From the NCBI RefSeq assembly GCF_014356525.2, contig NC_052504.1, positions 66,249,114 through 66,313,113 of the forward strand: a stretch of DNA of 64,000 nucleotides. The letters are read 5' to 3'. The notes under the pieces were generated by a model, which did not search any database, was not told the DNA's origin, and saw nothing but the letters and a program-made list of their open reading frames with translations. Shown one piece after another: positions 1 to 64,000 of the stretch. This DNA is from Nilaparvata lugens. Its lineage: Eukaryota > Arthropoda > Insecta > Hemiptera > Delphacidae. The translations under genes were made by a program, and so were the position numbers. Each line of letters opens with the position of its first letter. Position 1 is the first letter of the stretch.

Positions 1-172
1 GGAAAACTTAAAACAAAGTCCAAAATTTTGGGGGTGAAGTCACCCTCTGGCGTGACAAATTTCAGATTAGAATTCAGTGCCCCAAAATACACATGCATAG
101 AACAATCGAAACAAAATTCTTTCGGGGCTGTTTCCTGAAAAACAACCATTTGACTGGACTATAAGTTGTTTT

Positions 173-1750
173 CCTATTATATAAGCGAGCAATTTCTATA
201 TATCTGTTTATATTTTCTATTTCTATATCTGGTTATCTGGCTATCTGGTTATATGGTTATTTATGTTCAACGGATCTCGGAAACGGCTCTAACGATTTTC
301 ACGAAATTCGGGATAGTAGGTATATGATATCAAAATTCGATTGCACTAGGTCTCATCCCTGAGAAAAATCCCTGAAGGACATGAAAAGGATAAATCATCC
401 TTGGAAAAACAGATGATGATTTCGTCGTCTGTCGATAACAGAAGATGCGTGTGCCTGTGTGGGAGATCAGCTGTGTAATCAATTAGCTTACCGTATCTCG
501 CGAGAAATCTAGAAATTTTAATTGACTCGATCAAAATACAGTAATCTGATTTGTTGACATGAGATGGTATATATCATAATATTCAAAGTTAATCATTATT
601 TTACAGTTCTAAGTGATTAGTGAGTGTTATTTTGTCATTCAATTTGGTATATAAACAATCTAAATTGGAAGTTTTATGTTTTCAAATATTTGGACTGAAA
701 ATTTCACTTGAATTCAAGTGTATGAAACATACCTACTTTTTGGAATATTCCAACTATAAATTTTATAGTGTATAAATCAAAATTGGGGGAAGAAACAGTT
801 TTGGGCTGCGCCTGTTAGTCCTTCCCCAATCATTTTAAAGAATTGAGTTCTGTTTATCAAATGAATAAATAACGAGCAAAGCTCGGTGCCCCGATATTTG
901 ATATTAATAGATAGAATTTACAGAATGTACTTGTTCAGATGATATCTTTATTCCAAAAACCAAACCATTCAAAGATACATTTTGTTATACTTGTGTTATT
1001 TACTCCTGTGATGTTAAAAAGTAAATACTACCAACAACACATCAGTGACAACCTGTTCCAATTTATGATAAATATCGGGGCACCGAGCTCCGCTCTGGAG
1101 TACCTACAAAAGCATATAAAGATTATTACGAAAGAAGAAATTATAATGAATATTCATAGTTCATACAGAAAGGTTCTATCTAATCACAGTGGATTGAGAT
1201 TAATTCCCAGAGGAATGCACAAATTTCTCTCACAAAAGCATGTTAAAATTTAATCCTGATTAAACTTTCTTAAAATTGATTAAAACTGACTTTCTTAAAA
1301 GTCATTAAAATTTGGTTCACGTGAACCAAATCACAGAAGACCATCTCAAACAGATAGCTTATCTGATTGGTTGTACTGGAATTAATCAGGGTTAAAATTT
1401 AACCGGCTTTTGTACAACTGCCACTAAGTACCTGATTGAATTAGGTACAAAAGTTCAACAGCTGAGTCATAATTTTGTCTCAGTCCACACACATGCACTC
1501 GCTCACTCACTTCCATCATCAACAGACGACGAAATTATCAGCTGTTTTTACAAGGATGGATAAAGTCTTTTAATGACCTTCAGCGAGTTTCCCCAGGGAT
1601 GAGACCTAGTGCAATCGAATTTTTATATTATAAACCTACTATGTTCTGAATTTCGTGAGAATCGTTAGAGCCGTTTTCGAGATCCGGTGAAATACAAACA
1701 TATTAACATCTAAACATCAAAACAGAAATTGCTCGTTTAATAGTATAGGA
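173..1750. mobile_element. Foldback/TIR DNA element with arms of about 300 bp
   Basis: The left end (CCTATTATATAAGCGAGCAA at 173-192) is matched in reverse complement by the right end near 1723-1750. The inverted similarity runs on for roughly 300 bp on each side: 'ggatctcgg...acggctctaacgattttcacgaaattcg' on the left against the mirror-image text at 1640-1690, and the 'gcactaggtctcatccctg' block at 341-359 against 1597-1616. The interior has no credible transposase; the short open frames inside are not conserved-looking. It is a non-autonomous foldback element or large MITE. A second inverted pair lies inside (tcggtgccccgatatt at 882-897 against aatatcggggcaccgagc at 1071-1088), and another MITE is nested at about 1228-1425. 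Superfamily not assigned. Confidence 0.75.
1228..1425. mobile_element. Nested short MITE
   Basis: The left side reads cacaaaagcatgttaaaatttaatcctgattaa. The right side (1379-1425) is its imperfect reverse complement, ending ...ggcttttgtacaactg. The arms are about 35-40 bp and the unit about 200 bp. A perfect 20-bp palindrome (TTTGGTTCACGTGAACCAAA) sits inside at 1312-1331. A related end (cagttgcacatgagtctaat) occurs at 24502. Non-coding. Confidence 0.5.
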
Positions 1751-2898
1751 TTTAGAATACTTAAACTTGCCGACATTATATATTGTATGAATAAAATCGT
1801 TCCAAATTTGTGTGAATGTTTAGGTACCAAAATTTCTATGCAATATTCTTTTGCAATAAAGAATTATCAATGATATTATTATTCAACTTCTTATAAGTAA
1901 CCTTAACATTTAAAAAGCAAAGCCTCCCTTACTTATCTTTTAATATCCTATTAAAATATTTGTCATGTAGTTTTCCTGATGTAATGTAGTACTTTCTAGT
2001 CCTCCCGGACAAAAACGGGTGCACTGCTAGTCTCAAAAACAACATCAAAAAATACTTTATTTTGAAAGAGATACTTCTATTTTGAAAGAGATAAGAAACG
2101 ATGGTATATATTTTTACAATATTATGAAAACAGAAAAAATTCCTCACAAGACCAAAGGTAAATAATGTCCTTTGGAAGATTAGAATGTAAGATGTGAATT
2201 TTATTGTCATACACTGACTAATGTTAAAAGCTTAAGGGTTGGGAATTGGGGTACTTTGGAGGGAACATTACACTCGGATTGGGGGGGGGGCATGCGCCAT
2301 TGCCCTTGGGGGGGCTGGGCACCCCTGGGTTACTGTAACTGTAGCCACAGCGTTAAAAGAATTAAGTTCATTGCTCTGGGCAATATAAAAGTTTTTCGAA
2401 AAAAATCCCAGGTGAACTGTTAGATAATTTGATAGCTTCCTATGGTGTCTACTTTGATTAAAATAGATTGAAAAACGAGCTCCAGTATATCTATGAAGAT
2501 CAACATTTCAACAACATCAGCCTGGAGAAGATTCTGTGTCTCATGTTTGAAAGAAGTGTTCCAAGAAGCATACAAATTGTTCTCGTTGATTTTAACCATA
2601 CCGTCAACAAGCTGTTCAGCAGAGAGAATTTTCTTGGCACTCAAAAGAATTAAACGTATTTGAGAAATACCATCAACCAAGAGAGATTAAATGAGATTGC
2701 AACAATTTCAGTTGAAAGAACACATGGTCAATGAACTTTTGCAGAATACTCAATTTCATGAGGACATAGTCCACCGATTTGCTGCGCTAAAGAATAGAAA
2801 ATCGACCTTATCTTCAAGAAATAAATTATTGGAATTCAATGTGAGTAACCTCCTTTGAATAAACTTTCAGGCATGCTTCAAGTATAGTTTTATTTTTT
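1751..2898. other. No gene recognised; G-rich tract and solo repeat end
   Basis: AT-rich spacer. It holds a poly-G run at 2280-2290 followed by a G-rich stretch to about 2330. At 2333-2356 there is an isolated copy of the terminal sequence (ctgtaactgtagccacagcg) of the MITE that lies in full at 2899-3215. Short open frames on both strands at 2420-2680 overlap each other and resemble nothing I know. Confidence 0.5.
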
Positions 2899-3215
2899 CG
2901 CTGTGGCTACAGTTACGGTAACCGTAGCTCGTATCGAGTTCCGGTAAACATTTGAGCATGCGCGGCTACCGCTATTTAGATGTGCATAGTGGTGCTTGTG
3001 GTTTTTGGTCACATGGTTATGATTTCTAAGTAACTAACTAACTTCATTATTAACTAACTTATTTCTAACTAACTTCATTGAAACGATAGGTTATCATAAC
3101 CATGTCACCAAAACCATCAACACCACAATGCACATGTAAATAGCGGTAGCCGCGCCTGCGCAAATGTTTACGGAACGCGAATGGAGTTACGGTTACCGTA
3201 ACTGTAGCCACAGCG
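2899..3215. mobile_element. Palindromic MITE, GCTGTGGCTACAGTTACGGT family
   Basis: CGCTGTGGCTACAGTTACGG at 2899-2918 is mirrored by CCGTAACTGTAGCCACAGCG ending at 3215. The inverted similarity extends through 'gcatgcgcggctaccgctattta' and 'tggttatgatt', so the whole 317 bp folds into one hairpin with a small central loop near 3040-3060. A partial copy is present at about 40410-40500 and a solo end at 2333-2356. No coding capacity; superfamily unknown. Confidence 0.8.
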
Positions 3216-3620
3216 TTATTTTTTTCTATATTCTTCTCAAATGACTCATTTCCTATACCAAACGGAATTGTGAATAATAAGGAATGCATCTTTCAAATCC
3301 CATACTTGATAGCCAATGTCATATTCAATTTTTCTTGTTATTTGGGCTTCCCCTAAATTTTCCTCCATGATCCGCCACTGTCACCAACGCTATATTTCAA
3401 GCTTTAATTTCTAGTTTATGTGCTTGAAGTTAACGTTGAGACAATGCTGGCTTTAGAAAGAATGACCAAATTTCCAAAATCTGTTTTTTCAATCTTCTTT
3501 CACTTGTATTGTTTACTGTAACCATAGAAATGGTTGGTCTTTTCTGTTTGCAATTTATAAAAATTATTGATTTAAAGCCAATTCGGATAAGTATTATATT
3601 TTTTATTGTGATGTGTCATC

Positions 3621-3859
3621 ATGGTGTGTTGTTCAGTGGTTGGATGTTCGAGTAACACAAAAAAGATCCAGGAATCGTATACTATCATAGATTTTCTGAA
3701 AATCCTGTAATATTATGTAGTTGGATCGAAGCTTGTAAGAGAATCAACAAATTTGATATAATAAATGCACGTGTTTGTTCCAAACATTTCGAGGAGGATG
3801 ATTATGAACGAAATTCTAGAAATAGACTATCAGCAAATCTATCAGTCGAAAAATATTAA
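3621..3859 (+). pseudogene. Broken THAP-type zinc-finger domain
   Basis: The first frame starts MVCCSVVGCSSN, the opening Cys-x-Cys half of a C2CH THAP finger, and ends at a stop at 3708-3710. From about 3680 another frame carries the remainder: an HRFSENP-like segment, then CSWIEACKRINK, then VCSKHFEEDDY, supplying the distal Cys and His of the C2CH signature, and runs to a stop at 3857-3859. One small indel near 3680 therefore separates the two halves. THAP domains bind DNA and occur in P-element-type transposases and in host regulators derived from them. Whether this was a transposon or a host gene is not decidable here. The reading of the family is firm; its ancestry is inferred. Confidence 0.75.
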
Positions 3860-4087
3860 AAGTCTACATCTGTGCCGCATCTAGAGTTAGCATCCACGAG
3901 ATCACCTGTGTAGCCTAGTACAAGATGCTTGTACAAGGAAAGAGTACAAGGAAAACAAGATTAGATAAAAGAAACGATCATAAACTATGTGAAGAAATAT
4001 TGTCCAATCAGGAATGTATTTTAGATGTAAGTGGAACAGAGTTTTCTTTGAAGAAAATGATGATGATGTGATGATGATGATGATCAA

Positions 4088-4324
4088 GTGGAAGAAGTAG
4101 AAAATAATTTAATGAACAATTCAGTGAGTGAAAAAACAATTCGGTGGATACATCAGACATCAGCTGAGGATGCGTTATCTGGTGTGAACAAAGAAACAGG
4201 AATCACTGAACAAGGAAAAGTAGAAAAATCAATTAATGATGAGGATAAATTTTGTATATTTGATATAATGATGGAGGACAGCAGACTACATTGTGAAAAA
4301 AATTCTTCAACAAATTTTTACTAA
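4088..4324 (+). pseudogene. Acidic ORF remnant downstream of the THAP domain
   Basis: A 78-codon open stretch rich in Glu, Asp and Asn (starts MEEVENNLMNN) lies 230 bp after the THAP fragment on the same strand. Similar acidic open stretches reappear after the MITE at 4531-5160 (5272-5601, containing NEENDDVDS and LFEKAECRLENAILRKRL). They could be the decayed body of one THAP-containing gene split by that insertion. I recognise no catalytic motif. Weak call, based mainly on strand, spacing and composition. Confidence 0.3.
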
Positions 4325-4530
4325 GAATCTTGCGCTACTATATAGCTGATGCTGTAATGTAGATTAGAACATCTTGGGAGTCGACGTGCGGGAGAGTACG
4401 ATTTCAAAATGTTTCAATAAGTGTAATGAAAACTCTACTCCAATCGAACCTGTAATCGAGGATTTTGCTGAAGAAATAGAAGACTTGAGACACCTTGGTC
4501 GGGAAATTGCTGTCAATGTCTTAACAGATG

Positions 4531-5160
4531 ATTGAATAGACTTAGAACGTTGTCAAAAATCCACTTTAATTAAATAAAAATTAAAAATTAATATTTTTTA
4601 CAGGAGCATGCTTTCGTGTGTGCTCACACATCATCAGCTGTAAGTTACAGTAAAGTTACAGGAAGTAGAAAGATTCCAACTTAACAAAAACAAAAGCAAG
4701 AGCTACTTGATCATTCTGACTAATTATCATTCCTATTTTTAATTTATATTTTAATTTTAATTCTAATTTATATTCTTAATTCTAACAACATTATTAGAAA
4801 TTATATGATTTCGGCCTACTTTTTATGAAAAACTTTTTACTTATTATAAAACTAACAAAAAGAAAAGCAAGAGCCACTTGATCATTGTAATTGATTGTTA
4901 ATTCTAATATTCTTAATTCCAACAAATTATTTTAAATTACATGAATATTTCATATGAAAAAAAATTGTAATAAAAATAAATAGGTGTAAGGCAGTAAAAT
5001 AACATATCTTATAGGAATCTTTCTACTTCCTGTAACTTTACTGTAACTTACAGCTGATGATGTGTGAGCACACACGAAAGCATGCTCATGTAAAAAATAT
5101 TAATTTTTGATTTTTATTAATTAAAGTGGATTTTTGACAACGTTCTAAGTCTATTCAATT
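4531..5160. mobile_element. MITE/foldback element with 147-bp inverted arms
   Basis: The arm 4531-4677 (attgaatagacttagaacgt ... ggaagtagaaagattcc) is the near-exact reverse complement of 5014-5160. Both include the segment gagcatgctttcgtgtgtgctcacacatcatcagctgtaagttacagtaaag in opposite orientation. The 335-bp middle holds an internal direct repeat (aaaagcaagagctacttgatcatt at about 4692 and again at about 4861). A taacagatgat motif sits at the left border (about 4520) and again at about 5206, compatible with a target duplication plus a 40-bp extra segment. It splits the open stretches that follow the THAP domain. Confidence 0.8.
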
Positions 5161-5271
5161 ATGGAAAAGTTCCACAACATCAACATTAACACTACAAACT
5201 TAATTAACAGATGATGTTGATATTCCAATCAATGATGACCAGGACTATAACTGGGAAGAAAATTTGATTCA

Positions 5272-5601
5272 ATGGTAAATGAACCAACGGAAAATGGTGA
5301 CACTGATAATGAAGAGAACGACGACGTGGATTCTGTAGCAGGTAACGATATTCCACTGGTTCCCATCTACAATAGCTTCAAAATTATTTGTGGCTTGAAG
5401 AAGTTGGCAACTGAATTGAACGATGGAGTATTGCTTGATTTATTTGAGAAAGCTGAGTGCAGACTGGAAAATGCTATATTGAGGAAAAGACTGGCTGTAC
5501 ATCAAGCAAAAATTACCAACTTTTTTCTCAAAATTAACATTTACATCAGTTACGTGAATATTTTTCGAATTATCGATAGGAGTGTTGTTTATTGTGTATG
5601 A
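5272..5601 (+). pseudogene. ORF remnant, possibly same decayed gene as THAP
   Basis: A 109-codon open stretch. Its first half is acidic, then an amphipathic helical segment (LLDLFEKAECRLENAILRKR) follows. The last 30 codons run into low-complexity AT-rich sequence and are probably not coding. No family recognised. Its position after the MITE on the same strand as the THAP remnant suggests it once belonged to that gene. Confidence 0.3.
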
Positions 5602-5723
5602 TGTAATTACAGTAAATGTAAAAACCGACTAACTGTGAAAATGAAATATCACTAGAAGTGTTAAAGTGTTGTTTATTGTGTTGAATGTAATGAAATGTAA
5701 AAACTGACTAATTGCAAAAATGA
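5581..5723. repeat. Tandem duplication, 85-bp unit, two copies
   Basis: gtgttgtttattgtg followed by gtaaatgtaaaaaccgactaact at 5582-5637 is repeated with changes about 85 bp later (gtgttgtttattgtgttgaa ... aatgtaaaaactgactaatt, to about 5720). Simple local duplication. Confidence 0.6.
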
Positions 5724-5989
5724 AGCAGACTATCCCTGCTGAAATGTTTTGCACTGTAGTGTACTTATTTGCAGAGCAAATTTCAAATTATAAGCTTCTT
5801 TCTGGGGAGTCTCAATTTCAAATTTGGTTATTTATTTATTCGTGGACAGAATCACAAATCATATAGAGTTATGTAGAACTCTATAAAAAGACCACCTCCC
5901 AAAACGATCATTTTTCTCAGAAGCCATTGGTGGTGGTCTGAGGGAAGTTTATAGGGAGGACTGACTGTATTGTCTTTTATTCACAAATA

Positions 5990-6343
5990 GTGTTCTTAGA
6001 AGTTTTGATTGAATTGTGGTTAGAGAGCAATGGATTGCAGACAAGAACAGGAACGAATCAGGAATATGTTGTAAAGTGTGTTGATGATGCTTCAAGTGAA
6101 CTTGGTGATGACATTTCCAACACTAGCAACGTGAAAAAAAGTGCATCTGATGAACGTTTTGGTGAAGAACTGGAAGAAGAACATATCATCCCTGCAAATA
6201 TTGAACCCTCTTTGGATAATCAAACAGTTCGAACTAGAACTATTACTGGTAGCAATCTTTATTTTAGTAATTATGAGCCTAACCCACTGTTTGGTCAGAC
6301 ACATCTCAAACACGGCCCTCTCGCACCAGATGCCTCAACATAG
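5990..6343 (+). pseudogene. Unassigned 117-codon open stretch
   Basis: An acidic, Ser/Thr-rich open stretch with EELEEEHIIPANIEP in the middle. No domain recognised and no start-site evidence. It lies between the THAP remnant and the hAT fragment on the same strand and may belong to either. Possibly spurious. Confidence 0.2.
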
Positions 6344-6719
6344 TTATCATTTTCTAACAATAATTAGAGAGATACTACAAGTTGTTTGCTTGATATGACT
6401 GATTAGAGTAATATCAACTTGTTTTTGTGAGTGGGATCCATACTTTCTCGATTCCTGAAAAATGCCAATTTTGTAGGTACAATTCTTTGACTCTAAACTC
6501 TTGATCAAGGGTTGTTTCAAAGAACCGTAACTACAAATTTGCCAATTCTGAGTCAAGATTGCCAATTTTTAGCACTAATCAAGTGTCAAAAGATTGTATG
6601 TCTAATCAATGTGGTTCTGAAGATCATCTGACTCAAGTCCAGCTGCCTCACATTTGACTTACATTGTTCTAAGTGGCATTGCTTTGCCCAACATAGCCTC
6701 CATCTTCCAACACAACACG

Positions 6720-7260
6720 TTTTCAAAGGCTTTGAGCTGGCTTATTGGCCCCTACATTCGAGGTTCCCTCAGTCAATGAGTCAACAGAAACTTTTGATGG
6801 AGTATCAAGCTATCTCAACAATAATGACAGATAGGCTGAGAAAAGCTGAACATATTTGCCTTTCTTCTGATGATGTATGGACAGAGACAATGGCCGAAAA
6901 GTTATATTTAGGTATAACTGCACAATTTTTAGAGGGGACTTCTATTGTTTCAGTTTATTTATCATGCAAGGAATTGGACTCAAAACATACAGATGAGTAT
7001 CTGAGCCAAGAAATAGAGAAAGTCTTCACAGACTTTCAATGAAGCAAATATTGTAGCAGCAGCTAAAAGTAGTTCCTAACAAGCAGATCCACACATTGAA
7101 CTTGGTAACAAATGCAGCCTTATCCTTGCCTTGTATTAAAGGTACAATTTCTGGAGTTCAAGAAGTTGTTCATTAAAAATGATGTAAATAGTTCTGATAA
7201 GCTTAGAAAAATTCAGTTGGACACAAACATATCTGATGGTCAAATGAAGAGAGTTGTTCT
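6720..7260 (+). pseudogene. hAT-family transposase fragment
   Basis: The open stretch at 6776-7042 contains the hAT/ZBED-like segment ICLSSDDVWTETMAEKLYLG followed by a VSVYLSCKELDSKHT-type stretch, which in hAT transposases covers the first part of the RNase-H-like core (the Asp in 'SDDVW' is the expected first catalytic position). Upstream, in another frame, is FKGFELAYWPLHSRFP. Downstream, broken frames continue with HTLNLV-like and SSDKLRKIQ-like pieces to about 7260. BED finger and C-terminal dimerisation domain are absent. A dead fragment with several frame breaks, abutting the LINE that begins at about 7262. Confidence 0.65.
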
Positions 7261-7261
7261 T

Positions 7262-8101
7262 GATTTTAAGACCTAGTTTCTACTTCATTGTGTCTTAATA
7301 AGGACAAAACTCTACTTTTGGAATTTGGATTTAGATTGCAACCTGACAATGCAAAGTTTCTCGGTATTACAGTTCAAAGCAATTTAAAATGGGGCTTACA
7401 CATCAAAATATTATGTGGCAAACTGTCGAAGGAATTTTTATGTTAAATAGATTAAAGTTCATTGTTGATAAGAGTGTTTTAATTTCAGTGTATTTTGCTT
7501 ATCTTCATTCCCATTTGTATTATGGTGTTGTTGCCTGGGGTAATGATACGAATGTAAATAAACTATTTGTGTTACAGAAACGAGCAGTAAGGGTCATTGC
7601 TATGTGAATAGCCGTTTCCACTGTGTAGATTTATTTAAAAAATTCAAGATTTTGACAGTACCAGCTATTTACATTCTTGAATGTCTTATGTATGTAAAAA
7701 TTAATTTAGCAAGTATTTCTGTAAATAGCAACGTTCACAATCATTACACTAAAATTCTGAATCGCTTAGAGTGAACCAGTGCAATTATGCAAATACATTG
7801 AACTGTTTTAAGGAGTTCGGTATAAGAGCTTATAATAAGCTTCTGCACATTTAAAAGAGCTAGAAGTTGGTAATTTCAAAAGAGCCATGAAAAAGATGTT
7901 AATAGAAATATGTCCATATAGAAAAGAGGAGTTTCTAATTTGAGGGTATTTTGTTTGATGTTTGTATGCTTGTGTTTGAATTTTTATTTCTATGAATGTA
8001 AATACTTTTTATTTACCATGTTAAATTTATTATGACGATGCTATGCATTTGTATATAAATGTTTTTCGCAATAAAGAAATCTTGAATCTTGAATCTTGAA
8101 T
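7262..8101 (+). mobile_element. 5'-truncated LINE, C-terminal RT and 3' tail
   Basis: The frame at about 7330-7607 shows AKFLGITVQSNLKWGLHI, then SVYFAYLHSHLYYGVVAWG and LFVLQKRAVRVIAM, the conserved post-catalytic part of non-LTR reverse transcriptases. Later pieces in shifted frames continue with a FKKFKILTVPAIYILE-like segment. An AATAAA-like signal (gcaataaagaaatc) and a short tandem tail of TTGAATC units (8077-8101) mark the 3' end. The catalytic YADD region and endonuclease are missing, as expected for abortive 5' truncation on insertion. Confidence 0.75.
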
Positions 8102-8109
8102 CTATATGA

Positions 8110-8242
8110 AAATTTCGTCAATTTTGACTTGAGTGCTTAAACTATTCTTGTATCATCAAAGCATGTTGTGGTAAAGTTTACCACAACATGCTTTGATGAT
8201 ACAAGAATAGTTTAAGCACTTAAGTCAAAATTGACGAAATTT
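8110..8242. repeat. Near-perfect palindrome: 66-nt arms, 1-nt spacer
   Basis: The arm 8110-8175 and the arm 8177-8242 are exact reverse complements apart from one mismatch (cttgagtgc against cttaagtgc on the folded strand). The only unpaired spacer is the G at 8176, so it would extrude as a tight hairpin or cruciform. It lies directly after the LINE tail. Either a very young inverted duplication, a small foldback element or an assembly artefact. Confidence 0.85.
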
Positions 8243-9169
8243 ACATAAGTGTATCTCTTTACCTAGATACAGCTGTTGATTTTTTCACCTAACTGTACAA
8301 GAGCTGGGCTCTGCCACAGTAAGTTTATTTTAAATAAGCACTTTTACTGTGGGAAAATTTAGTTGGTTGACACAATCATTCAACAACTATGGCAAAGTTG
8401 CATATCTTTCAGTTACGCAACTTTGCTACTGAGATTAGCTGATTTCCATGTTAAAAACTGTTGTATGCAAGTTATGCACATCTGTTCAACATAGCCTATC
8501 TCTTCTCTATCTCTATACTTATAAAAGGCTAAGCCCCGACAGACTGAAATCACACCACAGCCCAAACTACTGAGCCTAAAAACTTGAAATTTTGCACGAT
8601 TGTTTATGGTAGCCTGAAAACATCCACTAAGAAAGGATTTTCAGAAATTTGCCCCCCTGAGGGAGCTGGGGCCCCCCCAAAATTTTGTACTTTTTAACCG
8701 CTCATTGCACAGCAAAGTCATGAGGAACTTTTTTGTTCAGCTACGAAAAACAATTAGGTCTATGCAGAAAAATTTTGATCATGAGTACAGGGGGGTTCAG
8801 GAGAGGGAATTTTTCGAAAATTTTGATGTAAAATCACACTACAGCTCAAACTAATTGTCCTACAGACTTAAAAATTTGCACAAATATTCTTCATACATGC
8901 TAGACGCGCACTAAGAACGGATTTTGAGATATTTTGTCTCTAAGGGTTTCAAAGGATGAAAAAGGATCCTATTTAGTAAGGTTATGAACAAGGTAAGGTG
9001 AATGCTATATGGAACTGAGATATTTGACACATGATATTCTAACATATGTTGTAATCATTGAAAAACCTTAGAATAATTTTATCAATCAGCTGATCGTAGT
9101 TAGTCAGTTAATCAGCTTATTCATAGTCCAATAAGAACTTGGACTATGAATTCTTCTTTATAGTCCAGT
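8243..9169. repeat. Dispersed-looking repeat with internally duplicated modules
   Basis: No gene. From about 8515 (acttataaaaggctaagcccc) to about 8960 the DNA consists of two diverged versions of one module: 'aatcacaccacagcccaaactactgagcctaaaaacttgaaattttgcac' near 8545 and 'aatcacactacagctcaaactaattgtcctacagacttaaaaatttgcac' near 8833, each followed by a 'cactaagaa.ggatttt' motif. G-runs lie between them. It looks like one of the abundant non-autonomous repeats of hemipteran genomes. Element ends are not visible. 9120-9169 is cut by the gap. Confidence 0.4.
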
Positions 9170-9269
9170 NNNNNNNNNNNNNNNNNNNNNNNNNNNNNNN
9201 NNNNNNNNNNNNNNNNNNNNNNNNNNNNNNNNNNNNNNNNNNNNNNNNNNNNNNNNNNNNNNNNNNNNN
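9170..9269. other. Scaffold gap of 100 N
   Basis: Exactly 100 unspecified bases, the usual placeholder for a gap of unknown length. The BEL/Pao element on its right is cut here, so the missing stretch may be several kilobases (protease to integrase and one LTR). Confidence 0.99.
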
Positions 9270-11134
9270 CTGAATGTGAGTGGGCAAACTAAGTTTTGAA
9301 TATCAATTCCTACTGGTGGAAGACTGGGTGTAATTTTGTCGGCAATAATGCAAGAGACCTTTCTAGACCATGTGCGATCAGAAGAAAACACTTCCACAGA
9401 TGTGGAATACATCGGTGCTGTATTGATGCCAGAAACTGTATGTATAGTATTGTTATGACAAGTTGAAACTAAAGAACACTGTGAAGCAAGATGTTTGGGA
9501 ATGAACCTGTGTCCAACAACGTGCGACACAAAATAGGTTGACCAACCTTATTATAGACTACTACCTCTGCAGTAGGCATGATGGATACTGTTGAATTTTT
9601 GTTGCCATCATATGTGTGACTGGAGTTACTAACTACTTGACCAGCGGCTGGAATCGGCGACCTAGCAGATGACTCTACAGTTGAATTCAATGACTGTTCA
9701 GAAGTAGATGCGACAACTGATGATGAAGCGAGCGGCAACGTGCGGAGGTTGACTGCCGGCTGTGAACCACAACTGCAGCTGTGAAGATGTGCTGAATGAC
9801 TGCTGTTGGAGGAAATTGTAGTATTCCTTAATTGAACACTGTTGGCATTTGCTGTAGCCTTAGAGCAAGATGACGTAAATTGAAATGATGCACCGTGCAA
9901 AATGGAATGATGTGCCTTGCCACACTGCTTACATGCACCAAAGCATTGGTGTCCTGTTGAAAATGGGCGGAACAATTGAAGCACAAGTGCTTTTTGCGTA
10001 CTGCGTCAACCGAGCTTGTGGCTGTAGATTTGACAGCTGAGAACAAGTGAAGACAGAATGTGCTGAGTTGTTACAATACAAGCAAACATTGGGACGTTGA
10101 AATACCGAATTGGGTGTAGCAGTACTGCGACTGTTGTTGAATGATAATTGGATGTTCCAATACTACAATTGTTAGAGTTGAAAAAAGAGCTGCCGATCTG
10201 CTGGGCTGCTGCTGGTTAGCCCTAGGATTGACCTGAGCTGAGTGATTCAAATTAAGTGACACAGCTTGTGACACTTTATGTTGGGACTCCATAAAGTTCC
10301 GGAGATTGTCAATAGTAGATAGTATCGCTCCCAATCACGTAGGGTAGCAATATCAAAACGAGACACAGTGACATACATGAACAGAAGGTCTTTAACATCT
10401 ATACCTAAATCAAGTGCTTCTAAAGCAAAAATGTTTGTTTTTTGATGGTCAATAAGACTGCGCCAAGATTGTGCTGATTTTGAATTGAGTTGCAGTGGGT
10501 TCAAGATTGCCAAAACATGTCGATCAGCAATAAGTATTGGATTGTCGTACCTGGTTTTCAACAAATTCCAAGCTAAAGTGAAATCACCTGGTGGTGCATT
10601 GGCGATTCTATTCAACGCTTCGCCGGATAATACCTGTTTGAGATATTGAAACTTTGCACTGTTATCAACTGAATCATTATCAACTATAATACTAGTAAAT
10701 GCAGAACGAAAATTCAACCAATTTTCAAAATCACCATTAAAACGAGGTAATGGTATTTCTGGTAATGTGAAAATTGAATAGGTCGTGGAGTGGGGGCATG
10801 CACTAATGCAGGTTCAACGAGAACCCTATTGGCCTCTTCAAAGGCTGCCAGATTGGCCTTGATTCTAGAAGTAATGTTAATAAAAATTTTTGAAATTTCA
10901 TATGAATAGTTTTGTCTCCATTGGGATCCCCTTCGTCTAAGCTATCCTTGATATTAACATAGGCGTGTCGAAGGGTATCAATTCCTCTTTGACAGTGATT
11001 AATTCATGATATTCTAGCTGATTTCTAGGCGTTTCAAAATTAAACTGATCAATGAGCCACTGTAGGTGATCAAACAGATTTTTTCTCTTTGCTATTAGCG
11101 CCGAGATATCAGTTGGAAGAACTTCAGTAGACAT
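9270..11134 (-). pseudogene. BEL/Pao retrotransposon gag and start of protease, decayed
   Basis: Read on the minus strand from about 11134 (MSTEVLPTDISALIAKRK, a likely gag N-terminus). A segment at 10247-10717 (MNFRSAFTSIIVDNDSVDNS, then AKFQYLKQVLSGEALNRI and FTLAWNLLKTRYDN) is characteristic of the gag-like domain of BEL/Pao polyproteins. A Cys/His cluster follows (HLCFNCS in one frame; CKQCGKAHHSILHG in the next), the usual BEL zinc-knuckle region. Then LLDTGSFPNILL at about 9485 carries the DTG active site of a retropepsin, continuing toward the gap with a 'PPVGIDIQNLVCPL'-like segment. Frame changes near 10300, 10050 and 9900 show it is dead. Reverse transcriptase and integrase are not seen and would lie in or beyond the gap. 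Confidence 0.8.
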
Positions 11135-11393
11135 GATTACAAGATTACTACAACTTAAAATTAGAATACTTGCGACCCTAAAATGCTGCCAACTGTAGTT
11201 GTGCGTGTGCCCACGTTTAAAGCGCAAACGTTTGCAAGAAGATGTGTCACCAAGGCTTGTGTGGAGAGCCAATGAACTGAGTGATGTGACACCAAGCAAG
11301 TGATAATGGTGGCGCTCGAGCAACTTGTGCACAGGATGCAGTGTGGCAGCTTACAATGATTCAGGTCTTGAGAGACTGGTACCAACACGAGCG

Positions 11394-11417
11394 CAGCGTG
11401 CTTGTCTGGGGTCCAGT
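11394..11417 (-). promoter_or_regulatory. Possible primer-binding site of the BEL element
   Basis: On the minus strand, 280 bp upstream of gag, the sequence reads ...ggttaac TGGACCCCAGAC. TGG pairs with the CCA end of tRNAs, as in LTR-element primer-binding sites. I cannot match it to a particular tRNA. If right, the adjacent LTR begins immediately on the right. Confidence 0.3.
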
Positions 11418-14400
11418 TAACCTTGAAATGAATGAGAATCTATTAATACAAACAATGCTAATACAATAGTTAATGTCAAAAATTGGACCCTAAACTAAGG
11501 CGTCAATGTTAAAGATCAGGATGATTTTTTTTACAAATTTAAAAAAGTTTGAGTTGACCAGGGGTCATTAGATAATGAGTTGTCCCAGGTCACTGGCCTT
11601 GATCTGGCCGAAGGAGGACCATTTTAACATGTGTGATCTGTGCCACTGAATGAAATAATAGTGGACTGTAAGAAATGCTTTTGTAAATAAAATTGTTAAG
11701 ATGTATGAATTGTATATTTATTGTACTACTGCACAAATCCAACATGCCAAAAAATGAATGATAATTTATAATAAAACTGGTAGCTGGGAAAGACACCAAA
11801 TAAAAAAATAAGGTTTAAGTAAAACATTCAATAGATTTATTATATACTCTGAGAAACGTGACATATTGTCTTAAATTTAGGAAATGCCACACAGGGCAGT
11901 TGACTGACGAGAAATAAAAAATGACATAGTAAAAAATTGAAACAGTAAAAATTGAGATTGTCAATTGATAAATGCTGACTTGATAACAGGAAAATTTAAT
12001 TTAGGTACAAGACCAATTTCCGAGTGAAATTGATTGATACATTACAAACCATGATGCATGTACTGAAATACTGAAAATGTATAACTGAAAACTTATATAT
12101 TATATATAGCAAACATACATTTATGATAAAGTGCCTACAGTAATAAATTCTGGGACTTGAATGTTATAATTTTAGCATTGAGATCGTTCGTCATTCAATT
12201 AAAAAACAATTTGTGACTAATGAATAAGTATAAACCTACTATATGTAATGCTCCGTAATGAGCTAGTGCATAAATTCAAAGAGAAAATAACCTTCAAATG
12301 ACAATAAGTAATAGAGAAAAGTCAGGTCAATGAGTAATCGCAAAAATACAAAAGGTAAATGTAGTTTGACAATAAAGAACAATTAATATAAATACTAAAT
12401 GTTGAGTAATAAACAAACGCTTTCAGGACATATTAAAACCTTTGTAGTTCTGGATAGGTTTTATTAGATACACTAAATAATCATGAGTTGAACGTCAATT
12501 GAAAAGCATATATTCAATGTAATTAATAATTTTAAAGACAATATAAAATAGGTAGTACAGTGAAATGAAACAGACACTGTATTCAAGAACGTAATTGACA
12601 ATGGCTTAGACTAACTTTAAATGATAGATCAATAAGTCTGATATGATCAGATATATCATGATAAGATAAAAGTAAAACATAGGTCATAAGTCATAAAATG
12701 TGATCAATTAAATACACAACAAAAAGTTATTGGAAATTGATCGATATTTAAAAGTCAATATGAAAAATGTAAAGTACAATACTTGCAATACTTCCAAAAA
12801 TATTGGTAAAAAGTTGTGTCTACAAATGAATCGCGACTTTAGAATAAATAATTCCAAGTAAACCCTGAAAAGGTCAAATAATAATTAAACAAACAAGGCA
12901 ATTGAACAAATAATGAAAAATGCTGATATGATCAAATTGATACAAAATACTTATCAAATGCATGAAGAGCATGAGATCCAATCTTGAATTGGATGGGCAG
13001 TACATCGAGACCCCCTCGATGATACCGGACGATGGTGGAGACCTGGATGGACCCACAAAATGGAGCGGACCAGAGCGAGCTACCGAACTGGACTGGACGG
13101 CAAGCCATGAAGAGCGGCGACTTGGATGACCCGCAAGCAGGACAAGAATCAATCCGAGCGACAGACTCCGGACTGGAATGGTGACGAATCAGATAGCCAA
13201 CAGCGATGGCTCAGTGGTGACAACACAGGAAGGCGGCGACACAGCGATGAGTGGGTAATGTCAGGTAACTATTGTCAATGCGATACGGGCAAGACTGACA
13301 CAATGACGGTGTGACACAGTTGAGCTATGCAACACATGATTTGAAAGTAACGTAGCTGAAGATTTACTGAATTGAATGAACCGTCCAAGTTTAGGCACGG
13401 TGAATGAAGTGCAAAGTTAATTGAGTTGGCTACGGCCAAAAATCACAACACTGATGCTAAGTGAATGTCTGAATAGACAACCATCCAAATGCTTGGCATG
13501 GTGAATGAAATGTAACAATGTTCGTAGATCACTAAAAGAACTGGTTGAAACTGATACACCATCTACGGGGTAGACATGAAAATTGCTAATACTTCGATCT
13601 AGCAATGAATGATTAGGTAGCTAGCTGACTAACCTAACAAAAAGGATACAGAGCAGAACGTCTGACTGCACCGTGAAATGATGAGAGTGTGATCTTGGAA
13701 TGCAAGCAACACACCAGTAATAATGTCCCGTGAGACCAGAATTACTTCAATGAAACGAATGAATGCGAAATTGGGCCTCAAGCCCTACCACAAAATGCCT
13801 ACTGCAAATGAATGTTCAGTTCAATCATATAACTTGTTGCTGAATGTTGAATGTTCTGGAAACTTGATTTTCATAATCAGTAATATAAAATGATTTGAGT
13901 TCTCACACTGAGAAGTGAATAAATTTGGATTGAAGATAAAAATTCGAAATAATCGTGACAATGAAACGTGCTCTGACATACCAAATACTGAGATTGAAGA
14001 TATTTCACAAACTAACAAACCGAAAATACTGAAACTTTATCGAAGCACTGGAAGAAACATTCTACGTTGAATAAACATGAATTTAAAACTTGAGAATTGA
14101 AAATTTTGAATTGAAAGCGACGAAAATTGAAGAACGGAAAAAAGCTGATGTGAACTGTTACGCCATTGCTGTGTGAAGAAGGAAACAGGAAAGTGCATGC
14201 ACGAATTGTAAGAAACTACATATAGCCACGTCGATGAAAAGATATGCGTAAAAAACGTCTAGACACGGTAGGAAATACTCCAAAATAATATTAAATAATA
14301 CCAAAATGTACAATAAAATTAATGTACAAATGTAGCATGACAAAAAACTGATGTAATCCGTGAACTGCAGAAAACACAGTGAAAGTGGACCGATGACAAA

Positions 14401-14463
14401 GTGACTTGCGCACTAACGCGACAAGTTGGGACAAGAACACAATGCATAGTGCGAAATCTGACA
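11417..14463 (-). repeat. Gene-poor stretch; candidate long LTR of the BEL element
   Basis: Three kilobases without a credible gene. It includes a distinctly GC-richer island at 12960-13310 and short direct repeats (ccaagtttaggcacggtgaatgaagtg at 13385 against ccaaatgcttggcatggtgaatgaaatg at 13484). The right border is sharp: the minus strand begins TGTCAGATTTCGCAC at 14463, and the base after it begins the repeat shared with 29067-29591. That is what an LTR inserted into that repeat would look like. No second LTR is visible because of the gap, so the LTR reading is inference; 3 kb would be very long for this superfamily. Confidence 0.3.
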
Positions 14464-14986
14464 GGTTATTTAAACTAGGTCCTCTATGGTACTGTGGTAT
14501 GAATAATATTGAAATGTTATTTCAGAATTATTTTCATCAAAATCATCTAATTATAAAGGATTTCCATTTTTTCTATTATTTTTGAAAGTAAGTAGAATAG
14601 AATACCTACTAAATAACTTGATTTCTATTGGTTTGAAGTTCGATTGGTGTATCACAGCTTTTTGAATTAGCTGCCATTTCAGGTTTGTATGAAAATGAAA
14701 ATTTGATCTCAAAGCAGAGTTTTGAATCAAATTATGAGAAAATATTATATTTTATTGATGAATTTAATTGATTTGACATGAAATTGATTATTTTATCGAG
14801 GAAATGAAAACTAATATTAGATAAAATTTAATCGAATGAATTGAGCAACAGCTGTGTACACTAAGTGGCATAATGGAGTCATTTTTAGAGACTTGGCAAC
14901 GTTGTTCTCCTATCTTTCCTCACTGCCATTAAAACATGGACCTCATTATATCAATGAATTCTTGTGATCTAGACAAGTATGAGCAT
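14463..14986 (+). repeat. Right part of a dispersed repeat (copy 1)
   Basis: 524 bp matching 29067-29591 almost base for base in the same orientation, with only scattered substitutions and single-base indels (for example gttcgattgg against gttcagattgg). It starts exactly where the candidate BEL LTR ends and stops 4 bp before the 5.2-kb transposon begins, so both neighbours appear to have cut into it. It contains a MITE right end (ccattaaaacatggacctcattata, ending at about 14950). Confidence 0.9.
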
Positions 14987-14990
14987 TAAA

Positions 14991-15022
14991 TGAGGGGGTG
15001 AGAATAGAAGTGGTCTAACTCA
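14991..15022 (+). repeat. Left TIR of the 5.2-kb transposon
   Basis: Begins TGAGGGGGTGAGAATAGAAG. Pairs with 20178-20209 with 30 of 32 positions identical. Confidence 0.85.
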
Positions 15023-15289
15023 GTTTTCTAAGATTTTCAGGACAGAGACTGAACTGAAGAGGGCTGTCGCAAAATCAGTAACTGTGAAAAACGAGTTAAA
15101 TTACTGAATATTGTTATTGAAGAATTACTTTAACTCGTACTGTTATTGCCACAGTCTTTACTTTTGTATTTACAAAAATATCAAGGTGTCATTGAGTTAT
15201 ACCACTTTGGTTCTCAAGAAATTCCGAGTTTTGTTGAGTTTCAAAACAGTTCAAATTTATTCAAATTGATACAATGACCTTAATTTCAA

Positions 15290-16225
15290 ACTATCACTAT
15301 CAAAATGGAGTAATAATGTCAATAATGCACAAAATAATGAAAAAATAAAAGTTAAAAAAAATAGAGACTATATCACTAGGTACTACTTTATTCATTGTAA
15401 ACTTTGAGTCAGTAATACAGAAGTAAACTTAAATTTTTCAATCCATGGTACTAGCAGCCTAATAATTTTCAGTTTTAACTCAAAATTATTATCAAAATGG
15501 AAAAAACAATGTCAATAATGCACAAAACAATGAACTAATAGAGGTTAAAAAAGAGACTATCACTACAACTTTGTTCATTATAAACTTTGAGTCAGTAATA
15601 ATAGAAGTAAACTGAAATTTCTCAATCCATGGTATTAATAGCCTAATAATTTTCAGTTGTAACTCAAAATTATTATCAAAATGGAAAAAACAAAAAGGTA
15701 ACAATGCACAAAATAATGAACTAATAGAAGTTAAAAAAAGAGACTATCATTACAACTTTGTTCATTATAAACTTTAAGTCAATATAATAGAAGTAACTCA
15801 AATTTTTCAATCCATGGTATTAGTAGCCTAATAACTTTCAGTTGTAACTCGAAATTATTATCAGAATGGAAAAAACAATGTTAATAATGCACAAAATAAT
15901 GACATAATAGAAGTTAAAAAAAGAGACTATCACTACAACTTTGTTCATTATAACTTTGAGTCAGTGATACAGAAGTAAACTCAAATTTTTCAATCCATGG
16001 TATTAGTAGCCTAATAATTTCCAGTAGTATCTCAAAATTATTATCAGAATGGATTAATAATGTCAATAATGCACAAAATAATGAAGTACCAAAAGTTGAA
16101 CAAATTAATAGAGACTGTCACTACTAACAACTTTGTTCATAATAAACTTTGAGTCAGTAATGCAGAAGTCAAATTTTTTAACCCATTGTATAAGTAATAA
16201 TTTCCAGTATTTACTTGAAATTATT
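15290..16225 (+). repeat. Tandem satellite, unit about 185 bp, five copies
   Basis: The motif 'atcaaaatggaaaaaacaatgtcaataatgcac' recurs at about 15297, 15484, 15669, 15855 and 16038 (spacings 187, 185, 186, 183). 'ttgagtcagtaatacagaagtaaac' recurs with the same period from 15406. Units differ by scattered substitutions. The array lies inside the transposon, between its left TIR and the 3' end of its gene, so it travels with the element. Confidence 0.85.
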
Positions 16226-16682
16226 ACTAGTGGTAACTGAGAATTATTATTAATGCAATTACCACTGAAAATTATTAACAATAGAATGGGTTATAAAAAT
16301 GTGCAGTTTAGTTAACTTCTATATTACTGGCTCAATGTTTATAATAAACAAAACAGTTGGTACCTTACTAAGCGGGCTTACACATTTTTGATGTATTGTA
16401 CATTATAAAAATTGTATCAAGCAACATGTTTTTAAATTTTTCTCTATCATAACATAGAAAAATGTTGAATATTCAAAATTATTATGATATTATGGAGACG
16501 AATTTCAAAACATAAGGCTTGATACAATACAATGTTTTTGTATTTATTATTTATTATTTATTATTATATTTATTTATTATTATATTTAATTATTTATTAT
16601 TTAATGATACAATTTAGGCTTATATTAGTGTAAGCCTACTAAGGATTACAGTGTGATTACTAGTAATTGACCATGAATAATA

Positions 16683-19600
16683 TTATGTATTTAAAAGTTC
16701 ATCATCATCTTCGCCATCATCAAGAAAGGTTACTTCTTCAGCATTGTTGGAACTTTTGATGTTCTTGAAGTATGGGTGATACACTGGAGGAATGTATTTG
16801 AGGAGGAATAACATATCCCTTTTCTTCAGTACATTGATGATACGTTGCTCTGTGTAGAGTTGATCTGGCTTGGGTAGAGTTGTTTTTGGTCGACCTTTAA
16901 CTGGTTTTGGATGCAAATCCAAAGTCAGAAATGGTTCATCATCATCAAGGCGGGTCTTATACATGATTTTGAAAGGATTGTCTTTTCTGTATCGAAGCCA
17001 TTGAATAGAAAGCCATTTCACATCTTCATTGTTTGTGTTCTTTGATCGCCGCATTATTGATTTCTCCACTTGGCAGTTGATATGAAGTCTTCAGCCACCA
17101 TTTTGACAACAATAAAGCGATTTTTTTTCCTGGCAGAAGCTATGACATTAAACCAATCATCTGGCAAATAGATTGGTTTGCCTTTTGCAGATTTTTCTAT
17201 GAGACCAAAATCTGAATCATTTGGCAAGTAGGAATGGCCAGATACCAAGAACTTTTGGTCCACAACATTGATTGTAGGACTATTCTGCACAAGATGCATT
17301 AGAGACAGGGCAACCTTGATATTACGATTTTGCCCTGTGCATGTATCACTGTAAATTATGATGTGACTTTGAGTGGATACATGTAAATCAATATGCTTCA
17401 AAATTGAAGAGGCTACTTCTTGAGACCCCCGAGAAGCCGTGCATTCGTCCCAAACATACATAGTTGCATTATTTGAAGCAAGGTTGTGTATTCCTAAATT
17501 GTAGCAATACATATTACGCCGGTAATAAGCATCTGAAACACTGAGCCTAGGGAAAGGAAGAGCTTTTTGGAGATCAACACTCAGGGCTAGAATTTCATCG
17601 CTTTGTTCTTGTGCTAGTTCTGCGTCAGCTTTCAAATAATCTCTAGCTTTATCAGCTTTAGCCAAGTGAACTTTGTGTTTGTTTTTCAAATCTACCAATT
17701 TTTGTTTGTCTGATTCTACATCAATGGATATTTTAAATATATCACATACTTTACAAGTGTCTTTCCTGGTAACATGAAAGTGTAGATTGAATTTTGTGTT
17801 GAAAATATACCTATAATAATGTTCTTTTTCAGGTACAACACCTAGCACTGAACAACTTTCTACATACAGCTGATACATTTTTCTCAAATTCAGTTCTGGA
17901 TTAAGATATTTTCTGTTTGGATTGTCTTTACGAGTGTAGTGGCTCTGAAATGCTGGGAAACTGTTGATGTGGTCAACTATGCCTTGCACTTTATTCTCTG
18001 GAATTTTTGTAGCTGTTTGATTTTTCCCTCTGAGGTCTTCTCCTGGTGATTTACCCAGCTTTAATTTCTGTAGAGCTCTAGCAACTCTGCCGTTTGATAC
18101 TGAAAAAGTATCCAAGAAGTATTGTTTGCATACTTTGAGAGTTTTCCCAGCAACTTGTAAATAATATTTACAGGAATTTTGCCGTTCTGGCTTGCTGCCA
18201 TTGACTGGCCTTCTCACAGCTACTTGACCTATGTGAATGAGTCCAGTAAGATAAGCATTTTGTCTAGAAAAATCAGACATACCATAAAAGCTATTGAAAA
18301 TAGCATGTCGTTGCTCTTCAGTCACTGAATCAAAACATTTGAGGCGGCAATTACAGTTTTTATTAATGAAGTTCTTTCTGTGAACTAACACACCTTTATA
18401 ATTAAGGTACTCTTTACCTGAATTTCTTAATCTTTTGGCTGTGGATTGTTTTGTACAATCTGGTTTTCTCATTCTCTTACGAGGTTTTAGAGGTGGTGTA
18501 TCATCAGCGTCGTGTGGAACATTGTCAGCATTGTGTGGAACATCACCATCTTGTGGAACATCAGCGTTGTGTGGAACATCAGCGTTGTGTGGAACATCAG
18601 CGTTGTGTAGAACATCAGCGTTGTGTAGAACATCAGCGTTGTGTTGATCATCAGCGTTGTGAAGAGAGGCAGTGGTGTGTGGCAGATCAGTTGTCTGTAG
18701 CAGTAGTAGAGCATCAGCAGGCTGATCCTCTGAAAAGATCACAAAAATAAATGCTAAAGTTCATCTTAGTATTGATTGAATATGGTTCAAAAAAGAATAA
18801 TAAGTGTAAGAAATTTCAATTAGTTATTTTATTACAATAATACAATGTTAAGGAATGAAAAAATATATAACATCAATCTTTGATGCTACTTAGTTGGAAG
18901 CTGATAAACAGCCTATTGCTTGTATGAAGTTTTGCATTGTTCAGACTAATTCTAGCTAACATAACTTTCAAATCTTTGTAATTGAACTGTTGAACTTTTC
19001 ACTCTACTGTATGAGAACTGTATGAGTAGTCTACTGTATGTACCGTATTTCAAGACAGTTGAACTTTTAACTCTACTGTATGAGCTAGTATCAATTTGTA
19101 CTATTTTTGAAAAAGTACTGTGTATTTTACAAAAATACACAGTGCACACGTTCTTATGCACCTTTATATTTCATTTCTGGTTATTTGACATTATGAACCA
19201 AGCTTGAACTGAAATCGAAAACAAATATATTGAAAATGGTGATACCTGGAGATATTGAGATGCACTGCAATCCCGAGGGCTCAGGCTGTCCTCTCAATGA
19301 TCCAGTATCTGAATCTGAAAAATACACAGAAAAAATATCACATTATAGATCATGGAAAACTTGAAGTTAGGGTTCATCTGAGATATATCAACAAGAATGC
19401 TCAATTCAAATAGGTAAGAGTTCAAGACCTCTATGACCCTGCAAATTTTATAGTTTTAGCTCATTATACAATAATGGCTCAAACCATGATAAGACGTATA
19501 GCAATGAACATGCAAAATGGGAGGTGCGGCACTTTCAAATATCCAATACGTAATTGTTCAAATTGGATATGTTATTCTGAAAATTCACCAATAGCTGTTT

Positions 19601-19919
19601 ATGAGAAATTTGAATTGAAATTGATATCACTTTCAATTTTATACCATGGTCAGAGTTAAAATATTGTATCGTTATATTATTTCTAGTAATACTTACAGAA
19701 TAAGCTTGAATAATTAGTTTGGAATAAGTTTTAAGAGTGATAACCTCAAAAACGCAACAATACCTAATAGCCTGAATGAATTTATATCTTACCTTCAGAG
19801 TTGTAATCAAGGGCACTTGGATGGAATTCTTTATCTTTATCACTGTCATAATCTTCTTCACTACTCCCACTCTCTTCTTCAATTGCATCTTGCAGACTTT
19901 TACCGTACAAAAACGACAT
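16683..19919 (-). CDS. Three-exon transposase-like gene of the 5.2-kb element
   Basis: Exons on the minus strand: 19919-19793 (starts MSFLYGKSLQDAIEEESGS; donor GGTAAGAT), 19314-19246 (acceptor tatttttcag, donor CAGGTATCAC) and 18729 to 17054 (acceptor gatcttttcag). All three junctions are phase 1 and join in frame to about 623 aa before a stop at 17054. The same protein continues in another frame at 17069-16683 (KSIMRRSKNTNNEDVKWLSI...), so one indel near 17070-17090 or a further small intron separates the last 128 codons. Order: acidic N-terminus; repetitive HNADV segment; CNCRLKCF (possible Zn or HTH region); DLRGKNQT and FPAFQSHYTR; DTCKVCDIFK; YVWDECTAS; IIIYSDTCTGQNRN; GHSYLPNDSDFGLIEK. 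The Asp of WDE, the Asp of YSD and the Glu of LIEK are plausible DDE residues (inference). No name is assigned with confidence. Confidence 0.8.
18510..18665 (-). repeat. Coding minisatellite, 18-bp unit
   Basis: About eight imperfect copies of an 18-bp unit (gcgttgtgtggaacatca on the plus strand) lie in exon 3 and encode six-residue repeats such as VLHNAD and VPHNAD. The length is a multiple of three throughout, so copy-number change would not break the frame. All other long frames across this stretch are simply this repeat read out of phase. Confidence 0.85.
19246..19314 (-). CDS. Exon 2 of the transposase-like gene
   Basis: A 69-nt exon between a pyrimidine-rich acceptor (tgtatttttcag) and a GTATCA donor. 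Encodes SDTGSLRGQPEPSGLQCISI plus two codons. Phase 1 at both ends, compatible with exons 1 and 3. Confidence 0.65.
19793..19919 (-). CDS. Exon 1 of the transposase-like gene
   Basis: The initiator ATG is the complement of 19917-19919. Forty-two codons, very acidic in the middle (EEESGSSEEDYDSDKDKEF), ending GAA G before a consensus donor GTAAGAT. The leftover G joins AT of exon 2 to give Asp. A stop-free reading and exact phase match support it although it is short. Confidence 0.7.
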
Positions 19920-20177
19920 ACCGATACCGTACAACAATAATTGAACAACAGCTCTACTCTATGCAGTACACACTTTGGTAACAATCAAAGTGGTACAACT
20001 CCGTCACTCGGAGTTATACCATTTCAAATCTGAATAGAATTGCAGTTTTGTTGAGGGGATAGAATTGTGCTGCTATCTATGCATGAATGAAGGAACTATG
20101 ATTTATACCACTTATACACTAAATAGATACTACTATTAAGAGTTGAAATCAGCTGTTATCCCAATTTCGAGAAAAAA

Positions 20178-20209
20178 TGAGTTGGACCACTTTTATTCTC
20201 ACCCCCTCA
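20178..20209 (-). repeat. Right TIR of the 5.2-kb transposon
   Basis: Reverse complement of the left TIR, outermost bases ...CACCCCCTCA at 20200-20209. Confidence 0.85.
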
Positions 20210-20426
20210 AATGTGAATAAACTATTAAAATTAGAAAATGCGGTATTAAATAATATTACGCCATCTATAAACAATGATGAAGTTCATTGACTGTTCACGA
20301 ACATGTTTGTGCAGGTCTTCAAAGTGTACATAGTGGGGGAAGAGTATTGAGGGAATGAAGTCAGTAACTTGAAATTGTTATTCATTCTACATTCAACATC
20401 ATACGTGTGTGAACGTGTTTTCAATC

Positions 20427-20743
20427 ATGCAGGACACTCTATCTTTTGATTTGACAAAATTCAACCAAACATCATACGAGGATATTCCAATTGTTCAAAT
20501 ATATGATTTGAAACCTGATTTCAAATATCTGATACAAAAAGCGAGATTAGCATGAACAAAGTGTGGAGTTAGAATTGTAATGAGAAGAGCGGCGCGTATT
20601 CGTTTCATGATGTTTATCTACCTGAGAAGTATTTATCAACATTGAATGCAGCAACTTTGGATGATTTTAACAGTAGAAAGTATGTAATGAAATGTGAACA
20701 TAGAGAGGATAAACCATCTTTAATTCACTTGGAAATGCAATAG
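20427..20743 (+). pseudogene. Broken small ORF of a mobile-element or virus-like family
   Basis: The first frame from ATG 20427 (MQDTLSFDLTKFNQTS...) ends at a stop after 'KARLA' near 20554. A second frame resumes with a TKCG-type segment, and a third from about 20606 reads FHDVYLPEKYLSTLNAA and runs to a TAG at 20741. The layout 'Y.I..A....TK.G........[FY]LP.[KR]Y' is one I remember from small proteins (about 120-150 aa) scattered through hemipteran and cnidarian genomes next to mobile or ssDNA-virus-like genes. I cannot name the family. At least two frame breaks; not functional as it stands. Confidence 0.4.
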
Positions 20744-20799
20744 TAAGAACTCAAAACTAACTTAAACTGGATTGATTTATTTTACTTAGAATTTATCAA

Positions 20800-21087
20800 A
20801 CTCAGTGATGTAGGTCTGTCTCATAGTTAAATGTTAACAATTGATATTTCTATATTAGTCTAGATATTTAGTAAATATTTAGTCTACTATAGATAATCTA
20901 TCAATATTTAGCTAGAGATGGAGATGAAGCACTTTAAAACTTCAATGCCTGCGCATTTTACTGCATGGATAAAGTGAATATTCGAATTTAATTATATACT
21001 ATCAAATTATATTCATTTTCATCCTACAGTCAGGTGGAAAGAAAAGCATATATAAAAGAAAGTAAGCTGTATTTTACTCAGTCTTTA
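20800..21087 (+). promoter_or_regulatory. Promoter module copy 1 (288 bp), TATA + TCAGT initiator
   Basis: Near-identical to 21223-21510 at an offset of exactly 423 bp, with a few substitutions. Near its 3' end is TATATAAAAG at 21048-21057, followed about 28 nt later by TCAGT at 21078-21082, the arthropod TATA/initiator spacing. Downstream is only a tiny reading frame (ATG near 21123, about 15 codons) and a (CTG)n run at 21187-21204, so the gene it once drove seems lost. Confidence 0.65.
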
Positions 21088-21222
21088 CTCAAAAAGAAAA
21101 TAACTGATCTAACAACTACATCAATGATAGTAAAACGATTGTATGTAGTAACAGAAGCAACAAAGATTTAATAAGTAGAGCTGAAATGCTGCTGCTGCTG
21201 CTGCTCTCTAATTTCTGATCTA

Positions 21223-21510
21223 ACTCAGTGATGTAGGTCTGTCTCATAGTTAAATGTTAACAATTGATATTTCTATATTAGTCTAGATATTTAGTAAATA
21301 TTTAGTCTACTATAGATAATCTATCAATATTTAGCTAGAGATGGAGATGAAGCACTTTAAAACTTCAACGCCTGCGCTTTTTACTGCATGGATAAAGTGA
21401 ATATTCGAATTTAATTATATACTATCAAATTATATTCATTTTCATCCTACAGTCAGGTGGAAAGAGAAGCATATATAAAAGAAAGTAAGCTGTATTTTAC
21501 TCAGTCTTTG
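21223..21510 (+). promoter_or_regulatory. Promoter module copy 2 driving the 119-aa ORF
   Basis: Same 288-bp module as 20800-21087. TATATAAAAG at about 21471-21480 and initiator TCAGT at 21501-21505 place a predicted transcription start at about 21502, giving a 5' leader of about 66 nt before the ATG at 21568. Strong textual match to the arthropod core-promoter pattern; activity is inferred. Confidence 0.65.
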
Positions 21511-21567
21511 CTGAGTTCAGCCAGTGTTAACTACAAAAGGTGTTAGTGCATACATAACCTATAAATT

Positions 21568-21927
21568 ATGAGTCAATGCTTTAGTTATTCAAAGTTCAAA
21601 AAGTCATCAACGCTTCTAATGGGTATAACATTTGATGAATTTAATGAACTGGCAAATAGTGTAAGATATTCAAAGTACTGTTTAGATAATGACACTGACA
21701 GTAAGGAGGTTAAGCATAACAATCAAAATTCAAACAATGTAAATACAAACAATTCAAGATTCTCTATATTATCCGAAATATATGATTTACTAGATATTGT
21801 GATTGATGGTTATGGTCATTTTCATTATGGCTGTAGCTGTGAATGCCCAGTTATGACAATAACTGATGTTAATGAGCTCTGGGAAGCATTATTCGATCTA
21901 GCTGAGCGTAAGTGTATGAAAAAGTAA
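21568..21927 (+). CDS. Uncharacterised 119-aa protein
   Basis: Starts MSQCFSYSKFKKSSTLLMGI. Asn-rich middle (NNQNSNNVNTNN), then LLDIVIDGYGHFHYGCSCEC with three cysteines, ending ...LFDLAERKCMKK. No signal peptide, no membrane segment, no family recognised. The start is supported by the TATA/TCAGT core promoter 66 nt upstream. A GCGTAAGTG donor-like sequence at about 21905 could instead end the coding exon there. It shares strand and promoter type with the broken ORF upstream and probably belongs to the same inserted unit. Confidence 0.5.
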   Translation: MSQCFSYSKFKKSSTLLMGITFDEFNELANSVRYSKYCLDNDTDSKEVKHNNQNSNNVNTNNSRFSILSEIYDLLDIVIDGYGHFHYGCSCECPVMTITDVNELWEALFDLAERKCMKK

Positions 21928-21945
21928 AAAACATTAAGCTTAAAG

Positions 21946-22305
21946 GCGGGCGGTGGCATAGGGGGTGACGGGGGGGACTTGTTTGGAAGGAGGATCTTGC
22001 AAGTGTCTACTTATTTTTTTAAAATAAGTACTTGAACAAAAATGGTGGTCTTCAGTAGGAGGAGGAGATTTGGTTTAGGCTGGGGGGGTCCGCGAAGTGT
22101 GGGGGATTGCTTGGAGGGGGATTCTGCAATTGGTATGCCCATAAATTTGTTTTTTTCAAATAAATACTTGAAATAAAATGGCGGTTTTAGTATTTGTGGG
22201 AGAACTGGTCCAGGCGAGGGGTTAGAAAATGGAGTTTTCCCGCGCGGAGCACAGGGGGATTTGGGCGGGGTTTAGAGCCCCCCTGGGGGATTAGGCTCCG
22301 CCCCC
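21946..22305 (+). repeat. Strongly G-skewed block with a 131-bp duplicated unit
   Basis: Plus-strand Gs greatly outnumber Cs, with runs such as GGGGGGG at 21969-21975 and several GGGGG. Two diverged units start near 21978 (cttgtttggaaggagg) and 22109 (cttggagggggattctgc), each containing 'ttttttnaaataartacttgaanaaaaatgg'. The end (ttaggctccgccccctaatt) abuts the truncated transposase gene at 22309. It could be the terminal arm of an inserted element. Quadruplex potential is obvious; function unknown. Confidence 0.5.
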
Positions 22306-22308
22306 TAA

Positions 22309-22861
22309 TTAAAATACTGCTCTGTGATTGATGCGTTCAGTCTGCAATACTATACTACTGCTTTCCCCACATTTCAGTTTTTTTATGAATTCAATAATGG
22401 AGTTTGTAGTATCCACATCTTTGAATTTTATACGTGCACCTCCCCTTTTTTCTTTCCTTTGAGTTCCATGATTTTTGAAATGTGTTGATATAGCATTCAA
22501 TCGTTTTCTTTGAAAACCTGGGATATCCGAAAAACTTTGAGCACACACTTGTAAAATCTGTTTGTTTTTGCTCCTCACAAAGAATGCTGTTTGTTGTCTA
22601 GGCTGTGGGTTACTGCAATTTCTAGACCTACGTCGTTTGGGCTCACTCAGTAACATGAACTTTGACAAAAAGTTATCCTGCTCTACTTTTGATTTACACT
22701 CAAACAACTTAGATTGGAAGTCGTCAATGTCTTCATTAGTTAAATCTCTCACCTTACAAGATTTTGTTGATTTTTCCAAATGATTACAAAGTCTTCTTGA
22801 TCTTGGGTAAGCTTCAGAGCTGTTCCTGGCGAATTTCTTCTTTGTTTTTTCCCATGAATAC
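22309..22861 (-). pseudogene. Truncated second transposase-like gene, same family
   Basis: On the minus strand the frame is open from about 22861 (WEKTKKKFARNSSEAYPRSR) through CKVRDLTNEDIDDFQ, RSKNKQILQVCAQSFSDIPG and RGGARIKFKDVDTTNS to IIEFIKKLKCGESSSIVL, then stops at 22309. The order (R-N-S-x-E-A-Y near the N-terminus, 'vC...F...f......r', basic segment, 'I..FI..L') parallels the corresponding N-terminal region of the intact protein at 17054-18729 (RNSGKEY, KVCKQYFLDTF, LRGKNQT, IVDHINSF). The C-terminal two thirds, including the putative catalytic part, are missing because the G-rich block begins here. The match is weak and recognised by eye only. Confidence 0.5.
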
Positions 22862-23280
22862 GGTGACTATATTTTTACCAGTCAAAATCAGGACAAACCT
22901 ACTGTTGCACAATAAGTTAGGCCTACCTATATTTTTTATACATATTTGTAAATTTGGAAAATAACAAATAAAAACACAATTCCACATTATTATTTATTAT
23001 ACTTTATTGGCTATTGCACAAGACTTTGAAATATTTATATAATGTAGGCTACCTATGCAACTCAGGTAAAAAAATACATAATGAAAATTAGGTTGTTTGA
23101 AAAAAAAATGTAATTAAGGGTTGTTTGTAAATGTAATGTAATTTACATGTAATTAAGGATCTAACAAGAAGGCTGGCTTTTGCTCCAATCATATTTTTCT
23201 GTCGAAGCCAAAGCTTTCAACAAGATCTTGTTCTTCCTTACTTTATCATACATTTCTATGCATGAAAGATTACAGTTCAT

Positions 23281-24160
23281 TTAAATGATTGAAAGTGCCT
23301 TTAAGCATTCAATTGACATTTGACTCTTCTCTGTCGTCCAAAAGTTGTTAATCAACGAAAAGGCCCGTTCTACTGAAGCATTAGTCCCTGGCAAAGAAAG
23401 CACAAATTCCACGAACATCTTCAGGTTTGGAACTTTTATTTCATTCTTCCGCAAGTTTTCAAAAACAGTTAACCATCTTTGCTCTGTTGTGTTTTTCTGC
23501 ATTGTCCATTCTGTCAAGACATTTTCAGACAGTTGAGTGTTCAGCACGCTCAACTTGTTGAACAAATCATCAGAAGATATGGGTGGTAAGCTTTTTTGGA
23601 AAATGGTATAGCTTTCCTCCAACTCCTTCCATTTCAATTTTCTATTTAAATCTATCCAAGACTCAAGCTGGCTCAAGCTGTCAACATTTGATTTCCAAAA
23701 GTCCAAATAGGTAATGCAACGGTCATAAAAAGAACACACTGTACTCTTAATGTCTTCCAAGACACTATTATTATGTCCTGCAGCCCAGTTTTTCTTTTGA
23801 ATCTCTTTCACTTTCATTGGTAAAAATGAAGATTCTTTTCTGTCCATCAAGTTTTTGCACAAAATCGAATATTGATTTGCTGCTTCTGTTGCTGATATTT
23901 TGTCGCCCTCCATCTTTTTTACAGTTTCATTAAATAGTCCAGCTACATTATGAAGAAACCAAAGCCAAAGTTCCCCATTTGGATCAAAATGATTTCAACA
24001 CTACTGGGGTGTTGGGTTGTGAAAAAAGTATTGCTTAAGAGCTTTACTAAGAGTTTATTGCTTTTATCTTTTCTCCTATCTTTTATAGAAGTAAGGCGCT
24101 TTTCCCCTGAATCAATTATCCCCAAAAATTTATTGTTCCACCAAAGAAAATAGAAGATAG
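23281..24160 (-). pseudogene. hAT transposase, C-terminal part
   Basis: The minus-strand frame 23913-23281 ends with FVEFVLSLPGTNASVERAFS followed by LINNFWTTEKSQMSIECLKA, the classical hAT C-terminal dimerisation motif. The preceding 130 residues are the helical insertion domain. Upstream another frame (24160 to 23943, FLGIIDSGEKRLTSIKDRRK ... MGNFGFGF) carries the part before it; the two are joined at about 23930 by a VAGLFNETVKKMEGD-like reading with a frame change. The N-terminal catalytic region is not found nearby. ZBED/zinc-finger-MYM-like hAT, dead. Confidence 0.8.
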
Positions 24161-25058
24161 CTTTCGATAAAAATAATGGAGAATATGCATGACTTGTTGA
24201 TTTTCACTTCAAACTGTCAGTATCACCTATCAATAGCATCAATGATTCACAATCAAACATTGCTGTCACATTGATGTGAAATGTACTATAATTTATTCAC
24301 ATTATATCAGATGAAGAACATTATATTAATGATCACACCTGTTTCAATATTATTTATGGCAGTTTTGCATTTCATCCCTGCTGTTATATTATGTGAATAC
24401 TCTCATTATAGAAATGCAATTATTTCTCCAGCTTCTGCTGAATTGGTTCCCCTATTGCTCTTTGTTTGTGCACAGCCATGGCCTTTAGAGACTTACACCC
24501 AGTTGCACATGAGTCTAATCCAGACTAATTGCCACAATAATCAATAAGAGAATCCTTCTTTCATCTAAAATAAAACTCCTGGCTAACTTAGTATTATAGA
24601 TATGTATTTGAATTTAACTTGGAATAGGCCTATAGCTGGGTGTAGTTCGGCTCCTATAATGTACATTCTCCTTTCCATATCTCATGTATATGTTAAAATT
24701 TTCATGTAGGGAAAGCACCTTTCCGGATACCAAGTTCTATAACACTGACAAAACTGTATAATTGATTTATTAATCCAGTTCTATTCAGCAAGCAACTTTT
24801 GATTGCATGGTGAATCTGTGACACAATTAAAACGATTTGATTGAATTTGGACTATAAATATCTCTCAAAAATAATCTACCTTTCAATTCCCATAGCGAAG
24901 CACGGGTGCCTTGCCGGTAATGAAATAATGAAAAAAGTGATAAATTGTAAAGGTATAGGCTAATATTGATTACTTCTATAACTTGTAGTGAAACAAGAAA
25001 TCTGCTAACCTGCTCTGCTCTTAAGAGCAATGTTATAATTCGGAAAAAGGGCTGAAAC
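24161..25058. other. No gene recognised
   Basis: AT-rich. Contains an end-like sequence of the small MITE family (cagttgcacatgagtctaat at 24502-24521) and a 'ccatagcgaagcacgggtgcc' motif near 24890-24910 that also occurs in degraded form near 2010 (acaaaaacgggtgcactgct), suggesting a dispersed repeat end. The 88-codon frame at 24281 has no recognisable content. Confidence 0.4.
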
Positions 25059-25376
25059 AGGCACTTCGTTCTAGCGTGTTTCGGACGCTATTTTCCAACA
25101 GATAATCATGAAAATGGTACCAAATTGTTCAGAAAGATTTGGACATCTGGCGCCGTACCGCCAAATTCCAATTTTCCAACTATAAAATGACTTTAAAATT
25201 CGATGAACTTGGAGAAAATTTGGCCAAGTTTTACGTTCAATAGGAAAAATTGATAAGTGATATCAAAATTTGGCAGTACGGCGCCAGATGTCCAAATCTT
25301 TCTGAACAATTTGGTACCATTTTCATGATTATCGGTTGGAAAATAGCGTCCGAAACACTCTAGAACGAAGTACCTG
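25059..25376. mobile_element. Foldback MITE, arms about 115 bp
   Basis: The left arm (caggcacttcgttctagcgt ... atctggcgccgtaccgccaaatt, 25059-25170) is mirrored by 25262-25376 (aatttggcagtacggcgccagat ... ctagaacgaagtacctg) with few mismatches. Central loop of about 90 bp. No coding capacity. The palindrome is the only reason for minus-strand open frames here. Confidence 0.85.
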
Positions 25377-27507
25377 CAAAGAACTCTCAATCGAGAAAGC
25401 TTCAATTCCCTACTAGCCTTTCGAAAAAGTGTGGTCGAACTCACTAACACAGTCCCAACTGCTATGATTGTGAGTACACACACTCACACCGGAGAACCGG
25501 AAAACTGGTTTTCAGTTGTCGAAACAATTGATTGTTTTTGTTCAATGAGATATTGCCCGTCTTCTTGTCTGCACTATTGTGTTTTATGTTATATGCTATA
25601 TTCATATAATATGATCTATTATTTTATATGCTTATACAGTAGTTTGACATCCATATTATTATTTATTCTCATTTCATTTCAATATCACATGAAATCTGTA
25701 CTATATTCTATTTGTACAGATATTTTGGAGACATGGTTCATTCTTCTCTCATCAAATTCTTTATTATCCATGTTGGGCCATGCATGGCAAATCAAATTCA
25801 ACCCAAGAACTTTACATGATACTACCCGGGAAAAATTTAGTTTTGGAGAGATCAAGTTTTACATGTTTTTTTCTTATACTGTAATTAGAAAACAACCAAT
25901 CATTCCTAAATTCTCGAGAAAAAGTGAGTTTTTGGATAATATGAATGAATAATAGTTCATGCTTCAACGAAAATTTCTGCAATAAAAAAATACTTTTAGT
26001 ATACTGCAAGATTTCCAAGATAAGCCAATTCTCTGTTCACTTTTTTTTTTTCATTTTCATTTACTTTCTTTGAAGTGGTAATAGGGTACAAGTATTCAAT
26101 TGGAAGAAAGGTGAAATGCAATAACTAATGTACAGTATGACACTGTACATTTTCATTGTCCAGGAGTGGTAACGTTGGGGGGGGGGAGATTGTGCAGACT
26201 GCGTCCTTGTCATTGTAGTGAGGGGGGGTTTCCAATAGGGTCAATATTGTAACGACTGACGATCTTCTTGTTTGGAATGTTTTCTGAATCGTGCAGAATC
26301 ACAAATACTTTACTTCTGAATAAAATTATGCTTATATGAATCATAACTTTTTTGGGTTTAGGCGCCTGCTGGCGCCTGCGCGGAAGATTCTATTAAATTC
26401 ATAATTGACCAGAAATGAATTCGATTGTTTATAAAATAGAAAAATAGACAGTTATCAACTGTCCATTGTTCAGTGGTTTACAGGCCGTTGTACATGGTGA
26501 TCTGCACTTGTTTTGGTGAATCAGGAATTAGGTACTTCTCGTAATATTTGCTACCGTATATTAGCCCAGTTCTAAATCGTGCTAATACAGTCACAAGTAT
26601 TTTGCTTCTGAATAAAACTATGCTTATGAATCATTGTAGCGTTATAATATTTAGCGTTGTTGTATGATTTGAATTTTATTTATGCATTCACTTATTCTCT
26701 CATTCTTTTAAAGCCTATCCTTCTCCAAGAATTGAATATTCTTTGTTGAAACACAGCCAATTCATGTAGTTACCTTATAATATTATACAATCGAAATTCA
26801 AATTGTACTCAATTCAAATTGTAATTGTAAATTGTAGATTGAATAATCTTTATTCTGATTAATAATTTTTTTAACTCTGTAGCTTGTAAAATACATTGAA
26901 TAAATAGCTACTGTAGATTGTAATAATTTTTTCTGAACTTATCTTATTTATCTGTTAATACAATTACAAATCATATGAATATGATCAGGAAAGAACAACA
27001 GGCATAACCCAAAACTATTCTGTTCCCAAATTTTGTTCATAATAATAGGTTATGTTCTTACTGTGAAAAGTTAGAATTTGAATTTAGAATGATAAAAAAC
27101 CAAATTATAGTCACCAATTTTGCACTTAATATCACGTCACATAGTTATTGTTATAAAATTATAGTTATAGTTATTATTATAAAATTATAATTAAAAAATC
27201 TATAATTGTATAAATAAAAATTATAATTTTCATAACTTACATGAATAAAGAAATCTAAAAATGTAGGCTATATGGCAACCTCAGTTCTCTGTGTAAGACT
27301 CATGTAAGGAACTTTTGCAGCACATTTATAACAAATTGATGCACAAAAATTGTTGGACAATGGAATATTGAAAAATTGATTTTCTTTTGAACTGTGTGTG
27401 AAAAGTTGTAATTACATCAGCACTTTGAAAAAAAACGAAACGTTCACTATGAATTAAATTGAACTAAATATGAAAAAAACAGCCACCACTCCTTACATAA
27501 TTTTAAG

Positions 27508-27553
<46 letters not shown>

Positions 27554-28689
27554 CTGTGTGCAAGAATGATTATAAATTGACATATTGATTTATTTCAATA
27601 TAATATCATATTCAATTATTATGTTCTTCATGTTATAATATTTAAATTTGTATATTAATATTTTATTATATATATTCAAGTGTCCCCACACAGGGTGGCC
27701 TATAGGGAACCCATATTAGAAATTAGGAAACAATATTGTATTTGCTTTTTGGGATGTATTTGATTGTTTATTTATTTTTTGAATGAAGAATTTGAATCTG
27801 TCATTATATTTAGTTTTTTTTTGAGAGGATTTTTCCCATTTTTCGAAATTTATTTTATAGATGATGGTTGGAAATGGTTCCTAATAGGAAATAAAATTAT
27901 TCAAATAATGAAAGAAATAATGAGTAATTTTTCATCTACCCCTATGGCACCATTTTGGGCTGTATATTTCACTGTGGAAGGACTTTTTGATCACTCTGTA
28001 TAATCAATAACACTGACCTTTTATGTGTAAGATATAGTTATTTTCCCATGGGAAGAGCAATACAAAAAATCAGATTTGGTATTGATGTGTGCAATTATAT
28101 TCCCCAATAAAATGTAGTTGAATATAATTCAATCAAATGATATTGTAAAACAATTATTATATCAATATTATTATACAATATGATTATATTCCGTGCTAAA
28201 CTGTCACAGGCCTGTATTTCACCCTAAATTATTTGTCTAGAAGCAAAATTCAAAACTATAATTTATCTAATTATCTGTGAAGCTCCGCGGTTTAATACTG
28301 TTTGCAATATGTTATTCAATTATTCCAAACATACTTTTGATCATTCAATCCCATGTTGAAGATTTTCCTCTGTGATGTTAACATGGTAACATTTTAATAG
28401 AGACTTTTTGGAGCTAACATTTTGAGTCAATGTTGACTAACAACAGTGTAAAAAATATTTAGCAATAATGATTAAGAAACTGTTTTGCAATATGGTAAAA
28501 ATCATGAACTAGTCAATTATTTGTATTCTAATTATAAATAGAAAATTTCAAAAACGTATAAAATACTGTACTATACAGTGAGCAATGCATTTGATAATGC
28601 TTAAGGATTCTCCAAAGAATGAGTTTTCTACTGTTTATATAAATACTTATTTCTCTGATAACAATCACTGATTGATGGAAGATCTGTTC
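25377..28689. other. Long gene-free stretch; direct repeats and a (TG)n microsatellite
   Basis: I see no supported gene. A 55-60-bp direct repeat lies at 26285-26345 and 26575-26637 (acttctgaataaaattatgctta against gcttctgaataaaactatgctta). A G-run is at 26176-26186. (TG)n occupies 27511-27551. The rest is AT-rich. The 173-codon frame at 25431-25952 crosses the edge of the MITE and has no recognised domain. Confidence 0.5.
27511..27551. repeat. (TG)20 microsatellite
   Basis: Uninterrupted TG dinucleotides. Confidence 0.98.
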
Positions 28690-29554
28690 TATAGTGAGGT
28701 CCATGATATAATGGCAATGTACGATTGACAATAGAGTTGCTATCGTTGTCTATCATGCAACAAAGCAGAAAGCACTATCTCTCTCTAGCTTAGCAATGTT
28801 GTCAGTTTGCAAGAAATATAATATTTTCACTTTTGATGGTGACTGTACAGATGTAAACAAACAATTCTCAGCTGCCATATTTTTCTTCATTCTACCAAAA
28901 TACTTCAGTACACTGGTTGTATAATAGATTTAAAATGTATTTTTGAATAAATCGAATGATTTTCAAATATTACTGTATGAGAAACACAAATTATACCTGA
29001 AATGACATTTTTAAAGTTGATAACTTTGACCATCCTTTGTCCATGTTTCAGTTAGCCTTCCCCTATAGGTTATTTAAACTAGGTCCTCTATGGTACTGTG
29101 GTATGAATAATATTGAAATGTTATTTCAGAATTATTTTCATTAAAATCATCTAATTATAAAGAATTTCTATTTTTTCTATTATTTTTGAAAGTAAGTAGA
29201 ATAGAATACCTACTAAATAACTTGATTTCTATTGGTTTGAAGTTCAGATTGGTGTATCACAGCTTTTTGAATTAGCTGCCATTTCAGGTTTGTATGAAAA
29301 TGAAAATTTGATCTCAAAGCAGAGTTTTGAATCAAATTATGAGAAAATATTATATTTTATTGATGAATTTAATTGATTTGACATGAAATTGATTATTTTA
29401 TCGAGGAAATGAAAACTAATATTAGACAAAATTTAATCGGATGAATTGAGCAACAGCTGTGTACACTAAGTGGCATAATGGAGTCATTTTTAGAGACTTG
29501 GCAACGTTGTTCTCCTATCTTTCCTCACTGCCATTATAACATGGACCTCATTAT
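28690..29554. mobile_element. 865-bp non-autonomous TIR element
   Basis: The left end TATAGTGAGGTCCATGATAT (28690) pairs with the right end ...atggacctcattata (29554); reverse complemented, the right end reads tataatgaggtccatgttat. The similarity continues into 'aatggcaatg/aatggcagtg'. The right 490 bp plus 37 bp of flank are duplicated at 14463-14986. Shorter members of the same TIR family are at 37457 (left end only) and 40073-40281 (complete, 209 bp). TATA at both borders is compatible with a TA target. No ORF. Confidence 0.75.
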
Positions 29555-29591
29555 ATCAATGAATTCTTGTGATCTAGACAAGTATGAGCAT
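29067..29591 (+). repeat. Dispersed repeat (copy 2) of 14463-14986
   Basis: Same orientation and almost identical to 14463-14986, from aggttatttaaactaggtcc to gacaagtatgagcat. The similarity extends 37 bp beyond the MITE right end at 29554, so the duplicated unit is larger than the MITE. Confidence 0.9.
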
Positions 29592-30393
29592 CAACTGATT
29601 CATTGATACTCATAATTATTTATAGAACATTTTATTAAAATAAAACCCTCAAAAGCACTTGTAACGAAAATTGATAAGTTGATTAAGTCCGAAAATGTTG
29701 TAGTCAAAATATTTTGATTCTAGGCATTTATCAATTATTTATCTCATGTTTTAGTTGAAAGTTATCTCTCAAATTGAATTCAATTTAAATATGTTATCCT
29801 TTACTGTATTCAAATTCTTGATATATCAAAATGAATACCAATTTGTTTAACAAATTATATTTTGTTTACGTTTATGTTTATGTTATGAACTACTCCATGA
29901 TAATGTTTTTCTACTTTTTTTGAAAGTGTATGCTAAATATCTTTGTTTCATACAGTTACTTTTTTCTATTTTTCTCTAATTGGAGTGCTTACTGAATGCT
30001 CGTTGTTTTTAGCGCACAAACTTTGTTTTGCTGGCAAGGCCAATATTATATTTCAGATTATTTAGTTTCAATGAGAGCTTTTGTAATTTTGTTTGTAAAT
30101 TTTCAATGTATAATGAATTGTTTTATGTATTTGTGAAATATGTATATGAATTTGGCAATAAATTTGATTTGATCTGATCTATTATTAAAAATAATGTTGA
30201 ATGTGGACTGTGATATAACTTTTTTTTCAAACACCTACACGCTAAACTTTTGAATTTGAATATAACTTGAATTCATATTTCAATTTAATTTGAAAAAGAA
30301 ATCACTGCCTCTCCCAAAGATCTGCTAGACAGGCAAGATTTTTCATATCAGGCTCTGGGCGCCAAATGAGAGCACATCTTTCCAATGTCATCT
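29592..30393. other. No gene; LINE-like 3' tail
   Basis: AT-rich. 30000-30178 ends in 'ttggcaataaatttgatttgatctgatct', i.e. a polyadenylation-like AATAAA followed by short tandem TTGAT/TGATC units as in 3' ends of non-LTR retrotransposons on the plus strand. No ORF remains. A minus-oriented tail of similar type (aaatcaaatcaaattttattcacc) is at 35180-35203. Confidence 0.4.
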
Positions 30394-30584
30394 TAAGCTG
30401 CGTTTACACCAAAGTTATTAACAAAATGTTAATAACTTGATCCTTATAGATTCTATTAGATTGAACGAAACTAGACTAACACATATGTTCATCATGTGCA
30501 TGATTAGTTATGTTAATCTAATAGAATCTATAAGGATTAAATTATTAACATTGTGTTAATAACTTTGGTGTAAACGCAGCTTTA
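30394..30584. mobile_element. 191-bp MITE, TAAGCTGCGTTTACACC family
   Basis: The left arm taagctgcgtttacaccaaag...ttaatctaatagaatcta style (30394-30462) is mirrored by 30515-30584 (tagattctattag reversed ... ctttggtgtaaacgcagctttag). Arms of about 70 bp. The terminal motif is one I recall from many insect genomes. No coding capacity. Confidence 0.85.
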
Positions 30585-30977
30585 GTTTATTGGTAACTGA
30601 AGATATACTTTCGGAAATTTTGATTGCAGAATCATAAATCGCATCCTGAATACATGCATTTCCACTTCTAAGATATTCGTTTCAAGTTATTTGTAAAACT
30701 AGATTATTTCAGATCTTGCGGCACTCTTAATATATTATAATTTAAATCTCTAGGCTGAAGAGTATGAGGTTACATTACAAGCATGATAGTTTAACAAACA
30801 TTCTGGGCTGGTTTTCTGCTACATAACCAATGACTAGTGATCAAATAAGTGAACAACATAAATGATAGAACACAGGTATATGGAAAAAATCTGATATGGT
30901 ACATTCCAAAGACCTTAAAGAGATCTTGCATCTTCAAGGTCTTTGGTACATTCACATGATTTCCCTTGCTCATTCAG

Positions 30978-31228
30978 GGCCGGTTTCTGAGCTCAAGATT
31001 TAGCTGAGTTCTACACTTTAAACAGCAGGAGTCAGAAAATTGGCCTTCTGAAACGGGGCATAGTTGTAGTCCACGTTTAAATTAAATTTCTAAATACTAG
31101 AAACTATAGAAATGAGAAAATAAAGATTATCATGAAAAATATTACTACACGCCACCTTTTGGTAAGCCAATTCTCTACTCCAGCTGTAAGTCTAGACTTA
31201 ACTAAATCCTGAGCTTGGAAACCAGCCT
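30978..31228. mobile_element. MITE with about 28-bp TIRs
   Basis: gccggtttctgagctcaagatttag at 30979 is mirrored by ctaaatcctgagcttggaaaccagcc at 31201-31226. Interior AT-rich with no ORF. A short hairpin (ggtacattccaaagacctt / aaggtctttggtaca, 30897-30950) lies just left of it. Confidence 0.65.
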
Positions 31229-31720
31229 TTAAAGTCCAATCTACAAACGGTGAAGGAGGAACATTTTAAATGCAATTTGTCTCTGTTTAGGATATTAAGT
31301 GGTGAACAGCTACCAGTAAATTTTTCCTCACCAGGTGAAGCATCATTATTTAGGGAATTCATAGTGAGTGAAATTTCAGCAGCATTATTTTGTTGGATGT
31401 AGATCGAGTCTATTTACTGGAGGTATGGATAATGATCATAGAAGAGATGTATTTCTATTGTTATTTATTGCTCCTGCATATTTTTTCCAACATTTACAAA
31501 ATATTCATTGAATATCTCAGCATCTATTTTAGGTTCTATCTTTGAGATTTTTTTATTTTTAAGACTTCTCTAATATTTTCCCATGTCTTTTTAATTTCCT
31601 TGCCCTATTACCATAGGTAAGGAAAGTATTGCTTTCCAAAAAAAATTAAGGTACCCCAATTTCAAGTTTTCTATACGTTTCAAGGTCCCCTGAGTCCAAA
31701 AACATGATTTTTGGGTATTG

Positions 31721-31781
<61 letters not shown>

Positions 31782-31929
31782 TGTGTGTATGTCTGTGAAC
31801 ACGATAACTCCATTCTTAATTAACCGATTGACTTGAAATTTTAAACTTAAGGTCCTTATACCATGAGGACCCGACAATAAGAAATTCAATAAAATTCAAT
31901 TCAAGATGGCGGAAAAAATGGCGGATAAT

Positions 31930-32560
31930 TACTAAAAAACCATGTTTTTCACGTTTTTCTCAAAAATGGCTCTAACGATTTTCTTCAAATTTATAACATG
32001 GATAGCTATTTATAAGCCCTATCAACTGACATGAGTCTCATTTCTGAGAAAATTTCAGGAGCTCCGTAATATTATTGAGAAAAATGACGGATAATCACTA
32101 AAAAACCATGTTTTTCACGGTTTTATCGAAAACGGCTCCAACGATTTTCTTCAAATTTATACCATGGATAGCTATTTATAAGCCCTATCAACTGACATGA
32201 GTCTCATTTCTGGAAAAATTCCAGGAGTTCCGTAATATTATTGAGAAAAATGGCGGATAATCACTAAAAAACCATGTTTTTCACGGTTTTCTCGAAAACG
32301 GCTCGAACGATTTTCTTAAAATTCATACCATGGATAGCTATTCATAAGCCCTATCAACTGACATGAGTCTCATTTCTGGGAAAATTTCAGGAGCTCCTTA
32401 ATATTATTGAGAAAAATGGCGGATAATCACTAAAAAAAACATGTGTTTCACGATTTTCTCAAAAATGACTTGACCGATTTTTTTCAAATTCATACCCTTC
32501 ATAGTTATTTATCGGCTCTATTAACTGGAATGAGTCTCCTTTCTGAGAAACTAATGGGGG
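31930..32560 (-). repeat. Four tandem 168-bp units inside the repeat
   Basis: 'catggatagctatttataagccctatcaactgacatgagtctcattt' recurs at about 31998, 32165, 32333 and (diverged) 32500. The same units occur in the opposite orientation at 62150-62770. Confidence 0.8.
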
Positions 32561-32639
32561 GTCCACCCCATCCTTGAGAAATGGACTTTGTAGCCTCCTT
32601 CTCGTGCATGAGGTAGGTAGGTAGAGCAGTTCATAAAAA

Positions 32640-33043
32640 TCTGGTGTGGTACACTCACACAACTTTCCTTGCTCATTGAACTAACTATAAGCCTCATTCT
32701 TAAACGAGAATGATTTAGGGGAATAACATAATGACGATTGGCGGCAACATATTTGAAACTACGATCAGACTTCTGTATATGTGTATAGTTGTTTTCAGAG
32801 TACTTTTTCCTTTGTGTCAATTTTGAAATTCGATATTTTTTAAAAGTCGTCAAAACAGCTGTTCTACAGATGAAATATCTCGATGTGTTCTTTTTATGAA
32901 CACTGCTCTACCTACCTACCTCATGCACGAGAAAGAGGCTACAAAGTCCATTTCTCAAGGATGGGGTGGACCCCTCATTAGTTTCTCAGAAAGGTCAAGT
33001 CAATCGGTTAATTAGGAATGGAGTTATCGTGTTCACAGACATA

Positions 33044-33082
<39 letters not shown>

Positions 33083-33237
33083 ACACACACATATACACAC
33101 ACACAGACCAATACCCAAAAATCATGTTTTTGCACTCAGGGGACCTTGAAACGTATAGAAAACTTGAAATTGGGGTACCTTAATTTTTTTTGGAAAGCAA
33201 TACTTTCCTTACCTATGGTAATAGGGCAAGGAAAGTA
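32640..33237 (+). mobile_element. Nested plus-oriented copy of the same repeat
   Basis: Starts TCTGGTGTGGTACACTCACA and ends GGGCAAGGAAAGTA, the same termini as 61579-63095. It lacks the four 168-bp units: text jumps from 'cattagtttctcagaaaggtc' to 'aagtcaatcggttaattagg' at about 32998. (CA)n remains at 33043-33105. Subterminal ACTTTCCTTGC and terminal GCAAGGAAAGT are mutually inverted. Confidence 0.85.
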
Positions 33238-33491
33238 AAAAGAACACATAGTCGAGATATTTCATCCGTAGAACAGCTGTTTTGACGACTTTTAAAAAAT
33301 ATCGAATTTCACAATTTACACAAAGGAAAAAGTACTCTGAAAACAACTATACAAATATACAGAAGTCTGATCGTAGTTTCAAATATGTTGCCGCCAATCG
33401 TCATTATGTTATTCCCCTAAATCATTCTCGTTCAAGAATGAGGCTTATAGTTCAATGAGCAAGGAAAGTTGTGTGAGTGTACCACACCAGA

Positions 33492-35957
33492 TTTTTTGTA
33501 TTACCTTTGTTTAACACCTCGACCATTTATCGGTCTCTGAGACCGGTACCAAAATTTTGCATTGCTTTATTAATATTAATACATCTGACTTTCTATATGG
33601 CTCCTCCCACTCAGTAGCTGTTCAATGAATATCTGAGAATGAGAACAATAATTACTAGTCGTTTCAGGGTGATTAGAAGAGTCATTCCGAACACAGCCTC
33701 AGTTTATTGCTTATGCTACAGTCCATTATACCGGATGTTATGGTTAGTGTTTCATCAATCCCATTATTCCCGGTCTGTGATACCGGAGGATTCGCTTTAT
33801 GCAACTTTTTTTAATGGCTCATCATAGAGACCTCCGTATCAGTGATGCGGATTTCAGTGTACTGAATGGATCAAGACAAATTAGTTTTCAGATTTTTAGA
33901 GTTCATATTACTCTCAAATTGATTTTGTTTTTTAGTAAGAGCTAGGTAATAGAACCTTTTCTTGTTACAAATATTTCGTTTTTCCTTGAATTACGACTTG
34001 TATTCAACTTTACTCTTCATTTGCTATGACATATTGAGTGAGCACTTGCTATATTGAAACTATATGTACTTGTAAATAGGTTGTTATCCATAAAATTATT
34101 TAGGCTATATTACTTGAGTTCACTCTCAATTTTGAATTATTAATTATAATATAGGTGATAAAGAAAGTGTTCCTTGAGATATGTTTCTTGTTATCCTAAC
34201 ATTTCTCTGAACAAGTTATGCATGGAAAAATATAAGAATCTATGAGATTACAAAAAACTAATGTTTTACGATGAAATTAAACCCCTGGTCTGAGAGAACG
34301 GGTGAAACGGTTTGTGGTTGGAAGAAGCATGATATGGTTAAAGTGTTAATTCAAACTTTTATTAAAATATTATTATTATTAATATATTTCGCATATTTAG
34401 CAAATATATTTAGCAAAATTTTCAGAGTTTTGCTATATCGCTTGTATTTCAATAACCGTTCAAGATATTCAACCGTTTCTAGACGAAAATATTTTTAAAA
34501 TCTTCGTCTACAATTTTTGTTCTATAAAATTTTCCTCTAAAATGCATATGTTTCGAGTTATAATCTTCAAAAGCCCAAAAAACCTTTTTTTATAAATTTC
34601 TTTTTGTGCAAGAGATAGGCCTACAGAGAAATCTTGATCCTATGAAATTTAGAGTGTTTTTTCAACTTTGGAACGATATATCTTCATGTGCTGTACGTCA
34701 AAAAATGAGTTCTCCAGCGCCCTTCAAAGAAAACCCTGCATGATTTCTGGTGCGTTTTTCCATACGCATGAGGTAACAAGCTAGAATTATAGAATCGATT
34801 TTTTCATGACTACTTTAAGATAGAAACTTGCAAATCGTCTCAATCTCTTCGTTACAACAAGACGAATAAGAATATTGATGATGGAAACAAAGAAAATATT
34901 CGACATCATTGAAAAATACAAGATGGCGGTCATTATTGACAGACATTTTTATATCGCTTGCTATCCAGTTATTGTGAAAGATATCGGATTGGTTTTACCA
35001 CCAAAGTGTTCAGAATTAGCCAAACAATGATGTTCGAGAGAATTATCTCATTTCGATCACTTTTTGCATTATTTATTCAACTTCAAAAACTTGTGTCATA
35101 CATTTTTTGTGGACAATATTACACTTTCCAACCTGTATATGTAATTCGTTATTTTTGTTAATTAATTAAAAACATATTTTCAAATCAAATCAAATTTTAT
35201 TCACCAATTAACAACAGTTTTACATGAAAATGAATAAATAATTTGTAGTTAAATAATTGGCGTGGCTAGAAGAAGAAATCTACAATTTGAATTTACATTT
35301 CATTATAAAAATTAATAGGTAGTATAAATACTCATTCTCATTATTTGTTTTTATTATTCAAGAATCAAAACATTAATAATAATGTCAACATATTGACATT
35401 TAAAAGTATAAAAAGGTATGAACTCAATCTTCCCCATTAAAACATAATTTAACATAATCTTGTAGGTTATTTAGGTAATTAATGAGTTATTTTTAGTAAA
35501 TTGAAAAGCTTTTTAAAAATTGATATTTTCAGAAAATTTTTGTTTCATTCAATCAACAATACAATGAAGAATTTATCTTCCAAATCTCATGGATTTATCT
35601 CTTACCATATTTGAAATGTTCTGTTCCAAAAATTTTAACTTTAGGCGCTCATATCTCAAAAAGTAATGATCGGAAAAATGTTTTTCTGAGAAAACTTTTC
35701 CATTTTGATAGCTTGATGATATACAAATCGAAAAACTTTAAAAAATATCACCAGTAAAAAGTTTAATTTCAACCTTTGCACAGTCTTAATCGAGCGCAAA
35801 CCGTTCATGAATCGCTGTCATGTGTACAAGGCTGGCAAATCGAGCGATTTGCCAACCGAGCATAAATCGCTGTCATGTGAAGCTCATACGCTGGAATGCA
35901 CTCCGAGAGAAACAAACTAGTTTGTTCCTCTGGTATACACTACTCTACGCTACGCTC
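33492..35957. other. No gene recognised
   Basis: AT-rich single-copy-looking DNA. The short open frames at 33639, 34271 and 34958 have no recognised content and no splice or promoter support. A minus-oriented LINE-like tail is at 35180-35203. Confidence 0.5.
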
Positions 35958-36160
35958 CAATACGCTCACTACCTCCATAAACAAAGCCGTAGTGCATTCG
36001 TGTGGCGTCAGCACAGCTAGGGCTCCAACACCAATAAAAATTCGTTGATTTCAGCTGATCTATATCAGCTAGAGTTTTTATTAGTCTAGGAGCCCTACCT
36101 GTGCTGACGTCACACGAACGCACTACGGCTTTGTTCACGGAGGTAGTGATATGCTACCCA
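35958..36160. mobile_element. Foldback element, about 60-90-bp arms
   Basis: ctacctccataaacaaagccgtagtgcattcgtgtggcgtcagcacagctagggctcc (35970-36027) pairs with ggagccctacctgtgctgacgtcacacgaacgcactacggctttgttcacggaggtag (36089-36147). The two frames read here on opposite strands arise from the palindrome and are not genes. Confidence 0.8.
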
Positions 36161-36230
36161 GTATGTTCAACCACCAATCAACACTGCATGTAGAAAGAAA
36201 CACACTGACAGTGTAGTGTAGTGTAGAGTA

Positions 36231-36560
36231 CCTTAGACCAGTCATAGAATAGACACGCCCCATACTGAAAGTCGATGAAGCCAATATCTACTGCCATATC
36301 GCCCCATCATGACGTCGGCATTGTATAGAAAACTTTTCTGTGGAGTTTGTTTACATGTTTTCCATATCAGATTGTGTCTATTTCAGATGGAAGTAAATTA
36401 ATAAAGAACTAAAATAATATAATTGAGAACTTATAATTTATAACTTATATATTATATATTGTTGACGTCACGATGGGGCAATATGCCAGTAGGTGTTGGC
36501 TTCATCGACCTTCAGTATGAATATACAATGAGGCGTGTCTATTCTATAACTGGTCTAAGC
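36231..36560. mobile_element. MITE, CCTTAGACCAGT family, copy 1
   Basis: ccttagaccagtcatagaatagacacg at 36231 is mirrored by cgtgtctattctataactggtctaagc ending at 36560. The arms continue through 'gtcgatgaagccaatatctactgcca' / 'aggtgttggcttcatcgac'. About 330 bp, AT-rich loop. Copy 2 is at 40713-41315. Confidence 0.85.
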
Positions 36561-36605
36561 TTGAAACTAAGTCATGCATTGATAGCAGCTTCTCTTTGTC
36601 TCAGA

Positions 36606-36835
36606 GGGGCCGCAGAATTGGAAATATCTGGAACTCAAAGTATCAATGTTAAATTTCCTATGCTTGAAAACTGTTGCTGGGTGGAACTCCGAATATTTGT
36701 CAGACAGCGGAATTGGAAATATCCGGAACTCGAAATATGTTGCTAGGCGGAATTGGGAGTATCTGGAACTCAAATTATTTGTTTGTCAGATGGCGGAATT
36801 GGAAATATCTGGAACTCAAAATAACGGTGTCAAAG
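36606..36835 (+). repeat. Minisatellite array, GGAATTGGAAATATCTGGAA units
   Basis: GCGGAATTGGAAATATCTGG followed by AACTCAAAATATnnTTG recurs at about 36612, 36709, 36749 (gggagt variant) and 36796, with spacing of 40-100 bp. Protein frames across it (EISGTQ, YPELEI) are repeat artefacts. Confidence 0.7.
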
Positions 36836-37194
36836 TGGGAGTACTAGTAATGTGTTTGTGATTGAGAAATGGTTAAAGTCTGACTTATTTTCTGGAATGA
36901 TATGGACTAATTAGCTGACTTAGCATAATATTCATAGCTCATTATATATTGCTTTTGGACGGAAATATTGGACTTGAACTTTAAACAGTAAAAACAACTT
37001 GGTTGTATATTGGTTTATAAAATAATTATCATGTACATATTATGCAAGTTTTCAAAACTCTGTTATCTGTTTCAAACAAGACTGATGACTGTTGATGAAT
37101 TTATTTTAGGTTAACTATATAGAATCTTCATATTTGTTTTGCGATAAATTTGTTTCATCACACATTTACACAGTCTCGCTAATAACGATCGATA

Positions 37195-37375
37195 TTGTGA
37201 GTTCGATATATTTTCAATTCCACATACTTCCAATTCCACCAGCTGACAAGATATTTTGAGTTCCGCCGGCCTGCACGATATTCGGAGTTCCGCCTGTCAA
37301 CATATTCGAAGTTCCATATATTTTCAATTCCGGCTAGCTGCAAGATATTTTGAGTTCCAGATACTCCCAATTCAT
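37195..37375 (-). repeat. The same minisatellite in inverted orientation
   Basis: 'tattttcaattcc' and 'gatattttgagttccgcc' units at 37208, 37252, 37272, 37322 and 37345 are reverse complements of the 36606-36835 units. Array and counter-array are separated by 360 bp of AT-rich DNA. Confidence 0.7.
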
Positions 37376-37456
37376 GCGACCCGTCTCAGATACAGAGTAA
37401 CGGCCAGCAACGGTCACAGTTATCACATAGTTATTCAAAAGTATTCTTTGAGTATT

Positions 37457-37830
37457 CATAGTGAGGTCCACGTTATAATGGCGGTGCCATTGCAATGGTG
37501 TTGCTATCCTTGTGTATTATTCAACAAAGCAGATGGCGCTATCTCTTTCACGCATTGCAAGGTTGCCACAATCAGAAATGTAGAAATTCAACTAATTGAC
37601 AAAATAGGGTTAAGGGTTAGGTTTTATTCAGATTATATTTAATAATGTTTCATAAGGATAGGTTAGGTTTTTGCTTTGAAATTGCAATATGCTAGAAGGG
37701 GCTAGGGTCCAGGTAGAGTTATGTTTTTGTTGTTTCAAGGGTGAAAGGTTAGGTTAGGGGGTTAGGATTTTGCTTTGAAATCCAAAGTATTGAATGTGAA
37801 AGGGTTGGGGGTTAGGTTATTCATGCGACC
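37457..37830. repeat. MITE left end followed by TTAGG-like degenerate tracts
   Basis: tcatagtgaggtccacgttataatggcggtg at 37457 is the left end of the TATAGTGAGGTCC family (full copies at 28690 and 40073); no right end is found. From 37605 to 37820 come several GGTTAGG runs (ggttaagggttaggttt, ataggttaggttttt, aggttaggttagggggttagg, gggttgggggttaggtt) alternating with 'tttgctttgaaat' repeats. 'ttcatgcgacccgt' occurs at both 37370 and 37821. Confidence 0.5.
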
Positions 37831-39007
37831 CGTACACACTGGGTATGGTATTGGAGCTTAGTGTATACTGGAGGAACAAACTAGTTTCACAAAGTAGAAG
37901 GAATTCTTCTCTGTGCTAGTTTCTTTTCTGGGAGTGTATTCGAGCTTATAACCTCAAAGGATGATCACAATAACTCTGACTGGCGGGAGCATTTAAACAC
38001 TGTGTGGTAATCAAGTATATTGAAAATTAGTTTAATCTTTTATAAAATAAGAAATATGTTGGAAATAATATAGTATGCTCATTCATTTTCAAAATACTGA
38101 TTAGTAAATAACACTGAATAATACTGATCAAGTAGTTTCTATTATAATAAGGAATAATTTTCACTTATAATTTATCAAGTTATACTAACACTAATATTGT
38201 GAGGTATAATCTTCCTAACTTTCCCAGCATAGAATTTCTTAACACACTACAGTTTAAAAAATGTAGACATACAGAGTTATTGGGAATCATGGAAAGAGCT
38301 TAACATTGGTTCTTTTACAAGGGTAATTTGAAATAAATGAGCACATTGAAAATCTGAATAAAATATCAAATTCTACCATTTAAAGTATTAACAAACACTA
38401 AACTTATAGTGACATCTACTTATATATTTAAAACTATTAAAAGAGAAGTCTGATCTGTGAAATTTCTAATGTACCCTACCTACTCATTTATTTTATTTTT
38501 GTATAATTGATCTTCCTTCTATTTCTATTTTCCATCTTTCCATGGATTAATAAATTTATAGGTATTCATTATTGCTTGCAGACCCAGAGTATTGAACTCT
38601 CGGCAAGTATTATTCATTAATCCTAATTCATGGATTAGTCCTGATAATAGATAGCAATATATTCCAAGTTTTTGTCAAAAATTATTGTTCAGTAATTAAT
38701 TATTAGCCTACTCAAAAATTGTTAATTTATTATTTTCATCTTGTTGAGCAGTGTGAAGTTGTTATCTTCTTGCTTATAATTTGTAAATATTGTGAATTGT
38801 ATTGAAACTGAATTTGAATTTTGTTGCCTTTACGCTACACTACGCTACGCTACGCTTTCTTTTTGTTTTCGAATATGCTACGCTACTATACGTTAATAAA
38901 AAAATAAATATCTAATGGGTGATTCTCATAGAACATTATCTCATGAACTCATGAAAATCATAAAAATATGTATGTGATCAAAGCAGCTGCTACTATTGTT
39001 TTTGCAG
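37831..39007. other. No gene; CTACG microrepeat and shared repeat end
   Basis: AT-rich. Short (CTACG)n tract at 38832-38857 (ctacactacgctacgctacgct). At 38915-38953 the segment 'tctaatgggtgattctcatagaacattatctcatgaact' is shared with 54541-54579, pointing to another dispersed repeat. Confidence 0.5.
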
Positions 39008-39316
39008 ATATGAATCCAAACTGATAAGAAAGCTATTAACAGCAGGTCGGAGATGGATAAGAGCCAACAATTTGTACATCCTGATATCGAAATTCAGACA
39101 GATTGTGTTTGTAAAGTCAATTGTGATATCTATTCTACTGAATATCGTTATTTATGGGAATACTTAGGCCAAGTTGACATGGAATTCCAACACCACCAAA
39201 AAGTGGCACAGACATTAATAATCCAGTGCCTCAGCCATTGCTTGAAGCTGCCAGTTGTCCAAATATTCTAATGCGTCAAAAGTGTTTATGTATATGAAGT
39301 ACATACAGAGCTGCAG
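39008..39316 (+). other. Weak candidate exon of an unidentified gene
   Basis: A fair acceptor (ctactattgtttttgcag) and a good donor (CAGGTGAGTATT) bracket 309 bp, but no single frame is open across it. One frame gives MDKSQQFVHPDIEIQTDCVC and another PTPPKSGTDINNPVPQPLLE. Possible follow-on exons are 39480-39539 (LYMGNEVDDDERSMDLQIQ, donor CAGGTGGGTT) and one from 39863 (MSQKTRTLTKQLIQDGMFF, acceptor tgataatttcag). Could be a decayed gene or a long non-coding RNA. No family recognised. Confidence 0.2.
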
Positions 39317-40072
39317 GTGAGTATTTTACAACGAGTTTACTATCATCATAAAGTAGAAGGAACTTACTTACTCTTACTTCTCATCTGTGCTATTATATAA
39401 TGCCAGTTAAATTATAATGATCGACAATTTGCATAGTGTGTCTTTTTTTTGCTGAGGGTGATGTCCACATGAGCTCCAGGCTTGTACATGGGTAATGAGG
39501 TGGATGATGATGAGAGATCAATGGACCTACAGATTCAGGTGGGTTCCAAACCACTAGTAGAACAGTAAACAGTAGACCTAGGCTAAAACACTGTCTCCTA
39601 TAATAAAATGCTAACGTTAATTAGTAGTAGTCCATCACTATCAACTGGACAGCCTGAGTTGAAAGTTGCTTTGAGTTATTATGTTATTAAGTGCATTAAT
39701 CCGATCATAGGGTACCTTTCAATTCAGTTTACCTTTCTTTTAGCTAAATGAGCCCAATACTTTTTGTTATATAATGTTTCAAAAGTGAAAGGAAAGGTTG
39801 TGAGGTTGGGTTTTTGCTTTTAAATGGTAAAAATAATATTCAAAATGTTCTGATAATTTCAGATGTCTCAAAAAACAAGAACATTGACCAAACAGCTAAT
39901 TCAAGATGGAATGTTCTTTTATTATCATAAACTTGTTCATAATAAATTCATTCAATTCTGTTTCACTGTTTCCAGCAGCTTGTATAGCCACAAAATAGAT
40001 ACAGAATGGAAACTATCAATCAAACGCCTATCCAGCCAATGCTTTTTACATGGCACAAATACTATAGTGAAG

Positions 40073-40281
40073 TCCACGTTATAATGACAGTATTTTTTGA
40101 ACTTTGGTTTTGCTATCCTTGTCTATCATTCGACAAAGCCGGTGATACTATCCTTTTCTAGGTCCTCAACGATGACAATTATGTTTTTGACAGTGTAGAA
40201 ATATAATTAATTAATGGAGAGAATCGGCATCGCTATTCTCCTATCTTTATCCACTGCCATAATAAAGTGGACCTCACTATA
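40073..40281. mobile_element. 209-bp MITE, TATAGTGAGGTCC family
   Basis: Left tatagtgaagtccacgttataatgacag. The right end, reverse complemented, reads tatagtgaggtccactttattatggcagtgg. Same family as 28690-29554 and 37457. Confidence 0.85.
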
Positions 40282-40404
40282 GACACGTTACATGACTGCG
40301 CCATCATGTTAGAAAGTTCCAATCCTGGTATTCTGATTGGCTCGCGGTAGAGAACGAGATAAATTGATCCGGATCAGTAAAGTGATCCGAACCTCCCAAA
40401 GTGA

Positions 40405-40510
40405 TCGGTACCACGTTCCGGTTAACATTTGCGCATGCGCGGCTACCGTTATTTACATGTGCATTGGTGGTTTTTGGTCACATGTCTATGATTTCAAAGT
40501 AATCTTTCGT
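40405..40510 (+). repeat. Partial copy of the 2899-3215 MITE
   Basis: cgttccggttaacatttgcgcatgcgcggctaccgttatttacatgtgcattggtggtttttggtcacatg matches the left half of the element at about 2937-3025. The mirrored half is missing. Confidence 0.75.
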
Positions 40511-40712
40511 TTTGATCATGAATTTTGCATCCTTCCAGGATATGAAAAAATATAATAGTGGAAAAATTCAATTTTAATTGTCTTTTTCACGATTCAAAAT
40601 TATTGGGCGAAATTGTAGATTGGGTGAAAAATTAATTGGGTCTGTTGGTAGGCCCCCGTTTATTTTTTCTACAATCAGCTGTTTACCGGCTCAAATTCCA
40701 TGGATGTAAAAA

Positions 40713-41315
40713 CCTTAGACCAGTTATAGAATAGACACGTTAGGAAGTCTAGCCTCTGAAGCCAACATTCACTGCCAAATCCACCCATCTTGACGTCACA
40801 ACAGTGACGTCATGCATCATATGGAATGTTATAATGTGTTTTGAAAATAATAAGTTACAGTAGCCTACAAAACTAATTTATTGTCATGCTGCAATGAGTT
40901 CACTTACATCATAACCAAGGATAATATTACAGTTACAACTTACAATATTTATGTGTATAAATTTCAGCTTACGCATGAAAAGATATTCCACTTTTTTCCA
41001 GAAAATTTCAGTGCAATTATATGCTGCGCAGGAGATTACCATTTTCATAAATAATAATTACATAAATAAATGACAATCTGCTATGGAAAACAAGCTATGT
41101 TTAACAACAATGCATTGTTTAACAACAATGTACGGTAAGTTAAACACCACAAACACTTACACAACAAACTCAAGAAAGTTTTCTATAATTTCTATACGAT
41201 GCGTTATGTCACTGTTGTGACGTCAATATGGGTGGATTTGGCAGTAGATGTTGGCTTCATCGACTTTCAGTATGAATATACAATGGGCCGTGTCTATTCT
41301 ATAACTGGTACAAGG
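40713..41315. mobile_element. MITE, CCTTAGACCAGT family, copy 2
   Basis: ccttagaccagttatagaatagacacg at 40713 is mirrored by cgtgtctattctataactggtacaagg ending at 41315. Inner arms share 'gccaa...ccacccat..tgacgtcac'. About 600 bp, i.e. a longer interior than copy 1 at 36231. Confidence 0.85.
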
Positions 41316-42480
41316 AAAAACAGCTAAAATTGAATGACTGGTGTACACATGTACGTTTGCCTCGGGTGAGCAAACGTGTATGGGTGAACGTGTATGGGCT
41401 TGCATTCGCACGTCTGGACACTGTTCGCTGAGGCATGTGGGCGAACCGAAACCCTGTCGGTATTTTGGCGTGCTCAAAGGCGCCTCGGGCGAGCATTGAA
41501 TGTACGTGTGGACGCGATTTTGCCATACGGGTGAGGCAAAACGTAAACATTGAAGGCGTCATAACCTAATTCCAATGAATTAGGTTAATGGATGATAAAT
41601 CAAATTGTGATCCAATAACTAATTGTAAATTGTAGGATTTTTGTAATTTTGTAGGATATGTGAAATTTTAAATATTTAAATAGGAACATGCATGGAGTAT
41701 ATAATTTGTATCATGATTAACAAATTTAGAACTGCATAGTTTAAGTGAAAAAAGCTTCTCTACAGGGTTCCTACAAGAAAGTATAGCTCAAATATTATTT
41801 TACTGTGGCTATCAAATCATCTTGTGTTTGTTTCATGTTATCAATCAGAGTTATTTATTAAAATTGTAATCTTTAATATGATATTATACATTTTAGATAG
41901 CTAGGCTATCTATAGAGATTTATTCAAACTTTGAACTAGTATTCCCTTAAAGGTAAATCTTGAAGCTAATCTTTTGAAGAATCTTGTTTTGTCATGTGTA
42001 TGAGCAGAGTTAGTTTAAAATGGGCAGTAATTTAGTATTTGATTCAATTTATGGCTAATTTCCTTAAAGAAGACTGTCAATTTTGTGAGACAGTGTTAAG
42101 TGCTTTGATTAGGTCATCAAAACTTCTGGAATTATTGTAGAAATTCTCTTTCTTTGAGATTCGGAATAGATATTGGAGACCAACAGAGGCATAATGCCAA
42201 GAATCTCAAAGTTAGAGCCAATCGTTCTTGTGGAGATATTGCTTCCCTCATGATGATATCATTTGTTTAGATAACTAGTTGAATTAGATTCAGTATATTA
42301 ACAAGATAATGTTTTGACAACCTAATAAAGTTTGAATTGTCAATCTTATGTCATGTAGCAATTTATTTCCTTACTTCAACCTACAATCGTTCAACCAACC
42401 AACATCGTTTGTCAAGTTTTATTTTTGATTTTATTATATAAGTCATTGAAATAAAATGATACTGCTGCAATTTGTGATAA
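41316..42480. other. GC-rich patch then AT-rich spacer, no gene
   Basis: 41338-41560 is GC-rich with repeated 'gtgtatgggtgaacgtgtatggg', 'cgtttgcctcgggtgagcaaacgtg' and 'acgggtgaggcaaaacgt' motifs. The segments at 45340-45430 (gccgaggcatatgtggatcgcgtcc, gaggcatgtgtacatacgat) look related in inverted sense. 41560-42480 is AT-rich with nothing recognised. Confidence 0.4.
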
Positions 42481-42638
42481 CTATCTTCAATGATTGAATG
42501 ACGCCATTGTTGTCATGTTGTGGAAAATCTACATCTACCATTACTTGTTACTTGTCACTTGTATTTGTCCTCCTGACAGTCTGAAGGCTGGGGAGTCATC
42601 ATTATTTTTCACGGCAGGTGATTTCCTCCATGAGCATG

Positions 42639-43100
42639 TCATATATGTTGAAATGTATGCTCTTCAACATACTCTGATACTGCATAGTAGGGTCGGGCCA
42701 ATAGGTATGACTTCAGGCCTCTGGCAAATGCTGCCTCATCATCCATATCCTTCAGGTCACGCGGCAGTAAATTGAAAAAGTATGATCCTGCATATGTTGG
42801 TGAGCAGCTGTATTTCTTCAGTCTATGTTGTGGCAAGTCAAGATTCTTGTTGTTTCGAAGGTCATAGCAGTGTTTTTCCTGTCTTGTGGTAAGGCCTTTC
42901 CTCTTAACCAGATTTATTGTTTCGAGCAGGTACAATGAGACTACTGTGAGTATTTTACTCTCCACAAATAATGGTTTACAGTGCTCCATCATGTTTTTCT
43001 CCAATATCGTCCTCAAGGCCCACTTTTGTATTCTCAGGACTCTGTCAAGGTGTGTCTGGGATGCCGATCCCCAGGCAACAATACCGTACCTTAAATGTGA
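42639..43100 (-). pseudogene. LINE A C-terminal domain
   Basis: In the same element after the stop at 43116: RYGIVAWGSASQTHLDRVLR, ILEKNMMEHCKPLFVESK, then CYDLRNNKNLDLPQHRLKKY and SYFFNLLPRDLKDM. This is the usual C-terminal tail of jockey/CR1-type ORF2 proteins. The last 25 codons run to 42639. Confidence 0.8.
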
Positions 43101-43115
43101 GGCAAAGAGTGAGTG

Positions 43116-44444
43116 TTATGCTATGAATGATGTACTTTTCTCTGATATGTTTCTGATTCTTCGTATAACATACACGGCAGATGCTAACCTCTTGCATAAC
43201 AGCTCTATATGTTTTCTCCATATTAAGTGACAGTCAATTGTTATCCCCAGGAATCTTGTACAGTCTGTCAGCATTGAGTCATCATTTGTTTGTCTCTCAT
43301 CCGGGTTGCTTCTGACTGGAGCGAATCTGATGTGGACTGTCTTCTTCCTATTAATGGTCAACTTCAGTCTATTGCATGTATCTGTGGCCTCTTCCAGTGC
43401 TGTCTCAACAATTTTTTGTGGGTCTTGAAGCTTCTGCGATGGTATCAAGATAGTGGTATCATCGGCAAACAATATGCAGCTGTTTCTGTTGTCAATTTCC
43501 TTGGGAAAGTCATTGATGTAGACAAGGAACAGCAGTGGCCCAAGGATGGATCCCTGGGGCACACCCTGGGACACTGCTCTGAGTGAGGATTTGTAGTTTA
43601 TAAGAGCAGTTTTCTTGTGCTGCACTATTTCCACATACTGCTTTCTGTTGGTGAGGTAGTCCTCTATCCACTCCAATGCTCTTCCCTCTATTTTCAATTC
43701 TCTCAATTTCAGAGTTAGGATGTTCCAGTCTAGTGTGTCGAAGGCCTTTTGAAGATCTATAAACAGTCCCATAACAGTATTTTTCTCCTCCCAAAGTTGG
43801 TTTATATTGTCACACGATTCAGATATTGCAGTTGTAGTGCCTAGACGTTTTCTAAATCCATGCTGTTGTGCTTTTATGAGTTTCTTGCTCTCCAGATGCA
43901 GGATAAGCTGGTCATATACTGCTCGTTTGATAATTTTTGAGGTTATAGGTAGGTTTGCTATGGGCCTATAGTTCTTGTGATCCATTTTATCTCCTCCTTT
44001 GAATTTTGGAAAAATCTTAGAGATCTTAAGAGCCTGTGGGAATACAGCTTGCTTTAGGGAAGAATTTACTATTTCCAGTAGAGGCTTTGTTAGTTCTTCT
44101 TTGGAACTTTTGAATATTTTTCCAGTGATGTCATCATGCCCAGCAGAGTTGTTCGATTTTAGTTTGTCTATGAGATGGTGGAGTTGTGCTGTATTTATCA
44201 TCTGAAATTCACTCAATGCTTTGATGCCTGTCAGCTTGGCCATACGTCTTAGAGGAGGGTCAAATCCTGTTGTTGTTGCTGGCTGTGTAAAGGCTTCATT
44301 TAGGATGTTGCTAGTGAGAAAAGGATCAGTGATCTTCTGGCCCTCTATTTCCAAACAGAGGTTTTCCTGCCTGTTAAGATTACTTCTGTTCCGTTCATCA
44401 TTGATCATTTTCCATAGGGTCTTGGTTCTGTTGTCTGATTCCAT
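43116..44444 (-). pseudogene. LINE A reverse transcriptase domain
   Basis: 442 codons of non-LTR RT. NSAGHDDITGKIFK and KISKIFPKFKGGDKMDHKNY followed by RPIANLPITSKI (blocks 1-2), GFRKRLGTTTAI (block 3), VMGLFIDLQKAFDTLDWNIL (catalytic block A), SQGVPQGSILGPLLFLVYIN (B), CILFADDTTILI (C, catalytic Asp-Asp), LKLTINRKKT and TRFLGITIDCHLIWRKHI (post-catalytic). All three catalytic Asp positions are present. The stop at 43116 interrupts the frame, which continues at 43100-42639 with LRYGIVAWG, RVLRIQKWALRTIL and the SYFFNLLPRDLK-type end. Cytoplasmic/nuclear RNP enzyme for target-primed reverse transcription when intact. Confidence 0.9.
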
Positions 44445-45240
44445 GATCCTACTCTTGACATGTATCTTTTTTTGTGTTTCACATCATGGTCATATAGATT
44501 TTTTAGTTCTTTGTATTGCTGCCTATGGTCCTCTGATGCAATTGAGATGGATTTCTCTCTAGCTAGTTGCATTCTGTGTTTCAGAAGAGTAGTTTTTTCC
44601 TCCCAGAACTTGTACCCCTTTGCTGTAGTGATCTTCCTTGGTCCTCTTGGCATTGTTTCATCCATTTTCTGTCGCATTTTTGTGGCAAAAATATTGTATT
44701 TTTCATCGACAGCGTGCGTCTCAATCACTGGTGACCAGTTGGAATCCTGTAATTTTGATTTTAACTCTTGAATGTTTCCTTTTGAATAGCTTCTTGCATA
44801 CCTGTATGTCGGCAGTTCTGGGTTGTATTTGTATTTTATATTGCACAAAACAGCATGGTGGTCTGAGAAATGGCTCGGGTAGACTGTGGCTTCGACATCG
44901 ACATCTGAAAGTGACAGGTTATGATAACATCCATCAAGGATTGTGGCTGAGTTTGGAGTCACTCTGATAGGAGGCATATAATGGATTTGGCAGCCATTTC
45001 GAGTCAACATATTTTTTAGGTCTTTGAAGTTCTGCTCAGATGTCTTGTGAGTGTCAATGTTTGTGTCACCCAGGATCACTATTTTGTGATGCTTTGCTGA
45101 GAAATTATGCAACAGGCCTCCAAGTTTAGTGAGGAATTCCTTTATATTACCTGGGTCAGGTGATCTATAGGTTCCAATCAAAATCAGGGTTTGTCTTCTT
45201 TGTTTGAATATTTAAGCCCACTGTTTCAAATTCTTTTTCA
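44405..45240 (-). pseudogene. LINE A endonuclease domain (partial) and linker
   Basis: GTYRSPDPGNIKEFLTKLGG, then IVILGDTNIDTHK (the GD.N catalytic motif of APE-type endonucleases), MPPIRVTPNSATILD and VYPSHFSDHHAVL (the SDH motif). The part before GTYRSP is in another frame (EFETVGLNIQTKK, about 45240-45190) and the domain start is missing. After the endonuclease comes the basic linker leading to the RT. Confidence 0.85.
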
Positions 45241-45330
45241 GTTGGTTCGTATGGCTCTTCCAGCTTTATTTCTGTTGTGTTGGATACCATGTCTTCGTGT
45301 CGTCTGCAAATCAGATAGCTTTTTGAATGC

Positions 45331-46770
45331 CGAGGCATATGTGGATCGCGTCCACAAGGACGTACAGTGAATGTTGAGGCATGTGTACATACGATTGTTC
45401 GCGCGAATCTGTACGGATGTGTGTACAAGGCTTTAACTTAATGAACATCTTTCTCACTTGAATTTTCTGATTCTTTCCCATAATTTATTAAAGAATTTGA
45501 TTTCCCAATAAATAGAGAATTCAGAGTAAATTTGATATTTTAGACCTATATTTAAATCAAAATTTAAAATGAAAAATCATATGAAAAATCGGTATGGAAT
45601 AATCGATGCTACGATTAATCGAACCTATCCGACATCGATTAAAATATAATCGATTACACTACAAAAACATTGATTGGTTCGATTAATCGATACCCATCCT
45701 TCCCTAGCATGCTTTGCTTTTTGTGTTTTTAAAGATTAGAGTGGAGTCTCTGTTCATGATTAATTTATTAATTATTTATCAAATGTTACTCTTAGTAAGT
45801 AAGTGGAATCTGATCTGTAATAAATAATGTACAATATTTCAAGATTACGAAGTTTTAGATACTACTGTCATAACTTTGTTCCAAAGACTTATAGTACCTC
45901 ATTTTTGAGGTCATGCACACTCTGCAAATGTATAACCTCAAAAGTGTTTTCCACTGTCTTAGGTAAGTTTAAAGCTTTGTTTATTTTTATATGCTTTAGA
46001 GACGTGTTTTTCTATTTCATTATTCACTTTCCTACTCTATAATAAAACTGAGTGCTATTCATTGAACTTTTCTAAATATTAACCTTAAAAAGCATCCAAT
46101 TATATACTTTTCAACTTTTTTATGTAAGGCATAGTGTGTTATTCATCCCATGTGCAAGTATTTCAACTTATCTTTATTAAATAAAGATACGTATCATGAT
46201 AAACACAAATTTTGTGTTCAATATCTGAAGAAAGTGAGCCTCTGGCTGGCTAAAAATGAGGCAAAAGTCTAGCCGGTGAGCTACCCCTTTTATCTCCGCT
46301 ATTATTGATGATATATCCACTCATTTTTTTATGAAAGAGGAAGAAGAATAAAGCGCGCTAGCCTATTTTGATTCAATTTTAATATTATAAATAGCTGTTT
46401 CAAAACTAACCTTTAGTAACGGCGGCTTTCAATAATTTCAATTCCAATTCTTTCACTCGAAAAACTTTTGAATAGTATTAATACATCAATACTGTATAAT
46501 TCATGCGATATTGAATGCTATGATTCCATGAAGAAATTAATTTCCTTTATTATAATAATGATTTAGAAGATTGAAGTTACAATCATTGCAACAATCTGAT
46601 AAAACCATCTTGACATTATAGGCCTGCAGCATCGTATTGCGAAGGTGCTTCATTGAAAATAAAGTTCTTTGTTATCACGGATACTAATCACAGTGGTTGG
46701 TCATTTTGATTAATATTAACATAATGCCATTTAATAGCAAAAACCTAACCTAACATTTCCTTTTACCTTG
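45331..46770. other. No gene recognised
   Basis: AT-rich spacer. A small inverted pair (acgattaatcgaacc at 45612 / ggttcgattaatcgat at 45677) forms a weak hairpin. The 71-codon frame at 45827 is unsupported. Confidence 0.5.
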
Positions 46771-46909
46771 TAAGTGATAAATGATAAATGATTTTATTGC
46801 CTTTAAGCCATCAAATACAGCAATTCGTCAAAGTTTACAAGGTACTAAAATTGGTTTTTAATAAATATAGAGTTCAGTCTATCAAAATACAGAAATATCA
46901 CAGTAAGAT

Positions 46910-48458
46910 TCAGGTACTTTTGTAAAACACATTGATAGTCCTTTCAGGAACACTGAAAAACTCATTCATTTCATACATAGGAGTTTGTATCAGAAAATTA
47001 TAAGTGCCCCGGAGAAACTCCTTGGTTGGTAGAGACCTAGCTGCTGCCGGAAGCCTGTTGAAAAGTCTGGCATTTAGGTTGCTAGGGCTATTCCTCACTC
47101 TGCTCAGCCTTGTGAATGGAATGTCGACCTGGTACCTGCCCCTGGTGTCAAAGTTGTGGATTTCACTACGCAGTCGCATACTCTCCACAGAAATCTTGAA
47201 TTTTTTCAGTGATACGAAAATGTAGAGGCATATCACTGTCATGATGGATTCGGCACAGAAGAGAGGACGACAGTGGTCAATAATTCCTGAGCCAGTAATA
47301 ATTCGTATGGCCTTCTTTTGAAGCAGAAGAATTCTATTACTTCACTAGCTGCACCCCAATGTTCAAGGCCATACAACATGATTCCTTGGAAGAATGAGAA
47401 TTAGGCTGTCTTGACATAGTCCTTTGGCACACTGAGCATAAGCTGCCTTAATAAGAAAATCACCCGTGATAGTTTCTTGCAGATGACTTTAATGTGGGGT
47501 TCCAGGTTAATTTTGGATCAAGGTGAAAACCAAGAAGTTGTACACTTCTCTCCTGATCCACAATATTCCTCAAACTGAAAATTATTCTTTGGGTTTTCTC
47601 CTCATTTAGCTTGAGGAAGTTTGACTTGAACCACACCGATGCAGCATCAAAGGACTCACTCATCCTCTCCGACTCACTCATCAGATCTGTTGAAGAGCTG
47701 CTAACATCAAAAATGGTGTTATCATCTGCATAGGCTGCCAACCTATTACCTAGTGCACAAGGTAGATCATTTGTCATTATTATGAAGAGCAGGGGGCTGA
47801 GTATGGACCCTTGTGGGACCCCATGTGGAATAACCTTCATTGCAGAAACCCTACCATTCACCTGGACCACCTGGCGACGACCTGATAGGTAAGATTTCAG
47901 GAGTCCTAATGAGACATCAGTGACCCCATAAAACTCCAACTTGGACAGCAGAATCTGGTGGTCCACTGTGTCAAAAGCACGGCTCAAATCACACAATGTC
48001 AAACCTGTGAAACCCCTGCTCTCAAAGCTCTCAAGCACGACCTTCAAAAGACTTTCCACTGCCTGGGTTGTTGTTCTTCCAGCCCTAAACCCGTACTGAG
48101 CATCCACCAACAGTCCAGCACTCTCAAAATACAAGCATAACTGTTTCTTCTCAAAGATTTTGGAGAACACAGGTAAGATTGCAATAGGCCTGAAGTTACC
48201 CGGTAGATCAGTTGAACCCTTCTTGTAAATGGGTACAGTCTTAGCAATCTTTAGTAGAGCAGGAAAAACACCCTCCACAATGCATGAGTTCAAGCAGAAA
48301 GTTAGAGGTACATGGATAGGAATGATGACTCTTTTTATGAGATTCACTGACAAATCACAGAAGTCCTTACTTTCAGAATTTTTCAGCTTACTCACAACAT
48401 CCAACACTTCTTCACAAGATACTGGGCAGAGCACAAATTTGGTTTCTGGCCTGGGCAT
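46910..48458 (-). pseudogene. LINE B reverse transcriptase and C-terminus
   Basis: VVSKLKNSESKDFCDLSVNL, KTVPIYKKGSTDLPGNFRPI followed by AILPVFSKIFEKK, YGFRAGRTTTQAVESLL, GLTLCDLSRAFDTVDHQILL (A), HGVPQGSILSPLLFIIMTND (B), AAYADDNTIFDV (C), LNEEKTQRIIFS and LLGFHLDPKLTWNPTL. The catalytic Asps are intact. The frame ends at 47460 by indel; the C-terminal part resumes at 47242 (TVICLYIFVSLKKF, NFDTRGRYQVDIPFTRLSRV, LFNRLPAAARSLP). Upstream a TAG at 48471-48473 separates it from the linker in the same frame. Confidence 0.9.
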
Positions 48459-48470
48459 AGCATTTAGGAA

Positions 48471-49633
48471 CTACATGGCCGAAATATAAGGGGTGTCAAT
48501 AGAAGCACGAACTGTAGCAACTGAATCCACAAAGAAGGAATTGAAGATATCAGGCTCTATACGTGTGGTCCTCTGCTGAGAACTCATTTCTCTCTTGATC
48601 ACCTTCCATGCTGCAGAGCACTTATTTTGCGAGGAGTTTATCTGCTGGGCATTCATTTCTTTTTCGGCTCTCAAGAGTTTCTCCTTTTCCAGTGACATAT
48701 ATAACTGTTTAGAATCAGCTGTCCTTAGATTCTTGTGGTGCTCATAAGCAAGAATGACCCAATTCTTGAGGACAGTTAATTCTTGACTCATCCAATGCGG
48801 CCTTGTCCTGTTCTTGGTCCACTTTTTTGCAGTCTGTAGCCTTTCTGGAAAGACACTGTCAAACAGGTACTTGAAGTGGCTGAAGAATTTATTAAAGCTA
48901 TCTTCTGGAAGACCCGGTGTCATAATTTCGTTCCAATCCACCAGATACAGCAGATGTTTGAAATAGTTTATCTGACTTTCAGTAACTGGACGCACAAGTA
49001 CCCTCTTAGGGGAACTACTGGAGATGTCAGAATAGGTGTCAGACATATAGCTTCATGGTCACTCAAAGCATAATTTTTTATAGAAACACTGTACAAACTC
49101 TCTGGTAAGTTGGTCACCACATTGTCCAGACATGCATCCATCCTAGTAGGCTCACTCACAGTGCAGTACAGGTTCAATGACCTCATTAGATTGACAAAGC
49201 TGATTGTATTAGTAGCTGAAGCATCAAGGAAATTGAAATTGAAATCCCCGCCCAAAACAATGTTGTGGTTGGACATTCTATTGAAGATGTAGAGAATGAC
49301 AAATTCCAGATGTTCCAGGAAGTAATTTGGGTCACCATTGGGTGAACGGTATACACTTATAATTGTTAGCTTGGGCTCCAGCAAAGTGACACAAGCCAAT
49401 TCAAAATGAAGCTCCTTACAGTGGTGATAAATATCCAGGTTAAAGTGTTTTGCTTTGTTATGGTCCAGTAAATCCTTTGACACAAAGATTGCAACTCCTC
49501 CATGTTTATGTGTGGTTCGACTAAAAGAGCTAACTAGTAGATAATCTTCGAAGAATACCATCTTCAGCTGGTCCTCACATAGCCAGTGCTCAACAAGGCA
49601 TAATACTTTATAACTCTCCTTACAAATTGCCAA
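48471..49633 (-). pseudogene. LINE B endonuclease and linker
   Basis: APE-type endonuclease in one frame (49633-48968): CLVEHWLCEDQ (catalytic Glu), KHGGVAIFVS, ISVYRSPNGDPNYFLEHL, NIVLGGDFNFNFLD, ACLDNVVTNLP and YALSDHEAIC. The linker is in a neighbouring frame (49046-48471): PVTESQINYFKHLLYLVDWN, NRTRPHWMSQELTVLKNWV, AAWKVIKREMSS. The frame change lies in the 80-bp overlap around 49000. The N-terminal 10-15 residues of the endonuclease run upstream of 49633 in broken frame. Confidence 0.9.
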
Positions 49634-49853
49634 TTCAATATCTAGTCTTTTAGCTAAATTAAGACACTGAACATTGCTAAACAGGACATTGAAACCCGGG
49701 TCAGAAACTTTAACACCGTTAGGCCCAGATTCAGAACTATACTGAGTCTCAAGAAAATTATTGGATCCAGAAGCTAAGTATTTTCCCCTTTTTGTAAAGC
49801 CTTCAAGTTTAAATTGCTGTTATTGCTACTTTGCTTTCTTGTAAAGTATTTTG

Positions 49854-51000
49854 CTACATAAGTATTTTTTGGCCAGAAATCTGCCTTATACACAATATCA
49901 AACTCACTATCCAGAACACCCACCTTGAATGAAGCATAAGAATCTGGGTGATTCGAGACAAGTTTCTCAACAGTAGAATTACTAATTCTTTGATTCTTAA
50001 GAAATTCTGAAAGAATTTGTTGTGGTCCCTAATCGATAGATTCTCTACACCAATCAAACTACCAGTAATAAAGTTCTTGTTTTTCCTGGTATTAGCATTA
50101 CCAGTTGATTTCGGAGTAACAGAAATTTTAGTGTTCAATGCAGTTTCTTTCGGCAGTTGCAGATTTTCTTTTCTAAGTTTGCGTCCTTTCTTCCTAACCA
50201 CTGTAGACCAGTTGTTGTCAATGGGATCTCCAGCATTATTTTTTACTGGATTGTCAGACGAATCTAAGGGCGGGGTGGATAAGGAATAACTTTTATCAAG
50301 GTTCTCAGAAACACTCGTCGATTGTTTTGTATAGCTGCGTACACATATACGCACTTCCAACCCGCACCGAGCACACTCCGCCTTCGTACCGCCCTCGTTC
50401 CTCCATCATACCACAGTCGCTCCGCCCGCGCACCCATCATGAACGTTACGGAAGATGTTAGATCTTCTCGCGTTCCCCGGTCGAACCACTGTTGCTCCCC
50501 GGTCGATCATCAATCGCTCTGCTGGAATGACATTCGGTTGCAGAGCAGAGCGAAAGTCTGTACGCACCTTTAGATGAGAGTTTAGATTCAAAACACTCCC
50601 GCCAACGTCAGAGTTCGATTGTTTGTGTAAATCGATGACAAGTCTACTAGCACCCGTCATCGATAATTCATTGTCAACAATATCGATCTTGACCATTGAT
50701 CTTCTACGATTTGATGTTGATGACATAACCTGCAATAATTTAGGTTGTTGTTGACTTGTTGTTGCTGATGGTGCTGGCTGTTTTGCTGTTCGACAGGCCC
50801 GTTCATGCATCTTTCAACACGTTGCGAATGCACAGGCATATTATTAAGTTTTTTGTCCAATAAATTTTCTACTTTCGTAAGGAGAGAATCCTTCAACGAA
50901 TCAATTTTTACATTCAATTGACATACCTCAATTGATAGCGCCAGAATATGGTCGGCACCAATTCTACGAAGCTCGCCTAACCTTGCTTCGCAGGTTTTAC
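49854..51000 (-). pseudogene. LINE B ORF1, fragmented
   Basis: The 5' end reads VQWHCKTCEARLGELR (the closing W-x-C-x2-C of a PHD/zinc-finger-like module) then a predicted coiled coil (IDSLKDSLLTKVENLLDKKL). Then frames 50810-50406 (Gln- and Arg-rich, low complexity) and 50360-49854 (NNWSTVVRKKGRKLRKENLQ, NKNFITGSLIGVENLSIRDH) follow. The FITG segment leads into the C-terminal RRM-like domain typical of such ORF1 proteins, here frame-shifted after 'FLRIKELV'. Encodes the RNA-binding chaperone of the retrotransposon RNP when intact. Confidence 0.7.
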
Positions 51001-51010
51001 AATGCCACTG

Positions 51011-51666
51011 TACAATTTTGCAATAGAGTTTCCAAAAGATATCCCTCTATAGTTCTCTACATCCGATAAATCACATTTTTTGAATATAGGGAAAATTACT
51101 GATTCACTAAAACAACTAGGTATGTCTGCGCTCTTAATTATGTGATTAAATAGCAACAGAACAGTATTCAATAATTCATCGGGGGCTTTCTTAAAAAATT
51201 CTATCGGTATTCCATCTGTGCCCGGTGCTTTCCCATCCTTACATCTGCGGAGCGCTTCTTTTAACTCATCCTTTCCTATAGTCGTATCCAGAATTTCACT
51301 CCTATTGACAGGGCCCACCAGTACATCAATAACTCCCAGAGCCTCTGCTGTAAACTGTCGCTCAAAAAATCTATTCCACTGTTCCGATGTTATAGCATTA
51401 CTTGTTAATCTTCTTGATGATTTAAATAACCTCACCGTCTCCCAAAAGTTTTTAGAATCTCTTACGTTAGCCAATTTTACTGCCGCATCGTGATAATATT
51501 TTTTCTTTTTATTCTTGCACAATATTTTATAGTTATATTTCAAATCTGTATAAGTAAGCCTAGTGACCTCAGAATTGCTTCTCCTGAATAAATTCAACAT
51601 TTTGAAGCACCTCAGTTCTCTCTCTTTCACACTCCCAGTCAAACCACACCTGTTCAAATTTTCCAT
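51011..51666 (-). pseudogene. LINE C reverse transcriptase, N-terminal half
   Basis: SKNFWETVRLFKSSRRLTSN, WNRFFERQFTAEALG, LKEALRRCKDGKAPGTDGIP followed by IEFFKKAPDELL, SVIFPIFKKCDLSDVENYRG and ISFGNSIAKL are RT blocks 0-2. Catalytic blocks A-C are absent. The last 10 residues of the open frame belong to LINE B. Confidence 0.85.
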
Positions 51667-52759
51667 TTACCGGTACTCTATTATTCACTCGCTGTCTATT
51701 CATACTCTCCTTGATTATTGCAAGAATGCTATTCGTGGCGCGTTCAACATCAGTAACATCATCCAAATCTGATTCGTTTAATTGATTTCTTACACGCTCC
51801 TGATACTGTCGCTCTACATTTCCTTTCCAACCATACCTCGGCAGCGGCAACAGATAATCTTCATTTACTCGCAATTCACTTACTTTTACTGCTACTTCAA
51901 CGGGGAAATGATCAGAAAATATTTCTTGCTTCACCTTAAAATCATTTATATCCTTGAGCAAACCTCTAGACACACAACACAAATCTATCCTCTAGAACGC
52001 TAGAAGCACCTTAACCTCTAATGAACGTAAATTCTCCCAATTCATCACTCGTTGTTCTCCCATTTAATATTACTAGATCATATCTCTCACAGAGGTCCAA
52101 AATTATTTTACCTCTACGATTCAATACCATGTCTTTCGATCTTCGATCCCATTTAACTCTAAATTCTGGATCTAATAATTCCTCCGGTATGACCTGGCTA
52201 TTTCCTACTCTACAATTAAAATATCCCAATAAAATAATATTTCTACTGTTATAATTATTTTCTAAAATCTCTAATCTTTGCCACAAATTTAATAAGTCCC
52301 CATCCCACCTATCCTCAGCACAATTCAGACTGGTATTATAACGGCACTTGTGTTAGGGAAATCAATTTCTAAACCTTCGAAATCATTAAATACTTTAAAC
52401 CCAGCTTTTCCCTTCAACTTTCTTTTATTATACCCATAAATCAAACCCCCACTTGCCCTTCCAAATAAACTACTTCTTACTGCAGCAACAAAACGCAAAT
52501 CAAACTCCTGAAAATCTCTTTCAAATAAAATATTATCGGCCTGTTCTAAAAACGTTTCACATACACAGAATACTTCATACGATTTGATGAAATTAATGAA
52601 ATTTAGATCCTTCATGTTACCTTTTATTCCAGCTACGTTATACCCAAGAACTTTTATATCCTGACAATTGGTATTTACAGAAGAACTATTTACACTAATT
52701 ATACTCGACTCGTGACAGACATCAATCACTTCCTTATCCAGCCACATGTTCGTCCTCAT
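51569..52759 (-). pseudogene. LINE C endonuclease, fragmented
   Basis: Frame 52759-52325: KVLGYNVAGIKGNMKDLNFI and YEVFCVCETFLEQAD (start of the endonuclease, catalytic Glu), RASGGLIYGYNKRKL. Frame 52286-52011: NYNSRNIILLGYFNCRVGNS (Asp of the usual G-D-F-N replaced by Tyr: GYFN), KDMVLNRRGKIILDLC, LVILNGRTTSDELGEFTFI. Frame 51982-51569: KQEIFSDHFPVEV (SDH motif), YGWKGNVERQYQERVRNQ. Frame changes near 52300 and 52000 and the altered catalytic Asp show decay. Confidence 0.8.
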
Positions 52760-52799
52760 TCTCGTCGGCTACTTCATCCGCGTTTGCCTTGTTCCGATC

Positions 52800-53636
52800 T
52801 CATGCTATGATGTTCTGGAAACTGTCTTTTAAATCCACGCGAAACATTTCCCTCAGCTTTCCTATACCATCTAGACTTCCCGCTTTCAGTCCATCTTTTC
52901 CTGAATACGTGAAAACTTGTTTTTCCACATACAATCGATCCACGTTCAGATGAATGTTCGTATCAGCACCAACCGCCCGAATGATTTCTCTTCTCAAAGC
53001 TAGTAACACCGCACGTTTCTTTCTCGTTTCATGGCTGAAGTCTCGATGCACTATAAACGGTGTGTTTTTGAGTCTTTTAGTATTTTTTAGAATGCCCTCG
53101 AGGTCACCATCAGCTGGAAGGTGAGCGATAATCGGCGCCCCTACTCCTCTTGATCCTAAAGGATGCGCTCGATTTATATTAATTTGCTTTCCACATTTCA
53201 AGACGTCGGCACAAAAACTCTTTATAACTTCTCTACAGTCATCTTCCCTACCATACTTCAACCCTTTGAAAATCAGATTATTTCTTCTAGATCTGTCTTC
53301 CTAATTTATGAGCCTACTCTTAAGTTGAAAGTTCTCGTCCCTTATAACTTGAAGCTCATGATTTAGTTTTTCATTTTCCACGCACATATTTCCTATACTC
53401 ATCTTCAGATCATCGATATCACTCTTGGAAGCTACCATCTTCAGTTTTTGATCTAATAACCTACTCAAAATTTTCTCGATATTCTGAGAATCTGCTCCCG
53501 TAGACGAATCACCAGTCATTGCAGTTGTAGTTTTTTAGGTTGCTGCTTTCTACTTTCGTCTGGTGAACTCAACGGTCTCTTACCTTCTCGCCTTCCACTC
53601 GTAGATTCGAAATACTTGTCAACTGTATTGCTCATT
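52800..53636 (-). pseudogene. LINE C ORF1, L1-like, one nonsense codon
   Basis: Begins ATGAGCAATACAGTTGAC (MSNTVDKYF..., 53636), a 39-codon frame ending TGA that overlaps the next ATG (53519) by four bases. The second frame has a coiled coil (KMSIGNMCVENEKLNHELQV) and continues after a TAG at 53301-53303 in the same frame as EDRSRRNNLIFKGLKYGRED, then ININRAHPLGSRGVGAPIIA, FSHETRKKRAVLLALRREII and IHLNVDRLYVEKQVF. The RSRRNN.I..G and RAH.LG signatures are those of L1-type ORF1 proteins (coiled coil plus RRM-like domain). Confidence 0.8.
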
Positions 53637-53760
53637 TAATCAAGCGAAAATAAATTAGACACTTCACAAGTTCGAACACAGTCGACACAATTTCGAGGTT
53701 AAACGAGATAAGAGAGTTCGACAACAATCCAACCGTTTACTTCGGCAGCTGATAGCCGAC

Positions 53761-55150
53761 TCTATTTTGCATTATTTCATTAAAATAATAATTAAATTAA
53801 CGTAAATTGCAATGATAATAAGATTTGAAGAAATCAATATAATTTAGAAGCGTCGTTTCTTCAAAATAATGTTACTTTCGAACAGCTATTTCTAATATTA
53901 AAATTGAATTAAATTATATCAAAATAGGATAGCGTGCTTTATTTTTTCCTCCTTTTTTATTTATAAAAAAAATTAGTTGATATCTTCAATAATAACTGAG
54001 ATAACAGTGGTAGCTCGCCGGCAATTTGATTCCAAATTGTAGATAAATTCATCCTCTATGAGTTCAGTTGCCTAAAATCCATATTGATTCATTTTTCCCT
54101 ATCATATAACTGCCAAAACCGTCAATATGAGAAAAATATTGACAATTTCCGGATTTTTTTCAACAATCAAATCTCACTTTATAAACTTATTTTTTCATGA
54201 ATCGTTTACAGCACATGAAAGAGAAAATTCTATTGTACAATTCAAGATCAAATAATGATTTTTATAATAAGGGGTTACAGAGATACATTGCTTTGAATAT
54301 AGAAATTGGCCATTTTTGTGTATTGGAATATGGGCTTGAGTACACTCAATAAATTTTCCATTTTTCGACCGAATTTGATTTATGATGCATGATTTTGGAT
54401 CGCCTTGACGAGCCGAGAAGAATGAAGTGTAGTACGATTAAATCTGAGCATTGTTTCAAAAGTTATAAGTGCTTGAAATTTTGATCCTTGAGGTGTCCTT
54501 AAGCGCGCCTCTCCACTAGGAAATACTGAAATGAAGTGCATCTAACGGGTGATTCTCATAGAACATAATCTCATGAACTTATTTCATTGTGCGAAATATC
54601 AATGTGAGGAGAATGTAGTTGGTGATGATGGTTGAAGCTGAAAATTAGGTGTTTTTCACAATACAAGGAGCATTGTTGTCAGGTGTACCTGGAAATCTAT
54701 ATGAGATAGAGCGCTCTACCTGATCTCAGAATGTAGAGCACAAAAATACGCCCAGAGGGATATTGAATTATACATCCAAATGGTAACAATCGGAAGATAT
54801 TGTTGATCAAAAACTAAAATTAATCAAAATTGATTTTTTTCTTCAAATTTCACTCATTTTTGAAAAATCATAACTCAGTTCTCATTGAAGATAGAGAGTT
54901 CCCAATGATCTCATTCTATTCAAAATTTTATAATCTAGAAAAAGGCGAGAGCAAATTTTTCTGTCCGATTACGATATTTGGCAGAAATAGCTGAAAACTG
55001 GAAAATGAGCCGAAAATACGAGGTTTTTGGGCCACTCTGTATCTAGCACAAGGAAATTTTGCATGAAGAAATTGGTTCTGGACTTTTCTTATGTACCCAA
55101 ATAATATATTAAAAAATCAGAACTACAATATAAATTGCTTGCACCAATGT
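53761..55150. other. No gene recognised
   Basis: AT-rich. Shares 'tctaacgggtgattctcatagaacataatctcatgaact' (54541-54579) with 38915-38953. Nothing else recognised. Confidence 0.5.
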
Positions 55151-56513
55151 ATACAGGGTGATTCATAATTATGGTAAAATAATTTTTAATACGTGATAGT
55201 AGAGGTAAAAATAAGAAAAAAGGTTCTAATAAACATACATACATAAACGCTTCATTAGCGAGCTATGCATGATGAAAGATTTCGCCCGGAATTCAGTTCC
55301 TCTGGTGAAATACACCGATGCTGAATTGTTTGGGGACTAATACAAATTGTAGAGAATTTAATTCTGAAAAGAATTATGTAAGCAGTGTAAACTAAATTTT
55401 AATAAAAGTTGGATAAAATGTATTCTTATGTAGTACATTACACCACAAAAATTTGCTGTTTTATGATGAGAGAACTAATAACTCATAGGTTGTAACTGAT
55501 TGCAAATAAAACATGGATTTCAATAACAGCTGTTCCAAAACAGCTGATTTATTTTGTTTTGAATAAGAAAATATTTAAAAGAAATTATCAGCTGAAAATT
55601 ATTTTCAGAAATATTTTAGCTCACTGTTGAACAAAACAACAAACTGTAAGTTAGGCGTACTGTAACCGCACTGTGTTTTTAATCTATTAACCAGTTATTT
55701 GTTACCATTTCACTTTGCTTCTGTGTTAAGTGTTAACTTTTTAAAAAATGGCAGGTAATTCTAGACATTATTTATACTCCGAATTAGCTGACATGCATTT
55801 AATGTATGGAATGGGACACTACTGTAATAGTACTGAAGCAAGACGTTTGTATCAAGAGAACTTTCCTAACCGAGTATGACCAAGTTCAAGGTTTTTTGCC
55901 ACTATTCATTAACGTCTGTCTGAAACAGGTTCTTTGATATCCAAAGAGCACATTTATGCAGGCAGACCCCGATCTACTATGACTGTTGAGTTAGAAGAAC
56001 AAGCTCTTAATGAAATTTATGAACATCCAGAAAAGAACACGAGAGAATATTGTCAGTGCAGTTTAATGTCAATCAATCTATTATTTGGAGTATACTAAAA
56101 GAGCAACAATTACATCCATACCACCTCCAGAAAGTTCATACTCTATTGCCACGAGACTGTATTCCCCGTGCTGGTATTTGCCGATGGTTTTTAGTAAAAC
56201 TTGTTAAACCAAACTTTTTAACAACCGTTTTATTTACCGACGAGGCACACTTCACAAGAACAGCTATCGTTAACGTCCACAACCAACATATTTGGGCAGA
56301 TGAATCCAGCATAAGTTTTTCAACAACTAGTCCCCAAACAATTCAGCATCGGTGTATTTCACCAGAGGAACTGAATTCCGGGCGAAAACTTTCACCCTGT
56401 ATAGCTCGCTAATGAAGCTTTTATGGATATATGTTTATAAGATTTATTTTCTTATTTTTACCTCTACTATCACGTATTAAATTATTTTACCATAATTAAG
56501 AATCACCCTGTAT
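55151..56513 (+). mobile_element. Mariner-like element with about 175-200-bp TIRs, internally deleted
   Basis: Left end TACAGGGTGATTCATAATTA (55152). The right end, reverse complemented, is TACAGGGTGATTCTTAATTA (56512). TA lies at both borders. The inverted arms run 55152 to about 55345 and about 56338-56512, including 'tgatagtagaggtaaaaataag', 'gaattcagttcctctggtgaaatacaccgatgctgaat'. Small indels separate the arms. The transposase remnant lies between them. About 1.36 kb. Confidence 0.9.
55748..56337 (+). pseudogene. Mariner-type transposase with DUF4817-like HTH, truncated
   Basis: ATG 55748: MAGNSRHYLYSELADMHLMY, GMGHYCNSTEARRLYQENFP followed by NRV, then a TGA (a DUF4817-type helix-turn-helix as in many insect mariner-like proteins). 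The following LSETGS and GRPRSTMTVELEEQALNEIY are in another frame, and FLTTVLFTDEAHFTRTAIVN ... HNQHIWADE (first catalytic Asp region) in a third. The protein stops where the right TIR starts, so the second half of the DDE/D core is deleted. Not active. Confidence 0.8.
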
Positions 56514-57314
56514 AGTGACTGGACTAATGCATGATCATGAACAAACAAGATCATCTGAAAAACATTGTAAAATCAGCTGCAGGGCCATATGGAGCTATAC
56601 CGAGTTTTAAAGCTTTATCTCAAATACAATTGGAATAAAAAATGTAATACTGATGTTTAAATTGTGAAAAGTGGTCATGCATGCAATACAAAAATAATTA
56701 ATTTCTCTTGTCATTCTCTGACCAATCTTCACGGTTTTCGTGAAATTTACAATCAAAAATTTAAAATGGCCGCCATTTTGAAAATTCACATCGAAAAGTT
56801 TTTTTTTATTTTTTAAAGTTGAGTCTGCATAGCATAAATATTCATGCCAAATTTCAGATCAATACATCACTTCGTTCTTGAGATGAAAATTCCTAAGTGA
56901 AAAAAAAGACAGCTATAAGGATAACCGCTGAGTTTTGGACATTTGTAGTCTCCTATCATCCAGGAACAATACCCTGAAATATTCGACACTACTTCTGAAA
57001 CACTCTGTATATCTAATTATTTCCGCTATTAAATTTATTCGTTATTGACTAGAAAATACCTAACTTAATCCTCTATAAAAGAAATTTCAGAAAACCTAGT
57101 CTAGCCAGTAGAAATTTAGGATATTGATATTCCAAAATATAGTCTATTGAATTTGTACTAACTTTCAGGGCTAGAAGTTATACTGAAAAAATTTTGTTCG
57201 AATCTGAAATCGGAATTTTTACATTCATGTAGAATTCTATTTCTATACCTAACTTACTCTCAATACTATATGCTGCAAAAGTTTATTTGTTCAATATTCT
57301 CATTATACTTTCAG
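56514..57314. other. No gene recognised; possible intron or upstream DNA of the host gene
   Basis: AT-rich. 'ttgtacattggaat...' type repeats are absent. 'aaaatggccgccattttgaa' at 56762 is a short palindromic sequence (GGCCGCC/AAAATGG...CCATTTT). The 57315 exon follows. No earlier exon was recognised. Confidence 0.4.
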
Positions 57315-57446
57315 ATTCTATAAATATTCAGGTACAAAGTGTAAGACACCATTCCACAAGCTACAACTTGGCATCGATCACTAGTGAATTGAATAAACGT
57401 AGACGATTCAGACAACAAAAGAAGAAGTATGCAGAACTGCTTGAAG
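57315..57446 (+). CDS. Host gene, internal exon a (132 nt)
   Basis: Acceptor 'attatactttcag' at 57302-57314 and donor GAAGGTAAGTAAC (gt at 57447) frame an open segment read with 2 leading bases: SINIQVQSVRHHSTSYNLAS then ITSELNKRRRFRQQKKKYAE and LLE, ending in a 1-nt codon remainder (G). It joins exon b in frame (G+TC = Val). Strongly basic helix; looks nuclear. The upstream start of the gene is outside what I can see. Family not recognised. Confidence 0.7.
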
Positions 57447-59422
57447 GTAAGTAACCTAGCATCTAGATTCATAGCCAACAGATTGTGTTGTTTATAGCAA
57501 ATTTATAGTTTTATTATTTTTGGGGCTCTTTCATTTTTATTGTAAATAAATAATATGTTCATATTTATATTTAACTTAGTTGGTAAGAAATTATTCAATA
57601 ATTGCAAAACTAGTTTGAACTGAGAAAGTTTGATGTTCCAAGGAATGAATCCTGAAGGTATTTTGCGATTTCCTTGTTTGTCCCAGACAAGTTCAATTTC
57701 AGTGTAGATTAAGCACATTTCTAAGTTATGAACAGATTAATCAAGGCAGTTGTTTACGATTGGTACAACCCAGCAAATCGCGTCTAGTGACTTCGGTTGA
57801 GATCCAACCTATCTGTTTTGCAAAAATATTATATTGCAATAACCTACGATTACAAACATAGTAGAGTTCTGACACAACTGTGAGTAGTCGTTCGCTGTCG
57901 AGTTGTCAGTAATCGTTCTTCGCCGTTTTTTCTGATTGTTCAAATTGATAATTTTGTGGACCTGGCAGCCAATTTGGATTACTTAATATAGAATACATTT
58001 CTATTAACACACGGAATATGTGTGAGACGAGGATTATGAAGTATTCCAAATTACGAGTAATTTATTTTACTAGAATGTATACTCTGGTAATAAAATCTAT
58101 AACAATTTCATTGAAATAATGAAGCTCATGTATGTACGTTATTCATTCAAAGCAAGCATTTAAAAGTTTTCATTTAAAAACAGTTGGCCAGATCATACAT
58201 TATAGTAGTCAACATGAAAAATCAATGATTATTGGTAAATAATGAATATCACTAGTAAGTTACCAGTATTGATATAACCTAAATCCATTGGTATAGATCC
58301 TATCTATGGAACATTCTATGCCAAAAGGTCTTATCAACTGGTTTGGACCTACTTTGAGCAACACTAAAATTCTAATATCAACTTATTCTCAAATAAATGA
58401 AACTAAATGAAAAGTTGGAGAAGGCGTACCGGTACTCTTTAACGTATCTTACAAACGATAATAATTTTGTTAATTAAGCCTTCCTATTATCCAGATCTTA
58501 AATATCATTGTAATTTACGTAGAACGTTTGTATTACCTACTATGAAACATTTTTGAAAGATTGCATTATCAGCTTATAGAAACCAATAACTGTTTTGAAC
58601 TTCCTGGGAATTTAAAAATTAGTTAATTATGCTTGTTTAAAAATGTTCATTATCTATCATTGTTGCTCAATTGAGAGTTAACGAACTTTTCAATGATAAG
58701 AAAAAGCTGTCTAATAAAAGCATTAATTACTATTCTTTGCATAATATAAATTATCTTTAGTATTTATCTTTCCAATAAATACAGTATGACAATTTAAATC
58801 AATGTAATCCTATCTCCAAGTTCCTTGGTTATCTTTTCTATTTGTTTTTATATCTTATCATCTTGGTATAAATATAGGGTAAAAATTGGAATTATATCAT
58901 TTGAAAATTATATAAAAGTATTATTGATATTGTCGATATCTGTTTTCGGTATTTTATTTGCTGCTACGATTTTCTTCTATTATTGGGTCACTGTATTTTT
59001 AAAATGGAAATACAACGCTTAAATTGGAACAATTAAGTACCAATTAACATTTTTTTGTTAAACTCTCTTTAGTTTGAATTGACGTAATAAAATTTATCAA
59101 TTTTTGAATGCAAGCTAATTTGCATTTATTTACAGTACCTGCACATTGCATTTGCGTGTTTTGTACTTTTTGCTTGTTTAGTTGAAACTATTGAAAGTAA
59201 TTAATAGCCCACTCAAAAACGTTTGCGGCATCCTAATGCAAAGGAAAAGAGTACACTCTTTCTATCTTTGTGGGAACTTGTCCATCTGAAAATGTTATCT
59301 TTGAACTGCATTAAATTTTCCTTCCTAAAACCTCACGATTAAAACTTTAATTTTAAATTTTAAAATCAATTTTATGACAATGAGATATATTTTGAAAAAG
59401 GTAATATTTTTTTAATTTTCAG
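57447..59422 (+). other. Intron a-b of the host gene
   Basis: GTAAGT...TTTTCAG, 1976 bp, AT-rich. No repeat or gene recognised inside. The short frame at 58825-59022 is hydrophobic low-complexity AT-rich sequence and not a supported gene. Confidence 0.6.
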
Positions 59423-59765
59423 TCTTGAGTAGTGGAAGTCATAGCGAGACAAAAGCGAGAGTGAAAAATCTGAAAGCCAAAGATGTTTCACTGCTAGCTG
59501 AAAATCCAAATATAACATTGGAGCAGTTGCACGAGCTGAAGAAGGGTAGCGGTGCAGGCAAAGATGCGCACTTGGCAGAAGAGCGTTTCCCAGCGATCAT
59601 CGAGAATGACATTGTTGCCGAGGAGCATGAGTTTGGAGAGACCGTCGCCGAAAACGAAATGGAAAAGACTCTGCTGTCAGCCGACGATCCCGAGCCTGAA
59701 CCCATTCTGCCACAAGTCGATACTTGTGCCAACAAAGAGAAGAAACGATCGAAAAAGAAACAGAA
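59423..59765 (+). CDS. Host gene, internal exon b (343 nt)
   Basis: Acceptor 'tttttttaattttcag' at 59407-59422 and donor AGAAGTGAGT (gt at 59766-59767). Open throughout: LSSGSHSETKARVKNLKAKD, LLAENPNITLEQLHELKKGS, HLAEERFPAIIENDIVAEEH, LLSADDPEPEPILPQVDTCA and KEKKRSKKKQK. Two-thirds acidic linker, then a basic cluster that could be a nuclear localisation signal. GC content and codon use are clearly higher than the surroundings, which supports real coding. Phase 2 at the 3' end (AA) matches exon c. I cannot name the protein. Confidence 0.8.
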
Positions 59766-60294
59766 GTGAGTAGATGGCTGGAGTTATTCTTGAATAGCAC
59801 ACTTGCACTTTCAGATATTGGAGTAAAATGACCAAAAAATTATTAAGTAGCAACTTGGCTGTGATTAAAATCAACAGAAAACTGTCGTTTCAATAGCTCT
59901 ATTAATTCTGGAAAGAATTCACTTAAAATATAGTTAAATCATTTATTAAATATAAGACGTTACATTCTTTCGCAAAATGAGTTCCTCCATAGGGTAGCCT
60001 ATTTATAGGGATCAAAACTGAAAAATAGTTTGGTTGTTTTCATTTATTTCATAAATGTGTAATTTATTCCAATAATATTCCACAGTTCAAAGTATTTAAG
60101 CATGAAACTTCGTTTAGTGGCGTCCTGTCATGTCGATTGATCAACTGTAAATTCGGCACATGAAAGTGTTAGTTGGTATAGTTCATGTTAATATTTTCAA
60201 AAACAGTAGTTATTACAAAACAAACTATTTAGGGAAATTTAATGACGACCTGTCTTTGATAAATTAGAGATAATAATATCATCGAGTGACCTAG

Positions 60295-60500
60295 CTGGCT
60301 CAGGTCTGGTGTCAGAGTTTTCAGGTCGCACCTGATCAATTTCAGTTCCTCTGACATGACATAACGACTGTTTTTAGGCAGGAACCGACTGCTTAACGTG
60401 CTCATTCGAAACAGTTTTCCACAAAAAATATCTTACCCGGGGCGGGATTAGAACCCGGGCTTCTAAATTATAATGTCAACATCTAATCCTCTCCTCTAAA
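60295..60500 (-). mobile_element. tRNA-like SINE remnant in the host intron
   Basis: On the minus strand 'agaagcccgggttctaatcccgccccggg' (60428-60458) resembles a tRNA T-arm/B box (GGTTCTAATCCC against GGTTCGANTCC). The body continues to 'acctgagccagctaggtcactcgatgat' (about 60285-60312 on the plus strand reversed). A convincing A box was not found. It abuts the LINE fragment at about 60505. Confidence 0.45.
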
Positions 60501-60504
60501 CCTG

Positions 60505-61347
60505 ACTGACAGATACTTTAGGGTCAGGCATGAAAGTTCATATTCTGATTTGAAAGAAATTAAAGCAGGAGTTCCTCAAGGCAGCAGTATTCTAGGACCA
60601 GTTCTTTATCTACTCTACACCAGCGATATTCCCAGCCTTGATGAGAATACTACAGCAACATTTGCGGACGATACAGCCATATTATCGGTAGACAGTAATA
60701 TTCATATTGCAACAGAGAAACTACAGAGATCCATCAACAAAATCCAAGATTGGACTAGAAAGTGGAGAATGAAATTAAATGAAGCAAAGTCGATTCACAT
60801 CAATTTCACCAATAAGAAGGACCATGCCCATAACTATCAACAACCAAGTTGTACCATATGCCAGTTGCAACCAGTTGCTAATGATGCCAAGTATCTAGGT
60901 ATGACCTTGGACGCAAAGATTCGCCACTGGAAGGCCCATGTCAAGGAGAAGAGAGAAGAGCTTGGACTCAAATATAAGAAGCTGTATTGGCTGATCGGAA
61001 GAAACTACATCCTTTCAATCTGAAACAAAGTACTTCTGTACAAACAGTTATTAAAGCCAGTATGGACGTATAGTATACAACTTTGGGAGTGTACCAAAGA
61101 GAGCAACATCAATGTCATACAACGTTTCCAAAACAAGGTGCTGAGGAACATTGTGGATGCTCCTTGGTATGTCAGGAACAGTGATCTTCATAGAGACCTG
61201 GTGTCCACGTTGACCTGGTGTCCACCGATATTCAGAGGCATGCGGAGAGGCACGGGGCGACTCCACCAACATGACAACGTCGAGGCGGTCCAGCTGCTAG
61301 ACAGTGGAGGGGGTAGTGAGGTGGCTCAAAAGGAGGAAACCGTTTGA
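60505..61347 (+). mobile_element. Jockey-type LINE fragment in the host intron
   Basis: Plus strand. 60550-61023: KAGVPQGSSILGPVLYLLYT (block B, with one extra Ser), TATFADDTAIL (catalytic block C), KIQDWTRKWRMKLNEAKSIH, AKYLGMTLDAKIRHWKAHVK, KKLYWLIGRNYILS, then a TGA and, in the same frame, NKVLLYKQLLKPVWTYSIQL, IQRFQNKVLRNIVDAPWYVR and NSDLHRDL. This order is diagnostic of jockey-clade ORF2. 5'-truncated before block A. The tail to about 61347 is degenerate. Confidence 0.9.
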
Positions 61348-61578
61348 ACTAGTGTAGTGCTTGTTCAAGTAGTGTCCAGTGAAAGAGCTGAGCAGTGATT
61401 GATTGAATGTAGCTTCTATAGTGCAGTAGATAGGTGAACATATTAATTAATCAATAGCAAAAGAGTTTCTTATGAGAAATTCACTGTTAAATTTTTCATG
61501 TAGTATTTTAGGATAGAAAAAATTAGCTCATTAGTCTTTTAGACTAGATGGCTATAGTATTGCCCAATAGAAATAAAA
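61348..61578. other. Short intronic spacer
   Basis: Between the LINE fragment and the (CA)n repeat; AT-rich, nothing recognised. Confidence 0.4.
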
Positions 61579-62149
61579 TCTGGTGTGGTACACTCACACA
61601 ACTTTCCTTGCTCATTGAACTATTTAAAATTTTACATCTATTTTCGCTTAAAAACCTTTCCCCTTATTTTGATCAAATATTTCTCTTGTAAAAAAAACAT
61701 CCACGGAACAAAGTGCCCTTTTTATAACCCTACCTTAAAATTTCCAATATAGTTCGCTAAATAAACTTAAGCCTCAATATCAAACGAGAATAATTTGGGA
61801 GAAAAACATAATGACGATTGACGGCAACATATTTGCAACTACGATCAGACTACTGTATATGTGTATATACAATTGTTTTCAGAGTACTTTTTCCTTTATG
61901 TAAATATTGTGAAATTCGATGTTTTTTTTTTGAAATTCGTCAAAACAGCTGTTCTACAGATGAAATATCTTAACTATGACTGTGTTCTTTTTATAAACTG
62001 CTCTACCTACCCACGGTATATGGAAGAAGAAAAAGTAAAAACCGTGTTCCTACCTACCTCATGCACGAGAAGGAGGTTACAAAGTCCATTTCTCAAGGAT
62101 TGGGTGGACCCCCCCATTAGTACCCCAGGAAAAAGACTCATGTCAGTTG

Positions 62150-62770
62150 ATAAAGCTAATAAATAACTATACAGGGTATGGATTTGAAAAAAATCGTTAG
62201 AGCCGTTTTTGAGAAAATCGTGAAAAACATGGTTTTTTAGTAACTGTCATTTTTCTCAAGAATATTACGGAGCTCCTGCAATTTTCACAGAAATGAGACT
62301 CATGTCAGTTGATAGGGCTTATAAATAGCTATCCATGGTATAAATTTGAAGAAAATCGTTAGAGCCGTTTTCGAGAAAACCGTGAAAGACATGGCTTTTT
62401 AGTCATTATCCGTCATTTTTCTCAAGAATATTACGGAGCTCCTGAAATTTTCCCAGAAATGAGACTCATGCCAGTTGATAGGGCTTATAAATAGCTATCC
62501 ATGGTATAAATTTGAAGAAAATCGTTGGAGCCGTTTTCGAGAAAACCGTGAAAAACATGGTTTTTTAGTCATTATCCGCCATTTTTCTCAATAATATTAC
62601 GGAGCTCCTGAAATTTTTCCTGAAATGAGACTTATTTCAGTTGATAGGGCTTATAAATAGCTATCCATGGTATAAATTTGAAGAAAATCGTTAGAGCCAT
62701 TTTCGAGAAAAACGTGAAAAACATGGTTTTTTAGTAATTATCCGCCATTTTTTCCACCATCTTGAATTGA
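62150..62770 (+). repeat. Four tandem 167-bp units
   Basis: 'aaatttgaagaaaatcgttagagccgttttcgagaaaa' recurs at about 62175, 62340, 62507 and 62674. Opposite orientation to the array at 31930-32560. Confidence 0.8.
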
Positions 62771-62873
62771 ATTTTATTGAATTTCTTATTGTCGGGTCCT
62801 CATGGTATAAGGACCTTAAGTTTAAAATTTCAAGTCAATCGGTTAATTAGGAATGGAGTTATCGTGTTCACAG

Positions 62874-62876
<3 letters not shown>

Positions 62877-62964
<88 letters not shown>

Positions 62965-62968
62965 CACA
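62877..62968. repeat. (CA)n microsatellite within the repeat
   Basis: CA dinucleotides with three CCACAC interruptions. Confidence 0.95.
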
Positions 62969-63522
62969 ATACCCAAAAATCATCTTTTTGGACTCAGGGG
63001 ACCTTGAAACGTATAGAAAACTTGAAATTGGGGTACCTTAATTTTTTTTGGAAAGCAATACTTTCCTTACCTATGGTAGTAGGGCAAGGAAAGTAAAAAA
63101 TTTAATCCTCTAGACTAACTGGAGATCATTAATGTCAATATTTCCAAAAGAATGTACCTAAAAACTTAATCAACCTTTCTTTTCTATCTAGAAAATGTTT
63201 TACCTTCGCATGAGAAAAGTAAACTAAAATGTGCCGTATTGATAACTTTAAGAGTATTGATTCTGAAGATTATAAAGGATTTCTTCAGGTTTTTGATTAG
63301 AATTATTCATATTTATGTCGCTGTGCTGAAGACTTGATAAGATCAGGTCATCTATTTGCCATTTAGCTTGAGTTAAATAAATAGAGTTTTTAAAAAAAAC
63401 TTCTACTCTAGATTATAGAGATATAAAGCAATGTACTAAGTGCATAATGTAGTATTTATTGTGATTTTGTCGTGGCTCAGTTTTGTCTTGATTAATGTCA
63501 CCTTTTCTCAATTATGTTACAG

Positions 63523-63628
63523 AGAAACTGTAAGAGAGGATCTTGCAAAGATAAAGCTAAATGAGCTCAAAAAATCTGGCAAACTCGAAAGCTTGAATTC
63601 AGTGCTCTTGGCCTACATAGATGCTTGT
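63523..63628 (+). CDS. Host gene, internal exon c (106 nt)
   Basis: Acceptor 'tttctcaattatgttacag' (63504-63522), donor TGTGTAAGATA (gt at 63629). AA+A = Lys, then ETVREDLAKIKLNELKKSGK and LESLNSVLLAYIDAC: an amphipathic helix-turn-helix, possibly SAP-like (weak). The 3' end is phase 0. Further exons lie beyond the window. With exons a and b it gives 193 continuous residues with all three phases agreeing. Confidence 0.75.
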
Positions 63629-64000
63629 GTAAGATACTTTTTGCTCTTTAAAGTAATTTTATTTTAACAAAAAGAAAAACATAAACCTAATATATATCTG
63701 AAACTGGAGGCATTTTCTCCTAATGAAAACATGCTGGAACTCTTCATTTCCTTTATATCTCATAGTGCACACTTATTATTTCTTTATTTCCAAATATTTT
63801 TCAGTGAGAAGTAGGTTATCTTTTATGCATAATTTCAAAAATCTGTAGACACTGTAGAAATTTTTAATTGATTGATGCTATTTTGCAAAATTCTGTTGGT
63901 TTGGAGAGTCAAAATCTTGACATTGATATTGAACAACTACTCCACTCTTTGCATGTCCTTAATGTTTGAGCAAACATCGTTGAAATTCAGAAAACAATAT
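63629..64000 (+). other. Intron after exon c, cut by the window end
   Basis: Starts GTAAGATAC at 63629. AT-rich, nothing else recognised. Confidence 0.5.

Follow-up and report, generated by a model that had tools for sequence, protein, structure and literature searches.

The element described here, located in a 64-kb window (the whole stretch of DNA that was analyzed), is most probably a young 5.2-kb cut-and-paste DNA transposon of the Sola superfamily that resembles Sola2; its gene would specify a transposase of the DDD type, with a predicted RNase-H/retroviral-integrase core. The evidence comes from the ends of the element, its copies elsewhere in the genome, the target-site duplications of its relatives, and the conserved residues and predicted fold of the encoded protein.

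Boundaries and Terminal Repeats

The element occupies positions 14992–20208 (5,217 bp) and is bounded by AAAT on both sides (Table 1). The earlier note had placed a transposon at 14991–20209; the element bounded by terminal inverted repeats (TIRs) proved to be real, but the AAAT duplication moves both of its ends one base inward. The 32-bp TIRs with two mismatches described there were also recovered: the arms 14991–15027 and 20173–20209 (37 nt) were 92% complementary, and the same ends recurred in the genome, with no match for the reversed control. The TIRs of the window copy are about 35 bp long, follow the pattern GAGGGGGTGAGAATA.AAGTGGTC.AACTCA.TTTT, and show three mismatches in 35 positions when counted from 14992. 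The differences between the left and right TIRs at positions 16 and 25 recur between both ends of the near copy L009 and thus represent a fixed left/right difference, not decay. The use of these mismatches as a measure of insertion age was abandoned for the same reason.

A 13-base motif, AGTGGTNYAACTC, was picked after inspection of the element ends. It occurs four times in the window, always within ~220 bp of the ends, with one copy in each TIR and one oppositely oriented copy ~200 bp further in at each end. The motif was found four times in L009, three times in L010, and twice in the truncated L011. Its copies are presumed to be transposase-binding sites. The internal satellite reported previously was confirmed as a tandem array in the left part of the element (Table 1).

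Table 1. Features of the transposon and 4-bp duplications of its relatives.
Feature	Position	Strand	Remarks
Left target-site duplication AAAT	14988..14991		identical to 20209-20212
Left terminal inverted repeat	14992..15027	+	starts GAGGGGGTGAGAATAG; same end in L009, L010, L011 (L011: one mismatch)
AGTGGTNYAACTC copy 1, inside left TIR	15009..15021	+	motif search of window
AGTGGTNYAACTC copy 2, inner left	15194..15206	-	motif search of window
Internal tandem array, 183-bp unit, 4.6 copies	15298..16169		region also aligns in L009 and L010
Frameshift (~17069-17075) and displaced C-terminal ~110 residues, other frame	16686..17075	-	tblastn frames -3 then -2
Exon 3 to premature stop	17054..18729	-	conserved cysteines and predicted RNase-H/DDD core
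Invariant Asp 3 codon (NDSDF, second D)	17216..17218	-	84/84 sequences; start of next helix in model
Invariant Asp 2 codon (YSDTC..GQN)	17345..17347	-	84/84 sequences; end of model strand beta4
Invariant Asp 1 codon (DLQKALP)	17573..17575	-	84/84 sequences; end of model strand beta1
In-frame 18-bp coding minisatellite in exon 3	18502..18661	-	HNADVP-type repeats
Exon 2	19246..19314	-	AG acceptor and GT donor, phase 1; no tblastn homologue
Exon 1	19793..19919	-	ATG 19919-19917; acidic N-terminus; GT donor, phase 1; no tblastn homologue
AGTGGTNYAACTC copy 3, inner right	19989..20001	+	motif search of window
AGTGGTNYAACTC copy 4, inside right TIR	20179..20191	-	motif search of window
Right terminal inverted repeat	20173..20208	-	starts GAGGGGGTGAGAATAA on minus strand
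Right target-site duplication AAAT	20209..20212		identical to 14988-14991
4-bp duplications, window and near copy			AAAT window; ATAT L010
4-bp duplications, distant loci			ATAT L013; AGTT L014; ATAT L017; ATTT L018; AATT L020; ATTT L021; ATTT L022; AGCT L025; AAAT L027

Copies and Relatives in the Genome

A six-frame search of the assembly from which the window was taken (1.085 Gb, 6,870 contigs) revealed at least 82 family matches. Some loci were represented by two rows, and the family counts are lower bounds, since 78 of 1,796 candidates were scored. Besides the window, three matches showed 98–99% identity, and the remainder fell between 32 and 59%; many of those listed had no stop codon in the matched stretch. 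Among the three near copies, L009 is full length and 99.7% identical to the window copy, L010 is full length with an insertion of ~1.1–1.3 kb and further gaps, and L011 is truncated. The terminal bases of both full-length copies coincide with those of the window copy. Within the L010 insertion lies a fragment of a second family member, which corresponds to homologue residues 80–245 at 30%.

Across the whole genome, the TIR pattern GAGGGGGTGAGAATANAAGTGGT with up to two mismatches was found at 64 forward and 61 reverse places, compared with 0 and 0 for the reversed control. An exact match was present at six places, namely the two ends each of L009, L010, and the window copy. The earlier note had made its reading depend on the existence of other copies with the same TIR pair; two full-length copies and a truncated one were found. 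These data refute the idea that inverted repeats flank an unrelated gene by chance, a reading with virtually no probability given 125 genomic matches against none in the control and end bases shared by L009 and L010. Terminal inverted repeats were present on several family copies, as in DDD/E cut-and-paste transposons.

Most of the listed two-mismatch TIR matches have a variant end, GAGGGGGTCAGAATACAAGGGGT, and five stretches were fetched (L029–L033). The variant ends of L029 and L033 are accompanied by 4-bp repeats (ATGT and ATAT, respectively), and these two, with sizes of ~750 and 1,376 bp, look like non-autonomous elements. L031 had unequal flanks, ATGT and CTGT, and no convincing facing end was found in L030 and L032.

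Target-Site Duplications

Target-site duplications were sought in the window and in 20 fetched regions comprising the three near copies and 17 distant relatives, with inverted repeats scored without regard to the flanks. Nine distant loci, together with the window, L009, and L010, made up the 12 stretches of the duplication count; L012, which has a 24-bp inverted repeat, the palindromic L026, and six loci with a repeat score of 17 or less were left out. A perfect 4-bp direct repeat was present in all stretches counted except L009 (11 of 12; Table 1). Nine of these 11 duplications had the form AWWT, and the other two (AGTT and AGCT) were ANNT. Eight were unambiguous; another reading is possible for L025 and L027, and the duplication of L010 sits in an AT microsatellite and is uninformative. 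As a control, displaced ends gave a 4-bp match in 156 of 24,000 trials (0.65%) and a match of the form ANNT in 0.07%; up to seven boundary registers were allowed, which raises the chance of any 4-bp repeat to ~5% per locus. The flanks of L009 were unequal (AATT at 2503–2506 and ATAT at 7730–7733), each of the AWWT form, and perhaps arose by recombination between copies or insertions.

No combination of TIR and duplication was found in eight of the 17 distant loci (L012, L015, L016, L019, L023, L024, L026, and L028), and the best pair of each, in 13 registers, gave no 4-bp ANNT repeat. Repeats of the chance type were seen in L019 (AAAA, AAAAA) and in a second pair of L026 (ATATT). However, L012, L015, L026, and L028 share at least 1.5 kb at 96–99% with the duplication-bearing loci L013, L017, L027, and L027, respectively, and a further 99% match of 2.5 kb links L016 to L015, so that some of the eight are worn or truncated copies. 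In L026 (contig C16), a related transposase frame lies between 2.65-kb inverted arms (169–2821 and 7251–9901) that are 99.8% identical and reach the end of the fetched stretch, forming a large palindrome or inverted duplication.

Transposase Gene

The three minus-strand exons with agreeing phases proposed earlier were corroborated, with splice sites present and both junctions in phase 1. In a tblastn search, exon 3 alone had homologues; exons 1 and 2 are based on splice signals and on an acidic motif also present in 3 of 120 homologues. The conserved cysteines of exon 3 are possible zinc ligands.

The transposon had been called complete, which is true of its ends but not of its gene, since the latter is broken by a net one-base frameshift. 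Homologues aligned in one frame to ~17075 and then in another from ~17069 to ~16731; thus, the protein of the earlier note ends too early. Reading this shift as an intron was rejected, as the displaced frames abut within a few bases. The frameshift is absent from L009, L010, and L011. The first two are interrupted at other sites, and L011, truncated on the 5′ side of the element, is unbroken over homologue residues 115 to 616. The comparison between the window copy and L009 showed 7 substitutions in more than 5 kb and 8 one-base gaps, 7 of which were bases absent from the window. With most gaps on the window side and so few substitutions, sequencing error is suspected as a contributor to the frameshift. 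The usual homopolymer explanation was not supported, since none of the 8 gaps lay in a run of four or more.

The long conserved open frame with introns and the many listed genomic relatives that are stop-free in the matched stretch would also suit a domesticated, no longer mobile host gene derived from a transposase. We consider this extremely improbable, and for the window locus it is refuted by the intact TIRs, the duplication, and the near-identical copies with the same ends elsewhere; moreover, the frames of the window copy, L009, and L010 were broken independently.

Protein Family and Conserved Residues

A homology search against ~5.8 billion proteins, in which scores were computed for the 7,995 candidates with the most words in common, revealed at least 153 homologues at E ≤0.001. 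Named homologues among the best 120 of 153 came from insects and one fish and were designated “uncharacterized,” “hypothetical,” or “unnamed.” The statement that the relatives are uncharacterized proteins of insects and cnidarians was borne out for the insects and their uninformative names, but no cnidarian name appeared among the best 120. A second search from distant members extended the family, in the best 120 of 401, by further unnamed relatives and by a single UniProt entry named “DUF7869 domain-containing protein.” At the sensitivity used, no relatives were confirmed in scans of viral contigs (5 stretches matched a pattern) or in scans of genome contigs for bacterial relatives (83 stretches matched).

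The WDE, YSDTCTGQNRN, and PNDSDFGLIEK motifs noted earlier are present and conserved. Three aspartates were invariant in the sequences compared (Table 1). Glu 432, seven residues past Asp 3, was present in 82 of 84 sequences, and the third catalytic residue could be Glu 432 instead of Asp 3. The Pfam family PF25273 (DUF7869) matched 36 of 50 scanned homologues at E ≤0.1 (best 2e-13). For the window protein, as for P0004, Asp 2 and Asp 3 lie within the match and Asp 1 outside it; Pfam gives no function for this domain, and the window protein, with 19.1 bits, lies under the Pfam gathering cut-off of 26 bits. An NCBIfam scan gave nothing coherent in 45 family members. In one homologue, P0119, the annotation combines DUF7869 with an OTU-like cysteine protease domain. 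A literature search on the name DUF7869 found no paper, and it may therefore be worth recording this domain as part of a transposase core.

Predicted Fold

The protein is predicted to have a fold of the RNase-H/retroviral-integrase type with three acidic residues. The earlier note had tied its DDE assignment to an RNase-H/DDE geometry, and the predicted structure has such a fold: by secondary-structure position in the model, Asp 1 and Asp 2 are located at strand ends and Asp 3 at a helix start, as expected. By itself, however, a Foldseek search with the window model gave only one PDB match at E ≤0.001 (TM ≤0.24), and that with P0004 gave two at the same threshold. The closest solved structures are those of retroviral integrases, Mos1, Metnase, IstA, and a Tn7 transpososome chain; identity to them was 7–18% among the rows listed, and these comparisons barely cover the N-terminal ~280 and C-terminal ~150 residues of P0004. 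Sequence searches of solved structures gave matches at chance level only.

Surroundings of the Element

Other features occur in the window. Reverse transcriptase and endonuclease frames (RVT_1 and Exo_endo_phos) form two sets, in separate pieces, at 43119–49819 on the minus strand and read as probable remnants of non-LTR retrotransposons. Also on the minus strand are a fragment with a hAT dimerization domain at 23284–23994 (E 8.5e-5) and a DUF1759 domain at 10250–10813 (E 4.3e-20), a domain known from BEL/Pao-type retroelements. A 166-bp satellite is present as two arrays of 3.8 copies each (31914–32550 and 62134–62752) in opposite orientations, 30 kb apart, both near a TG/CA microsatellite. 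Nothing was found in Rfam and tRNA scans of the window.

Proposed Mechanism and Significance

The transposase would bind the element at its TIRs and at the AGTGGTNYAACTC copies close to either end, and would pair the two ends. Excision would then use two metal ions coordinated by the three aspartates. The 3′ ends would be joined to the two target strands 4 bp apart at A-W-W-T, so that gap repair would leave the 4-bp duplication. The window copy, with its gene frameshifted as printed, would need transposase from another copy.

The analysis offers a likely function for a large group of proteins listed as “uncharacterized” or “DUF7869,” namely as predicted integrase-fold transposases. At the loci checked, genes for DUF7869-type proteins were often carried by mobile elements whose ends are defined and whose duplications are 4 bp long (AWWT/ANNT), and such genes can be masked as transposons in genome annotation. 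With its young, near-identical copies and its many relatives in one genome that are stop-free over the matched stretch, the group is a candidate in the search for an active, little-studied transposon for insect genetics.

Comparison With Sola2 and Other Superfamilies

The founding paper of the Sola superfamily is reportedly that of Bao et al. from 2009. Among other DDD/E superfamilies with ~4-bp duplications, Kolobok, piggyBac, Ginger, and IS481EU were considered, as was a separate unnamed superfamily. An assignment of this kind is unlikely but retains some weight: no match listed in the two homology searches (best 120 of 153 and best 120 of 401) bears the label “Sola,” and the named relatives listed carry only the uninformative or DUF7869 designations given above. 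However, Kolobok duplications are TTAA-specific in a passage of PMC9587614, and TTAA is also the piggyBac target in an excerpt of PMC7351741, whereas none of the 11 duplications found here was TTAA. The portion of PMC10045372 concerned describes piggyBac with 4-bp duplications and CC..GG termini, unlike the termini of the window family, which start with GAGG, GGAG, GAGC, GAAG, CGAG, or GGAC; the same source gives IS481EU duplications at ~4, ~15, and ~25 bp. In addition, the Pfam scan of 50 homologues listed no family of the rve/integrase type.

It is improbable that the DUF7869 transposases, in insects as in other animals, make up their own superfamily apart from Sola1/2/3, with ANNT targets and G-rich termini; if they do, that superfamily would be highly diversified, with many families within one insect genome.

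The affiliation with Sola2 remains the preferred reading. Sola elements are described in a section of PMC10741241 as having a DDD transposase, 4-bp duplications, sizes of mostly 2–9 kb, and TIRs of 11 to 1,124 bp. Amoebozoan Sola2 elements have AT-rich AWWT duplications, such as ATAT, AAAT, and ATTT, according to an excerpt of PMC3627910, which lists an alignment of Sola2 transposases as Additional file 10. By description, the window family shares with Sola/Sola2 the 4-bp, AT-rich AWWT duplications, a size in the 2–9 kb range, the presence of TIRs, and probably the DDD transposase. The placement was based on these described features and is therefore a strong lead and not a completed membership test. 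The view of the family as under-described is fair for the protein, given its uninformatively named homologues and the lack of DUF7869 literature in our search, but the length and preference of the duplications and probably the DDD pattern match the known Sola/Sola2 group. The window family differs from Sola2 in its own TIR (GAGGGGGTGAGAATA..), the internal 183-bp satellite, and the introns. In conclusion, the element fits a known, little-studied group, Sola2, and the result is an annotation and not a new kind of transposon.
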